Assembly (NCBI GenBank): GCA_001464055.1
Contig: LNET01000105.1
Span: forward strand, 1-64,000
Direction: 5' to 3'
Length of the DNA stretch: 64,000 nucleotides
Source of the DNA: Burkholderiales bacterium Ga0077543
GTDB taxonomy: Bacteria > Pseudomonadota > Gammaproteobacteria > Burkholderiales > Burkholderiaceae_C
Shown here: positions 1 to 64,000 of the stretch, in pieces
Position numbering within the stretch: the first letter of the stretch is position 1
Layout of the letters: each line of letters starts with the position of its first letter
The notes under the pieces: model-generated
Database searches by the model: none
The model's input: only the letters and a program-made list of their open reading frames with translations
Told to the model about the DNA's origin: nothing
Made by a program: the position numbers and the translations under genes

Positions 1-1751
1 CGCGCGCCTTCCTTGCGCAGCTTGTCGAGCGCGGCCTCCAGCTCGCCGTCGTCCAGCGCGTAGAGCTTGGCCGCCGGCCGCTTGCCACGCGCCGGCGCAT
101 CGATGCGGTACAGCGGCGGCCTGGCGATGTAGATGTTGCCGGCCTCCACGAGCTTGGGGAAATGGCGGCAGAAGAGCGTCAGCAGCAGCACCTGGATGTG
201 CGAGCCGTCGACGTCGGCGTCGCTCAGGATGCAGACCTTGCCGTAGCGCAGGCCGCTGAGGTCGGGGTTGTCGTTCGGGCCGTGCGGGTCGACGCCGATG
301 GCGACCGCGATGTCGTGGATCTCGGTGTTGGCGAACAGCCGGTCGCGCTCCACCTCCCAGGTGTTGAGCACCTTGCCGCGCAGCGGCAGCACGGCCTGCG
401 TCTCCTTGTTGCGACCCATCTTGGCGCTGCCGCCGGCGCTGTCGCCTTCGACCAGGAAGACCTCGTTGTGCAGCAGGTCGCGGCTTTCGCAGTCGGTCAG
501 CTTGCCGGGCAGCACGGCCACGCCGCTGCCCTTGCGCTTTTCCACTTTCTGGCTGGCACGCTGGCGGGTCTGTGCCTGGCGGATCACCAGGTCGGCCAGC
601 TTCTTGCCGTAGTCCACATGCTGGTTCAGCCAGAGTTCGAGTGCCGGCTTGACGTAGCCCGAGACCAGGCGCAAGGCGTCGCGGCTGTTCAGGCGTTCCT
701 TGATCTGGCCCTGGAACTGCGGGTCCAGCACCTTGGCGCTCAGCACGAAGCTGGCGCGGCTGAACACGTCTTCCGGCATCAGCTTCACCCCCTTGGGCGC
801 CAGCGCGTGCAGGTCGATGAAGCCCTTGATGGCACCGAACAGGCCATCCTTCAGGCCGCTTTCATGTGTGCCGCCGGCCACCGTGGGAATCAGGTTCACA
901 TAGCTTTCGCGCAGCGTGGTGCCTTCGTCGGTGAAGGCCACGCACCAGTTCGCGCCTTCGCCTTCGGCGTAGTTTTCCGTCTCGTTGGCGCTGGCGTATT
1001 GCTGGCCTTCGAACAGCGGGATCAACGGGTCGGCGGCCAGGCTCTGCATCAGGTAGTCGCGCAGGCCGGCCTGGTACAGCCAGGTCGTGAGTTCCTCTTC
1101 CTTTCGGTCGGTCTTATCCACGCGCAGCGTCACCGTCACGCCTGGCATCAGCACGGCCTTGCTGCGCAGCAGGTGCAGCAGCTCGGCACGCGGCAGTTCG
1201 GCGCTTTCGAAATACTGGCCGTCGGGCCACACGCGCACGGTGGTGCCATGTTTGCGATCGCCTGCCCCGGCCTTGCGCACGGCCAGCGGCTCCACCACGT
1301 CGCCAGCGGCAAACGCCGTGGTGGCCACCTGCCCTTCGCGCCACACCGTCACCTGCAACCGCTTGGCCAGCGCGTTGGTCACGCTCACGCCCACGCCGTG
1401 CAGGCCGCCGCTGAAGCTGTAGGCGCCGCCGGCGCCCTTGTCGAACTTGCCGCCGGCGTGCAGCCGGGTGTAGACGATCTCGATCACCGGCACGCCTTCT
1501 TCGGGGTGCAGGCCGAAAGGAATGCCGCGGCCGTCGTCTTCGACCGTGATGCTGCCGTCGGCGTGCAGCACCACGCCGATGCGCGTGCCGTGCCCGGCCA
1601 GGGCCTCGTCGGCGGCGTTGTCGATGACTTCCTGCACGATGTGCAGGGGGTTGTCGGTCCGGGTGTACATGCCCGGGCGTTGCTTGACGGGCTCCAGGCC
1701 TTTCAGGACCCGGATCGATGCTTCGGCGTATTTGCCAGGTGTGTTTGCCAT
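1..1751 (-). CDS. parE: DNA topoisomerase IV subunit B (ParE), 3' end cut off by the window
   Basis: ATPase subunit of topoisomerase IV, which with ParC decatenates daughter chromosomes. About 583 residues are visible. The start MANTPGKYAEAS is followed by the GHKL ATPase motif EVIDNAADEA (Asn45), DDGRGIP and the SGGLHGVGVSV loop. The TOPRIM motif VEGDSAGGSAKMGRNK lies near residues 430-450. The frame is still open at base 1 (ending LRKEG), so roughly the last 60-70 residues lie outside. GyrB is the alternative; the short spacing and the wording YTRTDNPLHIVQEVIDNAADEA fit ParE. No gene for parC is in view. Confidence 0.95.
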   Translation of the reverse strand, partial: MANTPGKYAEASIRVLKGLEPVKQRPGMYTRTDNPLHIVQEVIDNAADEALAGHGTRIGVVLHADGSITVEDDGRGIPFGLHPEEGVPVIEIVYTRLHAGGKFDKGAGGAYSFSGGLHGVGVSVTNALAKRLQVTVWREGQVATTAFAAGDVVEPLAVRKAGAGDRKHGTTVRVWPDGQYFESAELPRAELLHLLRSKAVLMPGVTVTLRVDKTDRKEEELTTWLYQAGLRDYLMQSLAADPLIPLFEGQQYASANETENYAEGEGANWCVAFTDEGTTLRESYVNLIPTVAGGTHESGLKDGLFGAIKGFIDLHALAPKGVKLMPEDVFSRASFVLSAKVLDPQFQGQIKERLNSRDALRLVSGYVKPALELWLNQHVDYGKKLADLVIRQAQTRQRASQKVEKRKGSGVAVLPGKLTDCESRDLLHNEVFLVEGDSAGGSAKMGRNKETQAVLPLRGKVLNTWEVERDRLFANTEIHDIAVAIGVDPHGPNDNPDLSGLRYGKVCILSDADVDGSHIQVLLLTLFCRHFPKLVEAGNIYIARPPLYRIDAPARGKRPAAKLYALDDGELEAALDKLRKEGA

Positions 1752-1946
1752 GCCTGGAGTTTAGAAGCCCGCTGCGCCACGGGATCGCTGCCTGCCTCGC
1801 AGCGATCAGCGTGACTTCCGCTGCCTCGAGCTCATCGACACCCCAATCAGGACGTGTTGCGACTACTGGTCCGATTTACCCTGCCCGCCAGGGTCGCTGT
1901 GGTGGCCGACCCCGGGCTTGGCAAGAGTCGGCCGGGCTCCGGCGAT

Positions 1947-1994
1947 GCCCGCGCCTTTGTCCGCGCCTTTGCCCGCGCCATTGCCCGCGCACTG
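1947..1994. repeat. Four tandem 12-bp units between dadA and parE
   Basis: Four consecutive units close to GCCCGCGCCTTT, the last two diverged, lie in the 276-bp gap between the dadA stop and the parE start. Read on the minus strand in the dadA frame, but after its stop codon, they would encode Gly-Ala-Gly-Lys-type repeats. No gene is assigned to this gap. Confidence 0.6.
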
Positions 1995-2027
1995 CTCCAG
2001 CGTCTGGCCGCCGCGCCGCCATCTGCT

Positions 2028-3329
2028 TCAGGCCATCGACGGTCTCTGACTGCCCGCGCCTGAACCCGCCCAGCTGCGGCTGTAGCGCGCCACGTTCAGC
2101 CCCTCGATGTCGATCTCGGGCTGCCGGCCGCTCACTAGATCGGCAATCACGCGGCCGGTTCCTGCCGCCATGGTCCAGCCCAGCGTGCCATGGCCGGTGG
2201 CCAGCAGCAGGTTGGCAATGGGCGTGGTGCCGACGATGGGCGTGCCGTCGGGCGTCATCGGGCGCAGTCCGCACCAGAACGTGGCTTTCGAGACATCGCC
2301 GCCACGCGGGAACAGGTCGGAAACCACGTGGTTCAGCGTGCCACGCCGCGCCTCGCGGAGGTTCAAGCTGAAGCCAGCCAGTTCGGCCGTGCCGCCCACG
2401 CGGATGCGGTCGCCCAGGCGTGTGACGGCCACCTTGTGCGTTTCGTCCATGATGGTCGATTCGGGGGCATGGGCTGGGTCGGTGATGGGCACCGTGATGC
2501 TGTAGCCCTTCACCGGGTAGACAGGGATGTCCAGACCCACGGGCTTCAGCAGCAGCGGCGAATGGCTGCCCAGGGCCAGCACCACCTTGTCGGCCGTCAG
2601 CAGGCCGGCGTCGGTGTGCACGCCCGTGATCGTGCCGCCGCCCACCTGCAGCTGCTGGATGCGCGTGTTCCAGCGGAACTTCACGCCCAGGGCTGCTGCC
2701 ATCTCGGCCAGGCGGTTGGTGAACTTGAAGCAGTCGCCGGTTTCGTCGCCGGGCAGGCGCAGGGCGCCGACGAATTTCTCCTGGGTCAGCTTCAGGGCCG
2801 GTTCGACCTCGCAAAAGCCAGCGCGGTCCAGAACCTCGAAGGGCACGCCGTATTGCTTCAGGATCTCGACGTCGCCGCCGATGCCGTCGAGCTGCTTTTG
2901 CGTGCGGAAGAGCTGCAGCGTGCCCTGCGCGCGGTCGTCATAGGCGATGGCCGTCTCGGCGCGCAGCGCCTTCAGGCAATCGCGGCTGTACTCGGCAATC
3001 GGCACCATGCGGCTCTTGTTCAGCGCGTAGGCGCGTTCGGTGCAGTTGGCCAGCATCATCGCGCCCCAGCGCCACATCGCCGGGTCCAGCAGCGGCCAGA
3101 CGACCAGCGGGCTGTGCTGCATCAGCATCCATTTGATGGCCTTCAGAGGCACCCCCGGGCCGGCCCAGGGCGAGCTGTAGCCGGGGCTGATCTCGCCGGC
3201 GTTGCCGAAACTGGTTTCCAATGCAGGCCCGCTCTGGCGGTCGACCAGCTCGACTTCATGCCCGGCACGCGCCAGGTAGTAGGCTGTCGACACGCCGATG
3301 ACACCACCGCCCAGCACCAGAACCTTCAT
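2028..3329 (-). CDS. dadA: D-amino acid dehydrogenase
   Basis: FAD-dependent dehydrogenase that oxidises D-amino acids (typically D-alanine) to 2-oxo acids at the membrane, feeding electrons to the respiratory chain. 433 residues. The N-terminal Rossmann motif [16 protein letters not shown] and the C-terminal FAD closure [21 protein letters not shown] are intact, as is the family signature [17 protein letters not shown]. An in-frame TTG lies 18 bp upstream, but the ATG chosen has a CAGGGG Shine-Dalgarno at good distance. No alanine racemase (dadX) is adjacent. The gene is divergent from an MFS transporter. Confidence 0.92.
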
Positions 3330-3351
3330 CGCGCACCCCTGAATCAACCAG

Positions 3352-3364
3352 TACAGGCACTGTA
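3352..3364. promoter_or_regulatory. Inverted repeat TACAG-GCA-CTGTA between dadA and the MFS gene
   Basis: A perfect 5-bp inverted repeat with a 3-bp spacer sits in the 83-bp divergent gap, 23 bp upstream of dadA and 48 bp upstream of the MFS start. The position fits an operator serving either gene. No regulator gene is nearby, so the assignment is a guess from symmetry and position. Confidence 0.3.
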
Positions 3365-3412
3365 TCGGCGCGGCCGCCGAGCCCGTGCAGCGTTTTCCGA
3401 CAGAATCTCCGA

Positions 3413-4642
3413 ATGAATGCAGCTTCCGTGCCTCCAGCGCAGAGACAAACTCTGTCGATGACCCAGGTGCTGGTGTGTGGCGCCTTGATCGTCACGCTCA
3501 GCATGGGCATCCGCCACGGCTTCGGCCTCTGGTTGCAACCCATCACCATGGACCGCGGCTGGACGCGCGAGACCTTCGCCTTTGCGCTGGCCATCCAGAA
3601 CCTGGCCTGGGGCCTGGCAGGGCCTTTTGCCGGAATGCTGGCCGACAAATACGGCGCCTTTCGCGTGCTCGTCGCAGGCGGTGTGCTGTATGCCGGCGGT
3701 CTGGTGCTGATGGCCCTGGCCACTTCAGGCCTGGCCTTCACCGGCAGCGCAGGCATCCTGCTGGGCCTGGCGCAGAGCGGCACCACCTACGCCGTGGTCT
3801 ACGGCGTCATCGCGCGCCAGGTCGACCCGGCCAAGCGGTCCTGGGCGATGGGCGTGACGGCCGCGGCAGGCTCGTTCGGCCAGTTCCTGATGGTGCCGGT
3901 GGAAAACTGGCTCATCGGCGGCTTCGGCTGGGAAAACGCGCTGTTCGTGCTGGGCTGCGTGGCGCTGCTGATCCTGCCGCTGGCCTTCTTCATGAAGGAA
4001 CCCGAGCGCGCCGCCAGCACGGGCCCGCAGCAAAGCGTGATGGCTGCACTGCGCGAGGCCTTCGCCTACCCCAGCTTCCGGCTGCTGACTCTGGGTTACT
4101 TCGTCTGCGGCTTCCAGGTGGTGTTCATCGGCGTGCACCTGCCCAGCTACCTGAAGGACAAGGGGCTGGAACCGGGCGTGGCCACCACCGCGCTGGCGCT
4201 GATCGGCCTGTTCAACGTGTTCGGAACCTATGCCGCGGGCAGCCTGGGGCAGAAGATGGCCAAGCGCTACATCCTGGCCGGCATCTATGCGCTGCGTGCG
4301 GTGGCCATCACGGCCTTCGTGCTGGCGCCACTGACGCCGATGTCGGTCTACGTTTTCGCCAGCGTCATGGGGTTCCTGTGGCTGTCGACGGTACCGCCCA
4401 CCAATGCCATCGTCGCGCAGATCTTCGGCGTGCAGTACATGTCGATGCTCGGCGGTTTTGTCTTCCTCAGCCACCAGATCGGCTCTTTCCTGGGCGTGTG
4501 GCTGGGCGGCCTGCTGTTCGACGCCACGGGCAGCTACGACGTCGTCTGGTGGATCGCCGTGGGCCTGAGCGCCATGGCCGTGGCCGCCAACCTGCCGGTG
4601 CGCGAAACCGCCATCGTGCGCCAGCAGCCTGCAGCCGCATGA
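3413..4642 (+). CDS. MFS transporter, oxalate/formate-antiporter-like or monocarboxylate type
   Basis: Predicted inner-membrane secondary carrier of 409 residues with about 12 hydrophobic segments. The loop between segments 2 and 3, [17 protein letters not shown], matches the MFS signature GxLaDrxGrr. The conserved [20 protein letters not shown] opening resembles carriers of the oxalate/formate and monocarboxylate subfamilies. The substrate cannot be read from sequence. Its stop codon overlaps the start of a 42-residue membrane peptide gene (ATGA), and a methyltransferase and dapA follow on the same strand. Confidence 0.85.
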
Positions 4643-4767
4643 ACACGCCGCCCGGGATCTGGATCCTTCGTGCCCTGGTGCTGGCGGCCCTGGCCCTGGT
4701 GTTCATGGCCTACCAGAACCCGCATCTGGCCGTGGACCTGGCGAACCGAGCCTGGTCCTGCTTCTGA
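4639..4767 (+). CDS. Small single-span membrane protein, 42 residues
   Basis: An intact short reading frame, [19 protein letters not shown] onward, with one strongly hydrophobic helix (residues 7-24) and a C-terminal part ending AWSCF. It is locked between its neighbours: the start ATG overlaps the MFS stop (ATGA), and its stop TGA overlaps the start of the methyltransferase (TGATG). That double overlap is the main evidence that it is translated. Function is unknown. It may be a small partner of the transporter or simply a coupling peptide. Confidence 0.7.
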   Translation: MNTPPGIWILRALVLAALALVFMAYQNPHLAVDLANRAWSCF

Positions 4768-5324
4768 TGCACGGCAGCGGCGCGCCTTCGCCCTGGGTCC
4801 AGCGCTGGGCGCATCTGATCAGGTCGGGGGGCTGCGTGCTTGACGTCGCCTGCGGCAGTGGCCGCCACGTGCAGATGCTGGCGGAAGCAGGCCACCGCGT
4901 CACCGCGCTGGACCGCGACGGCGCTGCCCTGGCGGGCTTGCAGACGGTCGCTGAATGCATACAGGCCGACATCGAAGCCGGCCCCTGGCCGCTGCCCGGC
5001 CGTCGTTTCGACGCGGTGGTGGTAACGAACTACCTGTGGCGGCCACTGCTGCCCACACTGCGCGACGCCCTGGCCGAAGCAGGGGTGTTGATCTACGAGA
5101 CCTTTGCCGACGGCCAGCAGCACATTGGCCGCCCGTCGCGGCCCGAATTCCTGCTGCAGCCCGGGGAACTGCTGCAGGCTTTCGCGGGTCTGTGGGTGGT
5201 GGCCTTCGAGGACGGCTTCGACGCCCACCCTGCGCCCGGTCGCTGCGTGCAGCGCATCGTCGCCGTGCGTGGCGCCCCCGGCCCCCGAACGCTGCAGCCC
5301 CCGCCCGGTAAACTCACGGGTTGA
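4767..5324 (+). CDS. Class I SAM-dependent methyltransferase, substrate unknown
   Basis: 185 residues with a Rossmann methyltransferase core. Motif I is VLDVACGSGRHVQML, followed by an acidic strand end ALDRD, the ADIEAGPWPLP segment (motif II) and DAVVVTNYLWRPLLP (motif IV region). It resembles small TehB/UbiE-like methyltransferases common in Burkholderiales, but no substrate can be named. Translation is probably coupled to the 42-residue peptide upstream through TGATG. dapA follows after 33 bp on the same strand. Confidence 0.75.
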   Translation: MHGSGAPSPWVQRWAHLIRSGGCVLDVACGSGRHVQMLAEAGHRVTALDRDGAALAGLQTVAECIQADIEAGPWPLPGRRFDAVVVTNYLWRPLLPTLRDALAEAGVLIYETFADGQQHIGRPSRPEFLLQPGELLQAFAGLWVVAFEDGFDAHPAPGRCVQRIVAVRGAPGPRTLQPPPGKLTG

Positions 5325-5357
5325 CCCGCTGAACCTTTCCCCACGAGCCTCACGCGC

Positions 5358-6245
5358 ATGAACCCCATCATCGGCAGCATCGTCGCCCTGGTCACGCCTT
5401 TCCAGGCGGACGGCAGCGTGGACTATGCGGGCCTGAAACGGCTGATCGACTGGCACGTTGCCGAAGGCACCGACTGCATCTGCGTGGTCGGCACCACGGG
5501 CGAGTCGCCCACGGTATCGGTGGCGGAGCATTGCGAAATCATCCGCGTGGCCGTGCAGCATGCGGCCGGGCGCGTGCCCATCATGGCCGGCGCGGGTGGC
5601 AACGCCACGCGCGAAGCCATCGAGCTGTCGCAGTTCGCCAAGCAGGTGGGGGCGACGTGCACGCTGCAGGTGGTGCCCTACTACAACAAGCCCTCGCAGG
5701 AAGGCATCTACCAGCACTTCCGCGCCATCGCCGAGGCGGTGGACATCCCGATGGTGCTCTACAACGTGCCCAGCCGCACCGTGGCCGACATGCAGCACGA
5801 CACCGTGCTGCGCCTGGCCCAGGTGCCCGGCATCGTCGGCATCAAGGAAGCCACCGGCAGCATCGAACGCGCGGGCTGGCTCATCAAGCAGGCGCCCAAG
5901 GGCTTTGCCATCTATTCCGGCGACGACAGCACCGCCGTGGCGCTGATGCTGCTGGGTGGCCAGGGCAATGTCAGTGTCACCGCCAACGTCGCGCCTCGGC
6001 TCATGCACGAGCTGTGCATGGCCGCCATCGAAGGCGACGTGCGCCGCGCCTCGGCGCTGCACATGAAGCTGCTGCCCTTGCACAAGCAACTGTTCTGCGA
6101 ACCGAGTCCGGCACCGACCAAGTGGGCCCTGGCGCAACTGGGGCAGTGCACGCCGGATGCTCGCCTGCCCATCCTGCCGCTCACCGATGCCGGTCAGGCC
6201 CTCGTGGCCCAGGCCCTGCGCGACAGCGGCCTGCTGGCCGGCTGA
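5358..6245 (+). CDS. dapA: 4-hydroxy-tetrahydrodipicolinate synthase
   Basis: Condenses pyruvate with aspartate semialdehyde, the first committed step to diaminopimelate and lysine. 295 residues, a normal family length. A TIM barrel with the pyruvate-binding [11 protein letters not shown], the catalytic tyrosine in VLYNVPSRT (Tyr135) and the Schiff-base lysine in GIKEATGS (Lys163). The start ATG lies after the GAGCCTCACGCGC spacer and aligns with the family N-terminus [14 protein letters not shown]. bamC follows, an arrangement found in many proteobacteria. Confidence 0.97.
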
Positions 6246-6315
6246 GCGCCCCCACCTCGTCGACCGACCACCACCGACGGCGCGCCTTCTGTTCGCCGCA
6301 CTGGAGACCCTTCAA

Positions 6316-7443
6316 GTGAAATCTGCACTCGCCGTCACCCCCGTGAGGCTGGCCACCCTGGCCGTGACCTTTGCGCTGGCCGGCTGCTCTTCAACCGAAG
6401 GCCTGTTCGGCAACAAGGTCGACTACAAGGCCGGTTCGGCCAAGACCGCACCGCTGGAAGTACCGCCCGACCTGACCCAGCTGGCCAAGGACAGCCGCTT
6501 CCAGCCGCAAGGCGGTGTCATCAGCGCTGCGGCCTCGGCCGGGCCGCGCACGAGCGTCAGCGCCGCTCCGGGAGCCCCCAGCGTGGCTGTCAGCCAGCGC
6601 GGCGATTTGCGCATTGAACGCCAGGGCCAGACGCGCTGGCTGGTGGTGCCCAATGCCACGCCGGAGCAGCTCTGGCCGCAGGTGAAGGCCTTCTGGGTGC
6701 AGCGTGGCTTCGAGTTGCAGGTGGAAGACGCGGCCATCGGCGTGATGGAGACCGGCTGGACCGAGAACCGCGCCAAGCTGCCCGACGACATCATCCGCAA
6801 TACCCTGGGCCGGGTACTGGGCCGGCTGTACGACACCGGCGAGCGCGACCTGTTCCGCACACGCCTGGAACGCACGCCCAACGGCACCGAGATCTTCTTG
6901 AGCCACCGCGGCCTGTCCGAGGAATACACGAACGACCGCAAGGAAAACACCGCGTGGCGTGCCCGTCCGGGCGATCCCCAGCTCGAGGCTGAATTCCTGT
7001 CCCGCCTGATGCTCACGCTGGGTGGCCGGGAAGACGTCGCCACGCCGGCCCAGGTGGCAGCAGTACCCGAAGCGCCGGCCCGCGCGCGGAGCCTGAATGG
7101 TCAGCCGAGCGCGGCGCTGGAGATCGACGAGCCCTTCGACCGCGCCTGGCGCCGGGTCGGTCTGGCGCTGGACCGCAGTGGCTTCAGCGTCGAGGACCGC
7201 GACCGCGCCGGAGGCCTCTACTACGTGCGCTATGTCGACCCGGCCACGGCCACGCAAGAGGAACCAGCGTTCTGGCAACGCCGGTTCGGCGGCGACCGGT
7301 CGCAGGGACCGGTGCGCTACCGCATCGCCATGCAGGCCAGCGGCGACAAGACCCGGGTGGCGGTGCAGACCTCGGCCGGCCAGCCGGAGAATGGCGAGAA
7401 CGCGCAGCGCATCGTCGGCTTGCTCGTGAACGAACTGCGCTGA
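6316..7443 (+). CDS. bamC: Outer membrane assembly lipoprotein BamC (NlpB)
   Basis: Lipoprotein of the BAM complex, which inserts beta-barrel proteins into the outer membrane. The GTG start has GGAG nine bases upstream and gives 375 residues with a signal peptide ending LALAGC (lipidated Cys24). Two helix-grip domains follow: about residues 100-210 (LRIERQGQTRWLVVPNATPE, with RDLFRTRLER) and 250-375 (ALEIDEPFDRAWRRVGLALD). The reading frame extends further upstream into dapA, but no lipoprotein signal would result. A strong terminator follows. Confidence 0.93.
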   Translation: MKSALAVTPVRLATLAVTFALAGCSSTEGLFGNKVDYKAGSAKTAPLEVPPDLTQLAKDSRFQPQGGVISAAASAGPRTSVSAAPGAPSVAVSQRGDLRIERQGQTRWLVVPNATPEQLWPQVKAFWVQRGFELQVEDAAIGVMETGWTENRAKLPDDIIRNTLGRVLGRLYDTGERDLFRTRLERTPNGTEIFLSHRGLSEEYTNDRKENTAWRARPGDPQLEAEFLSRLMLTLGGREDVATPAQVAAVPEAPARARSLNGQPSAALEIDEPFDRAWRRVGLALDRSGFSVEDRDRAGGLYYVRYVDPATATQEEPAFWQRRFGGDRSQGPVRYRIAMQASGDKTRVAVQTSAGQPENGENAQRIVGLLVNELR

Positions 7444-7465
7444 AGCCTGCAGCGTTGGCCGCCCG

Positions 7466-7498
7466 AAAAAAAACCGCCAGAAGCTGGCGGTTTTTTTG
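7466..7498. terminator. Bidirectional rho-independent terminator
   Basis: AACCGCCAG-AAG-CTGGCGGTT hairpin flanked by an A run on the left and seven T on the right. It stands between the convergent bamC and the Ala-rich lipoprotein gene and can serve both strands. Confidence 0.93.
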
Positions 7499-7540
7499 TT
7501 CCGGCGAACGGGGTCCACCCGTGCGCCGGAATCCCGGCAA

Positions 7541-7867
7541 TTACTGCTTGACAGCTTCCTTGGCGGCGTCAGCAGCCTTGTTGACGGCGTTGGCAGCAGC
7601 GTCCTTGGCGGCGTCGACTGCAGCGCCGGTAGCGGCGGAAGCCGAGGCGGCTGCACCAGCAACGGCGGCAGAAGCGGCGCCCATGGCGGCCGAGGCGGCA
7701 TCGACAGCGGCCGAGGCGGCCATCGTGGCAGCCGAAGCAGCTTCAGCGACCGGTGCAGCCATCGGAGCAGGCGCGGGAGCAGCGACAGGAGCGGCTTCTT
7801 CCTTCTTGCCGCAGGCGGCCAGGGCAACAGCAGCGACCAGGGTGGCGAGCACGAGAGACTTGTTCAT
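7541..7867 (-). CDS. Alanine-rich repeat lipoprotein, 108 residues
   Basis: MNKSLVLATLVAAVALAACG is a clear lipoprotein signal (lipobox LAAC, Cys19). The mature part begins with GKKEEA and then consists almost wholly of Ala with spaced Ser, Val, Asp, Met and Gly (AASAA repeated), ending in charged AADAAKEAVKQ. About half of the protein is alanine. The pattern predicts a long amphipathic or coiled helix anchored in the envelope, in the manner of small Lpp- or LEA-like proteins. No function is known to me. It has a good Shine-Dalgarno (GAGGAAA) and its own promoter-like sequence. Confidence 0.8.
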   Translation of the reverse strand: MNKSLVLATLVAAVALAACGKKEEAAPVAAPAPAPMAAPVAEAASAATMAASAAVDAASAAMGAASAAVAGAAASASAATGAAVDAAKDAAANAVNKAADAAKEAVKQ

Positions 7868-7882
7868 GGCATTTCCTCAGGA

Positions 7883-7911
7883 GTTATAGGGTCGGGGACA
7901 CATCATCTGAA
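7883..7911 (-). promoter_or_regulatory. Sigma70-type promoter candidate for the Ala-rich lipoprotein
   Basis: On the minus strand TTCAGA (7911-7906), a 17-bp spacer and TATAAC (7888-7883) match the consensus at 4/6 and 5/6. The -10 lies only 15 bp from the ATG, so the 5' leader would be under ten bases and would trim the Shine-Dalgarno. That is the weak point of this call. Confidence 0.4.
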
Positions 7912-8051
7912 GGGTACGTTTCGAGCTGTCCCCAACGAGATCGACCGAACGCCCCAAGCAAAACTGCGGCGAAACACGCACAGGGGCGCCGGCCCAGTCG
8001 GCTGTGCAAGTTCCGCTCAGCCTCTGAGTATATGCGGCCCTGGTACATTCC

Positions 8052-8555
8052 CTAGAGACCAAGGGTCTGAACAGGGAAGGCCGCCTCCGACTGTTGCAGA
8101 ACAGCGTCAATTCCGTCCCGCCAGCGACGCGCCTCCAGGGCGTTCAGTGCGGCCCGCCCGCGCAACTGCGGCCCTGGAAACAGCTGCAGGCAGACCGGGC
8201 CATCGTCGATCACCAGCGTGGGCAGTTCGCCGGCCAGTTCTGGCGGGGGCGACCAGGCCTCGACCGCGTGGGCCCAGTCACGGCGCCAGGTGACGAAGCG
8301 GGGATGGCGACGCGGCACCTCGTCGAAGTGGGCCGCCAGCAGAACCAACCGGCGCTGCGGCAGGCGCAACCAGGTTTGCAGTGCCTGCAGAAGTTCGGGC
8401 CGGCCGAAGGGCCAGCCGGCGAAGTCACGGTCCACCATCAGCAGCCGGCGTGCACCCCGCCGCGTGGCCGCCTGTACGGCCCACAAGACCGCGGCATCGA
8501 AGTCGGCGCGCGTCTCGATGGGCGGCGGGGCGGCTTGTTCGGTCTGGCTGTCCAT
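8052..8555 (-). CDS. Conserved hypothetical protein downstream of the ribosomal oxygenase
   Basis: 167 residues starting MDSQTEQAAPPPIETRADFD; an in-frame start further upstream would run into the oxygenase gene and is not used. The protein has alternating strands and helices (RRLLMVDRDFAGWPFGRPEL, RRLVLLAAHFDEVPRRHPRF, LPTLVIDDGPVCLQLF), suggesting an alpha/beta fold with conserved acidic and arginine positions. I do not recognise the family by function. It begins 19 bp after the oxygenase stop on the same strand, so the two are probably co-transcribed. Confidence 0.7.
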   Translation of the reverse strand: MDSQTEQAAPPPIETRADFDAAVLWAVQAATRRGARRLLMVDRDFAGWPFGRPELLQALQTWLRLPQRRLVLLAAHFDEVPRRHPRFVTWRRDWAHAVEAWSPPPELAGELPTLVIDDGPVCLQLFPGPQLRGRAALNALEARRWRDGIDAVLQQSEAAFPVQTLGL

Positions 8556-8574
8556 GGGATGACGGGGTGGCGCT

Positions 8575-9741
8575 TCAGGCACTGTGCGGCAGCAGCCAGC
8601 CGCTGTCCAGCCAGTCCTGCACGAGTTCACGCGCTTCATCACTGAGGGAACTGCACTCACGTCGGCCAAGCTGCCGCGTATCGGCCAGTTGTCGCATCAG
8701 GCGGGCGTCGCGCCCGGCAGCGCGGAAGGACTCGCCGTTGATGAACACATGCCGGGTGTCGTAGGCCATGCGGCTGGCCGCAGCCAGTCGCACACCGTCT
8801 TCTGCCGTTGCCGATTCGGCCACGTTGAACCAGACCCGGGGCTTGGGCTCGGTCAGCACTTCGCCCAACGCGCGTTCCAGCGCATGCGGCTGGGCCAGCA
8901 AGCGGGCCACGGCCTGCCTGGCAAAGGCCTGCAGCGCCGGCGGCACCTGGCCGGGCGCTGTCGTCGCCGGCTGCGCGGGGTCGCGATACAGGCGCGGCCG
9001 CGCTGCCATGCCCTGCGCCTGTGCGTCGTCCTGCAGGTCGTCATGCGTGTCGGCCAGGCGCTGCAGAAGTTCGGCAGCAATGGCTGGCGCCGCGGGGGCC
9101 CTGAAGCCGACCGAGCAGGTCATGCAGTCCCCGCCCACGGCAACGCCGTCGTGGCCCCAGCCGGGAGGCAGGTAGAGCATGTCACCCGGCTCCAGCACCC
9201 AGTCGTGGAGAGGCTGGAACTCGGCCAGTATCTTCAGCGGCAGGCCGGGCAGCCAGGCCGCGCTGGCAGCGTCCAGGCACGGACCCACGCGCCAGCGCCG
9301 GCGGCCCTGCACCTGGATCAGGAAGACGTCGTAGGAATCCAGATGCGGACCGACGCCCCCGCCGTCGCTGGCCCAGGACGTCATCAGGTCGTCCAGACGG
9401 GCCTGTGGCACGAAGGCAAAGCGCGACAGCATCTCGTGGGCGGCACCCACGTGCAGGTCCAGCCCCTGCACCAGCAGCGTCCAGCCCGGCCGACCCACGG
9501 GTGGCAAGGCGCGCTTCGGCAAGGGACCATGCCGCACTTTCCACCGGCCCGACTGTTGTTCGACCAGCCGCGACTCCACGTCTTCAGCGCCCGCCAGGTC
9601 GAACAGGGCCCGGCGGTCCAGCGGTGGCTGCACCCCGGGCCAGGCCTGGCGCACCAGCAGCGGCTTCTTCTGCCAATGGCGGCGCATGAAAGCCGCCGGC
9701 GACAGGCCACCCAGCAAGGGCAGCGGAACGTTCACATCCAT
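8575..9741 (-). CDS. roxA: JmjC/cupin 2-oxoglutarate oxygenase, ribosomal protein hydroxylase family (RoxA/YcfD-like)
   Basis: 388 residues. The N-terminal cupin contains the iron triad His133-x-Asp135 (GPHLDSYDVF) and His197 (PPGWGHDGV), and a C-terminal winged-helix part follows, ending LVQDWLDSGWLLP. E. coli YcfD of this family hydroxylates an arginine of ribosomal protein L16 with iron and 2-oxoglutarate. The ATG at MDVNVPLPL was chosen because it aligns with the family start; an upstream in-frame start would overlap the divergent slyD. The gene symbol is by family, not by proof of substrate. Confidence 0.85.
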   Translation of the reverse strand: MDVNVPLPLLGGLSPAAFMRRHWQKKPLLVRQAWPGVQPPLDRRALFDLAGAEDVESRLVEQQSGRWKVRHGPLPKRALPPVGRPGWTLLVQGLDLHVGAAHEMLSRFAFVPQARLDDLMTSWASDGGGVGPHLDSYDVFLIQVQGRRRWRVGPCLDAASAAWLPGLPLKILAEFQPLHDWVLEPGDMLYLPPGWGHDGVAVGGDCMTCSVGFRAPAAPAIAAELLQRLADTHDDLQDDAQAQGMAARPRLYRDPAQPATTAPGQVPPALQAFARQAVARLLAQPHALERALGEVLTEPKPRVWFNVAESATAEDGVRLAAASRMAYDTRHVFINGESFRAAGRDARLMRQLADTRQLGRRECSSLSDEARELVQDWLDSGWLLPHSA

Positions 9742-9796
9742 GCCGCGGATTCTGGCGCAGCGGGCCGGCAGCGCCGGCCATGCGATGATTTCCGCC

Positions 9797-10324
9797 ATGC
9801 AGATCACTCCCCCCTGCGTCGTCAGCCTGACCTGGAGGCTGGACGACGGCCAGAACCGCCCCATCGACACCCTGAGCGACCCGGTGGAATTCTTCTACGG
9901 CGGCGACGACCTGCTGGCCAAGGTCGAGGAAGCCCTGGCCGGCCACGAAGTCGGCTCTGAACTCCAACTGCACCTGGAACCGGAAAACGCCTTCGGTGAC
10001 TACAAGCCCGAACTGGTGTGTTTCGAGGCCCGCAGCCTGTTCCCCGAGAAGCTGGAAACCGGCATGGCCTTCGAAGGCCTGCCCGAGGGCAGCGTCACGC
10101 CCGACATGCCCAAGGACGCGATCTATCTGGTGACCGAGATCTACCCCTCGCACGTGGTGCTGGACGGCAACCACCCGCTGGCCGGGATGTCGCTGCGCCT
10201 GCACATGAAGGTGGAAGACGTGCGTGAAGCCAGCGCCGACGAAATCGAGGCGCGCAGCGTGGCCGGTTCGGCCGTGGGTGTGCTGGGCAGCGGCCGGCCG
10301 GCAGTCGACCCCAGCCTGCACTGA
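9797..10324 (+). CDS. slyD: FKBP-type peptidyl-prolyl isomerase, SlyD-like
   Basis: Folding helper of 175 residues. It has the split FKBP core LTWRLDDGQNRPIDT and PVEFFYGGDDLL, the inserted-in-flap chaperone domain around LEPENAFGDYKPELVCFEAR, and the return strand HPLAGMSLRLHMKVEDVREA. The long His/Cys-rich metal-binding tail of E. coli SlyD is absent. Longer in-frame starts exist but overlap the roxA promoter region. The gene is divergent from roxA with 55 bp between them. Confidence 0.87.
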   Translation: MQITPPCVVSLTWRLDDGQNRPIDTLSDPVEFFYGGDDLLAKVEEALAGHEVGSELQLHLEPENAFGDYKPELVCFEARSLFPEKLETGMAFEGLPEGSVTPDMPKDAIYLVTEIYPSHVVLDGNHPLAGMSLRLHMKVEDVREASADEIEARSVAGSAVGVLGSGRPAVDPSLH

Positions 10325-10330
10325 ACCCGG

Positions 10331-10780
10331 CTAGCGCACCCCGGTCGAGCCGAAGCCCCCTTCGCCGCGGTGGCTGGCGTCGAAAGAATCGACGCGCCTG
10401 AATGCGGCCTGCACCACCGGCACGATGACCATCTGCGCCACGCGTTCCAGGGGCTGGATGGTGAAGTCGGCGCTGCCGCGGTTCCATAGGCTCACCATCA
10501 GCGGGCCCTGGTAGTCGCTGTCGATCAAGCCGACCAAGTTGCCCAGCACGATGCCGTGCCTGTGGCCCAGGCCGGAACGCGGCAGCAGCACTGCTGCCAG
10601 GCCAGGGTCGGCGATGTGCACCGCCAGACCGGTGGCCACGAGCGCACACGCGCCGGGGACCAGCACCAGCGGTGCGTCCAGGCAGGCCCGCAGGTCCAGC
10701 CCGGCGCTGCCCGGCGTGGCGTAGGCCGGCAGGTGCTCGGCCATGCGGGCGTCCAACACCTTCACGTCGATAACGGTCAT
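10331..10780 (-). CDS. dut: Deoxyuridine 5'-triphosphate nucleotidohydrolase (dUTPase)
   Basis: Hydrolyses dUTP to dUMP, keeping uracil out of DNA and supplying thymidylate synthesis. 149 residues, homotrimer type. All five motifs can be seen: [10 protein letters not shown] (1), [11 protein letters not shown] (2), [11 protein letters not shown] with its catalytic Asp (3), [10 protein letters not shown] (4) and the C-terminal arm [11 protein letters not shown] (5). Its start codon overlaps the coaBC stop by four bases, in the common coaBC-dut order. Confidence 0.96.
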
Positions 10781-12015
10781 TTTGCGGTCTCTGTGCCTGT
10801 GGCCATGCGTGTGGCGATCTCGGCCACCAGCTGCCGTGCCAGCGTCAGCTTGTCGGCGGGTGGCAGGGGGTGATCACCGGTCGCGTCGACCAGCAGCAGG
10901 CTGTTGTCATCGCGCCCGAAAGTGGCCGGACCCAGGTTGCCCACCACCAGCGGCACGCCCTTGCGCACCAGCTTGGCGCGGGCGTGGGCGGCCAGGTTCT
11001 CGCTTTCCGCGGCAAAACCCACACACCAAGGGCGCTGCGCCAGGGGCAAGGCGGCCACGGCGGCCAGGATGTCGGGGTTCTCGACCAGGGCCAGCTGGGG
11101 CGCCGCGCTGCCGGCGCCTTGCTTCTTGATCTTCTGCGCCTGGGTGCCGGCCGGGCGCCAGTCGGCCACGGCGGCGGTGGCCACGAAGATGTCGTGCGAG
11201 ATGGCGCGGGGCAATACCGCGTCGAACATCTGCTGCGCGGTCTGCACGTCGATGCGCACCACGCCCGCAGGCGTGGGCAGGTGCACCGGGCCGGCGACCA
11301 GCGTGACACGGGCGCCGGCTTCAGCCGCCGCGCGGGCCACCGCGAAGCCCATCTTGCCGCTGGAGTGGTTGGTGATGCCGCGCACCGGGTCGATGGGCTC
11401 GAAGGTCGGCCCGGCCGTCACCAGCACCGTGCGGCCAGCCAGATGCTTGGGCTGGAAGAAGGCCGCCAGGGCGTCACGCAATTCGGCAGCTTCGAGCATG
11501 CGGCCGTCGCCGGTTTCGCCGCAGGCCTGGCTGCCCGTGCCCGGGCCCAGCACGGTGGCGCCGTCGGCCCGCACCTGTGCCAGGTTGCGCTGCGTGGCCG
11601 GGTGCGCCCACATCTCGCGGTTCATGGCCGGGGCCAGCAACAGCGGGCAACGCTCGATGGGCCGCGCCAGGCACAGCAGGGCCAGCAGCTCGCCTGCCCG
11701 GCCCTGCGCCAGCTGGGCGATGAAGTCGGCGCTGGCGGGCGCGACGAGAATGGCGTCGGCTTCACGTGAAAGGTCGATGTGGGCCATGCCCGCGGGCGGC
11801 GCGGGGTCCCACTGGCTGTCGAACACCGGCCGGCCGGACACCGCCTGCATGGTGGCGCGGGTGATGAAGTGGCCGGCGGCTTCGGTCATCACCACCTGCA
11901 CCGTGGCGCCAGCCCGCACCAGTTCACGGGTGAGTTCGGCGGCCTTGTAGCAGGCCACGCCGCCGGACAGGCCCAGCACGATGTGGCGGCCGGCAAGAAG
12001 GGGTGGATTCGACAT
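10777..12015 (-). CDS. coaBC: Bifunctional phosphopantothenoylcysteine decarboxylase / phosphopantothenate-cysteine ligase
   Basis: Carries out two consecutive steps of coenzyme A synthesis. 412 residues. The N-terminal CoaC flavoprotein half has [14 protein letters not shown], the active-site histidine in [12 protein letters not shown], the PAMN motif and the catalytic cysteine in [13 protein letters not shown]. The CoaB half (from about residue 190) has [20 protein letters not shown] and [12 protein letters not shown]. It overlaps dut by ATGA. The CoA pathway gene coaD is about 24 kb away in the same window. Confidence 0.96.
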
Positions 12016-12060
12016 GCCGGGGACTCTAGCAGCGCCCTACCCCGATGCCGCGGGCTGCTG

Positions 12061-12843
12061 TCAGGCCGCCGCGCCGTGGCACTTCTTGAACTTCTTGCCG
12101 CTGCCGCAAGAGCACGGGTCGTTGCGTCCGGGTGCCTTCTCGACGCGCCGCGTCTGCGGCCGAGGCGCGTGGTCCACCCAGAACAGGCGCAGGTCCTGCA
12201 CGGCATAGCAGGCCTGCACGATCAGGTCGTCCCGGGTCGGCGTTTCGCCGGCGGGGAAGACGGTGGCGATGTGTGCAGCCAGGGCGGGGTCGGCCTCGGG
12301 CAGCAACAGGGCTTCGATCTGCGCCCAGAGTTCGGCGTGCAGGGCCAGCACCTCCTCGTCACCCTGCGGCGCCTGCCACAGGTGCGGGAAAGCCTGCGCC
12401 GCGTGCACGAAGCCCGAAGCCCAGAGCGCGCCGGTGACCAGCGAAGCGGCTTCCTCGGCGCTGGCGCCCGATTCGGCCACCGCCTGCGCGCGGGCTTCAT
12501 CGGTCCACTCGCTCATCAGCGGGTACAAGCGCAGTTGGTCGGGTGCGTCCATCAGCGCTTCGGGGTCGAGCTGATCACGCAGCACCGACAGGCGCGTCTG
12601 CAGGGCGCGCAGCGCCGCGGCATGTGCAGACGGGTCGGAAAACGCGCGGTCGAACGCGTCGTCACACAGCGCCAAGAGCCAGTCCTCGGTGGGCGGCAAT
12701 TGCGGCCCGGCGGCCAGCGCCGTGAGGAAGCCGTCGACGCTTTCGAAGTTCAGGTTCGCGTCGAAGCCTTCCAGGCTCAGGCAGGTGTCGTCGAAGGCGC
12801 GCAGTTCGGCATTGTTGTTCTGGCGGACGGTGGGCAGGCGCAT
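12061..12843 (-). CDS. YecA/UPF0149 family protein with C-terminal SEC-C zinc motif
   Basis: 260 residues. The N-terminal all-helical UPF0149/YecA-like domain ([22 protein letters not shown] onward) is followed by the SEC-C zinc finger [19 protein letters not shown] (Cys-x-Cys-x8-Cys-His) at the very C-terminus. Such SEC-C tails bind zinc and occur in SecA and in many uncharacterised proteins. Biological role unknown. It lies between coaBC and a GNAT gene, all on the minus strand. Confidence 0.85.
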
Positions 12844-12867
12844 CGGGTTCGGGCTTTCTCGGGCGAT

Positions 12868-13401
12868 TCAGGTCGGGCCCCAGCCCACCGTGGGGGGCTG
12901 CGGGTGCAGGCGCGCCATGGCCAGCACGTCGGCAAACTGGCCACGGCGCAGGGCATAGGCGCGGTGGGTGCCTTCGATGCGGAAACCAAAGCGCTGGTAC
13001 AGCGCGATGGCCGCCGCGTTGTCGGTGAACACCGTGAGTTCGATGCGCAGGATCTGCGCCCAATTGTCGGCGTAGTCACACAAGGTGCGCATGAGTTCGG
13101 TGCCGACACCCCGGCGCTGCGCGGCCACGGCCACGCTGATGCCCAGCATGGCGCAGTGCCGTCGGCGCAGCCGTTCCTGGGGGTGCAGGCCGGCACTGCC
13201 CACCACCCGGCCGTCAAGAACCGCCACCACGTGCAAATGGTCGGGGCCTGCCGGGCTGGCCAGGCGTTGCCGCCAGGATTCCGTGCCCGGAAGCGGCAGT
13301 TGCATGAGGTTGCCGAAGACCTCGGGATCGCTCATCAGGCGCACGAAGTCGGCGGCATCGTCCGGGCCGGCGCGGCGCACTTCAATCGGGGCTGGGCTCA
13401 T
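12868..13401 (-). CDS. GNAT family N-acetyltransferase
   Basis: 177 residues beginning MSPAPIEVRRAGPDDAADFV. The acetyl-CoA pyrophosphate loop VAVAAQRRGVGTELMRTLCDYA (Q/R-x-x-G-x-G) is intact, followed by the typical NAAAIALYQRFGFRIEGTHR ending. It resembles YhhY/PhnO-type acetyltransferases that modify amino groups of small molecules, but the substrate is unknown. The open frame continues upstream without a better start. Its stop is 24 bp upstream of the YecA-like gene start, so the two may be in one transcript. Confidence 0.85.
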   Translation of the reverse strand: MSPAPIEVRRAGPDDAADFVRLMSDPEVFGNLMQLPLPGTESWRQRLASPAGPDHLHVVAVLDGRVVGSAGLHPQERLRRRHCAMLGISVAVAAQRRGVGTELMRTLCDYADNWAQILRIELTVFTDNAAAIALYQRFGFRIEGTHRAYALRRGQFADVLAMARLHPQPPTVGWGPT

Positions 13402-13681
13402 GGCGGAAGGGTCGCTGGCGGCGGGCGGCGGGGCAAGCTGTGAATTTTCCCATGTCGCCTTCCCCCCAGCGGCGGGGGGCGGTGTGACTTCGAGACAACA
13501 AACGCGCGCGCCTCTGCGCCGCTGGCACGGAAGTCGCGTTACTGTCATCGAATTGGCATCGTCCGGCGGCATCGTCGCAGGGCGTGCCAATGGCTTTTTC
13601 GGCCACGTGCGCCTTGATTTCGATCCCAGACGGCCACTTTTGGTGCCGTCCGCCCCAGAACCCACGAAGGAAACAATCCCG

Positions 13682-16600
13682 ATGAATCACCCAAGCTGGA
13701 TGGGCTTTTCGCGAACCGCTGTCGCCGTTGCCGTGGCCGTCGTCGCCGCTGCACCGGTGCTGGCGCAGAACACCACGGCCAGCCTTGGCGGCCGCGTCCT
13801 TGCGGCCAATGGCAGCCCGGTGGCCGGCGCCACCGTGACGATCCTGCACGTCGAGTCGGGTTCCACCAACACCGTCACCACCGACGAGCAAGGGCGCTAC
13901 GCGGCACGCGGCCTTCGCGTCGGTGGCCCGTTCACGGTCACCTTCACCAAGGACGGCTTGACCGACAGGCGTGAAGGCCTGTTCCTGGCCCTGGCCGAAG
14001 CCGGCTCGCTCGACGCCCGCCTGGCCCCGGCCTCGCAGACCATCGTCGTCACCGGCCGCGGTGCCAATGATCGCTTCAACAGCAGCAGCATGGGTGCGGG
14101 CACGAACATCGGTGCGCGCGAGCTGAACACCCTGGCTTCGATCCAGCGCAGCCTGCAGGACTACGCCCGCACCGACCCGCGTCTGGCACAGACCGACAAG
14201 GAACGCGGAGAGATCTCCGCCGCCGGTCAGAACACGCGCTTCAACAGCATCACCATCGACGGCGTCACGATCAACGACACCTTCGGCCTGGAAGCCAACA
14301 ACCTGCCGACCATCAAGCAGCCGATCTCGATCGACGCGATCCAGTCGGTGCAGGTGAACCTGTCGAACTACGACGTCACGCAAAAGGGCTACACCGGCGC
14401 CAACATCAACGCCGTGACCAAGAGCGGCACGAACGAATTCAAGGGCAGCCTCTACTACGTCTGGCGCGACGACGGCCTGGTGGGCAAACGATTCAACCGC
14501 ACCACCGGCGCCTACTTCGACGCACCGAAATTTGAAGAAAACACCACCGGCTTCACCCTTGGCGGGCCGATCATCAAGGACAAGCTCTTCTTTTTCGGCA
14601 GCTACGAGGAATTCAAGAGTTCACGCAGCAGCCCAGACTTCGGGCCCATCGGCGCGCCCAACACCAACGTCGGCATCAGCCAGTCGGCCATCGACCAGGC
14701 CATCAACATTGCGCGCAGCACCTGGGGTTTCGACGCCGGCGCGTCCACCGTGCCGCAGGGGCTGGAGGTCTCGGTCAAGGACACGACGCTGAAGTTCGAC
14801 TGGAATATCAGCGACAGCCACCGTGCCAACCTGCGCTACAACAAGACCGAGCAGACTGAGCCGCTGATCGTCGGCTTCTCGGCCACGGGTCTGTCACTCA
14901 GCAGCTGGTGGTACAACCAAGCCAAGACCACCGAAAACGTCGTGGCCCAGTGGTTCGCCGACTGGACACCCGACCTCAGCACCGAGTTGAAGGTGTCCAG
15001 ACGCGACTACAACAGCGAACCGACACCGGTCAACGGCACGCGCCTGCCCGCCATCGGCCTGCGCTTTTCGGGCCCTGCGGAGGGTGCTGCATTCAACGCC
15101 AACAACCGCTTCCTGAATCTGGGCACAGAGCTCAGCCGACACTTCAACGTGCTGGCCACGGAGACCACCGACATCTATGCGGGGGCCACGTGGAACCTGG
15201 GCAAACATGAACTGAAGTTCGGCGTGGACTACGCCAACAACGACGTCTACAACGCCTTCCTGCAAAACGTCAACGGCAACTACACCTTCGGTTGCGAACC
15301 TGGCGCTTACTCGTTTGGCACGGTCACGGCTTGCCCGACCAACACCGCCGCGGGCACCTTCACGCCCACTGGCGGCGGTTCTGCGCAAAGCATGACCGCC
15401 GCCCAGCGCGAATTGACGGTGCTGGAGAACTTCCGCCGCGGCCTGCCTTCGGCCTACACCGTGCAGCTGCCGCTGGCCGGCCGCACGCTGAACGACGCCG
15501 TGGCCACTTGGAGCTACGCCAACACCGGCCTGTTCCTGCAGGACACCTTCAAGGTGAACGAGAGCCTCAACGTCATGCTGGGCCTGCGTGTCGACATGTC
15601 CGACGTGCCTGAACGGCCGCTGTTCAACGCCGCTGCCGCTGCACCCACCGTGGCGGGCAGCGTCACGGGCAACACCGTCGTGCGCAACAGCGGTGGCTTC
15701 GGCATCCGCAACGACGAAACGCTGGACGGCATCAACCTCGTACAGCCGCGCGTGGGCTTCAACTGGAACCTGGGCACTGCGGAAAGCCGTCGTCAACTGC
15801 GCGGCGGCTTCGGCCTATTCCAGGGTGCTGCCGCCAACGTGTGGCTGAGCAACCCGTTCAGCAACACCGGCATGGCCGTCGGCACCTACACCTGCACCTC
15901 GTTCACCAACTGCCGCACCGCCAACGGCGGAAACCAGGTCGTGTTCAACCCCAACCCGGGTTCGCAACCCGCTCTGGCGGGCACGCCGCCAGCGCCGAAC
16001 ATCGACTTCATCTCGGGCGACCTCGAACAGCCCTCGGTGTGGAAGATGAACCTGGCCTTCGACGCCGAGTTGCCTGAGCTTCCGGTGCTGGGCCGCGTGA
16101 CGGTGGGCGCAGAGTGGCTGCGCATCGAAGCTGAATCGGCCATCTACTACCAACAGCTGAACCTGGGCGAAGCCACCCGGCGCGGCCCAGATGGCCGCCG
16201 CCTGTTCTACACGCCGCAAACCTACAACCCGGCCTGCTGGACCGGTGCCACCTTCAGCACGACGGGCGCCTGTGCCGGCTCGCGCAACCGCGCGCTGAGC
16301 AACCCCAACTTCAACAACGCCCTGCTGGCACTGAAGACGGACAAGGGCTACAGCGATGCCGTCACCTTGTCGATCAGCCGGCCGGCTGTCGGGGGCTTCG
16401 GATGGAGCCTGGCCTACACGAAGACGAACGCGAAGGAAGTCAGCCCGCTGACCTCGTCGACCTCGAACTCGAACTGGAACGGCAAGAACAGCTTCGATCC
16501 CAACGAAGAGGAACTGCAGAACTCCAACTACCTGATCAAGGACCGCGTCAGCGCCAGCCTGACCTGGAACAAGGCGTTCATTGCCAACTACCGCACCTCG

Positions 16601-17131
16601 GTCGGTGTGTTCTACGAAGGCCGTCGCGGCAAGCCTTACAGCTGGACCTACATCAACGACATGAACGGCGACGCCATCGGCGGCAACGACCTGATGTACA
16701 TCCCTTCGCGCCCCGGCTCGGGCGAAGTCGTGTTCCGGGGTGGTGCTGCAGAAGAAGCACGCTTCTGGCAAATCGTCGACGGCAACCAGGCGCTCACCGC
16801 TGCCCGCGGCACCATCGTCGGCCGCAACAACAGCTTCGCGCCCTGGGTGAACAACTTCGACGTGCGATTCAGCCAGGAACTGCCGGGCTTCATGAAGGGC
16901 CACAAGACGACCTTCGTGCTCGACGTGCTGAACTTCGGCAACCTGCTGAACAAGCGTTGGGGCCGCATCGACGAGATCGGCTTCCCGTCGAACCGCAGCT
17001 TCGTGAACTTCAACGGCCTGGACAATGGTCGCTACGTCTACAGCCTGGGTTCGCTGGAAGACTTCAACACGCGCCAGACCGCAGGCGAATCGCAGTGGGC
17101 GGTGCAGGCCACGCTGCGCTACGAGTTCTGA
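13682..17131 (+). CDS. Large TonB-dependent receptor, Oar-like, with CarboxypepD-regulatory N-domain
   Basis: 1149 residues with a signal peptide cut after APVLA-Q. An N-terminal immunoglobulin-like carboxypeptidase-regulatory domain (LGGRVLAANGSPVAGATV, residues 33-115) is followed by the TonB-box-like SQTIVVTGR, a plug (about 125-260, ITIDGVTINDTFG and VTKSGTNEFKG) and a long outer-membrane beta-barrel ending in aromatic Phe (LRYEF). This layout is that of OmpA-related Oar receptors of Myxococcus and relatives. The ligand is unknown; the barrel carries several Cys pairs in loops. Shine-Dalgarno AAGGAAA precedes the ATG. The gene stands alone and ends at a terminator. Confidence 0.88.
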   Translation: MNHPSWMGFSRTAVAVAVAVVAAAPVLAQNTTASLGGRVLAANGSPVAGATVTILHVESGSTNTVTTDEQGRYAARGLRVGGPFTVTFTKDGLTDRREGLFLALAEAGSLDARLAPASQTIVVTGRGANDRFNSSSMGAGTNIGARELNTLASIQRSLQDYARTDPRLAQTDKERGEISAAGQNTRFNSITIDGVTINDTFGLEANNLPTIKQPISIDAIQSVQVNLSNYDVTQKGYTGANINAVTKSGTNEFKGSLYYVWRDDGLVGKRFNRTTGAYFDAPKFEENTTGFTLGGPIIKDKLFFFGSYEEFKSSRSSPDFGPIGAPNTNVGISQSAIDQAINIARSTWGFDAGASTVPQGLEVSVKDTTLKFDWNISDSHRANLRYNKTEQTEPLIVGFSATGLSLSSWWYNQAKTTENVVAQWFADWTPDLSTELKVSRRDYNSEPTPVNGTRLPAIGLRFSGPAEGAAFNANNRFLNLGTELSRHFNVLATETTDIYAGATWNLGKHELKFGVDYANNDVYNAFLQNVNGNYTFGCEPGAYSFGTVTACPTNTAAGTFTPTGGGSAQSMTAAQRELTVLENFRRGLPSAYTVQLPLAGRTLNDAVATWSYANTGLFLQDTFKVNESLNVMLGLRVDMSDVPERPLFNAAAAAPTVAGSVTGNTVVRNSGGFGIRNDETLDGINLVQPRVGFNWNLGTAESRRQLRGGFGLFQGAAANVWLSNPFSNTGMAVGTYTCTSFTNCRTANGGNQVVFNPNPGSQPALAGTPPAPNIDFISGDLEQPSVWKMNLAFDAELPELPVLGRVTVGAEWLRIEAESAIYYQQLNLGEATRRGPDGRRLFYTPQTYNPACWTGATFSTTGACAGSRNRALSNPNFNNALLALKTDKGYSDAVTLSISRPAVGGFGWSLAYTKTNAKEVSPLTSSTSNSNWNGKNSFDPNEEELQNSNYLIKDRVSASLTWNKAFIANYRTSVGVFYEGRRGKPYSWTYINDMNGDAIGGNDLMYIPSRPGSGEVVFRGGAAEEARFWQIVDGNQALTAARGTIVGRNNSFAPWVNNFDVRFSQELPGFMKGHKTTFVLDVLNFGNLLNKRWGRIDEIGFPSNRSFVNFNGLDNGRYVYSLGSLEDFNTRQTAGESQWAVQATLRYEF

Positions 17132-17168
17132 CCGCGATTGCGCGACTTCGCGAATCCGCAAGATGTCT

Positions 17169-17190
17169 AAAGGGGCCTTCGGGCCCCTTT
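17169..17190 (+). terminator. Rho-independent terminator after the TonB-dependent receptor
   Basis: A nine-bp perfect stem AAAGGGGCC/GGCCCCTTT closed by a UUCG tetraloop, 37 bp after the receptor stop. The T tract is short, but the UUCG-closed stem is typical. Confidence 0.85.
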
Positions 17191-17413
17191 CTCATTGCTG
17201 CGCGCGACGGTCTCATCTCCGACGACCGGGGCCACGGACGCCCACCACGCTGGCAGCCTGAGCGCGTACCCGTCATCACGGTCAAGCTGGCCCGCCGTGT
17301 CCAACCGCGAACGAGCGCCTTTGCACCCGCCTGCGGCGCGCCATGACGTACGACGATGTGCGCAGTCTCCCGCGCCAGTTGGCTCGCCGCCTGGTCCAGC
17401 CCGGGCCGGGCCC

Positions 17414-18049
17414 TCAAACCATCTGGTGCCGGATCGTCCAGGCCACCAGTTCGGCCGCGTTGCGCAGACCCAGCTTGCGCGCGATGTTCTCGCGGTGCTT
17501 GCGCACCGTGTGCTCGCTGATGCCCAGCTCCAGGCCGATGTGCTTGCTGGAATGCCCGCGGCCCACGCGCATGGCGATGTCCTGTTCGCGCGCCGTCAGA
17601 GCTTCGAGCTCGATGCCTTCGCGCGGGGTGCTCTCGAACACGCCGGCCAGTTCGGGGCTGACATGCCAGCCGCCAGCAGCCACGGTCAGCAGCGCGCCCA
17701 GCAGGGCCTCGGCGTCGTCGGTCTTCAGCAGATAGCCCTGGGCGCCGAGCGCCAGCGCCGCGCGCACCGAGGCCGGGTCCTGCCGCGCCGTGACCACGAG
17801 CACGCGCGTGGGCAGTTGCTCGCGTGCCAGGGCCTGCATCACTTCCAGCCCGTCCAGCCGGGGCAGGCCCAGGTCCAGCACCAGCACCTGCGGCCGGCGC
17901 GCGCGCACCAGGGCCAGCGCAGCCTCGCCGTCGGCCGCTTCACCGGCCCAGCGCAGGCGCGGGTGGCGCGACAGCATCAAGCGCAGCCCGGCACGCACCA
18001 GGGCATGGTCTTCGGCCACGACAATGTTGATCGCGCTCTGCTCGTCCAT
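17414..18049 (-). CDS. LuxR/NarL-type response regulator
   Basis: 211 residues: receiver domain (acidic pair Asp14 in VAEDHALVRAG, phospho-acceptor Asp59 in VLVLDLGLPRLDG, Lys109 in YLLKTD) and a C-terminal LuxR helix-turn-helix (LTAREQDIAMRVGRGHSSK, then ISEHTVRKHRENIARKLGL). ATG at 18049 is used; another in-frame ATG 12 bp upstream gives 215 residues. The kinase gene starts on the other strand only 9-21 bp away, so the two almost certainly form a pair. Targets cannot be read from the sequence. Confidence 0.9.
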   Translation of the reverse strand: MDEQSAINIVVAEDHALVRAGLRLMLSRHPRLRWAGEAADGEAALALVRARRPQVLVLDLGLPRLDGLEVMQALAREQLPTRVLVVTARQDPASVRAALALGAQGYLLKTDDAEALLGALLTVAAGGWHVSPELAGVFESTPREGIELEALTAREQDIAMRVGRGHSSKHIGLELGISEHTVRKHRENIARKLGLRNAAELVAWTIRHQMV

Positions 18050-18070
18050 CAAGTCCAACATAGCACGACC

Positions 18071-19525
18071 ATGCCAAGCCCAGATCTGGCCCCGGCCCCG
18101 ATTGCGCCCGCTGCACCGGCCGATGCAAGGACACCCTGGTCGGACGAGGACGAACTGTCGGTACGCCGCGACCTGCTGGGCAGCATCCTGGCACAGTCGC
18201 GCACGGCACTGGCAGGCAACGTGGTCATCGGCCTGACGACGCTGACCGTGCTGCTGGTCGGTGGCAAGGGCTGGCCCATCGTGGCCTGGCTGGCGCTGCT
18301 GTTGCTGACCGTGGTGCTGCGCGCCCGGCACCTGCGGCGCCTGCATGCTGCCCTGCCGGCCCTGGACGAGGCCGGCGTCAGGCGCGCCGAACGCGAAGTG
18401 GCCGTCCTGATGGGCAGCAGCGGTGCCGTCTGGGGTGCCCTGCCCTGGCTCGCCTTCACCGGCGCCGAGCCGTCGCTGGACTTCTTCACGATCGCCATGC
18501 TGGTGGGCATGACCGCCGGCGCCGTGAACTCTGCCGCCGCCTTGCCCCTGGCACTGAACCCGTACATCGTGCTGGCCCTGGCACCCTTCATCGTGCGCGG
18601 GATGACGCTGGGCGACCTGGTCAGCGTCGGCGGCGCAGTCACCATCCTGTTCTCGATCGCGGTGCTGATGGGGTTCGGGCGAAACAGCTATCGCACACAG
18701 CGCGCCGCGCTCGTGGCCACGCGCGAAAACCAGCGACTGGCCCAGGCTCTGCAACGTGAACGCGACGCGGTGCAGGCCGCCAGCCGCGCCAAGGACCTGT
18801 TCCTGGCCGGCGTCACGCACGACCTGCGCCAGCCGGTGCACGCGCTGGCGCTTTACCTGCGCCATTTGCGCAGCCTTCGCCCCGACGAGCTGACGCCGCA
18901 GGCCATGGCCGAGCTGACGGCGCCCATGGACACGGCCTTGCGCACGATGAGCGGGCAGCTGACCCGGCTGCTGGAACTGTCGCGGCTGGAAGCCGGCGAA
19001 GCGCGCGTGATGCGCCGGCCCTGGCCCCTGCCCGACCTGTTCGCTGCACTGCAGGCCCAGTTCGAACCGCTGGCTGGCGAACGTGGCCTGCAGTTGCAGC
19101 TGATGCCGATGCCGGCCCTGGTGGACAGCGACCCGCGCATGCTGCAGTCCACCATCGACAACCTGGTGTCCAACGCCCTGCGCTACACGGCCCGTGGCCG
19201 CGTGCGCGTGGTCGCCCGCGCGCGCCGCGGTCAGCGCGTGGAGATCCTGGTGCTGGACACCGGGCCGGGCATCGCAAGCGACCAGTTGCCCCAGTTGTTC
19301 ACCCCGTATCGCCGCTTCGACGACCGCCGCCGCGACCAGGCCACTTCAGGTGACGCCCCCGGCCAGGGCCTGGGGCTGGCGCTGGTGAAACACCAGGCCG
19401 AGCTGCTGGGCCACCGGCTGCGCATGCGTTCGGTGCCTGGACGCGGCAGCATGTTTGGCCTGACCGTGCCCTTGGCCCTGCCCGGCACAAGCCAGGAACG
19501 CAGGCGCACGGCCCGGGTCGATTGA
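18071..19525 (+). CDS. Membrane sensor histidine kinase
   Basis: 484 residues. After a Pro/Ala-rich cytoplasmic start come about six hydrophobic segments (residues 48-82, 112-132, 138-175, 185-202), without a periplasmic sensor domain. A coiled linker leads to the H-box LAGVTHDLRQPVHALAL (His250), the N-box DNLVSNALRYT, LDTGPGIA and the G2 box GQGLGLALVKH. This resembles hybrid-less kinases paired with NarL-type regulators. No Shine-Dalgarno is evident before the ATG. The promoter must lie inside the divergent regulator gene. Confidence 0.88.
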   Translation: MPSPDLAPAPIAPAAPADARTPWSDEDELSVRRDLLGSILAQSRTALAGNVVIGLTTLTVLLVGGKGWPIVAWLALLLLTVVLRARHLRRLHAALPALDEAGVRRAEREVAVLMGSSGAVWGALPWLAFTGAEPSLDFFTIAMLVGMTAGAVNSAAALPLALNPYIVLALAPFIVRGMTLGDLVSVGGAVTILFSIAVLMGFGRNSYRTQRAALVATRENQRLAQALQRERDAVQAASRAKDLFLAGVTHDLRQPVHALALYLRHLRSLRPDELTPQAMAELTAPMDTALRTMSGQLTRLLELSRLEAGEARVMRRPWPLPDLFAALQAQFEPLAGERGLQLQLMPMPALVDSDPRMLQSTIDNLVSNALRYTARGRVRVVARARRGQRVEILVLDTGPGIASDQLPQLFTPYRRFDDRRRDQATSGDAPGQGLGLALVKHQAELLGHRLRMRSVPGRGSMFGLTVPLALPGTSQERRRTARVD

Positions 19526-19777
19526 TGTGCAGGCGGCGCCGCCGGCTTCGTGGCGTCCTCGGCCGTACCGACAGGTTCCTTGGTCGCAGCGGCCAGTCGC
19601 AACGCAGCGGGCCGGCGGAAAACAGGCCGGGACGGGTCGGTTCAGCCCAGGCGAATCAATCGTCAGTGCCAAAGGAACAGGCGCGGTCATCGAGCTCGGC
19701 AGCGTGGCGCGACCGTTGGCCGGCACTGGTGCTGCAGCGGCGGACTTTGTCCATGCCCGCTCAGCTGCGAGAGGAGG

Positions 19778-19854
19778 TGGTAGGCCGTGTTGGACTTGAA
19801 CCAACGACCAAAGGATTATGAGTCCTCTGCTCTAACCAACTGAGCTAACGGCCC
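19778..19854 (-). tRNA. tRNA with CAT anticodon (tRNA-Met or lysidine-type tRNA-Ile2)
   Basis: A 77-nt cloverleaf with encoded CCA: acceptor GGGCCGT/ACGGCCT (G1-U72 wobble), D-arm GCTCAGTTGGTTAGAGC, anticodon loop CTCATAA (anticodon at 19820-19818), T-arm GTTGGTTCAAGTCCAAC. C4-G69, C5-G68, A37 and A38 agree with TilS (lysidine) recognition in E. coli tRNA-Ile2, while G29-C41 does not. The charging identity is therefore open. It lies downstream of hrcA. Confidence 0.9.
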
Positions 19855-19897
19855 GAAACCTGGAAGTGTAGGCGGGCCGGGCTGCCCGTCAGGCTGC

Positions 19898-20929
19898 TCA
19901 CTTGGCCGACAGCGCGTTGCCCACCAGCCGCGCCGTGATGTCGACGATCTGGATCATGCGGTCGTATGGCATGCGGGTGGGCCCGATCACGCCCAGGGTG
20001 CCGACGATGCGGCCGTCGATCTCGTAGGGCGCGGTCACCACCGACAGTTCCTCGAACGGCACGACCTGGCTTTCGCCGCCGATGTAGATGCGCACGCCTT
20101 CGGCGCGGCTGCTGACGTCCAGCAGACGCATCAACTCGGTCTTCTGCTCGAACACGTCGAACAGCCGGCGCAGGCTGCCCATGTCGTTGCCGAATTCCTG
20201 CACGCCGATCAGGTTGCGTTCGCCTGATACGACCACGTTGTCCTGCCCGGCCAGAGCCTCGCCGGCCTGGACCGCGGCCTGCATCAGCGCAGCGATTTCG
20301 CCGCGCAACGCCTCGACCTCGCGCTTCAGCCGTTCGCGCACTTCCTCGATGGTCAGACCGGCGCAGTGCGCGTTCAGGTAGTTGGTGGCCTCGATCAGCT
20401 CGGCCTGCGGAAAGTCGCGTGCGGTGAAGATCACCCGGTTCTGCACGTCTCCGTCGGGGGCGACGATGATCACCAGCACGCGCTTTTCCCCCAGCCGCAG
20501 GAATTCGATGTGGTGAAACACACTGGCCTTGCGCGGCGCCGTCACCACGCCCACGTAGCTGGACAGGCTGGACAGCAGCGAAGCCGCCTGCGTGATGACG
20601 CGTTGCGGCTGGTCGGGATGCAGTTGCTCGCGCGCTGCGGCCATTTCGCCCGCACGCACCTCCAGGTCGAGCGGCCGCGCGGTGAGCATGGTGTCGACGA
20701 AGAGCCTGTAGCCGCGCGCCGTGGGAATGCGCCCGGCGCTGGTGTGCGGGCTGGCGATCAGGCCCAGCTCTTCCAGGTCGGCCATGACATTGCGGATGGT
20801 GGCCGGCGACAGGTCCAGACCCGAAGCGCGCGACAGCGTGCGCGAACCCACCGGCGTGCCGTCGGCGATGTAACGCTCCACCAGGGTTTTCAGCAGGGTC
20901 TTGGCACGGTCGTCCAGCATGGCTTTCAT
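19898..20929 (-). CDS. hrcA: Heat-inducible transcription repressor HrcA
   Basis: Represses groE/dnaK-type operons by binding CIRCE elements. 343 residues: an N-terminal winged helix ([39 protein letters not shown]), then the GAF-like dimerisation domain to the end ([20 protein letters not shown]). An in-frame ATG nine bases downstream is the alternative start. It is divergent from nadK, the usual neighbour in betaproteobacteria. No CIRCE box is visible in the gap or elsewhere in the window. Confidence 0.95.
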
Positions 20930-21001
20930 TGTACGGACGCACCCCCGGGCGCCCTGGGGTGGCCCACCGCTTGAACAGGTGCCCTATGGTGTAATGACCG
21001 A

Positions 21002-21877
21002 ATGCCGAATGGGTTTCGACACGCTGCCATCGTGGGCAAGTACCAGGCCCGGGGCATACGCCCGGTGCTGGAAGAGATCGCCCATTTCCTGGTGGCGCGC
21101 GGTCTGGAGGTTTCCTTCGAACGCGAAACCGCGCACGCCACCGGCGTCGTCGACTTCGACGCGCTCACGCCAGCCCAGATGGGCCAGCACTGCGATCTGG
21201 CCGTGGTGGTGGGTGGCGACGGCACCATGCTCGGCATCGCCCGCGAACTGTCGCGCTACAACCTGCCTCTGGTCGGCATCAACCAGGGCCGCCTGGGTTT
21301 CATCACCGACCTGCCGATGGGCCAATACCAGGAAGCGCTGGCGCCGATGATCGACGGCGACTACGAGGAAGAGCGCCGCAGCATGCTGGAAGGCGAGGTC
21401 TGGCGCGACGGAACGTCGATCTTCACCGGCCTGTCGGTGAACGACGTGGTCGTCAGCCGCGGTGCCAGCGCCAGCATGGTCGAGCTCAGCGTCGACGTCG
21501 GCGACGACTTCGTGGCCAACATCCGCGCCGACGGCCTGATCGTGGCCACGCCCACGGGCAGCACGGCCTATGCCTTGTCGGCGGGCGGGCCGATCCTGCA
21601 CCCCGGCATCGGCGGCTGGGTGCTGGTGCCGATCGCTTCGCACACGCTCAGCAACCGCCCCATCGTGCTGCCCGACGGCAAGGACGTGCGAATCGGCATC
21701 GTCGCCGGGCGCGATGTCTCGGCCAATTTCGACATGCACCAGGTCACCAGCCTGATCATCGGCGACCAGGTGCAGGTGCGCCGCTCGGCCTTCCAGGTGC
21801 GCTTCCTGCACCCGCGCGGCTGGACCTACTACGCCACGCTGCGTCGCAAGCTGCGCTGGTACGACGGCACGGCCTGA
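21002..21877 (+). CDS. nadK: NAD kinase
   Basis: Phosphorylates NAD+ to NADP+. 291 residues with the family motifs [16 protein letters not shown] (GGDGT), [12 protein letters not shown], the NDVVVSRG active-site region and [19 protein letters not shown]. The start [16 protein letters not shown] matches the family. recN follows after two bases, so the two are likely co-transcribed, giving the common nadK-recN order. Confidence 0.96.
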
Positions 21878-21879
21878 GC

Positions 21880-23562
21880 ATGCTCAAGCGCCTGCATCTG
21901 CGCGACTTCGTGATCGTCGACGTGCTCGAGGTCGAGCTCGGCGCGGGCTTCAGCGTGCTGACGGGCGAAACCGGTGCCGGCAAGTCGATCCTCATCGACG
22001 CGCTGCAGCTGGCGCTGGGCCAGCGCGCCGAAGCCGGCGTGGTGCGCGAAGGCGCGGCGCGAACCGAGATCAGCGCCGAGTTCGACAGCCCGGCTGCGCT
22101 GCGCGGTTGGCTCGACGAAGCCGGCTTCGCCACCGAAGAACTGCTGCTGCTGCGGCGCACGGTCGACAGCCAGGGAAAAAGCCGGGCCTGGATCAACGGC
22201 AGCCCGGCCACCGTGACCCAGCTGCGCGAGGTGGCCGACCATCTGGTCGACATCCATGGTCAGCACGCCTGGCAAAGCCTGACGCGACCGGCCGCCGTGC
22301 GCGCCCTGCTGGACAGCCAGGCCGGCGTCGATGGCCAGCCGATGAACAACGCCTGGCAGGTCTGGCGCAGCGCGCTGGCCGCGCTGGAAGACGCGCGCAG
22401 CCGGCGCGACACGCTGGAGCGTGAACGTGAACGCCTGGCCTGGCAGATTGCCGAGCTCGACAAACTCAACCCGGCCGAAGGCGAATGGGACAGCCTGAAC
22501 ACCGAACACCAGCGCCTGGCGCATGGTCAGGCCCTGCTGGACGGCAGCCGGGCTGCGCTGGACGCGGTGGCCGAAGGCGAACTCCCGGCCGATGCCCTGA
22601 CCCACCGCGCCATCGAGGCGCTGGACGCGGTCTCGGCCTACGACCCCGAGCTGCAGGCCGTGGCCGATGTGCTGCGCAGCGCCGCGGCGCAACTGGAAGA
22701 CGCCGCGCACACGCTGCACGCCTACCTGGGCCGCAGCGAACCCGACCCCGAACGCCTGGCGGAACTGGACACGCGGCTGGGCGCCTGGGTCAGCCAGTCG
22801 CGCCGCTATCGCCGCGCCCCGGCAGAACTGCCGGCGCTGCTGTCGGGCTGGCGCGCCGAACTCGCGGCCCTGGAAGCCGCGGCCGACCTGGACAAGCTGG
22901 AAGCCGCGGCCGCGGCCGCCGAAACCGCCTGGCGCAAGGCCGCCAAGGCCGTGAGCCGGCTGCGCCAGCGCACCGCGCCGTTGCTGGCCCAGGCCGTGAC
23001 GCAGGCGATGCAGCAGCTGGGCATGGCCGGCGGCCAGTTCGACGTGGCCCTGCTGCCGCAGGACCAGCCCCAGGCCTACGGGCTGGAAAGCGTGGAACTG
23101 CGCGTCGCCGGCCATGCCGGCAGCAGCCCGCGGCCGCTGGCGAAGGTGGCGTCGGGCGGCGAACTGTCGCGGCTGGCGCTGGCCATTGCCGTCACCACGG
23201 CGCAGTCGGCCGGCCAGGCCAGCGGCGGCGCCGTGCCCACCCTGATCTTCGACGAGATCGACGCCGGCGTCGGCGGCACCGTGGCCGACAGCGTGGGTCG
23301 GTTGATGAAGCAGCTGGGCGGCAGCTGCCAGGTGCTGGCCGTCACCCACCTGGCGCAGGTGGCAGCCTGCGCCGACGGGCACTTCGTCGTGTCGAAAGCG
23401 CGGCGAGGTGCGCAGACGGTCAGTGACGTCCAGCCGGTGGCCGGCGAAGCGCGGGTGGCGGAAGTCGCGCGCATGCTTGGCGGCGAACGCCTGAGCGGCA
23501 CCAGCCGCGCCCATGCCCAGGCCCTGCTTTCCGCTCCCACCAAAGACCTGCCGCATGACTGA
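21880..23562 (+). CDS. recN: DNA repair protein RecN
   Basis: SMC-like ATPase that acts on double-strand breaks. 560 residues. Walker [15 protein letters not shown] sits near residue 30, two long coiled-coil arms lie between about 150 and 380, the ABC signature [15 protein letters not shown] near residue 425, and Walker [15 protein letters not shown] near 450. The start is two bases after the nadK stop. Its last eight bases overlap the start of rapZ. Confidence 0.96.
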
Positions 23563-24487
23563 GCCCAGCGCAACCACGAGCCCGACCCAGATCACAGGGC
23601 CGCGCCCGGTCAGTGAAGTCATCCTGATCACCGGCATCTCCGGCTCGGGCAAGTCGGTGGCGCTGCACGCGCTGGAAGACGCCGGCTACTTCTGCGTCGA
23701 CAACCTGCCGCCGGAGCTGCTGCGCGACTTCATCCGGCTGGAGCACCAGCGCTACACCCACCGCGTGGCAGCAGCGGTCGACGTGCGCACGGCATCGTCG
23801 CTGCCACACCTGCTGCCGCTGATTGCCGAGCTGCGCAGCGAGGGCGTGCGCATCCGCGCCATCTTCCTGGACGCCAGCAACGACGCACTGGTGCGCCGTT
23901 ATTCGGAAACACGCCGCCCGCACCCGCTGAGCGCCGGCCCGGCCCATGGCAGCTCCGAAGGCGACGACACGCGGGCACTGTTCGACGCGATCCGGCTCGA
24001 ACGTGAACTGCTGGCCGACCTGCGCGAAGTCAGCACCGTCATCGACACCAGCCAGCTGCGCCCGGCCCTGCTGCGCAGCTGGGTGCGTTCGCTGGTGGGT
24101 GCGCGCGCCTCGGCGCTGACCCTGGTGTTCGAGTCCTTCGCCTTCAAGCACGGCGTGCCGCTGGACGCCGACTATGTGTTCGACGTGCGCGTGCTGCCGA
24201 ACCCGCATTACGTGCGCGAACTGCGGCCGCTGACCGGCCGCGACGCACCCGTGGCGGCCTACCTAGAACAGCAGCCCGAAGTGCGCGAGATGTTCCAGCA
24301 GATCGACCAGTTCCTGGAGCGCTGGCTGCCCGCATTCGAGGAAGACCAGCGCAGCTACCTGACCGTGGCCGTGGGCTGCACTGGCGGGCAGCACCGTTCT
24401 GTGTACGGTGTCGAATGGCTGGCCCGGCGCTTTGCCAGCCGATACGCCACACTCGTGCGCCACCGTGAGCTCGACGCCCGTGACTGA
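23555..24487 (+). CDS. rapZ: RNase adapter protein RapZ (YvcJ family)
   Basis: Nucleotide-binding protein that in E. coli delivers the small RNA GlmZ to RNase E. 310 residues with Walker [21 protein letters not shown], the [12 protein letters not shown] segment, and a C-terminal RNA-binding half with [15 protein letters not shown]. The ATG overlaps the recN stop as ATGACTGA. In many proteobacteria rapZ sits near rpoN, ptsN and hprK; here those are absent and it follows recN. Whether a GlmZ-like RNA exists in this lineage is unknown. Confidence 0.93.
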
Positions 24488-25172
24488 CGACCCTTCACCC
24501 TCCCCTGCCGCTGCCCCCGCGTTGCCACTCCGTGCCCTGCCCGACCCGCTGCCGCTGTTCCCGTTGGGCATGGTGCTGTTTCCGGGCGCGATGCTGGGGC
24601 TGAAGGTCTTCGAGGCCCGTTACCTGGACATGGTCGCCGACTGCCTGCGCCAGCAGACGCCGTTCGGCGTGGTCTGCCTCAAGCAAGGCGGCGAAGTCGA
24701 GGCCAGCGACGGGCGTGCCCGCAGCATGGACAAGGCCCACGTGAAGGTGGAAATGGTGGGGGTGGCCGCACGCATCGATGAGGTCGATGCCGAGCAAACG
24801 GGCATCCTGCAACTGCGCTGCACCGGGATGCAGCGTTTCCGCCTGCGCGAAGCCCCCGTGCAGCGCGACAACGGGCTGTGGGTTGGCCGTGTCGAGACCC
24901 TGGCCGAAGACCCGCTGCGCATGCCCGGCCCGGCCATGCTGCAAACGGTCACGGCCTTGGCCGAAGCCATCCGCAAGTTGCAGGAACACGACCGCGCACC
25001 TTTTGCCGAACCTTACCGCCTGGACGACGCAGGCTGGGTGGCCAACCGCTGGTGCGAACTGCTGCCGGTGCCGCTGGCGGCCAAGCAAAAGTTGATGGAA
25101 CTGGACGACCCGGTGATCAGGCTGTCGCTGGTCGACGGCTTCCTGCGCGACAAGAAGGTCGTGGTCGGCTGA
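24480..25172 (+). CDS. Lon N-terminal (substrate-binding) domain protein
   Basis: 230 residues from a GTG start that overlaps the rapZ stop as GTGACTGA. The protein matches the stand-alone LON substrate-binding family ([29 protein letters not shown], shown in parts: strand [13 protein letters not shown] and loop FEARYLDMV), with no ATPase or protease domain. Such proteins are common and uncharacterised in proteobacteria. A further upstream ATG in the same frame lies well inside rapZ and is not used. Confidence 0.85.
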
Positions 25173-25226
25173 TGGCCGACGGCCCCGGCCAGGGCCGGCA
25201 GGATCGAACGAAGGACACGCGGCCTT

Positions 25227-26288
25227 TCAGGTACAGGCGTCACTCTCGATCAGCTTGCGCACAGGCGCTGGCAGCCCCAGCGCCAGGGCTTTCTCGAAGC
25301 GCATCCAGCGCCCTGCCGGCACGCCGGACCCGGGCCTGGACTCGGCCTCGGCAGCGCCTGGTGGAAGCCGCCAGCGCAGCACCTGCAGCTGCCAGTCGAC
25401 ATGGGTCAGCACATGCTTGAAGGGCGGCAGCCATTCGCCCTGGCCAGGCCAACCGGCCAGGGCGGCATCCAGCGCCTGCACGCTGTCGTATTCGGGCAGG
25501 CTCCACAGCCCCGCCCACACCCCTTGGCCCGGCCGCTGCACCAGCCACAGCAGTGGGCCCTGTTCCAGCCACAGCAAGGCGTTGCTGCGCTGGTGGCGGC
25601 GCAGCTTGCGCGTCTTCACCGGAAAACGCTCTGGTGCACCTTGTGCCAGCGCGACGCAGTCGGCTGCCAGCGGGCAGCGCGGGCATGAAGGTCGGCGCGT
25701 CGCACAGACCGTGGCACCCAGGTCCATCAAACCCTGGGTGTAAACGTCCACCTGCTGCTCGGGCAGCAGGGCTTCGGCGTGCTGCCACAGCAGGCGCTCC
25801 TGCGTCGCCTGGGCCAGGTCGCCGTCGAAACCGAGTGCACGTGTGAGCACGCGCTTGACGTTGCCGTCGAGAATGGCTGCGCGCTCGCCGAAGCAGAAGG
25901 CGGAGATGGCCGCGGCGGTGCTGCGGCCGATGCCGGGCAGTTCGGCCAGCGCCGCACTGCTGTCGGGAAACTGCCCGCCATGCTGGGCCACCACCACCTG
26001 GGCGCAGCGGTGCAAGTTGCGCGCCCGGCTGTAGTAGCCCAGGCCGCTCCACAGCGCCAGCACATCGCCTTCCGCCGCAGCGGCCAGGGCGGCGACGTCG
26101 GGAAACCGTTCGAGGAAACGTGTGTAGTAGGCCAGCACCGTGGCCACCTGGGTCTGCTGCAGCATCACCTCTGACAGCCAGACGCGGTAAGGGTCGCGCG
26201 TGTTCTGCCAGGGCAGGCCGTGGCGCCCGTGCTGTTGCTGCCAGGCCACCACGCGGGCGGCCAGGCTCCCCGGGGCCGGGTCGGTCAA
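25227..26288 (-). CDS. mutY: A/G-specific adenine DNA glycosylase
   Basis: Removes adenine opposite 8-oxoguanine. 353 residues: HhH-GPD core with EVMLQQTQVATVLAYYTRFL, the hairpin LPGIGRSTAAAI, the catalytic Asp in ILDGNVKRVLTR, the iron-sulfur cysteines C-x6-C-x2-C-x5-C (CATRRPSCPRCPLAADC), and a C-terminal MutT-like domain. The TTG start is chosen because it overlaps the stop of the dynamin gene (TTGA) and no ATG is available between. GTG codons ten residues in are an alternative. Confidence 0.93.
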   Translation of the reverse strand: MTDPAPGSLAARVVAWQQQHGRHGLPWQNTRDPYRVWLSEVMLQQTQVATVLAYYTRFLERFPDVAALAAAAEGDVLALWSGLGYYSRARNLHRCAQVVVAQHGGQFPDSSAALAELPGIGRSTAAAISAFCFGERAAILDGNVKRVLTRALGFDGDLAQATQERLLWQHAEALLPEQQVDVYTQGLMDLGATVCATRRPSCPRCPLAADCVALAQGAPERFPVKTRKLRRHQRSNALLWLEQGPLLWLVQRPGQGVWAGLWSLPEYDSVQALDAALAGWPGQGEWLPPFKHVLTHVDWQLQVLRWRLPPGAAEAESRPGSGVPAGRWMRFEKALALGLPAPVRKLIESDACT

Positions 26289-28255
26289 GCCGCGTCCCGG
26301 CGGGCGGCTGCCAGGGCTGGAGCGGCTTTGGCAGGCGTCAGTGCGTTGGCAGCGGTCAAGGCCCGTTCGGCCAGGGCTTCGAGCTTCAAATGGCCCACGT
26401 TGATCTGCTCGTCGGCACGCTGCAGGTCGGTGATGCGCTGCTCCAGGTCGCCAGAGGCGGCCTGCACGCGGTCCAGCGCCTCGCGCCGGCGGGTGAAACC
26501 GTGCCGTCGCTCGCGCAACTGTGCGTCGACCTGGGCGCTGGCGCCCTTGCTCCACAGCTCAATCTCGCTGGCAGCATTCTCGAACACGACCCGCAGTTTC
26601 GACAGCAGCAGCCGGCGGAACTGGTCGGCGAAGCCCGGCGAAGCCATGCGCCAGGCCTGGCCCAGGCCGAAGTAGCGGCCGTAGCTGGTCTCGATCAGGG
26701 CCAGGTCCTGGCGGAAGTTGGTCAAGGCCGGCGGCGCGCCCAGCGCAAAAGCAAACCCGTATTCGCTGTTCATCTGGCGGAAGCTGCCGTCCAGCATCTG
26801 GCGCATTTCTGCGGCCTGCTGGTCGGCCTGGTCCAGCGCGGCACGCAGGCGACTGAACAGCGATTCGAACGCCGCCTTGGCGCCCAATCCAAGGAACTTG
26901 GCGCCAGCTGCCGACTGCATGGCGGCCACCTCGACTCCCAGGGCCTCGCTGGACAGCTTGGCCGTGGCCGTGCGCAACATGCGGGTCTGCACCGTGCGCA
27001 GCGCGCTCAGGTGGGCGGTGCAGCGTTCGAAGTCGGCCATCTCGATGTCGATGCGCTGCGCCAGCATGCGCAGCTTGCCGCCGCTCTTGCCGCGCAGGCC
27101 CCGCAGTTCCAGCAGCTGTTCTGCATGCTGACGGCGGCGGTCGGTCAGGCGCCGGCCTGCGCTTTGCCGCAGCTGCTGCACCACGCCCAGGGCGGACTGC
27201 AGCAGCAATTCTGTCTGGCGGGGCAGCAGCTGGCCGGCCAGCGCCTGCTCCAGCGGGCCCAGCCGGCTGGCAGCCAGGGCCGCGGCGTCGCCTTCCACGC
27301 GGGCAGCCAGCGCGTCGCGCGCCGAGACGGCGAACACCCGTTGCGCCGGCACGCCCAGGGTGCGGGCGGTTTGATCACACTGACGCTGAACCTGGGCCTG
27401 CACCTCGGCCGCGGTGGCCAGCGGGTCGGCCAGGGTGTCGATCTTGTTGAGCACCACGAAGCGTTCGAGCGAAGCTTCGCTCAGGTGTTCCTTCCAGATG
27501 GCAAGGTCGGACCGCGTCACCCCGGCGTCGGCCGCGAGCACGAAGACGATGGCGTGCGCGGTCGGCAGCAGGCCCAGGGTGAGCTCGGGTTCGGCACCGA
27601 TCGCGTTCAATCCCGGCGTGTCCACCACCACCAGACCGCGCGCCAACAGCGGGTGCGGGTAGTTGATGAGCGCATGGCGCCAGGCCGGCACCTCGACGCG
27701 GCCGTCTTCGCGCTGCGGCGGGTTGTCTTCGGGCTGGGTGTCGCTCCACAACCCCAGTGTGCGCGCGTGGTCGACGCCCACCCACTGGGTGCGCGTGACA
27801 GCGCTGAGCGAGCGCGCCAGCGCGCCCGGGTCCTTCGGGTCCAGCGGCAGGTGGTGCCAGGCCGCTTCGCGCACGCGCAATTCGCCCAGAGAAAAACCCT
27901 GGGAACGGGTTTCGATGGGCAGCAGCGACAGCCGCGGCGGCACGCCAGTGTCGAAGCGCAGTTCCACCGGGCACATGGTGGTTCGCCCGGGCGTGGCCGG
28001 CAGCACGCGGCGACCGGTGTCGGCGAAGAACAGCGCGTTGATGAGTTCGGACTTGCCGCGCGAAAACTCGGCGACGAAAGCCAGCACCAGCTTGTCGGAA
28101 GCCAGGCGTTCTCGCAGCGCGCCCAAGATGGTGGCGTCGGGGCCGTCGAGCAGTTCCTGTTCGGCCAGAGCCCGGCTGAACTGGGCGAGGCTGGCGTCGA
28201 GGTTCGAGCGCCAGGCGCTCAGATCGTCCAGGCGCTGGGCAATGGGCTGTGGCAC
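26285..28255 (-). CDS. Bacterial dynamin-like GTPase
   Basis: About 656 residues. The G1 loop is AEFSRGKSE (residues 62-70; the usual leading Gly is Ala), with a conserved Thr region PGRTTMCPVELR, G3 VVDTPGLNAIG (212-215) and G4 LNKIDTLAD (270-273). A long helical stalk with a Gly/Lys-rich patch (RGLRGKSGGKLRML) and Ala-rich segments follows, as in dynamin-family membrane-remodelling GTPases. The start is uncertain: GTG at 28255 is the only likely in-frame codon after mutM and lacks a Shine-Dalgarno. It sits between mutM and mutY and ends in TTGA shared with mutY. Confidence 0.85.
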   Translation of the reverse strand: MPQPIAQRLDDLSAWRSNLDASLAQFSRALAEQELLDGPDATILGALRERLASDKLVLAFVAEFSRGKSELINALFFADTGRRVLPATPGRTTMCPVELRFDTGVPPRLSLLPIETRSQGFSLGELRVREAAWHHLPLDPKDPGALARSLSAVTRTQWVGVDHARTLGLWSDTQPEDNPPQREDGRVEVPAWRHALINYPHPLLARGLVVVDTPGLNAIGAEPELTLGLLPTAHAIVFVLAADAGVTRSDLAIWKEHLSEASLERFVVLNKIDTLADPLATAAEVQAQVQRQCDQTARTLGVPAQRVFAVSARDALAARVEGDAAALAASRLGPLEQALAGQLLPRQTELLLQSALGVVQQLRQSAGRRLTDRRRQHAEQLLELRGLRGKSGGKLRMLAQRIDIEMADFERCTAHLSALRTVQTRMLRTATAKLSSEALGVEVAAMQSAAGAKFLGLGAKAAFESLFSRLRAALDQADQQAAEMRQMLDGSFRQMNSEYGFAFALGAPPALTNFRQDLALIETSYGRYFGLGQAWRMASPGFADQFRRLLLSKLRVVFENAASEIELWSKGASAQVDAQLRERRHGFTRRREALDRVQAASGDLEQRITDLQRADEQINVGHLKLEALAERALTAANALTPAKAAPALAAARRDAA

Positions 28256-28319
28256 GGTGGTGTCGGCAATGTTGATGACGGCTGCGTTCCATCCTAGCCC
28301 AGCAAGACCCTGCTTGGCG

Positions 28320-29174
28320 CTAGCGTTTTTGACAATGCGAGCAGAAGTACGTGGCGCGCTGGGCTTGCACACGCCTTTTGACGGGGACACCACACTTCGG
28401 GCAGGGCAAACCCGCGCGTCCGTAGACGGCGGCCTGCGCCTGATAGCTGCCGGCCATGCCGTGAGCGTCGGAAAAGTCACGAAGCGTGCTACCACCCAGT
28501 TCCAGCGCCCGCCCCAGCGTGGCCCGCAGCGCTGCCAGCAGTCGTTCGGCGCGCGGCCGGCTGATTCGGTTGCTGTGCAGCAGCGGATGAATGCCGGCCT
28601 GGAACAGCGCTTCACAGGCGTAGATGTTGCCCGCGCCGACCACCGCGCCACCGGCCAGCAGCACCGTCTTGACGGGCGCAGTGTGACGCTGCAGGGCGGC
28701 GTGAAAACGAGCCGGGGTCAGCTCGGGGTCGAAGGGCTCCGGACCCAGGCGCGCCAGCAGGGTCGCGGCTGGTGCGGCATCGAGCGCGGCCGACCAGACC
28801 ACCGCCCCGAAGCGGCGTGGGTCGTTCAGACGAAGCGTGCCCTGACTGGTGACCAGGTCGAAGTGGTCGTGCGGGCCGGGCTCGCCCGCTTGCTGAAGAA
28901 GTGCCAAAGAGCCCGACATGCCCAGGTGCATCAGCAAGCCACCGCCGGCCTGGCGCCCCGAAGCCCCGTCCGTGGCCAGGACGGGCAGCAGCGGCAGCCA
29001 CAGGTATTTGCCGCGCCGCGAAACCGGGCCGACGCTGTGGCCCGGAAGTTCTTCCGGCGCGCAACCCAGGGGCCAGCGCAAGGGTTTGCCCAGACGGGCA
29101 GCGAGGACGAGGGCTCCCCGCAGGGGCAGGTCGATGCCACGGCGCGTGACCTCGACCTCGGGCAATTCAGGCAT
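28320..29174 (-). CDS. mutM: Formamidopyrimidine-DNA glycosylase (Fpg)
   Basis: Excises 8-oxoguanine and formamidopyrimidines with AP-lyase activity. 284 residues. The catalytic N-terminus Pro2-Glu3 (MPELPEVEVTRRGI), beta-turn lysine in RRGKYLWLP, helix-two-turn-helix with GAGNIYACEALF, and the C-terminal zinc finger CPKCGVPV...CSHCQKR are all intact. Divergent from the TPR-protein gene by 44 bp; same direction as the dynamin gene and mutY. Confidence 0.96.
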   Translation of the reverse strand: MPELPEVEVTRRGIDLPLRGALVLAARLGKPLRWPLGCAPEELPGHSVGPVSRRGKYLWLPLLPVLATDGASGRQAGGGLLMHLGMSGSLALLQQAGEPGPHDHFDLVTSQGTLRLNDPRRFGAVVWSAALDAAPAATLLARLGPEPFDPELTPARFHAALQRHTAPVKTVLLAGGAVVGAGNIYACEALFQAGIHPLLHSNRISRPRAERLLAALRATLGRALELGGSTLRDFSDAHGMAGSYQAQAAVYGRAGLPCPKCGVPVKRRVQAQRATYFCSHCQKR

Positions 29175-29218
29175 CAGCCCATTATGTGAGAATGAAAATC
29201 AACTGTTCAGGAGTTCCG

Positions 29219-31084
29219 ATGTCCGCTTCACTGCGCAAGCAGCTCGCCCTGGCCACCGCGCTGGCGGCAGCGACCTGGGCGGTGTTGCCTGCAGCCCTGG
29301 CGCAAACGCCCGCCCCGTCTGAAGCGGCCAGCGCAGCCTCGGCCCAGCCACCCTCCAAGACCATCTCGGCACTGGACGCCCCGCTGTTCTACCAGCTGCT
29401 GATCGGTGAAATGGAACTGCGCGGGGGCCAGGCCGGCACCGCCTACGAAATCATCCTCGACGCTGCGCGGCGGACACGCGAAGCCGCATTGTTCAGGCGC
29501 GCCGTGGACATCGCGCTGCAAGGCCGGGCACTCGACCAGGCGCTCGCGGCCACGAGGTCGTGGCGCTCGGCATTGCCCGAATCGCAGGACGCTTTGCGAC
29601 TGCAGGTGCAAATCCTCGTCGTGATGGGCCGGCTGGCCGACCTGAACGAGCCCGTGGCGCGGCTGCTGCAGCTGACACCCGCGACCGAGCGCCCTGCCGT
29701 CATTGCTTCACTGCCGCGGTTTCTGGAACGCAGCAGCGACGCACGAGCGGTGGCCTCCTTGCTCACCGATGTGTTGAAGCCCTATGCCGAGGCGCCCGCC
29801 ACGCGCGCGGCGGCGCGCATGGCCATCGCCCGTGCCTGGTTCAACGCGAAGGATCCCGATGTCGCCCTGGCGCTGGCGCGTGACGTGCAAAAGCTCGATG
29901 CCGATGCGCCCGGACCGGCGCTGCTGGCGCTGGAACTGATGGCCGAACGCCCCGCAGCCGAAGACATCGTCAAGGAGCACCTGGCGCGACCCGCTGCCAT
30001 GACGCCACTGCGCCTGGCCTATGTGCGGGTGCTGACAGGCAGCCAGCGCTATGCCGAAGCGGCGCGCGAACTCGAGATCGCCACCCGGCAGCAGCCCGAA
30101 GAACCCGGGCCCTTCCTGACCCTGGGTGTGCTGAACATCGAGCTGCGGCAGCCGGCACAGGCCGAAGCCGCCCTGCTGCGCTACGTGGAACTGGCTCAGG
30201 CCGCGGCGGTTGCCGCCCCGGGCACCGCGCCCGCCGGACCCGGTGCCACGGGCACCGCCGATCCGTCTGCGCTTGCTGCCGAAGATGAGGGCGCTGAGGG
30301 TACCAGCCGCACCGAGCGCGGCCTGTTCCAGGCCTGGCTGAGTCTGGCGCAGCTGGCCGAGCAGCGCGGCGACTTCAAGGCGGCCGAGGCCTGGCTGGCG
30401 AAGGTGGACGACCCCGATCGCGCGCTCGACGTGCAGGGCCGCCGCGCCACCATGCTGGCGCGCCAGGGCCAGGTGGCGCAGGCCCGCGAAATGATCCGTC
30501 GGGTCCCCGAGCGGAGTACCGAGGACGCGCGCAGCAAGCTCATGGCCGAAGCCGGGGTACTGCGCGAAGTGAAGCGCTGGGCAGAAGCGCTCGAGGTGCT
30601 GGCCACGGCCAACCAGCGCTTTCCGGACGACCCCGACCTGCTTTACGAGCAGGCGATGATGGCCGAGAAGACCGACCGGATGGCCGAAATGGAGACGCTG
30701 CTACGCCGCGTGATTGCCATCCGCCCGGAAAATGCGCATGCCTACAACGCCTTGGGTTATTCCCTGGCCGACCGAGGCCTGCGCCTGACGGAAGCCCGCG
30801 AACTCATCAAGCGGGCGCTGGAACTGGCACCCGGCGACCCCTTCATCACCGACAGCCTGGGTTGGGTCGAATTCAAGCTGGGCCGCAATGAAGAGGCGCT
30901 GAAGCTGCTCAGGCAAGCCTACAGCGCGCGCCCCGACCCGGAGATCGGCGCCCACCTCGGTGAGGTCCTGTGGTCGATGGGTCGCAAGGACGAGGCCCGC
31001 CAGGTCTGGCGCGACGCGAGGGCGCGCGACGGTGCCAACGAAGTGCTGCGCGAAACCCTGGCCCGGCTGCGTGCCGAGCCGTGA
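29219..31084 (+). CDS. Exported TPR-repeat protein upstream of lolB
   Basis: 621 residues with a signal peptide (LATALAAATWAVLPAALA-Q) and a tandem array of tetratricopeptide helices through to the end (for example ENAHAYNALGYSLADRG and PFITDSLGWVEFKLGRNEE). A low-complexity Ala/Gly/Pro insert lies near residues 330-365. It is a usual neighbour of lolB and ispE in betaproteobacteria and may act as an envelope scaffold; no enzymatic motif is visible. The ATG with CAGGAG five bases upstream is preferred over an ATG 33 bp earlier. Its stop overlaps lolB (TGATG). Confidence 0.86.
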   Translation: MSASLRKQLALATALAAATWAVLPAALAQTPAPSEAASAASAQPPSKTISALDAPLFYQLLIGEMELRGGQAGTAYEIILDAARRTREAALFRRAVDIALQGRALDQALAATRSWRSALPESQDALRLQVQILVVMGRLADLNEPVARLLQLTPATERPAVIASLPRFLERSSDARAVASLLTDVLKPYAEAPATRAAARMAIARAWFNAKDPDVALALARDVQKLDADAPGPALLALELMAERPAAEDIVKEHLARPAAMTPLRLAYVRVLTGSQRYAEAARELEIATRQQPEEPGPFLTLGVLNIELRQPAQAEAALLRYVELAQAAAVAAPGTAPAGPGATGTADPSALAAEDEGAEGTSRTERGLFQAWLSLAQLAEQRGDFKAAEAWLAKVDDPDRALDVQGRRATMLARQGQVAQAREMIRRVPERSTEDARSKLMAEAGVLREVKRWAEALEVLATANQRFPDDPDLLYEQAMMAEKTDRMAEMETLLRRVIAIRPENAHAYNALGYSLADRGLRLTEARELIKRALELAPGDPFITDSLGWVEFKLGRNEEALKLLRQAYSARPDPEIGAHLGEVLWSMGRKDEARQVWRDARARDGANEVLRETLARLRAEP

Positions 31085-31620
31085 TGCACCTGGCGATTCG
31101 GGCGACGCGCGCGCTGGCCCTGGCCGGCATGGCCGCCGGTTTGACGGCCTGTGCCACGCCGCCCCCCACGCAGGCAGGCGTGGTCACCAGCGGGCGGCTG
31201 CTGCTGCGGGTGGCAGCCGTGGCCGGGCGCGACGCCCAGAACCTCACCGCCGCGTTCGAATTGCAGGGCGACGGCAGCCAGGGGGAATTGCGGCTCATCT
31301 CGCCCCTGGGCACGCAGATGGCTGCCGCGCGCTGGGCGCCGGGCGAGGCAAGCCTGCACACCAGCGAAGGCGAGCAGCGTTTTGGCACGCTGGAAGAACT
31401 GTCGCGCCAGGCCCTGGGCGAAGCGCTGCCACTGGCCGCTCTGCCCTCTTGGCTGGCGGGCCGGCCCTGGCCGCTGGCTCCGCATCAGCCGCTTTCAGAG
31501 GGTTTCGAGCAGGCCGGCTGGCAGGTGTTGCTGGCCCGGCAGTCCGAAGGCCTGATCGAGGCCCGGCGAACCTCCGCACCCGAGGTGCTGCTGCGCGTGC
31601 GCCTGGACCCTGCGCCCTGA
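31084..31620 (+). CDS. lolB: Outer membrane lipoprotein receptor LolB
   Basis: Receives lipoproteins from LolA and inserts them into the outer membrane. 178 residues, with signal peptide and lipobox LTAC (MAAGLTACATPPP). The body has the half-open barrel pattern GRLLLRVAAVAGRDAQ, LTAAFELQGDGSQGELRLISPLG and a Trp-rich groove (ARWAPGEASL). Sequence is poorly conserved in this family; position between the TPR gene and ispE supports the call. Start overlaps the upstream stop in TGATG. Confidence 0.87.
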   Translation: MHLAIRATRALALAGMAAGLTACATPPPTQAGVVTSGRLLLRVAAVAGRDAQNLTAAFELQGDGSQGELRLISPLGTQMAAARWAPGEASLHTSEGEQRFGTLEELSRQALGEALPLAALPSWLAGRPWPLAPHQPLSEGFEQAGWQVLLARQSEGLIEARRTSAPEVLLRVRLDPAP

Positions 31621-31648
31621 TTGACCCAAGGCCAGACGAAAAGCACGC

Positions 31649-32566
31649 ATGGCACTGAAGGCGCTGTACGACCTGCCGGCTCCGGCCAAGCTGAACCTTT
31701 TCCTGCATGTCGTGGGTCGGCGGCCCGATGGCTATCACCTGCTGCAGTCGCCCTTTGTGCTGATCGACTGGGCAGACACACTGCACTTCGAAAGGCGCGA
31801 CGACGGTCAATTGCGTCGGCATGACCTGGGCCCTGCACTGCCCGCTGCCGACCTGTGCCTGCAAGCCGCCCGTGCCCTGCAGGCTGCCAGTGGCGCCGCA
31901 GCGGGCGCCGACATCCACATCGACAAGCAGCTTCCCTGGGGTGCCGGTCTGGGCGGGGGCAGCTCCGACGCGGCCACCACCCTGCTGGCCCTGAACCGGT
32001 TATGGGGCCTGAACTGGTCCAGGACCAGACTGGCCGAGTTGGCCTTGCCGCTGGGCGCAGACGTGCCCTTCTTCGTGGGCGGCGACAACGCGTTCGTCGA
32101 AGGCATCGGAGAAAGGCTGACGCCCGTGAACCTGCCGCCGGCCGGCTACTTCGTCATCAAGCCCGCGGCTTCGTTGCCAACGCCCGACATCTTCCGCCAT
32201 GCGAAGCTCGTCCGCGACACCGAACCGGTTATACTCGTGGGCGCTCTTGATGACGCTTCAACGCAGGTCGGGCATATCGGGGGCAGAAGTTGGATGCCGG
32301 GGCATGGCGAATTCGGTCGAAATGACCTTCAAGGCCCCGCCGAAGACCAATGCCCGGAGGTGGCGCAAGCTGCCCGATGGCTCGAAACCCGATTCGGCAA
32401 CAGCCGCATGACAGGTTCCGGCAGCGCAGTGTTTTCCAGAGTCGACGAGATCGGCCTGTCCCAGGCGACATCTCTGGCGGCTTTCCTCCAGGATCTGCCG
32501 CCGGGTTGGGTGGGGCGGTCTTGTCGCAGCCTGGCACAGCACCCCTTGAAGGGCTGGGCCGACTGA
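31649..32566 (+). CDS. ispE: 4-diphosphocytidyl-2-C-methyl-D-erythritol kinase
   Basis: GHMP kinase of the MEP isoprenoid pathway. 305 residues with the substrate pocket PAKLNLFLHVVGRRPDGYH, the GHMP ATP loop PWGAGLGGGSSDAATTLLAL and a C-terminal SRMTGSGSAVF motif. A stretch of about 45 residues (DASTQVGHIGGRSWMPGHGE...) before the C-terminal motif is less typical. The tRNA-Gln gene follows 42 bp later, then prs, the standard order in betaproteobacteria. Confidence 0.94.
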   Translation: MALKALYDLPAPAKLNLFLHVVGRRPDGYHLLQSPFVLIDWADTLHFERRDDGQLRRHDLGPALPAADLCLQAARALQAASGAAAGADIHIDKQLPWGAGLGGGSSDAATTLLALNRLWGLNWSRTRLAELALPLGADVPFFVGGDNAFVEGIGERLTPVNLPPAGYFVIKPAASLPTPDIFRHAKLVRDTEPVILVGALDDASTQVGHIGGRSWMPGHGEFGRNDLQGPAEDQCPEVAQAARWLETRFGNSRMTGSGSAVFSRVDEIGLSQATSLAAFLQDLPPGWVGRSCRSLAQHPLKGWAD

Positions 32567-32608
32567 GAACAATGTTCAAGGGTGGCGGTGACGAACCGCC
32601 TCCTGTGT

Positions 32609-32685
32609 AGGGGAGTCGCCAAGTTGGTAAAGGCATCGGATTTTGATTCCGACATGCGAGGGTTCGAGTCCTTCCTCCCCTGCCA
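32609..32685 (+). tRNA. tRNA-Gln (TTG)
   Basis: A 77-nt cloverleaf with encoded CCA: acceptor AGGGGAG/CTCCCCT, D-arm GCCAAGTTGGTAAAGGC, anticodon stem TCGGA/TCCGA with loop TTTTGAT (anticodon TTG), T-arm GAGGG-TTCGAGT-CCTTC, discriminator G73. Located between ispE and prs as in related genomes. Confidence 0.97.
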
Positions 32686-32754
32686 AAACTTCTGCTGACC
32701 GCCGTGCTTGTTCCACCGCACGGTTCTCGTTCAGCAATCCACGGAGAAATCAAA

Positions 32755-33717
32755 GTGCTGTTCAACACCGTGCTGTTCACCGGCAACGCCAACCCGGTGC
32801 TGGCGCAGGAGATTGCCAGCCACCTGGGCCTTGAACTGGGTCAAGCCGCCGTGGGCCGGTTCTCCGACGGCGAGACCACCGTAGAGATCCAGCAAAACGT
32901 CCGCGCCCGCGACGTCTTCGTGGTGCAACCCACTTGCGCGCCCACGAACGAACACCTGATGGAACTGTGCATCATGGTCGACGCCCTCAAGCGCGCCAGT
33001 GCACGCCGCATCACCGCGGTGATCCCCTATTTCGGTTACGCCCGCATGGACCGCCGGCCGCGCAGCATGCGCGTGCCCATCAGTGCCAAGGTGGTGGCCA
33101 ACATGCTGGAAACGGTGGGCGTGGAACGCCTGCTGACGATGGACCTGCATGCCGACCAGATCCAGGGCTTCTTCGACATTCCAGTCGACAACATCTATGC
33201 CAGCCCGGTGCTGCTGGCCGACCTGAAGGGCAAGGCCTATCCCGACCTGGTCGTGATCTCGCCTGACGTCGGCGGCGTGGTGCGTGCACGCGCCATGGCC
33301 AAGCAACTGGGCTGCGACCTGGCCATCATCGACAAGCGCCGCCCTGCGGCCGGCATTGCCGAGGTGATGCACGTCATCGGTGAAATCGAAGGTCGCAACT
33401 GCGTGATCATGGACGACATGATCGACACCGCCGGCACGCTGGTAAAGGCCGCCGAGGTCTTGAAGACGCGCGGTGCCCGCAGCGTCTATGCCTACTGCAC
33501 GCACCCGGTCTTCTCGGGTCCGGCACTCGAACGCATCGCCAGTTCGCAGATCGACGAAGTCGTCATCAGCAACACCATTCCGCTGGTGCCCGCCGCCCGG
33601 GCCTGCCCGAAGATCCGGCAGCTGAGCGTGGCTTTCCTGTTCGCCGAAACCATCCGCCGCATCAGCGACGGCGAGTCGGTGACCTCCTTGTTCGCAGAAC
33701 AGAACAACAACTTTTGA
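32755..33717 (+). CDS. prs: Ribose-phosphate pyrophosphokinase (PRPP synthetase)
   Basis: Makes PRPP from ribose-5-phosphate and ATP; the product feeds purine, pyrimidine, histidine (hisG lies in this window) and NAD synthesis. 320 residues. GTG start with GGAG eight bases upstream. Motifs: [50 protein letters not shown] and the PRPP site [13 protein letters not shown]. An in-frame codon 51 bp upstream gives a non-homologous extension and is rejected. Confidence 0.96.
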
Positions 33718-33752
33718 CACCGTTGGTGTCGTGGGGCGAAAGCCCTGAACCC

Positions 33753-33774
33753 AAGCCCTGGTCGCGGGGCTTTT
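33753..33774 (+). terminator. Hairpin with short T run between prs and rplY
   Basis: AAGCCC and GGGCTT form a six-bp stem with an eight-base loop, followed by TTCTC. Just upstream is a second small hairpin, GGGC-GAAA-GCCC (33734-33745), with a GNRA loop. The pair lies in the 73-bp gap between prs and rplY. It may be a weak terminator, an attenuator or an L25-binding leader; the sequence alone does not decide. Confidence 0.45.
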
Positions 33775-33790
33775 CTCAACTGGAGCTGAA

Positions 33791-34435
33791 ATGAAATTCA
33801 CTGCTTACGAGCGTTCACTGCAGGGGACCGGAGCGAGCCGCCGCCTGCGCAACGCTGCCAAGGTGCCGGGCATCGTCTACGGCGCTGGCGACCCCAAGAT
33901 GATCGAACTCGATCACAACGCCCTGTTCTTCGCGCTGAAGAGAGAGGCCTTCCACTCGTCCATCCTCGAGATGGATCTGGCCGGCAAGGTCGAAAAAGTC
34001 CTGCTGCGCGACTTCCAGATGCACGCCTACAAGCCCATCGTGATGCACGTGGACTTCCAGCGCGTCGACGAAGCCACTCGTCTGCGCAAGAAGGTGCCTC
34101 TGCACTTCGAGAACGAAGAGAGCTCACCGGCCGTGAAAACCGACAAGTGCCTGGTCAGCCATGTGCAGACCGAGCTGGAAATCGAATGCCTGGCCTCGCA
34201 GCTGCCGGAATTCGTCACCATCGACCTGTCGAACCTGGCCCGCAATACCAGCCTGCATGCCAGCGACCTGAAGCTGCCCCCGGGCATCAAGGCCGTCAAG
34301 CGCGGCACGCTGAACCCGGTGATCGTGGCCGTGACGACGCCGAAGGTCGAAGAAGAAGTGGCGGCTCCGGTGGTGGTTGCCGCCGACAAGGGCAAAGGCA
34401 AGGCCAAGAAGAACGAGAAGCAGAACCAGAAGTGA
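33791..34435 (+). CDS. rplY: 50S ribosomal protein L25, long (Ctc) form
   Basis: Binds 5S rRNA in the central protuberance. 214 residues: an N-terminal L25 domain ([39 protein letters not shown]) and the C-terminal Ctc beta-domain ([20 protein letters not shown] onward), ending in a Lys-rich tail ([15 protein letters not shown]). The start has GGAGCTGAA just upstream. A terminator closes the unit and pth follows. Confidence 0.96.
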
Positions 34436-34483
34436 TGCCCCCTCCCGGGTGTGCTTCGACACGGCCGGGACATCACACCACAG

Positions 34484-34507
34484 GGCCCCTCGCGCAGGGG
34501 CCTTTTT
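34484..34507 (+). terminator. Rho-independent terminator after rplY
   Basis: GGCCCCT-CGCGC-AGGGGCC stem-loop followed by five T, 48 bp after the rplY stop and before pth. Confidence 0.93.
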
Positions 34508-34574
34508 CATGCCCTTGCAACTTTCATAATCTGGCCATGACATCCCCCCGATCCACGGCCAGACAGGAACCGAC

Positions 34575-35203
34575 ATGATTCGTCTCTTCGTCGGCCTGGG
34601 CAACCCCGGCCCCGACTACGAAGCCACGCGCCACAACGCCGGCTTCTGGTGGGTGGACGCGCTGGCCGCCAAGCTGGGGGCGCGATTGACCAGTGAACGC
34701 GCCTACCAGGCCCAACTGGCCCGCGTGGCAGGGCCGCAGGGGCCTGTCTGGCTGCTGCAACCCATGACCTTCATGAACCGTTCTGGCGTGTCGGTGGCGG
34801 CGCTGGCGCGTTTCTTCAAGATCGAAGCGAATCAGGTGCTGGTGGTCCACGACGAACTCGACGTGCTGCCCGGCCAGGCCAAGCTGAAGTTCGGTGGCAG
34901 CGCTGCCGGCCACAACGGCCTGAAAGACATTCACGGCATGCTGGGCACGCCCGACTACTGGCGGCTTCGCCTGGGCATCGGCCACCCGGGTGTGAAGTCC
35001 GAGGTCGTGAACTACGTGCTGAAGAAGCCTTCGCCCGACGACCGTGACGCCATCGACCGTGCGATCGAGCGCAGCCTGGGTGCCAGCGACCTGCTGATGG
35101 CCGGCGAGATGGACCGCGCATTGGCTGTGATCCACGCCGGGCCACAACGCCCCAAGCCCCCCCGCCCGGCCGACCTTCCGGCCGCGCCGCCCAGGCAGAC
35201 GTC

Positions 35204-35207
<4 letters not shown>
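34575..35207 (+). CDS. pth: Peptidyl-tRNA hydrolase
   Basis: Recycles tRNA from peptidyl-tRNA dropped by ribosomes. 210 residues with [20 protein letters not shown] (catalytic His19 in RHNAGF), [24 protein letters not shown] and [14 protein letters not shown] short Pro-rich tail ([17 protein letters not shown]) extends past the usual core. Its stop codon overlaps the GTG start of the next gene (GTGA). Confidence 0.97.
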
Positions 35208-35867
<660 letters not shown>

Positions 35868-36371
35868 TCAGTTGTCGGTTTGCGAGACGCGCTCTTTCAG
35901 CCGGCGCAGAATGGAGGGTGCCACGAACTTGGAAACATCACCGCCAAGGCTGGCAATCTCGCGCACGAAGGTGCTGCTGACGAACTGGTACTGGTCCGAG
36001 GGCGTCATGAAGACGGTCTCGACGTCGGGCATCAGCTGGCGGTTCATGCCGGCCATCTGGAATTCGTATTCGAAGTCGCTGACGGCGCGCAGCCCGCGGA
36101 CCACGACCTTGCCTCCCTTGGCGACAACGAAGTCGCGCAGCAGGCCGCGAAACGGCACGACTTCGACGTTCCCGTAAGGCGCAGCGATCTCGCGGGCGGC
36201 ATCCAGGCGTTCGGCGATGGTGAACATCGTGCGCTTGTGGTGGCCGGCAGCCACGGCCAGGATGAGGCGGTCGAACAGGCGTGAGGCCCGGCGCATCAGG
36301 TCTTCGTGGCCCAGCGTCATCGGGTCGAAGGTACCCGGGTAGACGGCGGTCAGCGGGGTGGCAGTGGTCAC
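35868..36371 (-). CDS. coaD: Pantetheine-phosphate adenylyltransferase
   Basis: Fourth step of coenzyme A synthesis (4'-phosphopantetheine + ATP to dephospho-CoA). 167 residues. The nucleotidyl-transferase T/HxGH motif reads TLGHEDL in [17 protein letters not shown], with the phosphopantetheine pocket [17 protein letters not shown] and the C-terminal SSTFVREIA. Lies between rsmD and the ferredoxin, the familiar rsmD-coaD-fdx order. Confidence 0.96.
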
Positions 36372-36441
36372 GGCCTCGTGCTCCTGATCATGCTCATGTG
36401 AGGGGGTTACCCTGCGGACGGGCGCAGTGTAGCCGCGACAT

Positions 36442-37002
36442 TCATGATTCGTGCCTGAACAACTGGGCGTGAACTGCGCCAGCTTTCAGACTGCGGTGCA
36501 GTTGCAGACCGGCCGGCCAGTCCTTCATCGGTTCTGCGCCCTCCAGGTAGACATAGGCCCCCTTGCCCGTCAACCGGGCTGCCTGCACCAGGGCCGGCGC
36601 CGACAGGCTGGCAGCGAACGGAGGGTCCAGCAGCACCAAGTCGAAGCTGCCCGGCGCGGCACGGGTCATCCAGGCCAGGGCATCGGCGCGTTCGACCTGC
36701 AACGCCGTGGCTCCCAGCCGGGTGCGGCTGGCCTGCAGGCTGGCCACGAGCTGGGCGTCCCATTCCAGCAGCCGCACATCGGCTGCACCCCGGGATGCGG
36801 CCTCGAAGCCCAGCGCCCCGCTGCCGGCAAACGCGTCCAGCACGCGCCAGCCGCTCAGGTCCTGCCCCAGCCAGTTGAAGAGCGTTTCGCGCACGCGGGC
36901 GGGCGTGGGGCGCAGGCCCGGCCGGTCGGCGACCGGCAGCTTGCTGCGACGCCACTGGCCGCCGATCAGGCGGACTTCGCCGGGCGCCCGCCGCACCGTC
37001 AC
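36442..37002 (-). CDS. rsmD: 16S rRNA (guanine966-N2)-methyltransferase RsmD
   Basis: 186 residues. The start is the GTG overlapping the hisF stop (GTGA), giving the family N-terminus [19 protein letters not shown]-binding site [19 protein letters not shown] and the catalytic DPPF in [11 protein letters not shown] are present. Longer in-frame extensions run antisense-free into hisF and lack homology. It is placed downstream of hisF and upstream of coaD. Confidence 0.93.
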
Positions 37003-37772
37003 TGCCGCACCGGGATGCCGTGTGCGGCCATCAGCGCCTTGGCCTGGCCGACAGTGAATTCGCCGTAATGGAAGATGCTGGCGGCCAGTACGGCGTCGGC
37101 ACCGCCCTGACGGACGCCTTCGACCAGATGCTCGAGCGTGCCCACACCGCCAGAGGCGATGACAGGCACCGGTACGGCGTCGCTGACGGCGCGCGTCAGC
37201 GCCAGGTCGAAGCCGCTCTTGGTGCCGTCGCGGTCCATGCTGGTCAGCAAGATCTCGCCAGCGCCATGCCCGGCCATCTGGCGCACCCAGGCCAACGCGT
37301 CGAGGCCGGTGTTCTTGCGACCGCCGTGGGTATAGACGTCCCAGCCGGGGCCGCGCGGGTCGCCATCGGCGCGCTTTTTCGCGTCGACGGCCACGACGAT
37401 GCACTGGGCGCCGTACTTGTCGGAAGCGTCGCGGATGACCTGCGGGTTGGCCACGGCGGCCGAATTGAAACTGACCTTGTCGGCACCGGCGTTGAGCAGC
37501 CGCCGAACATCGTCGACGCTGCGCACCCCGCCGCCGACCGTCAGTGGGATGAACACCTGCGAGGCCACGGCCTCGATGATGTGCAGGATCAGGTCGCGGC
37601 CATCGCTGGTGGCGGTGATGTCGAGGAAGGTCAGTTCGTCGGCGCCCTGGTCGTTGTAGCGCGCGGCGATTTCCACCGGGTCACCGGCGTCACGAAGGGA
37701 CTCGAAGTTGACGCCCTTGACGACGCGGCCGCCAGTGACATCGAGACAGGGGATGATGCGTTTGGCCAACAT
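36999..37772 (-). CDS. hisF: Imidazole glycerol phosphate synthase, cyclase subunit
   Basis: Forms imidazole glycerol phosphate and AICAR from PRFAR using ammonia from HisH. 257 residues, (beta/alpha)8 barrel with both phosphate-binding halves: [16 protein letters not shown] (Asp11 region) and [13 protein letters not shown] (Asp130 region), plus [14 protein letters not shown]. Cut off from hisA by an opposite-strand gene. hisI and hisE, the usual next genes, are replaced by rsmD. Confidence 0.97.
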
Positions 37773-37873
37773 AGATGTAGATTATCCGCGGCGACAAGGG
37801 CTTCCGGCCTGGGCTCGCCAAAACCGCCAACCCGCCTCATGGCAGGAACGCTTCCAACCACCAGGAGAAGACG

Positions 37874-38467
37874 ATGAACCGATGGATTGCCCTCGCAGTG
37901 CTGGCCTGTGCCGGCAGCGCCCAGGCCCAGACGACCTTGTTCGCCGGCACCTTCGCCCCCGAAGCGACGGGCGCCACCGGCAGCGGCACGCTCTTCATGA
38001 CCTACGACCCCGTCGCGCGCAGCCTGGACATCCAGGCCAGCTGGTCCGGTCTGTCGGGCAACACGACCACCGCCCACATTCACTGCTGCAACGCCAACCC
38101 CTTGACGGGCACATCGGGCGTGGCGCTGGCGGAAAACGGAATCCTGCCGGGCTTTCCGACAGGAGCCAACAACGGCAGTTACAGCCGCTTGATCGACCTG
38201 TCGCAGTCCAGCCAGTACGGCGGTACGTTCTTCAACGCCAGCGGGGGCACGACGCTGGCCGCAGAACAGCGGCTGATCGCCAACCTGATCAGTGGCAAGG
38301 CCTACTTCAACATCCACAGCAGCACCTTCACTCAAGGCGAGATCCGCGCCTTCGTGACCGTGGTGCCCGAACCCGCCACCTACGCGCTGATGGCCCTTGG
38401 GCTGGCTGCCGTGGTCGGCCTGGCTAGCAGCCGCAAGGCTGCCACTCCTTCTGCGGCTGCGGCCTGA
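37874..38467 (+). CDS. CHRD-domain protein with PEP-CTERM sorting signal
   Basis: 197 residues: signal peptide (ALAVLACAGSAQA-Q), a CHRD-like domain (about residues 22-160; TTAHIHCCNANPLTGTSGVA and AYFNIHSSTFTQGEIRAFV), and at the C-terminus VPEPATYALM, a hydrophobic helix and a basic SSRK stop, the PEP-CTERM signal processed by exosortase. Such proteins are exported with the extracellular matrix. It stands alone on the opposite strand between hisF and hisA, with AGGAG seven bases before the ATG. No exosortase gene is in the window. Confidence 0.88.
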   Translation: MNRWIALAVLACAGSAQAQTTLFAGTFAPEATGATGSGTLFMTYDPVARSLDIQASWSGLSGNTTTAHIHCCNANPLTGTSGVALAENGILPGFPTGANNGSYSRLIDLSQSSQYGGTFFNASGGTTLAAEQRLIANLISGKAYFNIHSSTFTQGEIRAFVTVVPEPATYALMALGLAAVVGLASSRKAATPSAAAA

Positions 38468-38470
38468 GGC

Positions 38471-39211
38471 TCAGACCGCCAATTCGTCGGCGCGCGCTTG
38501 GGCTTCGGCGAAGTCCAGCGCGCCCGTGTAGATGCTGCGGCCACAGATGACGCCTTCGACACCGTCGGATTCGACGGCGCACAGGGCGTCGATGTCGGCC
38601 ATGCCGGCCAAGCCGCCCGATGCGAAGACCGGGATGGTCAACGCCCTCGCCAGCTTCACGGTGGCTTCGACGTTGATGCCGGTGAGCATGCCGTCGCGCC
38701 CGATGTCGGTGTAGATGACGCCTTCGACGCCGTAGTCTTCGAACTTCTTCGCCAGGTCCACGACTTCGTGGCCGGTGAGCTTGCTCCAGCCGTCGGTGGC
38801 AACCTTGCCGTCCTTGGCGTCCAGGCCCACGATGATGTGACCACCGAAGGCGCTGCAGGCGTCCTTCAGGAAACCCGGGCTCTTCACGGCAGCGGTGCCG
38901 ATGATGACGTAGCTCAGGCCGTCGTCCAGGTAGCGTTCGATGGTGTCCAGGTCGCGGATGCCACCGCCCAGCTGCACCGGAATCTTGTCGCCGACGACGC
39001 GCAGGATGGACTTCACGGCTCCTTCATTGACGGGTTTGCCGGCAAAGGCCCCGTTCAGGTCGACCAGATGCAGGCGGCGCGCCCCGGCGTCCAGCCAGCG
39101 CTGCGCCATGGCGCCCGGGTCGTCGCCAAAACTGGTGGCAATCGACATGTCGCCTTGTTCAAGGCGCACGCAGTGGCCGTCTTTCAGGTCGATGGCAGGA
39201 ATCAGCAGCAT
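38471..39211 (-). CDS. hisA: Phosphoribosyl-formimino-AICAR-ribonucleotide isomerase
   Basis: Isomerises ProFAR to PRFAR. 246 residues, paralogous barrel to HisF with [20 protein letters not shown] (catalytic Asp8), [15 protein letters not shown], the second acid [13 protein letters not shown] and [14 protein letters not shown]. It ends three bases from the convergent CHRD gene, so any transcript toward hisF must read through that gene antisense. Confidence 0.97.
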
Positions 39212-39267
39212 GGCTCAGCGCAGCAGGTGGGATGGGGGTGGGAAAGCGGACTTCGAGGCGGAAGACG

Positions 39268-39912
39268 TCACGGGTTCCAGCGCAGGAAGTTGCGGTACAG
39301 CGCCAGACCCTGCTCGGCACTTTTTTCCGGGTGAAACTGCGTCGCGAAAATGTTATCCCGCGCCAGCGCACAGGTAAAGCGCGCGCCGTACTCACTGAGG
39401 CCCGCAGTGTGAGCCGCCTGGGCCGGTTCGGCATAGAAACTGTGCACGAAATAGAACCACGCCCCGTCGGGCACGCCGGCCCAGACCGGGTGCGGCCGCT
39501 GGAAGACACGGTTCCAGCCCATCTGCGGCACCTTGTAGCGGCTGCCGTCGGGCTGCAGCCGGTCTTCGAGCTGGAAGCGCTTCACCCGGCCCGGCACCAG
39601 GCCCAGGCCCAGGGTGTCCTGCTCTTCGCTGTGGTCCAGCAGCATCTGCATGCCCACGCACACGCCCATCAGCGGCTTGTGCGCGGCAGCGTGCAACACG
39701 GCGTCTTTCAGGCCCGATTCACGGAGTTCGCGCATGCAGTCGCGCATCGCACCCTGGCCGGGCAGCACCACGCGGTCGGCGGCAAACACCTCCTCCGGGT
39801 TGGCGGTGACGATCACGCGCACATCGCTGTCGCGCGCGACATGGGCCACCGCTTGCGAAACAGAGCGCAGATTGCCCATGCCGTAGTCGACGACAGCGAC
39901 GGTGCTGGCCAT
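39268..39912 (-). CDS. hisH: Imidazole glycerol phosphate synthase, glutamine amidotransferase subunit
   Basis: Supplies ammonia to HisF. 214 residues from ATG giving [17 protein letters not shown]; the longer open frame upstream overlaps hisB and lacks homology. Class I glutaminase triad: nucleophile Cys in [11 protein letters not shown], and His/Glu in [13 protein letters not shown]. The oxyanion region [11 protein letters not shown] is intact. It starts 8 bp after hisB. Confidence 0.95.
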
Positions 39913-39920
39913 GACCGGTC

Positions 39921-40511
39921 CTAGAGGCTGCCTTTGGTGGAAGGAATGACACCGGCCGAACGCGGATCGGGTGTCAGCGCCATGCGCAGCGCCCGGGCAA
40001 AGGCCTTGAACACCGTTTCGCACTGGTGATGGGCGTTTTCACCCTTGAGATTGTCGATGTGCAGCGTGACGAGTGCGTGGTTGACGAAGCCCTGGAAAAA
40101 CTCGTACGTGAGCTGGGTGTCGAAGCCGCCGATGGCGCCGGCCTTGAAGGGCACGTGCATGTGCAGGCCCGGACGACCGGAAAAGTCGACGACCACGCGC
40201 GACAGCGCCTCGTCCAGAGGCACGTAGCTGTGACCATAGCGGGTGATGCCGCGCTTGTCGCCCACGGCCTTCGCAAAGGCCATGCCCAGAGTGATGCCCA
40301 CGTCTTCCACGGTGTGGTGGCCGTCGATGTGCAGGTCGCCCTTGGCGTGGATGTGCAGATCGATCAGCCCGTGACGCGCAATCTGGTCGAGCATGTGGTC
40401 GAAAAAGCCGATGCCGGTGGACAGATCGGCCTGGCCGGTGCCATCCAGGTCGACCTGCACCCGAATCTGTGTTTCCTTGGTGTCGCGCTGGACGGTGGCG
40501 GTTCTGTTCAT
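39921..40511 (-). CDS. hisB: Imidazoleglycerol-phosphate dehydratase
   Basis: 196 residues, the monofunctional form (no HisN-type phosphatase domain). The manganese-binding repeats are visible: [16 protein letters not shown] with [17 protein letters not shown] and the second copy [12 protein letters not shown] and [17 protein letters not shown]. The start lies one base after the hisC stop, so the two are tightly coupled. Confidence 0.97.
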
Positions 40512-40512
40512 T

Positions 40513-41607
40513 TCAAAGGCTCGCTTTCAGGGCCGCCATCATCAGATCGTTCTCTTCCGGTGTGCCGACGGTCAGGCGCAGGCATTGCGCCAGCAGGGGG
40601 TGCAGGCCGGCGATGTGCTTGACCAGCACGCCGCGGGCCTTCATGCCTTCGAACGTGTGTTTCGAATCGGGCACACGCACCAGGATCATGTTGGCTTCGC
40701 TGGGAAATGGCTGCACGCCGGGCAGCGCCTGCAGCGCGGCCTGCAGCCGGCCGCGTTCTCTCTTCAGCAGCTCGGCCTGGCGGGCATATTCGCCCGCATG
40801 GTCCAGCGCGAACAGCGCCGCTTCGGCGTTCAGCACGCTGACGTTGTAGGGCGGGCGCACCTTGTCGATCTCGTCGACCAGCGCCGCATGGCCGCACAGG
40901 TATCCCAGGCGCACGCCAGCCAGGCCGAACTTCGACAGCGTGCGCATCACCAGCACGTGCGGTTGCTGTGCCATGCGCTGCAGCCAGCTGCGACTGGAAA
41001 ACGGCTGGTAGGCCTCGTCCATCACCACCAGGCCGTTCTGGCGGCCGACAGCGTCGACGATACGCTCGATGGCAGCTTCGCTGAACAGGTTGGCCGTGGG
41101 ATTGTTCGGGTAGGCGATGTAGGTGATCGCCGGGTGATGCGTCTCGATGGCGGCCAGCATCGCGGCTTCGTCCAGGTCGAAATCCGGGCGCAAAGGCACG
41201 CCGACGAAGCGCATGCCACGCAGCCGTGCGCTCATTTCGTACATCACGAAGCCCGGCAGCGGCGCCAGCATCACCGCGCCGGACACGTTGCAGGCCACCG
41301 ACAGCAGGTCGATGAGCTCGTCAGAGCCATTGCCCAGGATCAGCTTGCAGCCCGCCGGCAGTTCGACATGCCGCGACAAGGCGGCCACCAGGTCGACCGT
41401 GCTCTGTACCGGATAGCGGTTGATGGCCACCCGTGCAAGGCGCCGGCCCAGATCGGCCTGCAGTTCCGGCGGCAGCCGGAAGGGGTTTTCCATCGCGTCC
41501 AGCTTCACCAGTCCGGCACTGGGCTGGATCGCGTAGCCGTGGGTCGACTGCACGTCCTGCCGGATGGTGCGGGCGATGCGGTCGGCCAGAGTGGGCGGCG
41601 GGCTCAT
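40513..41607 (-). CDS. hisC: Histidinol-phosphate aminotransferase
   Basis: PLP-dependent class I/II aminotransferase, 364 residues. Motifs: [63 protein letters not shown] and the PLP lysine in [15 protein letters not shown]. The start ATG overlaps the stop of the upstream vapC in ATGA. The longer open frame upstream is antisense-like to vapC and not used. Its ribosome binding must therefore come from inside vapC. Confidence 0.96.
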
Positions 41608-42050
41608 GCGGGAACGTCCAGGATGTCGGGGCTGCTGATGAAGGGGTTGACGATGCGCACGCCGTCGATCTGCTGGCCGTGCTGCAGATCTTCGGTCAGC
41701 AGCCAGCGACAGGCCTGGTGCTGGGCCGCCGCCACCATCAGGGCGTCCCAGTAGCTCAGCCCGTAGCGGCTCTCCACGGCCCACGCCGACTCGATGGTGA
41801 GCTGGTCGATGATCCAGGGTTTCCAGTTCTGGTAGCGGCGTACATCGGAGCGGGCATCGCCCGCCGACAGCGATGCCGAGAACTTCTTGCGCACGTTGGC
41901 GTAGAACTCGTTGACGACCTGGGTGCTGATGCGGCCGCAGCGCCGTTCCCAGCACACCGCCAACCAGTCTCGGGCACGGTCGCGCTTCTGGGGGTCCCGA
42001 TCATCCACGCCGTAAAGCAGCACGTTGGTGTCGACGAAGACCGCGCTCAT
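41604..42050 (-). CDS. vapC: VapC-type PIN-domain ribonuclease toxin
   Basis: 148 residues. All four acidic PIN residues are visible: Asp7 (VFVDTNVLLYG), Glu48 (TQVVNEFYANV), Asp102 (SYWDALMVAAA) and Asp121 (LLTEDLQHG), so an active RNase is predicted, probably cutting tRNA or another RNA as in other VapC toxins. Start overlaps the antitoxin stop by ATGA; stop overlaps hisC start by ATGA. Base composition matches the neighbours, so there is no sign of recent transfer. Confidence 0.92.
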   Translation of the reverse strand: MSAVFVDTNVLLYGVDDRDPQKRDRARDWLAVCWERRCGRISTQVVNEFYANVRKKFSASLSAGDARSDVRRYQNWKPWIIDQLTIESAWAVESRYGLSYWDALMVAAAQHQACRWLLTEDLQHGQQIDGVRIVNPFISSPDILDVPA

Positions 42051-42283
42051 CGGCCGCGACCCCGGTCGTACAACTCATCGTCGGTCAGATAGGGGCCCGT
42101 GGAAACGCCATAGCTGCGGAACTCCAGCGCCTCGCGCATCGCGCGCTCGTAGGCGTCGTCGTGCCGCATCTTCTCGGCCAGCAACTCGCCCACCAGGCGT
42201 GACACGCTGGTGTTGCGCCGGGCAGCCTCCATGCGCGCCCAGTCGGCGACGCTTTCTTCCATGGTGACGGTGACGTTCTTCAT
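42047..42283 (-). CDS. vapB: VapB-like ribbon-helix-helix antitoxin
   Basis: 78 residues. The N-terminal part (KNVTVTMEESVADWARMEAA, then NTSVSRLVGELLAEKM) reads as a ribbon-helix-helix DNA-binding domain; the charged C-terminal tail (RHDDAYERAMREALEF, DDELYDRGRGR) probably wraps the toxin. It is translated just before vapC, with a 4-base overlap. It has its own promoter and a palindromic operator upstream. A small hairpin (GGACC-TGC-GGTCC) lies immediately before its ATG, where a Shine-Dalgarno is weak. Confidence 0.88.
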   Translation of the reverse strand: MKNVTVTMEESVADWARMEAARRNTSVSRLVGELLAEKMRHDDAYERAMREALEFRSYGVSTGPYLTDDELYDRGRGR

Positions 42284-42287
42284 GTTC

Positions 42288-42300
42288 GGACCGCAGGTCC
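42288..42300 (-). promoter_or_regulatory. Leader hairpin GGACC-TGC-GGTCC before vapB
   Basis: A perfect five-bp stem with a three-base loop ends four bases before the vapB ATG, in the place of the ribosome binding site. It would be within the roughly 30-nt leader of the predicted vapB transcript and could limit antitoxin/toxin translation. Seen in sequence; effect inferred. Confidence 0.4.
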
Positions 42301-42319
42301 ACTGGCTTCGTGAAACACA

Positions 42320-42348
42320 ACTCTAGTGTTGCACGAAGTTCGTGTCAA
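42320..42348 (-). promoter_or_regulatory. Promoter of the vapBC module, overlapping the hisD stop codon
   Basis: Minus strand: -35 TTGACA (42348-42343, perfect consensus), 17-bp spacer, -10 TAGAGT (42325-42320, 4/6). Transcription would begin near 42313, about 30 bases before the vapB ATG. The TGA in TTGACA is the stop codon of hisD. It can drive vapB, vapC and read on into hisC, hisB, hisH and hisA. Confidence 0.7.
42332..42344. promoter_or_regulatory. Palindromic operator in the vapBC promoter
   Basis: CACGAA-G-TTCGTG, a perfect 6-bp inverted repeat with one central base, lies between the -35 and -10 boxes of the vapBC promoter. A third half-site TTCGTG is at 42307-42312, and a second inverted pair AACAC/GTGTT spans 42314-42330. 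This arrangement fits an autoregulatory site for the RHH antitoxin. Confidence 0.6.
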
Positions 42349-44135
42349 TCCAGGGGCAGAATCATCTTCAGCTCGCCGTCTTCCGCTTCGCCGGTGTAGG
42401 TGAAACCCAATTTCGCGTAAAAGCCCGCCGGGCTGCCGGGCAGGTCCCGGTGCGACAGGCCCACGCTCTGCAGGCCCAGACGCCTGGCTTCGTCGACGAC
42501 CCATTGGATGGCCAGCCGCCCATAGCCGCAGCGCTGGTGTTGCGCGTCCACCAGCAGGCGCCAGACGTACAGCTGTTCGGCGGGCTGGTCCTTGTCCTGT
42601 CGCATGTCGTAGAGCAGCATCATGCCCACGGCAGTCTCGCCATCGAACATCGCCACGGCTCGGCCCGCGGGTGAATACGCCACCTGGGCCAGCGACACGG
42701 GCACGCTGGCCACGAAGGGGCGCTGGCCGGCGGCCACTTCCAGCTTCATCACCGCATCCAGATTGACCCCGTCCACCGGCCGCACGCTGAAGGCCACGCC
42801 CTGGGGCAGCGCAGCCGCGGCGGGCTGCACGCGCATTTCGGCTGCGCGGGCATGCGCCTGCAGGCCTTCGCCATAGGCCAGTTCGGCAGCCACCGGGCCC
42901 AGCAGGTTGGCACCGACCTGGGTGACCTGGATGAGGCTGCTGCGCTTGACGAAGTCGTACACGCCCAGGGGCGAGCTGAAGCGCGCCGTGCCGGCGGTGG
43001 GCAGCACATGGTTCGGCCCGGCGCAGTAGTCGCCCAGGCTTTCGCTGGTGAAGCCCCCCAGGAAGATGGCACCGGCGTGGCGCAGCAGAGGCTCCCAGCG
43101 GCCAGGTTCGGCCGACATCACTTCCAGATGCTCGGGCGCCAGGCGGTTGCTGATCTCGCAGGCTTCTTCCATCGAGCGGGTGTGGATCAGCGCGCCGCGC
43201 CCTTCCAGCGAGGCGCGGATGATGGCGGCACGCGGCATCTCGGGCAGCAGGCGGTCGATGGCGGCCTGCACGGCGGCGATGTAGTCGGCGTCGGGGCAGA
43301 GCAGGATGCTTTGCGCCAGCGCGTCATGCTCGGCCTGGCTGAACAGGTCCATCGCCACCCAGTCGGCCGGCACCGTACCGTCTGCCAGCACCAGGATCTC
43401 GCTCGGCCCGGCGATCATGTCGATGCCCACCTGCCCGAACACACGCCGCTTGGCGCTGGCAACAAAAGCATTGCCCGGGCCGGTGATCTTGTCCACCCGC
43501 GGCACCGTGGCCGTGCCGTAGGCCAGGGCCGCCACCGCCTGCGCGCCCCCGATGGTAAAGACGCGGTGTACGCCGGCCACATGCGCGGCAGCCAGCACCA
43601 GCGCGTTCTTCGCACCCTCAGGCGTGGGCACGACCATCACGATCTCTCCGACTCCGGCCACCTGCGCCGGAATGGCGTTCATGAGCACGCTGCTGGGGTA
43701 GGCCGCCTGGCCACCGGGCACGTAGATGCCCACGCGGTCCAGCGGCGTGACCTTCTGGCCCAGCAGGCTGCCGTCGCGGTCCAGGTAGTGCCAGCTGCGG
43801 CTGCTGGCGTCGAGCTGGCGCAGGTGGTACGCGCGGACACGTTCCGCGGCGTTTTCAAGCGCGACGCGTTGGGCGGGCGGGATGGCATCGAAGGCGGCCC
43901 GCAGTTCAGGCGCGCCGATCTCCAGCGCTGCCACGCTGTCGGCTTGCAGCCGGTCGAAGCGGGCCGTGTAGTCCAGTACCGCCGCGTCGCCACGGGCGCG
44001 CACGTCGGCAATGATTTCGGCCACGCGGGTCTCGATCGCGGCGTCGGTGTCGGCAGACCAGTGGCGCAGTCGTTGGAAGTCGGTTTCGAAGCCGGCGGCC
44101 TGGGTCGACAGGCGATGGACCCCGACCGGGCTCAT
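42345..44135 (-). CDS. hisD: Histidinol dehydrogenase fused to a C-terminal GNAT acetyltransferase domain
   Basis: 596 residues against about 430-440 for normal HisD. Residues 1-440 are a complete histidinol dehydrogenase (last two steps to histidine): [17 protein letters not shown], zinc ligands Gln267/His270 (FSQAEHD), Asp369 ([13 protein letters not shown]) and His428 (EGLQAHA), and catalytic Glu335-His336 (LAPEHLEVM). Residues 447-596 are a GNAT fold with acetyl-CoA loop [12 protein letters not shown] (534-545) and ending [17 protein letters not shown]; they resemble diamine/polyamine N-acetyltransferases (PaiA/BltD type). The frame is continuous with no stop. Start overlaps the hisG stop (ATGA). 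Confidence 0.93.
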
Positions 44136-44800
44136 GGGTGATTCCTTCGAGAGGCCGCGTCGAAGGCTTCGATCAACGCACGCAGCCTGTCCTGCTTCAG
44201 CTTCAGCGAGGCCGGGTTCACCACCAGCCGCGCCGAGATGTCCATGATGTGCTCGACCTCGACCAGATGGTTGGCCTTGAGCGTGCTGCCGGTGGACACC
44301 AGGTCGACGATGGCATCGGCCAGGCCTGTCAAGGGCGCCAGTTCCATCGATCCGTAGAGCTTGATCAGGTCGACATGCATGCCTTTCGCGGCGAAGTGCT
44401 CGCGAGCGATGTGGGTGTACTTGGTGGCCACGCGCATGCGCGCGCCATGGCGGGCTGCTGCAGCGTAGTCGAAGCCGGCGCGGGTCGCCACGCTCATGCG
44501 GCAGCGGGCAATGCCCAGGTCCACCGGCCGGTACAGGCCCACCACGCCGCCGGGGCCCAGTTCATGGGCATGTTCCAGCAAGACGTCGTGCCCGGCCACG
44601 CCCAGGTCGGCGCCGCCATGCTGCACGTAAGTGGGTACGTCGCTGGCGCGCACCAGCACCACGCGCAGGTCGGCACGGCTGGTGGGCAAGATGAGCTTGC
44701 GGCTCGTTTCGGGGTTCTCCAGCACCTCGACGCCGGCCGCGCGCAGCAGCGGCAGGGTGTCGTCGAAGATGCGGCCCTTGGATAGCGCGAGTGTGATCAC
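44132..44800 (-). CDS. hisG: ATP phosphoribosyltransferase, short form
   Basis: First enzyme of histidine synthesis (ATP + PRPP). 222 residues from a GTG giving [18 protein letters not shown], the usual short-form start; another GTG 36 bp upstream (residues [11 protein letters not shown]) is possible. The C-terminal regulatory domain of long HisG is missing, so this is the HisZ-dependent type; hisZ is not in the window. PRPP loop [16 protein letters not shown] is present. Stop overlaps hisD in ATGA. Confidence 0.94.
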
Positions 44801-44856
44801 CGGGTGTCTGGGGAAAGGGTGGCGCGCAGCCACCACGGCCCCGCACCGAAGGGGAA

Positions 44857-45117
44857 TCAGGCGTGGTGGCCGGCGGCAGGAGCCGCAAATTCGCTGGGGG
44901 TCAGGGTCTTCATCGACAAGGCGTGAATCTGCTCGCGCATTCTATCGCCCAGGGCCGAATAGACACGCTGGTGGCGGCGCACCCGCGACATGCCTTCGAA
45001 CTCGGCCGAGACGATGGTGGCAAAGAAGTGCCGGCCATCGCCCTCGACCTCGAGATGCGAACAACTCAGGCCCGCGGCGATGAAGTCGCGCACCTGCCCG
45101 GGCGTGGGGTCGCTCAT
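44857..45117 (-). CDS. BolA/IbaG-family protein
   Basis: 86 residues with the BolA fold: [20 protein letters not shown], a variable loop, then [23 protein letters not shown] (helix-turn-helix-like). BolA-type proteins bind monothiol glutaredoxins and iron-sulfur clusters. Start overlaps the stop of the ClpP-like gene (ATGA). In Burkholderia and Ralstonia, from memory, murA sits between this gene and hisG; here hisG follows directly. Confidence 0.9.
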
Positions 45118-45719
45118 GACAGGTCGGCCTGACGTTCGACGACGCGCGAGACGATGCCGTAGGCCGTGGCTTCCTCGGCGCTCATCCAGTAGTCGCGCTC
45201 CATGTCGGTCATCACCTTGTCCAGCTTCTGGCCGGTCTGGCGCGCCACCACGGCGGCGATGCGCGCGCGGGTCTTGATGATTTCCTTGGCCTGGATGGCG
45301 ATGTCGGTGGCCTGGCCGCCGGCGCCGCCGGCGGGCTGATGGATCATGAAACGGGTGTTCGGCAGGCAAACCCGGCGCTCGGCAGGAGGCGCCAGGAAGA
45401 TGTGCGTGCCGGCGCTGGCGACCCAGCCCGTGCCCACCGTGGTGACCGGAGCGCGCACGAAGCGGATCATGTCGTGGATGGCGTCACCGCTCTCGACATG
45501 GCCACCCGGGCTGCTGACCAGCATGTGGATGGGCGCATCGGACTCCTGCGACAGCGCGATCAGGCGGGCACAGGTGGCGCGGGCCATCTTGTCGTCGATC
45601 TCGCCGAACACCATGACGAAGCGCGACTTGAACAGCAGTTGCGCTTCCTGGCCGTCGGCGGCGTTGTCCTTGGCGGCCTTGGAAGGCTTGTCGTCGCCAG
45701 CGTTGGTGATGGTGTGCAT
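45114..45719 (-). CDS. ClpP-family serine protease, divergent paralogue
   Basis: 201 residues with the complete triad: Ser102 (GTGWVASAGTHIF, the ASA in place of the usual AAS), His127 (NTRFMIHQPAGG) and Asp176 (TDMERDYWMSAEEA). The N-terminus has a soluble Lys/Ala-rich stretch instead of the canonical ClpP start. ATG with CTCCGGAG seven bases upstream. No clpX is adjacent. It is embedded between the ABC exporter and bolA, so it may be a second, specialised ClpP rather than the housekeeping one. Confidence 0.85.
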   Translation of the reverse strand: MHTITNAGDDKPSKAAKDNAADGQEAQLLFKSRFVMVFGEIDDKMARATCARLIALSQESDAPIHMLVSSPGGHVESGDAIHDMIRFVRAPVTTVGTGWVASAGTHIFLAPPAERRVCLPNTRFMIHQPAGGAGGQATDIAIQAKEIIKTRARIAAVVARQTGQKLDKVMTDMERDYWMSAEEATAYGIVSRVVERQADLS

Positions 45720-45754
45720 GAATTGCTCCGGAGGAATGCGGTGGATTATGGCCA

Positions 45755-46510
45755 TCAGCTGCGCAGCTTGTAGCCGGTGGCCAGCAGGCGCAGCGTGATG
45801 CCGGCCACGACCAGGAAGCTGCTGCCGACGATGGCCAGGCTGAGCCAGGGCGAGACATCGCTGACGCCGAAGAAGCCGCGCCTGAAGCCGTCGATCATGT
45901 AGAAGAACGGGTTCAGATGACTCACGGTCTGCCAAAGCCCCGGCAGCGAGTGCACCGAATAGAACACACCCGACAGGAAGGTCATGGGCATGATGATGAA
46001 GTTCTGGAACACCGCCATCTGGTCGAACTTGTCGGCCCACAGGCCCGCGATCAGGCCCAGCGAGCCCAGCATGCCAGCGCCCAGCAAGGCGAAGGTGATG
46101 ACCCACCAGGGCTCGGCCATGCGCAGCGGCGCAAACCAGGCCGTGACCAGGAACACCCCCAGGCCCACCATCAGCCCCCGCACCACCGATGCGCCAACGT
46201 AGGCCGCGAACCAGGCCCGGTGCGACAGCGGCGTCACCAGCAGGAACACCAGGTTGCCGGTGACCTTGCTCTGCACCAGCGAACTGCTGCTGTTGGCGAA
46301 GGCGTTCTGCAGCACGCTCATCATCACCAGGCCGGGAATCAGGAAGCTGGTGTAGCCCACGCCCGGAAAGACCTCGACCTTGTCTTCGAGCACATGGCCG
46401 AAGATCACCAGATACAGGACTGCCGTCATCACCGGTGCGGCCACGGTCTGGAAGGCCACTTTCCAGAAGCGCAGGATCTCCTTGCGGAAGAGCGTGCCGA
46501 CACCGTTCAT
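45755..46510 (-). CDS. ABC-2 type exporter permease (YadH-like)
   Basis: 251 residues with six membrane helices: FQTVAAPVMTAVLYLVIFG, the ABC-2 signature region FANSSSSLVQSKVTGNLVFLL and NFIIMPMTFLSGVFYSVHSLP. Six-span permeases of this type pair with one ATPase to export lipids, polysaccharide or drugs; the substrate is not known. Start overlaps the ATPase stop by ATGA. The common betaproteobacterial order is yadG-yadH-bolA-murA-his; here a ClpP-like gene comes in between. Confidence 0.9.
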   Translation of the reverse strand: MNGVGTLFRKEILRFWKVAFQTVAAPVMTAVLYLVIFGHVLEDKVEVFPGVGYTSFLIPGLVMMSVLQNAFANSSSSLVQSKVTGNLVFLLVTPLSHRAWFAAYVGASVVRGLMVGLGVFLVTAWFAPLRMAEPWWVITFALLGAGMLGSLGLIAGLWADKFDQMAVFQNFIIMPMTFLSGVFYSVHSLPGLWQTVSHLNPFFYMIDGFRRGFFGVSDVSPWLSLAIVGSSFLVVAGITLRLLATGYKLRS

Positions 46511-47457
46511 GCCGCCCCCTGCGCGACCGAGCCTGCGCCTTCCATGATCTCCAGGAACACGTCCTCCAGGTCGGCCCGGCCGATCTCCAGGTCCTCGACC
46601 TTCACGCCGCCGGCACGCAGCTTGGCGAGCAGCTGCTCGACATCGCCGGCGTCCCGGGCCGTGATCTGCACGCTGCGCCCGGTGACGCGCGCATTGGCCT
46701 GCAGGGCCGGCGGCAGAGCGCTGTCGGTCTTGAAGCGCAGCATGGTGCTGGCCGTGCCGGCCAGCAGGTTGGCGGTGCGGTCCAGCGCCACCACCCTGCC
46801 CTGCTTGAGCATCGCGATGCGGCTGCACAGCGCCTCGGCTTCTTCCAGGTAGTGCGTGGTCAGCAGCACGGTGTGGCCTTCGCGGTTCAGGCGCGCGATG
46901 AAGTGCCACAGCGTCTGGCGCAGTTCCACGTCCACGCCGGCGGTGGGCTCGTCGAGCACGATGACGGGAGGTCGGTGCACCAGCGCCTGCGCCACCAGCA
47001 CACGCCGCTTCATGCCGCCCGAGAGCTGCCGCATGTTGGCCTTGGCCTTGTCGGCCAGGCCCAGCTGCTCCAGCAGCTCGTTGATCCAGGCCTCGTTGTT
47101 CTTCACGCCGAAATAGCCGCTCTGGATGCGCAGCGACTCGCGCACGCTGAAGAAGGGGTCGAAGACCAGTTCCTGCGGCACGATGCCCAGGGCCCGGCGT
47201 GCCGCGGCGTAATCGTTCACGACATCGTGGCCCATCACCGTGACGCGGCCGCTGCTGGCCCGTGCCAGGCCGGCCAGCACGGAAATCAGCGTGGTCTTGC
47301 CGGCGCCGTTGGGGCCCAGCAGACCGAAGAATTCCCCCTGGGCGATGTCGAAAGAGACGCTGTCGAGTGCGCGGAAACTGCCCCGGGCACCGGTGTAGGT
47401 CTTCGTGACTTGTTCGAAGCGGACGGCGGGGCCGCCGTCGGCAGAGATCATGGGCAT
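46507..47457 (-). CDS. ABC exporter ATP-binding protein (YadG-like)
   Basis: 316 residues. Walker A LLGPNGAGKTTLISVLAGL, Q-loop IVPQELVFDPFFSV, ABC signature RQLSGGMKRRVLVAQALVH, Walker B VIVLDEPTAGVD, H-loop TTHYLEEAEAL, and a C-terminal degenerate extension. Two in-frame ATGs six bases apart (47457, 47451) are equally good. It is divergent from a TetR regulator with a 58-bp gap, making that regulator a candidate for control of the exporter. Confidence 0.92.
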   Translation of the reverse strand: MPMISADGGPAVRFEQVTKTYTGARGSFRALDSVSFDIAQGEFFGLLGPNGAGKTTLISVLAGLARASSGRVTVMGHDVVNDYAAARRALGIVPQELVFDPFFSVRESLRIQSGYFGVKNNEAWINELLEQLGLADKAKANMRQLSGGMKRRVLVAQALVHRPPVIVLDEPTAGVDVELRQTLWHFIARLNREGHTVLLTTHYLEEAEALCSRIAMLKQGRVVALDRTANLLAGTASTMLRFKTDSALPPALQANARVTGRSVQITARDAGDVEQLLAKLRAGGVKVEDLEIGRADLEDVFLEIMEGAGSVAQGAA

Positions 47458-47515
47458 AGGGGCCGGGATTGTAGGCAGCCGCCCGCACCCGGGCCGATGC
47501 AAGAATGGATTCACC

Positions 47516-48181
47516 ATGCCCGCCGCCGCACCGAAGAAGCCCCGCCGCACCGCCGAACGCATCCTCGAGGTGTCGCTGGACCTGTTCAACCGCTTCGGCG
47601 AACCCAATGTCAGCACCACGCTGATCAGCGCCGAGATGCGCATCAGCCCGGGCAACCTGTACTACCACTACCCGGCCAAGGACGAGCTGATCAACACGCT
47701 GTTCAACCGCTTCGAGGCGGCGCTGAACGAGCTGCTCGTCGCCGCCGACGGCGTCGAGAACGTCGAGGACGCCTGGTTGTTCTTCCACATGCTGTTCGAA
47801 CTGATCTGGCAGTACCGATTCCTGTACCGCGACCTGAACGACCTGCTCAGCAAGAACCGCCGCCTGGAAACGCACTTCCAGTTCGTGCTGAAGAACAAGA
47901 CACGGGCGGTGCAGGGCCTGCTGGACGGCCTGTCGCGCAGCGGCGTGGTGCAGATCACCGGCGTCGAAGCCGCACCGGTGTCGACCGCGATGGTGGTGGT
48001 GCTGACCTACTGGCTCAGCTTCGAATACGTGCGCGAGCCGCGCAAGGCGCTGGACGCCGACAGCGCGGCCGGTTCAGTGTCGCGCGGGGCGTACCACGTG
48101 CTGAGCCTGCTGCTGCCCTACCTGGAACAAGCCTCGCGCACGCACCTGCACCGGCTGGCGAGTTCATACCAGCCGGGCTGA
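47516..48181 (+). CDS. TetR-family transcriptional regulator
   Basis: 221 residues. N-terminal helix-turn-helix ILEVSLDLFNRFGEPNVSTT and ISPGNLYYHYPAKDELI; a larger C-terminal ligand/dimer domain (residues 60-200). The HTH is intact and highly basic at the start (MPAAAPKKPRRTAERILE). Divergent from the ABC exporter genes. An operator is expected in the 58-bp gap, but no clear palindrome is visible to me there. Confidence 0.88.
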   Translation: MPAAAPKKPRRTAERILEVSLDLFNRFGEPNVSTTLISAEMRISPGNLYYHYPAKDELINTLFNRFEAALNELLVAADGVENVEDAWLFFHMLFELIWQYRFLYRDLNDLLSKNRRLETHFQFVLKNKTRAVQGLLDGLSRSGVVQITGVEAAPVSTAMVVVLTYWLSFEYVREPRKALDADSAAGSVSRGAYHVLSLLLPYLEQASRTHLHRLASSYQPG

Positions 48182-48229
48182 GGTACTGCCAGGCGCGCAG
48201 GCCACGCCAAACGCCATGCGGGCCTGTGG

Positions 48230-48700
48230 TCAAACCTCGCCGCCGAACTTCTTGATGAGGTTGGCGATGTACTTTTCGACCAGCTTCTCGAATTCGCCGC
48301 TGACCACCGGTACGACCACCATCTTCATCAGCCCGGGCAGCGGCACGTCGACCTTGCCGGTGATCTTCAGTTCGATGCCCGTGCTCTTCTTCTGGTCGGT
48401 GATCTTCCAGCTGCCGCCCACCAGGGCATTGCCCTCGCCCTTCACCGGCGTCCACACCACCGTACCCTTGGCGCGGTTGGACACGTATTTGCTGGCGTAG
48501 ATGGTCTGGATGCTGACCTGGCCGCTGCCGACTTTTTCCATTTCCCAGCGATACACGCCACCACCCAGGTCGACCAGCTGGTCCACTTTCGGGAAAAAAC
48601 TCACCGAGGTGGGCACGTCGGAGAGAACGTCGAAGACTTCCTTGAAAGGCGCCTTGACGGCAAATTCGTAACCCAGGTCGATGTCGACGATGATGGCCAT
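48230..48700 (-). CDS. SRPBCC/START-like lipid-binding protein
   Basis: 156 residues from the ATG with AGGAG nine bases upstream. Reads as a helix-grip fold of the SRPBCC superfamily: FAVKAPFKEVFDVLSDVPTSV, the Trp-rich GSWKITDQKKSTGIEL and the C-terminal helix KLVEKYIANLIKKF. Such proteins bind hydrophobic ligands. It follows the WS/DGAT gene on the same strand (72 bp), hinting at lipid handling. Confidence 0.8.
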   Translation of the reverse strand: MAIIVDIDLGYEFAVKAPFKEVFDVLSDVPTSVSFFPKVDQLVDLGGGVYRWEMEKVGSGQVSIQTIYASKYVSNRAKGTVVWTPVKGEGNALVGGSWKITDQKKSTGIELKITGKVDVPLPGLMKMVVVPVVSGEFEKLVEKYIANLIKKFGGEV

Positions 48701-48772
48701 GGTGCAGGTCTCCTCTGGCAAAGCCGCTGTACTTGGCCGCACATTGTGCCCAGCCTGCAGCCTGACGCCGTT

Positions 48773-50254
48773 TCAGACCGCGGCTTCGCGGCCCCAGGGC
48801 AGCATCAGGGTGAGCAGCAACAACTTGTCGAACTCGGGCTCGAAGCGGTCGATCACCTCTTGCGGCTCGGGGCACAGTGCCTCGTCGGTGATCAGGCCGA
48901 ACTGCACACCGCCGCCATAGGACAGGATCGACACACCCACGCCGATATCGCCCGAGGCCGGCACCCAGAACATGGTCTGGCGCAGCGTGGCGCCGCAGAA
49001 CTTCAGGTGCTGGGCCGGGCCAGGCACGTTGGTCATCACCGCAGTGGCCTTCTTCGCGAACATGCCCAGCACCATGTCCTGCACCGGCTTGATGAACAGG
49101 CCGCTCATCGCCAGCACCGCAAACGCCAGCAGCGGCTGGTAGCTGCCCTTCAGTTCGTCCATGCGCCGGTGCACGGCATAGACACGTTCGACCGGGTTGT
49201 CCACACCGATGGGCAGCACCAGCGGCGCCAGGCCGAAGCGGTTGCCCAGCTTCCAGGCCTGGTCCAGTGGGCGCAGGTTCACCGGCACCATGGCGCGGAT
49301 CTCCTTGGCTCGCGGGTCCTGGCCACGGCCGCGCAGGTATTCGCCGAAAGCCCCGGCGGCGCAGGACAGCAGGACGTCGTTGACCGAGCAGCCCAGGCCG
49401 CGGCCGATGGCCTTCACCTCGTCCAGCGGCAGCGGCTCGCTCCAGGCCACGACCTTGCGGCCGCTGGGCCGGCCTTTCAGCAAGGTGGGCGAGTCGTCGG
49501 CCATCAGCGCCAGCGCACCCACGTCGGCCAGCACCTGCACGCCGCTCCTGGCCATGTCGACGCTGCCCAGCAGGTTCTGCTGCGGGTGCGCCAGCATCTC
49601 CAGCGACTTGGCCACGCCGCCGCCATACATGGCCACGGCCTTCACGGCGATGTCGGTCAGGGGCTTGAGCACGGCGTCGGCCAGCCAGTCGCCTTCGTTG
49701 GTGCGGTCGTCGCCTGTGGCATCGGCTTCGGGCCGGCTGCGGCGGCGGCGTTTCGGAGGGTCGCTGCCGCCGTCGGTGATCGACAGCATCACCGAGATGA
49801 GCGCGATGCCGTCGCCGATGCAATGGTGCACCCGCGCCACGAGAGCACTGCCACCTTCATAGTGTTCGATGAAGTGGAACTGCCACAGCGGGCGCTGCGG
49901 ATCCAGGGGCCGGGTGGCCAGTTCACCGCACAGGCGCTGCAGCGCGTGGCGTTCGGTTTCACCGCGACCTGGAACCAGCGATTCGGCAAGGACATGCCTG
50001 TCGATCTGGAAGTCGTCGTCGTGCACCCAGTTCGCGCCCATGGCATCGGCCACGGCCTTCTGGCGAAAGCGGTCGTACTGCAGCAGCTTGGACTCGATGC
50101 GGTCCTTCAGCGCCTGCAGCGTGATGGCCGGTGTCAGCAGCCAGACGCCGACGATCATCATCAGGTTGACGTCGTTGTCCATGCGCAGCCAGGCGGTGTC
50201 CACCCGCGACATGCGTTCGGCCGCGGGCTGGGCCGGGTTTTCGCCTTGCGGCAT
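48773..50254 (-). CDS. Wax ester synthase / diacylglycerol acyltransferase (WS/DGAT)
   Basis: 493 residues. The condensing motif HHxxxDG is intact as His143-His144-CIG-Asp148-Gly149 (RVHHCIGDGIAL). An N-terminal MSRVDTAWLRMDNDVNLMMI and C-terminal VPGPAQHLKFCGATLRQ are typical. The enzyme esterifies acyl-CoA with fatty alcohols or diacylglycerol to make wax ester or triacylglycerol for inclusion bodies. Divergent from the acyl-CoA-binding protein gene with 117 bp between them. Confidence 0.92.
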   Translation of the reverse strand: MPQGENPAQPAAERMSRVDTAWLRMDNDVNLMMIVGVWLLTPAITLQALKDRIESKLLQYDRFRQKAVADAMGANWVHDDDFQIDRHVLAESLVPGRGETERHALQRLCGELATRPLDPQRPLWQFHFIEHYEGGSALVARVHHCIGDGIALISVMLSITDGGSDPPKRRRRSRPEADATGDDRTNEGDWLADAVLKPLTDIAVKAVAMYGGGVAKSLEMLAHPQQNLLGSVDMARSGVQVLADVGALALMADDSPTLLKGRPSGRKVVAWSEPLPLDEVKAIGRGLGCSVNDVLLSCAAGAFGEYLRGRGQDPRAKEIRAMVPVNLRPLDQAWKLGNRFGLAPLVLPIGVDNPVERVYAVHRRMDELKGSYQPLLAFAVLAMSGLFIKPVQDMVLGMFAKKATAVMTNVPGPAQHLKFCGATLRQTMFWVPASGDIGVGVSILSYGGGVQFGLITDEALCPEPQEVIDRFEPEFDKLLLLTLMLPWGREAAV

Positions 50255-50371
50255 CGGGTTTTCCTTGGGGGCTGCGGTGGCGGAGGCTGCGCACGATGCT
50301 GGGTAACATCCCGGGCGTCAAGTTCAGACTAACACCCAAGCCCCGCACACCCGCCTTCAAGGAACGCCGCC

Positions 50372-50626
50372 ATGTCCAAGCTGAAAGCCCAGTTCGAAGC
50401 CGCCGTTGCCGCCAGCAAGAGCCTGCCCGAGAAGCCGGACAACGCCACGTTGCTGCAGATCTATGCGCTGTACAAGCAGGCCACCGCTGGCGATGTCGAA
50501 GGCAAGCGGCCGGGCTTCACCGACATGGTGGGCCGCGCCAAGTACGACGCCTGGGCCGGCGTGAAGGGCAAGGGCACCGACGATGCCATGCAGGAATACA
50601 TCGACCTGATCGAATCCCTGAAGTAG
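50372..50626 (+). CDS. Acyl-CoA-binding protein
   Basis: 84 residues, the normal ACBP length. Four-helix bundle with QFEAAVAASKSLPEKPDN, the acyl-CoA pocket LLQIYALYKQATAGD and GRAKYDAWAGVKGKGTDDAM (the Lys/Tyr and Trp/Lys positions). Binds medium- and long-chain acyl-CoA. It faces WS/DGAT on the other strand, so it may supply substrate to it. Its convergent neighbour is a glutathione peroxidase-like gene. Confidence 0.94.
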   Translation: MSKLKAQFEAAVAASKSLPEKPDNATLLQIYALYKQATAGDVEGKRPGFTDMVGRAKYDAWAGVKGKGTDDAMQEYIDLIESLK

Positions 50627-50632
50627 CCTGGA

Positions 50633-50663
50633 CTGGCGGCGAACAGCATTACTTCGCCGCCAG
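50633..50663. terminator. Eleven-bp inverted repeat between acbp and gpx
   Basis: CTGGCGGCGAA and TTCGCCGCCAG (a perfect 11-bp inverted repeat) with nine bases between. It overlaps the gpx stop codon and follows the ACBP stop by six bases. No T tract, so it is at best a rho-independent-like or a bidirectional pausing hairpin. Confidence 0.45.
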
Positions 50664-51239
50664 CGCCTTCTCCACGGCCGCTACCAGAGTCGGGCTGAGC
50701 GGGTCGACATTGCTGCCGTAACTGGCCAGCGGCTTGCCGCTGCGGTCGACCAGGTACTTGTGGAAGTTCCAGCGCGGCGCCTGTCCGGTAGCCTGGGCCA
50801 GTTGCTGGTAGAGCGGGTTGGCGCTGTTGCCCTTCACGCTGGTGCGGCTGAACATCGGGAACTTCACGCCATAGGTGTTGAAGCAAAGGTCGGCGATCTT
50901 CTTGCTGTCGGTCGACTCCTGGTTGAAGTCGTTCGTTGGGAAGCCCAGGATCACCAGCCCCTTGTCGGCGTAGCGGGCGTTCAGTTTTTCCAGGCCTTCG
51001 TACTGGGGCGTGAAGCCGCAGAAACTGGCGGTGTTGACGACCAGCAGTACCTTGCCGGCGTACTGGCACAACGCCTGCGGCTTCTCGTCTTGCAGGCGCG
51101 GGAAGCTGTGCTGCAGCAGCGCCGGGCAGGCAGCGGCGGGGGCAGTGGCGGCGGGCTTCTGGGCCTGGACGGCCAGGGGCGCCAGCCCGGCCGCCACCAG
51201 CGCGGCACAGGCCAGCAAGGTCGAAACAGCAAGGCGCAT
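50649..51239 (-). CDS. Exported glutathione peroxidase-family protein
   Basis: 196 residues with an N-terminal signal (AALVAAGLAPLAVQA) and a second Cys/Ala-rich linker. Thioredoxin-fold GPx core with the peroxidatic cysteine Cys74 (VVNTASFCGFTPQYEGLEKL) and WNFHKYLVDR (Trp/Asn of the tetrad). The tetrad Gln of FPCNQF is Asp here (FPTNDFNQE). Likely periplasmic thiol peroxidase. Lies directly after cbbY on the same strand. Confidence 0.86.
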   Translation of the reverse strand: MRLAVSTLLACAALVAAGLAPLAVQAQKPAATAPAAACPALLQHSFPRLQDEKPQALCQYAGKVLLVVNTASFCGFTPQYEGLEKLNARYADKGLVILGFPTNDFNQESTDSKKIADLCFNTYGVKFPMFSRTSVKGNSANPLYQQLAQATGQAPRWNFHKYLVDRSGKPLASYGSNVDPLSPTLVAAVEKALAAK

Positions 51240-51242
51240 GGT

Positions 51243-51986
51243 TCAAGCTCCAGACATCGGGTTCCAGGAAATACTGCCAGAGCCTGACTGAAGAAGCCGA
51301 GCCAGGGTCATTGCCGGCGCCTCGTCGAGGTCGCCGCGCACCCAGGCGGCGCCTTCGAAGACCGCATCGACGAAGAACTCGCTGCGCGTCACGCCACAGG
51401 CGACGCCCGCGGCCCGTGCGGCCTGCAGGCCGTTCGGCGAGTCTTCCAGGGCAAACGCGTCGGCGGCCGGCACGCCCAGCCGTTGCAGCGCGATGCGGTA
51501 GGCCAGCGGGTCTGGCTTCTTCACCGCCGCGTCCTCGGCACCGACCACCACCGGAAAGATGTCCCTCCAGTGCTCGCCCCAGAGGCTGGCAAACAAGGCG
51601 GCGACATTGCCGCGGCTGGTGGTGGTGGCCACCGCCATCTTCACGCCCGCGGCCTGGCATTCGGCCACCAGGCGTTTCACGCCCGGTCGCGCAGGAAGCC
51701 CGCTGCGGGCCACGATGTCGGTGTAGAAGCGGTTCTTGCGGCCATGCACCTCGAGCATCAGGGCCTGGCGTTCTGCGCCTGCGGGTGGCGCATCGGGCCG
51801 ACGCGCCATGTCGTGCAGCAGCCGCTCCTGGCCACCCGCCACATGCAGCAGTTCTGCATACAGCGCGAGGTCCCAGCGCCAGGCCAGGCCCAGCGCCTCG
51901 AAGGCCAGATTGAAGGCGATGCGGTGGCCGTCGCGTTCGGTCTCGGCAATCGTGCCGTCGACATCCCAGATGAGCGCCTTCAGCAT
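51243..51986 (-). CDS. cbbY: HAD-family phosphatase, CbbY-like
   Basis: 247 residues. HAD motifs: WDVDGTIAETERDGHR (motif I, DxDGT), ATTTSRGNV (II) and EDSPNGLQAARAAG (IV), with the KKPDPLAY lysine. The cap WRWDLALYAELLHVAGGQERL resembles CbbY of Rhodobacter, which removes xylulose-1,5-bisphosphate, an inhibitor of RuBisCO. A start 27 bp upstream overlaps prk and is rejected. Immediately downstream of prk. Confidence 0.85.
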   Translation of the reverse strand: MLKALIWDVDGTIAETERDGHRIAFNLAFEALGLAWRWDLALYAELLHVAGGQERLLHDMARRPDAPPAGAERQALMLEVHGRKNRFYTDIVARSGLPARPGVKRLVAECQAAGVKMAVATTTSRGNVAALFASLWGEHWRDIFPVVVGAEDAAVKKPDPLAYRIALQRLGVPAADAFALEDSPNGLQAARAAGVACGVTRSEFFVDAVFEGAAWVRGDLDEAPAMTLARLLQSGSGSISWNPMSGA

Positions 51987-51993
51987 GGGCGGC

Positions 51994-52878
51994 TCAGATC
52001 GCACCCAGGGCACGCTGGCGGCGTTCCATCATGCGCCATATGAAGGGCGTGAAGATCAGTTGCATGGCCAGTTCCATCTTGCCACCGGGCACCACCACGG
52101 TGTTGGCACGGCTCATGAAGCTGTCGTGGATCATGCTCAGCAGGTAAGGGAAGTCGATGCCCTTCGGGTTGGCGAAGCGTATGACGCACAGGCTCTCGTC
52201 GGGCTGCGGAATGTCGCGGGCAATGAACGGGTTGCTGGTGTCGACGATGGGCACCCGCTGGAAATTCACGTGGGTGTGCGCGAACTGCGGCACGATGTAG
52301 TGCACATAGTCGGGCATGCGGCGCAGGATGGTGTCGGTGACGGCTTCGGCCGAATAGCCGCGCACGTGCTTGTCGCGCCAGAGCTTCTGGATCCATTCCA
52401 GATTGATCACCGGTACCACCCCGATCAGCAGGTCGGGGTAGCGCGCGATGTTGACGTCTGGCGTGACCACGGCGCCATGCAGGCCTTCGTAGAACAGCAG
52501 GTCGGTGTCGGTGGGCAGGTCTTCCCAGGGTGTGAAGGTGCCGGGCTCCTGGCCATGAGGCTTGGCTTCGGCCGGGTCGTGCAGATACTTGCGGCTGCGT
52601 CCCGTGCCACTTTCGCCGTAGTCGCGGAACAACGCCTCGAGTTCCGGAAACAGGTTGTTCTCGGGTCCGAAGTGGCTGAAGTTCTTGTTGCCGGCCTTTT
52701 CGGCCTCGGCCTGGCGGGCGCGCATCTCCAGGCGGGTGTAGCGATGGAAGCTGTCGCCTTCGACCACCGCGGCCCGAACTTTCTCGCGCCTGAAGATGTT
52801 CTCGAAGGTACTCGTCACGGAACTGGTGCCTGCACCGGAAGAACCGGTGATGGCGACGATGGGATGCAAGTGGCTCAT
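51994..52878 (-). CDS. prk: Phosphoribulokinase
   Basis: Makes ribulose-1,5-bisphosphate from ribulose-5-phosphate and ATP, the committed kinase of the Calvin cycle. 294 residues, the length of the proteobacterial PrkA/CbbP type. P-loop AITGSSGAGTSSVTSTFENI, catalytic region VEGDSFHRYTRLEM and LLFYEGLHGAVV. The family member usually requires AMP/NADH regulation in proteobacteria. Stop lies 7 bp before cbbY. Confidence 0.96.
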   Translation of the reverse strand: MSHLHPIVAITGSSGAGTSSVTSTFENIFRREKVRAAVVEGDSFHRYTRLEMRARQAEAEKAGNKNFSHFGPENNLFPELEALFRDYGESGTGRSRKYLHDPAEAKPHGQEPGTFTPWEDLPTDTDLLFYEGLHGAVVTPDVNIARYPDLLIGVVPVINLEWIQKLWRDKHVRGYSAEAVTDTILRRMPDYVHYIVPQFAHTHVNFQRVPIVDTSNPFIARDIPQPDESLCVIRFANPKGIDFPYLLSMIHDSFMSRANTVVVPGGKMELAMQLIFTPFIWRMMERRQRALGAI

Positions 52879-52898
52879 GCTTGGGCGGCTCCGCGCGG

Positions 52899-54011
52899 TC
52901 AATCCCGGAACAGGCTGCGTTCGGCGAACAAGGGGTTGGCGACATCGCGGGTAGCGGTGTCGGCGTGATAACGCTCGATTCTCTCGACCTCGTTGCGGCT
53001 GCCGAAAACCACGCCGACACGCTGCTGCAGTTCGCTGGGCTGCACGCCCAGCACGGGCTGGCGACCGGTGCTGGCGCGGCCACCGGCCTGTTCCATGATC
53101 AGCCCGATCGGGTTGGCTTCATACAACAGGCGCAGGCGGCCTGGCTTCCTGGGGTCCCGGGTGTCACGCGGGTACATGAAGACACCGCCGCGCAGCAGCA
53201 CACGGTGGGCCTCGGCCACCATGCTGGCGATCCAGCGCATGTTGAAGTCCTTGCCACGCGGGCCGGTCTTGCCCGCCAGGCACTCGTCGACATAACGCTT
53301 CACCGGCGGCTCCCAGAAGCGCGAGTTGCTGCTGTTGATGGCGAATTCCTGGGTGTCGGGCGGTATCCGGATGTCAGGGTGGGTCAGCTTGAATTCGCCC
53401 AGGTTCGGGTCGAGCGTGAAACCCACGACGCCTGCGCCCACCGTCAGGATCAGCATCGTGGCCGGCCCGTACAGCGCATACCCTGCCGCGACCTGCCGCG
53501 TGCCCGGCTGCAGGAAGTCGGCCTCGGTGACGTCACGCCCGGGTGGTTCTTCTGCCTCGTTTGCATCCGAGGGAAGACGAAGGATGCTGAAGATGCTGCC
53601 CACCGAGACGTTCACGTCGATGGTGCTGCTGCCGTCCAGGGGGTCGAACACCAGCAGGTACTTGCCACGCGCGTAAGCAACAGGTATCTGGTGGGGAGCA
53701 TCCATTTCCTCGCTGGCCATGCCCGCGAGATTGCCGCTCCATTCCGTGGTGCGGATGAAGATCTCGTTGGCGACCAGATCCATGGACTTTGACGCCCCGC
53801 CCTGCAGCTTGAGATCAAGCCCGGGGTCGGCGTCACTGGCCTGATCCGTGTTCGGGTCGCCCAGCGCACCAAAGGCGACCGAGCGGCCAATGGCCTTGCA
53901 GGCCAGCGAGACATCCAGGATCAACGCATTGAGCTCGCCACTGGCACCCGGGAACCGGCGGCGCTGCTCGATCAGGTACTGCGTCAGGGTACGACGGTTG
54001 GACAAAGACAT
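52899..54011 (-). CDS. fbp: Fructose-1,6-bisphosphatase, class I
   Basis: 370 residues. Metal/active site [40 protein letters not shown] and the [17 protein letters not shown] motif. Converts fructose-1,6-bisphosphate to fructose-6-phosphate for Calvin regeneration or gluconeogenesis. In one direction with prk and cbbY. Its start region overlaps the 3' end of the upstream unknown gene by 28 bp. The N-terminus [16 protein letters not shown] fits the family. Confidence 0.96.
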
Positions 54012-54394
54012 GGCGTGTTCGAGGCAAACGCGGGGAAAAGCAACAGGCGGACAAGGTCGAGCGCATTGCGCACGCTGCGGGCATGGGCGAAATGCGGCTG
54101 GCCCTTGCGCCGCTGCGGGTAGGTTTCGACGACCTCGCGCCTGCCCGGGCCGAAGCAGTAGTGCATGACAGCCACCATGCGGTTCTTGTCGCCGGCCAGT
54201 ATCGCCACCAGGTCGTCTTCCAGTTCGTCGATGACCGACAGCACCTGGCTTTCGGCCAGCACCTGGTTGACGGTGCGGGCGTCGCTGTTGCCCACAGTGC
54301 CAACACGGACCCCAGCGGTCATGAGCGTGGCGTCGTCGTGGCCGGCCAGCGCCGCCACCTGTGCACCCGGCATGGAATACAACGGTGTTGCCAT
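53984..54394 (-). CDS. Unknown protein immediately upstream of fbp in the Calvin-cycle cluster
   Basis: 136 residues from the ATG at 54394 ([20 protein letters not shown]). I recognise no domain. A fairly conserved-looking segment, [20 protein letters not shown] through [20 protein letters not shown], suggests a helical globular protein with a possible metal or redox Cys-His pair (HYCF). The C-terminal part is hydrophobic ([12 protein letters not shown]). Good codon bias and a 28-bp overlap with fbp support a real gene. It has no visible membrane anchor or signal peptide. Confidence 0.7.
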
Positions 54395-54692
54395 GGCTTG
54401 TCCCACTGTGTTGTTCGGCCTGTGCAGCGCTCTGCTTCGAACGCCATGACCGGAATGTAGTGCCTGGACAAGATCTTTAGACAACCGACCGAGCCAAGGC
54501 TCAAGTCACGAACCAGCCCCTGCACAGCACTTTTCGTCAGACTCGGGTTTTCACTGAGGCCACTGCCCGGTACAGCACGCCGTTGGGCCGACCCCCGCTC
54601 GAGGGGGCCACACGCGGCGAGTCGTTCGCGGCCCAGCTCCTGGTGTTGATTGATCGCCCCCGCGCGGGCTTCGGACGGCGTGCCAGCCTGGG
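54395..54692. other. Intergenic region, no gene seen
   Basis: 298 bp between the unknown Calvin-cluster gene and the PHA-granule protein, both on the minus strand. It should hold the promoter of the fbp-prk-cbbY unit. I see no convincing -35/-10 pair and no clear CbbR (LysR-type) T-N11-A box. The stretch is AT-richer near 54455-54485. Confidence 0.5.
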
Positions 54693-55049
54693 TCAGGACT
54701 TCCGCTGCGTCTTTTTGGCTGCAGCCGCCTTCTTCGCCGCCGGCGCCGCGGCGCGGCTGCTCTTGCTGAGCAGGGCGTCCAGGTTCTTCTCGATCTCGCT
54801 CTCGATCGTCTTGCTGAAAGCGCCGAGCAGGAAACCCAGCTTGGCGTTCAGGTCGAAGTGGTCGGCCGCCACCACCAGGGTACCGTTGACGCCGCTGCGC
54901 GTGAATTCGACGGTGTCGCTGAATTCGCCTTCGATCACGGTGCAGGCCATGTCGAACTTGGCCTCGACTTCCTCAGCCCACTTCCAGGCGATCTTGCGGG
55001 CCTTGGTCAGGCCGAGTTCGTGGTCTCGGTGGATGTGGATGTCGGCCAT
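54693..55049 (-). CDS. Polyhydroxyalkanoate-system protein (PHA granule-region type)
   Basis: 118 residues from ATG with DIHIHRDHELGLTKARKIAW, the conserved start of the PHA_gran_rgn family, then EGEFSDTVEFTRSGVNGTLV and a Lys/Ala-rich tail (AAKKAAAAKKTQRKS) like that of phasins. Probable PHA-granule-associated protein. A longer open frame upstream runs into the metallopeptidase gene and is not used. Confidence 0.84.
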   Translation of the reverse strand: MADIHIHRDHELGLTKARKIAWKWAEEVEAKFDMACTVIEGEFSDTVEFTRSGVNGTLVVAADHFDLNAKLGFLLGAFSKTIESEIEKNLDALLSKSSRAAAPAAKKAAAAKKTQRKS

Positions 55050-55056
55050 GCGGTGC

Positions 55057-56127
55057 TTACCTCGGTTTGAATGCCTGGAGTCTGCTGCGGCGCTCGGCCT
55101 TCGGCAAGTCGGACAACAGCTTGACCGCGGCGTAGAAGCGGTCGAAGTCGCGGCCCTGGGCTTCAAACAGCGCTTCGAAGGCTGGAACCAGTTCATCGTA
55201 GGCGGCCTGAACGGCAAACGCGGCGTTGTTGGCGCGGGCCACCCAGCCGTCATAGCCGCTGAAGCCAGCCCAGGGGCCGGCCTTCAGGGTTTCAACCTCG
55301 GCGCGGAAGTCGGCCATGGCCTGGGCCTTGGCCTGGCGCTTGTCGGCGTCGGGCTGCGGGCCGGCGTAGATGGCCGCCAGGCGCAGCCGCGTGCGCAGGG
55401 TCAGCGCCCGGAAAGCCTGGCGGCGGCGGTCGAGCGCGGCGTACTCGGCCCGCGCTGCCTCGCTGGCGTGCTGTTGCAGCCACATGGCACCGCCGATGCG
55501 CTCCACCGCCACGGCGAAGGACTCGTTGAACATCGTGTCGTCGTCGGCATAGGCCACCTGGTGGCTGAGTTCATGGAACAGCAGCCGCGCCAGTTCGCCT
55601 TCGGGCCAGAAGATGAAGGTGTTCAGCAAGGGGTCTCCGCCCAGCCAGTCGGTCCGGCCCAGCGTGCTGTAGGCCGGCACGCCGTAGACGCTGGTCTCCC
55701 AGCCCTGGCCGCGCAGTTCGGCGGCCAGCGTCTCGGCTGGTTCACGGCTGAAGTAGCCGCGGTAGCCCACGCAACCCACCACCGGAAAGCACCAGGTCTT
55801 CAGTTCCAGGGACAACTCGCCAGCGGCCACGACGTTGTAGACGACCGACGGCCGCTTCAGGTCGGCGTAGCCGCGGTAGCTGCGGTTGTCGGGCAGTTTG
55901 AGGTCACTCACCGCGAAGTCGCGCATGCGCTGGCTGAGCAGCAGGCGATCGCGCAGCGGCGCCGCGGTGGCGGGGTCGGCCACCAGCTCGGCCACGGGAC
56001 GGGCGGCGTTCACCAGGTGCAGGTGGCCGCCAGCGGCCTGGGCGTAGTAGCCCACGCTGCTGCAGCCGCTGGACAGGACCAACGCCACCGCAGCCGCCAC
56101 GAACGCGGCACCCAGCCACCAGCGCAT
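55057..56127 (-). CDS. Putative zinc aminopeptidase lipoprotein (PF10023-like)
   Basis: 356 residues with an N-terminal membrane/lipoprotein signal (LVLSSGCSSVGYYAQ). Zinc motif HELSH (His185-Glu-Leu-Ser-His189) followed by NESFAVAVERIG (a downstream Glu). The family was named putative aminopeptidase; the substrate is not established. Start overlaps the molybdopterin gene stop in TGATG, so the two may be coupled. Confidence 0.83.
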   Translation of the reverse strand: MRWWLGAAFVAAAVALVLSSGCSSVGYYAQAAGGHLHLVNAARPVAELVADPATAAPLRDRLLLSQRMRDFAVSDLKLPDNRSYRGYADLKRPSVVYNVVAAGELSLELKTWCFPVVGCVGYRGYFSREPAETLAAELRGQGWETSVYGVPAYSTLGRTDWLGGDPLLNTFIFWPEGELARLLFHELSHQVAYADDDTMFNESFAVAVERIGGAMWLQQHASEAARAEYAALDRRRQAFRALTLRTRLRLAAIYAGPQPDADKRQAKAQAMADFRAEVETLKAGPWAGFSGYDGWVARANNAAFAVQAAYDELVPAFEALFEAQGRDFDRFYAAVKLLSDLPKAERRSRLQAFKPR

Positions 56128-58202
56128 CAGGCGCCAGGTTCCGGCGGCACCGGCGCAACGTCCACCAGGCAGTCGTAGAACGAGGGCGCACGGCCCATGT
56201 CGGTCAGCCGCTGGTGCGTCAGTTCATTGACGTTGGTGCCGTTCAGGCCGAATTTGCGCCACCAGATGCCCAGGCCATTGACGACGCCAGGCCGGGCGCG
56301 TTCGCTCACGTCGGCCCGGCACAGGTAGCTGCCGCGGTCGTTGAACACGCGAACCTTGTCGCCGCTGGCGATGCCGCGTGCGGTGGCGTCCAGGGCGTGG
56401 ATCTCCAGCCGTGGCTCCTTCTCGGCGGCGCGCAGGCTGGGCACGTTCACGAACGTGCTGTTCAGGAAGTGACGGGCGGGCGGCGAGATCATCGCCAGCG
56501 GGTAGCGCCGCGCCAGCGCCGGCGCGCTGGCCGCGCACTCGTGGTTGGGCACATGGTCTGGCGCGACGCCGTCATCAGAGGCCACGGCCCGACCGCTGGC
56601 CGTGGCGAAGCCGCCTTCGGCGAATGGCGCATCGGGCAGGTTCAGGCGCACCCAGCCTCGAGCGGCCAGCCGCGCCGGGTCGACCCAGTCGGGCCTGAAC
56701 GCACCTCGGGCCAGAGTCTCGTCGCTGTCGCTGAAGCAGGCCTCGTCGAAACCCATGCGCGCAGCCAGCAGCCTGAAGATCTCGGCGTTGGAACGGGCCT
56801 GCCCCACCGGCGCGATGGCCGGCTCGTTCAGCATCGCGTAGGTGTGGCCATAGGCACTGTGGGCGTCCCAGTGCTCTAGTTGGGTGGTGGCCGGCAGAAC
56901 GAAGTCGGCGTGGTCGGCGGTGTCGGTGAGGAAATGTTCCAGCACCACCGTGAACAGGTCTTCGCGCCGGAAGCCCTGGACCACGCGGCCGCTGTGCGGC
57001 GCCACCGCCACCGGGTTGCTGTTGTAGACGACCAGAGCTTCGATCTTCGGTCCGAAGGCGGGGCTGGCCTCGCGGTTCAGGTCGTCGCCGATGGTCGACA
57101 TGTTGACGGTGCGCGGTGTGCGGCCGGCCAGCAGGTCGGGCCGCTGCAGCCAGGCGTCGTTGCGGGCACGCGGAAACCAGCCGCTCGACGACATCAGCAG
57201 GCCGCCGGCACGGTGTCGCCAGGCACCGGTCAGGCAGGGCAGCATCGCCACCAGGCGCACGGCGTTGCCGGCACCGTGCACACGCTGCATGCCGTAGTTC
57301 AGGCGGATGGCGGCCGGCTTCGTGGTGCCATAGTCGCGCGCCAGTTGGCGCACTTCGTCGGCGCCGATGCCGCACACCGCGGCCGCGCGTTCGGGCGGCC
57401 ATTGCAGGGCCCGTTCGCGCAGCGACGGCCAGCCTTCGACGTGGTGCGTCAGGTAGTCGTGATCCAGCCAGTCGTGGGCGATGAGCTCGTGCATCAGGCC
57501 CAGCGCCAGCGCGCCGTCGGTGCCGGGCATCAGCGCGATGTGATGGTGGCATTTCTCGGCGGTCTCGGTCTTGCGCGGGTCGATGCACACCAGCCTGGCG
57601 CCGGCGCGCTTGGCCTGCTGCGCAAAGGTCCAGAAGTGCAGGTTGCTGGCGATGCTGTTGCTGCCCCAGATCAGGATCAGACGGCTTTCGGCGAAGAACT
57701 CGGTGTGCATGCCCAGCTTGCCGCCGTAGGCCGCCGTCAGTGCCGCGCCGCCAGCACTGGCGCAGATGGTGCGGTCCAGCAGGCTGGCGCCCAGCCGGTG
57801 GAAGAATCGCGCAGCCATGCCGTCGCCCTGCACCAGCCCCATCGTGCCGGCGTAGCTGTAGGGCAGGATGGCTTCGGGGTCGCGGGCGGCGATCGACTTC
57901 AGCCGCGTGGCGATGGCGTCCAGCGCCTCGTCCCAGCTGCAGGGCAAGAACTGACCGCTGCCCTTCGGCCCGCTGCGCTTGAGCGGGGTGAGCACGCGCG
58001 TGGGGTCGTAGCTGCGTTCGGTGTAGCGGCTCACCTTCGTGCACAGCGCGCCGTGCGTGGGCGGGTGCTCGGGGTCGCCCTGCACCTTGATGGCCACGCC
58101 GCCCTGCACGCTGACCTGCAGTGCGCAGGTGTCGGGGCAGTCGTGCGGGCAAGCACCCCTGACAATCTTCACGGGAAGCTGGGCGGCGTGGGGCGAAGTC
58201 AT
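56127..58202 (-). CDS. Molybdopterin-dependent oxidoreductase, formate-dehydrogenase-like
   Basis: 691 residues. N-terminal [4Fe-4S] motif RGACPHDCPDTCALQV, then MPT-binding domains (GSNSIASNLHFWTFA, VVYNSNPVAVAP) and a C-terminal dinucleotide-binding domain (SPPARHFLNSTFVNVPSLRA). Cytoplasmic (no twin-Arg signal). No selenocysteine, and no associated Fe-S or diaphorase subunits follow. Substrate unknown. Downstream metallopeptidase overlaps it by one base (TGATG). Confidence 0.85.
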   Translation of the reverse strand: MTSPHAAQLPVKIVRGACPHDCPDTCALQVSVQGGVAIKVQGDPEHPPTHGALCTKVSRYTERSYDPTRVLTPLKRSGPKGSGQFLPCSWDEALDAIATRLKSIAARDPEAILPYSYAGTMGLVQGDGMAARFFHRLGASLLDRTICASAGGAALTAAYGGKLGMHTEFFAESRLILIWGSNSIASNLHFWTFAQQAKRAGARLVCIDPRKTETAEKCHHHIALMPGTDGALALGLMHELIAHDWLDHDYLTHHVEGWPSLRERALQWPPERAAAVCGIGADEVRQLARDYGTTKPAAIRLNYGMQRVHGAGNAVRLVAMLPCLTGAWRHRAGGLLMSSSGWFPRARNDAWLQRPDLLAGRTPRTVNMSTIGDDLNREASPAFGPKIEALVVYNSNPVAVAPHSGRVVQGFRREDLFTVVLEHFLTDTADHADFVLPATTQLEHWDAHSAYGHTYAMLNEPAIAPVGQARSNAEIFRLLAARMGFDEACFSDSDETLARGAFRPDWVDPARLAARGWVRLNLPDAPFAEGGFATASGRAVASDDGVAPDHVPNHECAASAPALARRYPLAMISPPARHFLNSTFVNVPSLRAAEKEPRLEIHALDATARGIASGDKVRVFNDRGSYLCRADVSERARPGVVNGLGIWWRKFGLNGTNVNELTHQRLTDMGRAPSFYDCLVDVAPVPPEPGA

Positions 58203-58273
58203 GCCGGGAACTGTGCCACAGGGGCCGACCGGTTGCCCCGGGCGCGCGGCACGACGCGGTGGCCAGGCCTGGC

Positions 58274-58579
58274 TCAGCGTGAGATCTTGCGGTCCACCCG
58301 GGCCACGACTCCGGCGCGCAAAGTCAGGATAGTGAGGGTCTGCGGGTCGCGCGAATGCGGGAAATAGGTCCAGGTCTTTTCCTCGGGCTGGCCCTTGACC
58401 CCACGCACCAATGCTTCGTGGTCGGGCTTGCCGATCTTGAAGACGACTTCGCCCTCGCCCATGCCGCCGCGGATGAACTTGCGTTCAGCGGCGTTGGCCG
58501 CCAGAGCAGACGTGCTGGCGCAGGCGATGAACGCGATGGCGGCGAGTCGAAGGGCGCAAAGGGCTGTCGTGGTGGTCAT
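58274..58579 (-). CDS. Small exported protein of unknown function
   Basis: 101 residues: signal peptide (LCALRLAAIAFIACASTSALA-A) and a mature part with FIRGGMGEGEVVFKIGKPDHEA and TWTYFPHSRDPQTLTILTLR, a pattern like DUF2845/SmpA-like small periplasmic proteins. It stands between the molybdopterin gene and the divergent M20 hydrolase. No Shine-Dalgarno evident. Confidence 0.65.
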   Translation of the reverse strand: MTTTTALCALRLAAIAFIACASTSALAANAAERKFIRGGMGEGEVVFKIGKPDHEALVRGVKGQPEEKTWTYFPHSRDPQTLTILTLRAGVVARVDRKISR

Positions 58580-58685
58580 GGCGGTTACAGCAGTTGCCGC
58601 AAGGTAAAGCTCCAGCACAAACCTTACCACCGCCGGGCCACGGCTAAGATGTCCCGGATACCGAAGCCCGCCCGAGGAACGCTGC

Positions 58686-59885
58686 ATGAACCTGATCGAA
58701 CCCATCCTGGCCGACGCCGCGGCCGTGGCCGCCATCCGCCGCGACATCCACGCCCATCCGGAACTGTGCTTCAAGGAAGAGAGGACGGCCGATGTCATTG
58801 CCCAGGCCCTCACCGACTGGGGAATTCCCATCCACCGTGGCCTGGGGACGACGGGCGTGGTCGGCATCGTGAAGAGCGGCAGTTCTTCACGCGCCGTGGG
58901 CCTGCGAGCCGACATCGACGCGCTGCCGATGACGGAGCACAACACTTTTGCCCACGCCAGCAAGCACCCCGGCAGGATGCATGCCTGCGGCCATGATGGC
59001 CACACCGCGATGCTGCTCGCGGCGGCCAAGCACCTGGCCAGGCACCGCAACTTCGACGGCACGGTCTACTTGGTGTTCCAGCCCGCCGAAGAAGGTGGCG
59101 GCGGCGCACGCGAGATGATCAATGACGGCCTGTTCGACAGGTTCCCGATGGAGGCCATCTTCGGCGCCCACAACTGGCCAGGCATGGCGGTGGGGCAGTT
59201 CGCCATCAAGGACGGACCCTGCTTTGCCAGCAGCAACGAATTCAGGATCGTCGTGCGCGGCAAGGGCGCCCATGCGGCCATGCCGCACAACGGCATCGAC
59301 CCGGTGCCGGTGGCTTGCCAGATGGTGCAGGCCTTCCAGACCATCATCACACGCAACAAGCGCCCCATCGACACAGGCGTGATCTCGGTGACGATGATCC
59401 ACGCCGGCGAAGCCACCAACGTCGTGCCCGACAGCTGCGTCATCGAAGGCACGGTGCGCACCTTCACGATGGACGTGCTTCAGCTGATCGAAGACCGCAT
59501 GAAACTGGTGGCCGAACACACCGCCGCGGCCTTCGGTGCCACTTGCGAATTCGAGTTCCGGCGCAACTACCCGCCCACCATCAACCACAGCGCCGAAACC
59601 GCGTTCGCGCGCCGCGTGATGACTGACATCGTCGGCGCCGACAACGTCCACGAATTCGAGCCGACGATGGGTGCGGAAGACTTCAGCTTCTTCCTGCAGA
59701 AGACCCCCGGCGCCTACTTCCTGATCGGCAACGGCGACGGCAGCCACCGCGCCGGCGGCCACGGCCTTGGGCCCTGCATGCTGCACAACCCCAGCTACGA
59801 CTTCAACGACGAGCTGATTCCGCTGGGCGCCACGTGCTGGGTGCGCATGGCCGAAGCCTGGTTGAACGGCACGCACCGCGGCTGA
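58686..59885 (+). CDS. M20 family amidohydrolase (hippurate/N-acyl-amino-acid hydrolase type)
   Basis: 399 residues. Metal-binding motifs RRDIHAHPELCFKEERTAD, RMHACGHDGHTAMLLAA, PAEEGGGGAREMIND (Glu-Glu) and a dimerisation domain with the conserved HAAMPHNGIDP; the last ligand is in HNPSYDFNDE. Hydrolyses the amide of N-acyl amino acids; the exact substrate is not known. Shine-Dalgarno-like GAGGAA precedes the ATG. Confidence 0.9.
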   Translation: MNLIEPILADAAAVAAIRRDIHAHPELCFKEERTADVIAQALTDWGIPIHRGLGTTGVVGIVKSGSSSRAVGLRADIDALPMTEHNTFAHASKHPGRMHACGHDGHTAMLLAAAKHLARHRNFDGTVYLVFQPAEEGGGGAREMINDGLFDRFPMEAIFGAHNWPGMAVGQFAIKDGPCFASSNEFRIVVRGKGAHAAMPHNGIDPVPVACQMVQAFQTIITRNKRPIDTGVISVTMIHAGEATNVVPDSCVIEGTVRTFTMDVLQLIEDRMKLVAEHTAAAFGATCEFEFRRNYPPTINHSAETAFARRVMTDIVGADNVHEFEPTMGAEDFSFFLQKTPGAYFLIGNGDGSHRAGGHGLGPCMLHNPSYDFNDELIPLGATCWVRMAEAWLNGTHRG

Positions 59886-59919
59886 GCGCGGGCCGCGCTT
59901 CGGTACCGGCCACGGGCCC

Positions 59920-62121
59920 TCAGGGCGTGCCCAGGAACAGGTAGGCGTTGCTGGCGCCGCGGTCGCCCAGGCCCAGCCCCAGGTAGACGGGTCCGAAGGG
60001 GGTTTCGCCGCCCAGATACACCGCCACAGAACCCAGCCAGCCCTCGCGGCGCTGGCGGGCATACGGTACCGCCACACGTCCTGCCTCGAGCGCCAGGCCC
60101 AGCCGCATGTCGCCGCGCAGGCCCAGCGGGGCCCGGCCGATGATGCGCTCCGCACGCACATGGCCGTAGGCCACGCCATCGCCCAGGAACTGGCCCTTGG
60201 CATAGCCCGACAGGTTCAGGAAGCCCCCCAGCCGGCCCGCGTCGTTCAAGGGAAGCCGTCCGCGTGGTGAATCGACCCAGCTGCCACGCGCACCCAGCAC
60301 CCATTCGCCCAGCGGCAGCGCGGCCCTGGCGGCCAGCGCCAGTCGCGTGTAGTCGTCGCGGTCGGCGTCGAAGTAGCTGGCCTGCAGTTCCCAGCCGCGC
60401 CGGGGAAAGTACAGGCTGTCGCTCTGGTCCAGGTCCAGCGAAACGATCAGGCCGCCCGTGTTGCGCACGGGAAAGAGCGAAAACACGTCCACACCGGTTT
60501 CCAGAGAGTTGCTCACCCGCTGTTCGCGCCAGCCCACGCGCAGCTGGCCCAGCAAGGCGAAGTTCATGCCCAGGCCCAGCTCGGCCTTGGAAGTGGCGCT
60601 GCGGTACTCGGCGATGCGTTGTTCAACCAGGAAGTAGTCGATGCGTTCGCGCAGGTAGCCCGCATCGGCATAGCCGAAGAAGCGCTGGGTGGGTTCCAGC
60701 GGTTGGTAGAACTCGGCTGCGACCCCTGTGTTGCTGCCCAGGTCGCCCGTGAGCAGCAACTCGCCGCCCAGCGCGTTCAGCCAGGTCTTCTGGTAGCCCA
60801 CGCGCAGCTGGTAACTGGCTCCCAGCTGCAGAGATGTCTCGAGCCCCAGGCCGAAACGCAGATAGTCCGGACCCCAGCTCTTTTCCACCGGCATCACACG
60901 AAGCAGGTTGCGGCCACCCACCTGGACCAGGCTGTAATCGACGCGCTCGTAGCTGCCGTCTCCGAAGGCGCGCAGCAGGTCGCGGTTGAGCAGCGCAGTG
61001 TCCAGAGGCAACCCGGACAGCTGCTGCAGGTGGCGGGACACGGCCGCGGGATTGACACGTTCCACGCCGGCGATCTCGATGTCGTCGACGAGTGGAGCCA
61101 CCCCGCGCCTGACCGCGATGCGCTTTCGCCACTGCGCGTATTCCTCGGGGGGAAGCGACAGCACAGCCAGCTGTGCGGCTTTCAGTTCCGCCGCCAGCCG
61201 GCCATGGCCAGCTGCCTCGGCATGGCGCTCGAAGTCGGCCGCGGTGATGGTGCCCAGCCCCGGCTGGATGTAGACGTCGCGCGCCGTCAGCGAAGCCAGC
61301 GAGGCGCTCACGTTCTGTTCGGTCAGCAGGGCCACCATCTGGGCCGCAACGCTGAAGAAGCCGCTCACTTCCTCGGGCTTGAGCAGCGGTGAACCCACGT
61401 TCACGGCGATCACCACCTGCGCATTGCAGCGTTCGCGTACCTCCCGGATGGGGACGTTGTCGACCAGTCCGCCGTCCACCAGGCGTCGGCCATCCAGTTC
61501 CTGCGGCGCCATCAGGCCGGGCACGGACATGCTGGCGCGCATCGCCAGGGTCAGGCTGCCTTCGCGCAGCACCACCCGAGCGCCATTGCCGATGTCGGTG
61601 GCGATGATCGAAACCGGCAAGGGCAGCTTGTCGAGTTCGCGCTCGATGACGTCGGCATGAACCAACTGGTTGAAGAACAGCTTGATCTTCTGCCCCGACA
61701 CCACGCCGGGTGGTGCCACCAGGCCGCGCTCGGTCACGCCGGTCTCGCTGCCGGGCAGGAAACGCTGGGCCAGACGCTTGCTGCGGAAGTTCAACTCGTT
61801 GAAGTCCGGGTTGTCGATGAACATATCGTTCCAGTTGGCCTTGGCCAGCTCGGTGCGCATCTGCGCCGGGCTCAGGCCTGCAGCCCAGGCACCGGCCACC
61901 AGGGCACCCATGCTGGTGCCGGCCACGCAGTCCACCGGCACGCGCAGGCGCTCCAGAACTTCCAGCACGCCGATGTGGGCGGCACCACGGGCACCGCCAC
62001 CGCCCAGTACGAGCCCGATCCTGGGCCGTTCTTCAGCCCGGGAAGGGAGTGGCGCCAAGGCCGTTGCGGCCAGCACGGCAACAAGCGCTGGCGCAACCCA
62101 GCCCCGCCTCTGGGCGTTCAT
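59920..62121 (-). CDS. Patatin-like phospholipase with POTRA and beta-barrel (type Vd secretion, PlpD-like)
   Basis: 733 residues. Signal peptide (LVAVLAATALAPLPSRA-E), patatin domain with oxyanion GGGGARG, nucleophile Ser70 (AGTSMGALVAG) and catalytic Asp214 (RRLVDGGLVDN), then a POTRA segment (about 350-430), and a 16-strand-like barrel to the end (PFGPVYLGLGLGDRG). This is the type Vd autotransporter layout. The ATG giving NAQRRGWVAPA is used; upstream in-frame ATG/GTG codons are possible. Confidence 0.88.
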   Translation of the reverse strand: MNAQRRGWVAPALVAVLAATALAPLPSRAEERPRIGLVLGGGGARGAAHIGVLEVLERLRVPVDCVAGTSMGALVAGAWAAGLSPAQMRTELAKANWNDMFIDNPDFNELNFRSKRLAQRFLPGSETGVTERGLVAPPGVVSGQKIKLFFNQLVHADVIERELDKLPLPVSIIATDIGNGARVVLREGSLTLAMRASMSVPGLMAPQELDGRRLVDGGLVDNVPIREVRERCNAQVVIAVNVGSPLLKPEEVSGFFSVAAQMVALLTEQNVSASLASLTARDVYIQPGLGTITAADFERHAEAAGHGRLAAELKAAQLAVLSLPPEEYAQWRKRIAVRRGVAPLVDDIEIAGVERVNPAAVSRHLQQLSGLPLDTALLNRDLLRAFGDGSYERVDYSLVQVGGRNLLRVMPVEKSWGPDYLRFGLGLETSLQLGASYQLRVGYQKTWLNALGGELLLTGDLGSNTGVAAEFYQPLEPTQRFFGYADAGYLRERIDYFLVEQRIAEYRSATSKAELGLGMNFALLGQLRVGWREQRVSNSLETGVDVFSLFPVRNTGGLIVSLDLDQSDSLYFPRRGWELQASYFDADRDDYTRLALAARAALPLGEWVLGARGSWVDSPRGRLPLNDAGRLGGFLNLSGYAKGQFLGDGVAYGHVRAERIIGRAPLGLRGDMRLGLALEAGRVAVPYARQRREGWLGSVAVYLGGETPFGPVYLGLGLGDRGASNAYLFLGTP

Positions 62122-62183
62122 GGTGAATGTCATTGCCACATTCTGGGCCCGGCCCAGTGCCTGGGCCGGTGGCAGGCAGGCCC

Positions 62184-63182
62184 TTACTGGATGAAACCCA
62201 TCGAAGAGCGCTTTGCGCCGGCGTCGGGCAGGTCGGCGAGTTCGATGCTGGCCCGCCCGGCCAGACGGGCATTGCCGAAAGCCGTCATCCAGGCGCGGCG
62301 CATCTCGCGCGGAGCCATGGCGGAAAGGCGTTCCAGCACAGCTTCGGTCGGCTGCTGCTCGAAGCGCCGCCCCCAGTCGTGTTCGCCGCGCAGGCTGCTG
62401 TACAGGCGCAGCGCAATGGCGCGGGCGGCGTCGGCGTCGGGTGCCAGCACCTCGTAGACGTTCATCCGGTTCAGCAAGGGTTCGGGGATGCTGCGTTCGT
62501 CGTTCGCGGTGGCGACCCAGATGACCTGGCTGGCGTCGATGGCGACTTCGGCGAATTCATCGGTAAAGGACTGTGCGGTGTCGTGCTCGAGCAGGCTGTA
62601 CAGGGCCCCCAGCGGGTCATAGGCATGCTCGCCGCGCGCCTTGTCGATCTCGTCGACCACCATCACCGGGTTGGCATAGGCGCCGTCGACCAGAGTTTCG
62701 AAAACCTTGCCCGGGCGTGCGCCCTTCCACTGGCTGCTGGCGCCCGACAGCACCCAGCCCGCAGTCAGGCTGCTCATGCTGATGAACCCCAGGCCGGTAC
62801 CCAGGAGTCGCGAGATTTCGCGCGCAAAGTGGGTCTTGCCGATGCCGGGGGGACCCAACAGCAGCATGGGCGTGATCTCGAGCGCGTCACGGCTGTCCTG
62901 GCACAGCGCCAGTTGGCGCCTGACGTCGTCGAGCACCTCGGTGAAGTTGGGCATCTCGTCATACAGATGCTCCATCGCCGGCAGGCCGCCGGGCTTGACC
63001 TGGAAACGTTCAGGGCCCTTCTCGATCATGCGTTCGTAGGTCGCCCGAAGGGTTTCGTGTTCACGCTGGGGCAGCTTGTCCAGCCGCTGGGCGACATCGC
63101 CCACGCGATAGACCGAACGCATGCTCGCGATCGGCAACGCACTGGATGTGAAGGGAACGAGTTCCTGCAAGCGTTCGCTCAT
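62184..63182 (-). CDS. AAA+ ATPase resembling the Lon ATPase module, without protease domain
   Basis: 332 residues. Walker A LLLGPPGIGKTHFAREISRL, the hexamer-loop TAGWVLSGASSQWKGARPGK, Walker B MVVDEIDKA, sensor 1 VIWVATANDERSIPEPLLNR, and Arg-rich sensor 2 APREMRRAWMTA. N-terminal half (VGDVAQRLDKLPQREHETLR) has no Lon N-domain, and no Ser-Lys protease follows. Substrate unknown. The family is present in Burkholderiales but, to my knowledge, not described. Confidence 0.82.
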   Translation of the reverse strand: MSERLQELVPFTSSALPIASMRSVYRVGDVAQRLDKLPQREHETLRATYERMIEKGPERFQVKPGGLPAMEHLYDEMPNFTEVLDDVRRQLALCQDSRDALEITPMLLLGPPGIGKTHFAREISRLLGTGLGFISMSSLTAGWVLSGASSQWKGARPGKVFETLVDGAYANPVMVVDEIDKARGEHAYDPLGALYSLLEHDTAQSFTDEFAEVAIDASQVIWVATANDERSIPEPLLNRMNVYEVLAPDADAARAIALRLYSSLRGEHDWGRRFEQQPTEAVLERLSAMAPREMRRAWMTAFGNARLAGRASIELADLPDAGAKRSSMGFIQ

Positions 63183-63461
63183 CCGGGGCTCCTTACAAAC
63201 TGACTGGGGGCGACTTCATTCAAGCACAGCGTGCCACAACTGCGGAAACGAACAAGCGGCTGGGGACACCGCAGTTGCGGGGATCGGCAGCGCCTGGTGC
63301 ACGGCAAAAGCATAGCAAGCAGCGGGCCGGCGCCACTCATCGCCTTCGGCTGCAGGTCGTCGGCGATGTCTGGCAATTCGTCGCAAGGGCATGGCCCGCA
63401 GCGGATGCGCTGCCTAAAGTGCACCCATCGAACAAGCCTTTCCACCCCACCAGGAAACACC

Positions 63462-63650
63462 ATGAACACCCCTTCGTCCATCGCCGCCCGCAGCCTGCAA
63501 GCCCCCGCCAACACTCGCATCGCGGGTGCCGGCCTGGCCGTTGTCATGACCCTGGCCATGCTGCTGGGCGTGAACCTGCTGGCCAGTGTCGACCAGCCCG
63601 CAGCGCAGATGGCCACGGCCCAGCCGGCCGCCTCTGGTGCGCAGACCTGA
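63462..63650 (+). CDS. Small membrane-anchored protein, 62 residues
   Basis: MNTPSSIAARSLQAPANT leads to one hydrophobic segment (AGAGLAVVMTLAMLLGVNLL) and an Ala/Gln-rich tail. An AGGAA Shine-Dalgarno precedes the ATG. It lies before a terminator and may be a tail-anchored or exported peptide. Function unknown. The upstream open frame does not look coding. Confidence 0.6.
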   Translation: MNTPSSIAARSLQAPANTRIAGAGLAVVMTLAMLLGVNLLASVDQPAAQMATAQPAASGAQT

Positions 63651-63706
63651 GTCCGGTGCCGCGATCTCCCCCGTTCCTCCTGCAGTCTCGACAAGAGACT
63701 TTCCAC

Positions 63707-63736
63707 GCGCCTCGGCTTGCCGGGGCGCTTTTTTTT
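63707..63736 (+). terminator. Rho-independent terminator after the 62-residue membrane protein
   Basis: GCGCCTCGG-CTTG-CCGGGGCGC stem (one G-T pair) with eight T, convergent with ruvC, which ends 33 bp beyond. Confidence 0.92.
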
Positions 63737-63769
63737 GCGGCCGGTTTACGGGCACGCCCCCAAGCGGAC

Positions 63770-64000
63770 TCAGTAAGACCGTCCCTTGCGGTACTGCGCA
63801 TGCTGGCGCCGCTGCAGCGAGGTGCCACGTGCGATGGCGGCAAAAGAACTGCCGGCATGGGCGTGCGCAATGGCCAGGCCCAGCGCGTCGGCGGCGTCCT
63901 TGCCGGGCAAGGCCGGCAGCGCCAGCAGCCGCTTGACCATTTCCTGCACCTGCGACTTGTTCGCCAGGCCATGGCCGACGATGGCCTTCTTCATCTGCAG
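63770..64000 (-). CDS. ruvC: Holliday junction resolvase RuvC, 5' part outside the window
   Basis: The C-terminal 76 residues of RuvC ([20 protein letters not shown] onward) are visible; the gene continues beyond base 64000. The [16 protein letters not shown] part holds the catalytic aspartates of the RuvC active site. The internal ATG at 63994 is not the start. The downstream ruvA/ruvB are not in view. Confidence 0.92.

Follow-up and report, generated by a model that had tools for sequence, protein, structure and literature searches.

Histidine Genes and the vapBC Pair

The window, by which we mean the whole 64,000-nucleotide stretch of DNA that was analysed (positions 1 to 64,000 of contig LNET01000105.1 of Burkholderiales bacterium Ga0077543), carries a run of histidine genes on its minus strand. 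The run starts with hisG (44836-44132) and hisD (42345..44135), an in-frame fusion with a GNAT acetyltransferase domain at its C-terminal end. Then come vapB (42283-42047), encoding a probable ribbon-helix-helix antitoxin, vapC (42050-41604), encoding a PIN-domain protein that has all four acids in this genome, and hisC (41607-40513), whose start lies within the vapC stop (ATGA). The next gene, hisB (40511-39921), is putatively served by the vapBC promoter as well, and it is followed by hisH and hisA (38471..39913), which we named by reading the sequence rather than from a family search; the name hisF also comes from reading the sequence. On the plus strand between hisA and hisF there is a gene (37874-38467) whose product has a CHRD domain and a PEP-CTERM signal, so hisF is separated from the his operon here.

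An earlier note on this DNA had placed vapB and vapC between hisD and hisC on the same strand, and the coordinates bear this out. The four-base ATGA overlaps that it described between vapB and vapC and between vapC and hisC, as between hisG and hisD, are there in the sequence. It had also named a terminator between vapC and hisC as a point against its idea, and we found no terminator-like site there in the window. vapC and hisC may be translationally coupled, as that note expected. Of 46 loci in which the junction of these two genes was measured, using start codons chosen by a script, 31 have the ATGA overlap, and Rhodoferax-type loci have gaps of 17-65 bp. There is no overlap between hisD and vapB; the 61 bp that separate them contain sequences resembling a promoter and an operator.

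The promoter-like site in this gap, TTGACA-17-TAGAGT (42320..42348, minus strand), lies within three tandem palindromes of the CACGAA-n-TTCGTG type with a 16-bp period, and its -35 is overlapped by the hisD stop. The first palindrome, CACGAACTTCGTG, is perfect (42332..42344). The second is degenerate and lies 16 bp further, over the -10 (42316..42328), and the third, also degenerate, lies another 16 bp on (42300..42312); all three are given on the minus strand. The promoter-like site is the only one in the 9.5 kb from 36000 to 45500, and because 0.6 are expected there by chance, it is not significant by count alone. A small antitoxin gene directly upstream of the toxin gene and overlapping it, together with a predicted operator in the promoter region of the module, is what the sequence of a type II VapBC should have.

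The HisD-GNAT fusion was in one frame in all 23 locus records that had both parts, several of these records being duplicates of one genome. We also saw it in L032-L034, L045, L049, L053, L109, L243, L247, L250, L251, L257-L259, L269 and L289.

The VapC and VapB Proteins

VapC matches the Pfam PIN domain PF01850 with 42.4 bits (cut-off 23.6). The claim that the toxin has all four PIN acids is correct for the window, where they are D7, E48, D102 and D121. The AlphaFold2 model of VapC has a mean pLDDT of 94.5 and matches PcrIIC1 and solved VapC chains, and PcrIIC1 (8wmm_G) is the only PDB profile match at E <= 0.001 (E 6e-10). The same genome has a second, distant VapC-like gene (35% identity; G000 contig C123, 1131-1541, L002).

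We consider VapB a probable ribbon-helix-helix antitoxin with putative DNA binding, judging from its model. It scored 25.3 against Pfam DUF6364, just below the cut-off of 27.3, and had no NCBIfam match at 0.001. The model is of moderate quality (mean pLDDT 74.6, with residues 1-40 at 82-96 by block) and has an extended N-terminus and two helices. The top Foldseek ranks were largely ribbon-helix-helix proteins (CopASO, Arc, CopG), none of them at E <= 0.001. Residues 1-50 are the most constrained part of the protein. Across 119 loci their median identity to the window was 0.78 and 18 of the 50 columns had one residue at 90%, in an alignment where one row (L176) is shifted by a wrong start.

Distribution and Synteny

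Within the genus, 48 of 81 genomes had some VapC match, and all 20 genomes with a VapC identity of at least 50% have vapC just before hisC. Where we fetched the loci of weaker matches (L002, L022-L031), no his genes lie next to the match. In a collection of named genomes, which shares about a dozen genomes with the genus search, 37 of 41 loci were before hisC, and these came from Rubrivivax, Ideonella, Inhella, Methylibium, Roseateles, Sphaerotilus, Aquabacterium, Rhodoferax, Curvibacter and further Burkholderiales. Carriers of the locus in this collection include Rubrivivax sp. A210, Inhella crocodyli and Rhodoferax sp. TH121. The other four loci were L068, which begins at a contig end, and L070-L072. 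Eleven loci of the genus search were dropped because they were the same records as named-collection loci.

The family sample covered 399 genomes from 141 genera. VapB (E up to 1e-8) was found in 119 genomes from 55 genera, one copy each, and every one of the 119 loci was just 5' of hisC, with vapC in between in 118. Because the arrangement recurs at all 119 VapB loci, its placement in the window is not chance. An order sample of 300 genomes gave 13 matches, ten of them outside the family, and these ten genomes had no his genes in the flanks (about 1.5 kb per side, less in L238). The earlier note had said that the same pair at other places in relatives would count against its idea; such pairs exist outside the family, with VapB at 44-51% identity, and none was found inside it.

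The Operator Array

We looked for pairs of operator sites spaced at exactly 16 bp and no farther than 120 bp from vapB. When each site was allowed 4 mismatches at most, 116 of the 119 family loci have such a pair, and 112 of the 119 still have it at up to 2 mismatches, while the control of 120-mers from elsewhere in the same loci gave 27 in 21,333. The operator consensus was taken from 115 rows. A strict operator pattern matched 92 of the 399 family genomes, all 92 of which have vapB, and its reversed control matched none. The place was re-found within 120 bp of vapB for 91 of the 92; in the remaining genome, G433 (L153), the listed place is about 180-205 bp before vapB. The array of the window itself is not matched by the strict pattern, its sites 2 and 3 being degenerate. 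A looser array pattern matched 15 of the 81 genus genomes, and by coordinates 14 of these (from the 20 with vapC) were at the his vapBC locus; the remaining match was G061 (L085), a his operon without vapC and with an altered vapB.

For comparison we used his loci without vapB. This set was not random, since it was made up of 25 from the top 30 HisC matches and another 40 picked further down the same list, and it amounted to 65 of 68 further his loci after L245, L252 and L260 were excluded for having vapB (L241 and L242 were excluded likewise). None of the 65 has the operator pair within 1500 bp before hisC, at 2 or at 4 mismatches per site. An operator before hisC where vapB is present (116/119) and absent where it is not (0/65) is the pattern to be expected of a regulator of the distal his genes. 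Module and operator are thus gained and lost jointly, at this one site.

We also considered a global VapB regulon, which was not supported, as the operator array was found only at the his vapBC place.

The Position of hisD and the Likely Source of hisC Transcripts

In many relatives hisD is not next to the module. Among 117 of the 119 loci (two were dropped for too little flank), hisD was more than 400 bp off in 56 and unseen in 24, for a total of 80, as against 7 of the 65 loci without vapBC (Fisher 1e-14). In 55 of those 65 vapB-less loci, no more than 150 bp separate hisC from the end of hisD or of its GNAT part. When we corrected for kinship on the hisC tree there were 14 independent pairs, with on average 6.0 going the expected way and 0.5 the other way (median p 0.06), which we regard as no more than suggestive of a link between vapBC and a moved hisD.

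For the 80 split loci we then used codon-position GC to judge how the neighbour of vapB is oriented. By this measure it shares the strand of vapB in 37 loci and runs opposite to it in 35, and 8 were unclear. Of ten hand-picked opposite-strand neighbours, eight had a Pfam domain on that strand. A neighbour on the opposite strand cannot transcribe hisC in sense, which makes the vapBC promoter region the likely source of the hisC transcripts. Judging from this arrangement of genes, we believe that hisC and the genes after it are probably expressed from the vapBC promoter region. The earlier claim that toxin-antitoxin control is tied to histidine synthesis is strongly supported in this form, but the link that holds is operator-vapB-vapC-hisC and not hisD-vapBC-hisC.

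Loss of Catalytic Acids and Selection

The catalytic acids of VapC are often lost. In 118 his-linked VapC proteins (L216 has no vapC and is not counted) the quartet is DEDD in 37, and a D or E stands at all four positions in 59. The other 59 have lost at least one acid: 11 of them lost one of the first three and 48 lost the fourth only, so the mutated active site that the earlier note had listed as a point against it occurs at half of the family loci and not in the window genome. In free-standing VapC relatives, most of which are only 35-50% identical, DEDD was present in 25 of 25 distinct proteins (26 loci, with one gene present twice as L229/L240; Fisher 3e-11). On the hisC tree the acid state changes at least 17 times and the state of the core acids at least 8 times. 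The fourth acid may be non-essential for catalysis. Loci that lost an acid more often have a split-off hisD (47/58 vs 32/58, p 0.005, uncorrected for kinship).

Fifteen VapC loci between L145 and L170 have the quartet DDDE, in which the second and fourth acids are swapped jointly (E to D and D to E). This joint swap may be compensatory.

To see how the genes are selected, we compared dN/dS in 20 disjoint close pairs. Within vapB it was 0.053 for residues 1-50 and 0.23 for the remainder, and the values for vapC and hisC were 0.138 and 0.115. The 12 close pairs with an acid-missing VapC gave 0.099 for vapC and 0.101 for hisC, and the 8 acid-complete pairs gave 0.202 and 0.139. A wider set of 278 pairs, which includes pairs whose hisC looks recombined, gave 0.46 for vapC vs 0.25 for hisC, and 0.54 vs 0.25 in its acid-missing pairs. 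Taken together, these values mean that vapC is constrained within clades and diverges more between clades. A VapC that has lost catalytic residues, and yet within clades is conserved no less strictly than a biosynthetic enzyme, probably has another function. Co-repression is given as a second role of type II toxins in the available part of PMC4803016.

One alternative is that vapBC is a selfish addiction module anchored in an important operon. Cells that lost it would then suffer from the freed toxin, and its influence on his expression, if any, would be a by-product. In favour of this, the window genome has all four acids, DEDD is kept at 37 of the 118 loci, and vapB is altered where vapC is lost; addiction is also discussed as a reason for the fixation of such modules in the available text of PMC2701414. 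We nevertheless think it unlikely, because at least one acid is missing from 59 of the 118 proteins, with at least 17 changes of state, and yet close pairs are under purifying selection, and because many relatives have no vapBC between hisD and hisC and no trace of the operator. The loss of acids speaks against addiction in those lineages and not against regulation.

Two loci have no vapC. In L085 (G061) vapB is changed at otherwise conserved positions and the operator pair is still present, and in L216 (G384) vapB is divergent and one operator site is left. As vapB is altered in both, VapB alone does not seem to be kept, which argues against a regulator that consists of VapB only.

The selection data also bear on whether vapBC is a passive passenger, an old insertion read through from hisG that has no regulatory role. 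The short overlap with hisC on the same strand would fit this, as would the faster divergence of vapC than of hisC in the wider comparisons. However, the operator pair is kept at 116 of 119 loci, the dN/dS of vapB 1-50 is half that of hisC in close pairs, and hisD is often distant, the adjacent gene apparently running on the opposite strand in many cases. We give this explanation very little credence.

It is also conceivable that the VapC ribonuclease cuts a histidine-related RNA, such as tRNA-His or the his transcript, so that the pair senses the histidine supply directly. The link to hisC is constant, and targets do vary, since the available part of PMC4803016 describes an enterobacterial VapC that cuts initiator tRNA and other VapC proteins with different targets. 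One of the structural matches is described, in the portion of its description available to us, as a VapC that cleaves the sarcin-ricin loop. Half of the loci have lost at least one catalytic acid while the hisC link stays, and we find a histidine-related target quite improbable.

Inheritance of the Module

Over 98 loci the distances of vapB, vapC and hisC correlated with those of hisB at 0.51, 0.49 and 0.46. The correlation was only 0.30 between vapC and hisC and was 0.83 between vapB and vapC. Mapped on the hisC tree, vapBC appears or disappears no fewer than 20 times, which means that loss or exchange of the module was frequent. In G042 (L016/L049) the his genes are 91-97% identical to those of the window, while VapC is 65% identical and vapB has a different C-terminus, which suggests from the sequences that the toxin-antitoxin pair was exchanged in place.

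A recent mobile insertion is ruled out by the synteny and by vapBC distances that track hisB. We also looked for a plasmid origin and did not find one: the 112 matched plasmid records were all below 60% identity, and of 15 records at 38-42% identity among the matches listed, 14 adjoin an AbrB-type antitoxin gene.

A Probable Regulated Internal Promoter

Our preferred explanation, which we hold to be likely, is that the VapBC module was captured and put hisC and the his genes distal to it under a regulated promoter inside the operon. It draws on the synteny, the operator and its exclusivity, the purifying selection, the loss of acids and the opposite-strand upstream genes, all of which are sequence data. 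An autoregulated VapBC with its own promoter and tandem-palindrome operator would have been fixed between hisD and hisC early in the family, and would then have become a regulated internal promoter for hisC and the distal his genes. VapB would bind the tandem CACGAA-n-TTCGTG sites and repress, with VapC as co-repressor. When VapB drops, presumably through proteolysis in starvation, the promoter would open and vapBC and hisC onward would be transcribed. The intact VapC of the window genome would still be a toxin.

Comparison across genomes argues strongly that vapBC has a fixed and selected function in regulation, while the mechanism is derived from the anatomy of the locus and from known type II autoregulation. 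As the toxin has often lost catalytic residues and its gene is retained all the same, vapBC resembles a switch integrated into the control of histidine synthesis more than a selfish element that strayed there. We put somewhat less than even weight on the further step that VapBC is a dedicated repressor pair, in which VapC was repeatedly de-catalysed and is now a co-repressor, and that this toxin-antitoxin circuit, rather than a classical attenuator or repressor, sets the expression from hisC onward.

In the open-access literature we found, among the matches listed, no report of a toxin-antitoxin module in a his operon (subscription papers were not covered), and that literature also gave no regulator of histidine synthesis in the bacterial group of the window genome. 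The vapBC pair is a candidate for such a regulator. The locus also bears on what chromosomal toxin-antitoxin modules do. Its place is fixed and each genome has a single operator region, there are relatives in which the site is naturally empty, and both intact and acid-lost variants occur, the acids having been lost repeatedly. With these natural variants and the fixed place, the claim that a toxin-antitoxin module became an ordinary metabolic regulator is directly testable.

Comparison with Known Systems

PcrIIC1 is the closest solved relative of VapC by sequence profile and by fold. We know of no link between PcrIIC1 and his genes. It differs in that its structure was solved in complex with a Cas9, according to the part of its description available to us.

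Acidovorax is a related genus. The vapBC of Acidovorax citrulli (Aave_0579-0580) is likewise a VapBC pair; it is reported to be induced by amino acid starvation and to be unique to group II strains in the account available from PMC4701950. That available account has no mention of his linkage. The published description, as available, does not support its being the same locus, and it appears to be another one, set apart here by description and not by sequence.

The MqsA antitoxin regulates rpoS and csgD, as stated in the available portion of PMC4803016, and is thus similar in that an antitoxin acts on cellular genes. MqsA acts at separate promoters, whereas here the putative targets would lie downstream in one unit with vapBC itself.

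The closest free-standing counterparts are the vapBC pairs of other Burkholderiales families, 11 loci in 10 genomes (L228-L230, L232-L234 and L236-L240, of which L229 and L240 are the same gene pair). Their VapB is 44-51% identical to that of the window, and if up to 4 mismatches are allowed, 6 of the 11 loci have a pair of sites at 16 bp and 9 of the 11 have at least one site. They differ in having no his genes in the flanks and a complete catalytic quartet at 11 of 11 loci.

In general the module has the features of a type II VapBC: the gene order, the overlap, a PIN fold with four acids in this genome, a probable ribbon-helix-helix antitoxin, and a palindromic operator over a promoter-like site. 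It differs in its fixed place before hisC, seen in 55 of the 141 genera sampled, in that its strict operator was found nowhere else, and in that the catalytic acids are often lost and the gene is kept. We conclude that the module is of a familiar kind and that its stable role before hisC is new.
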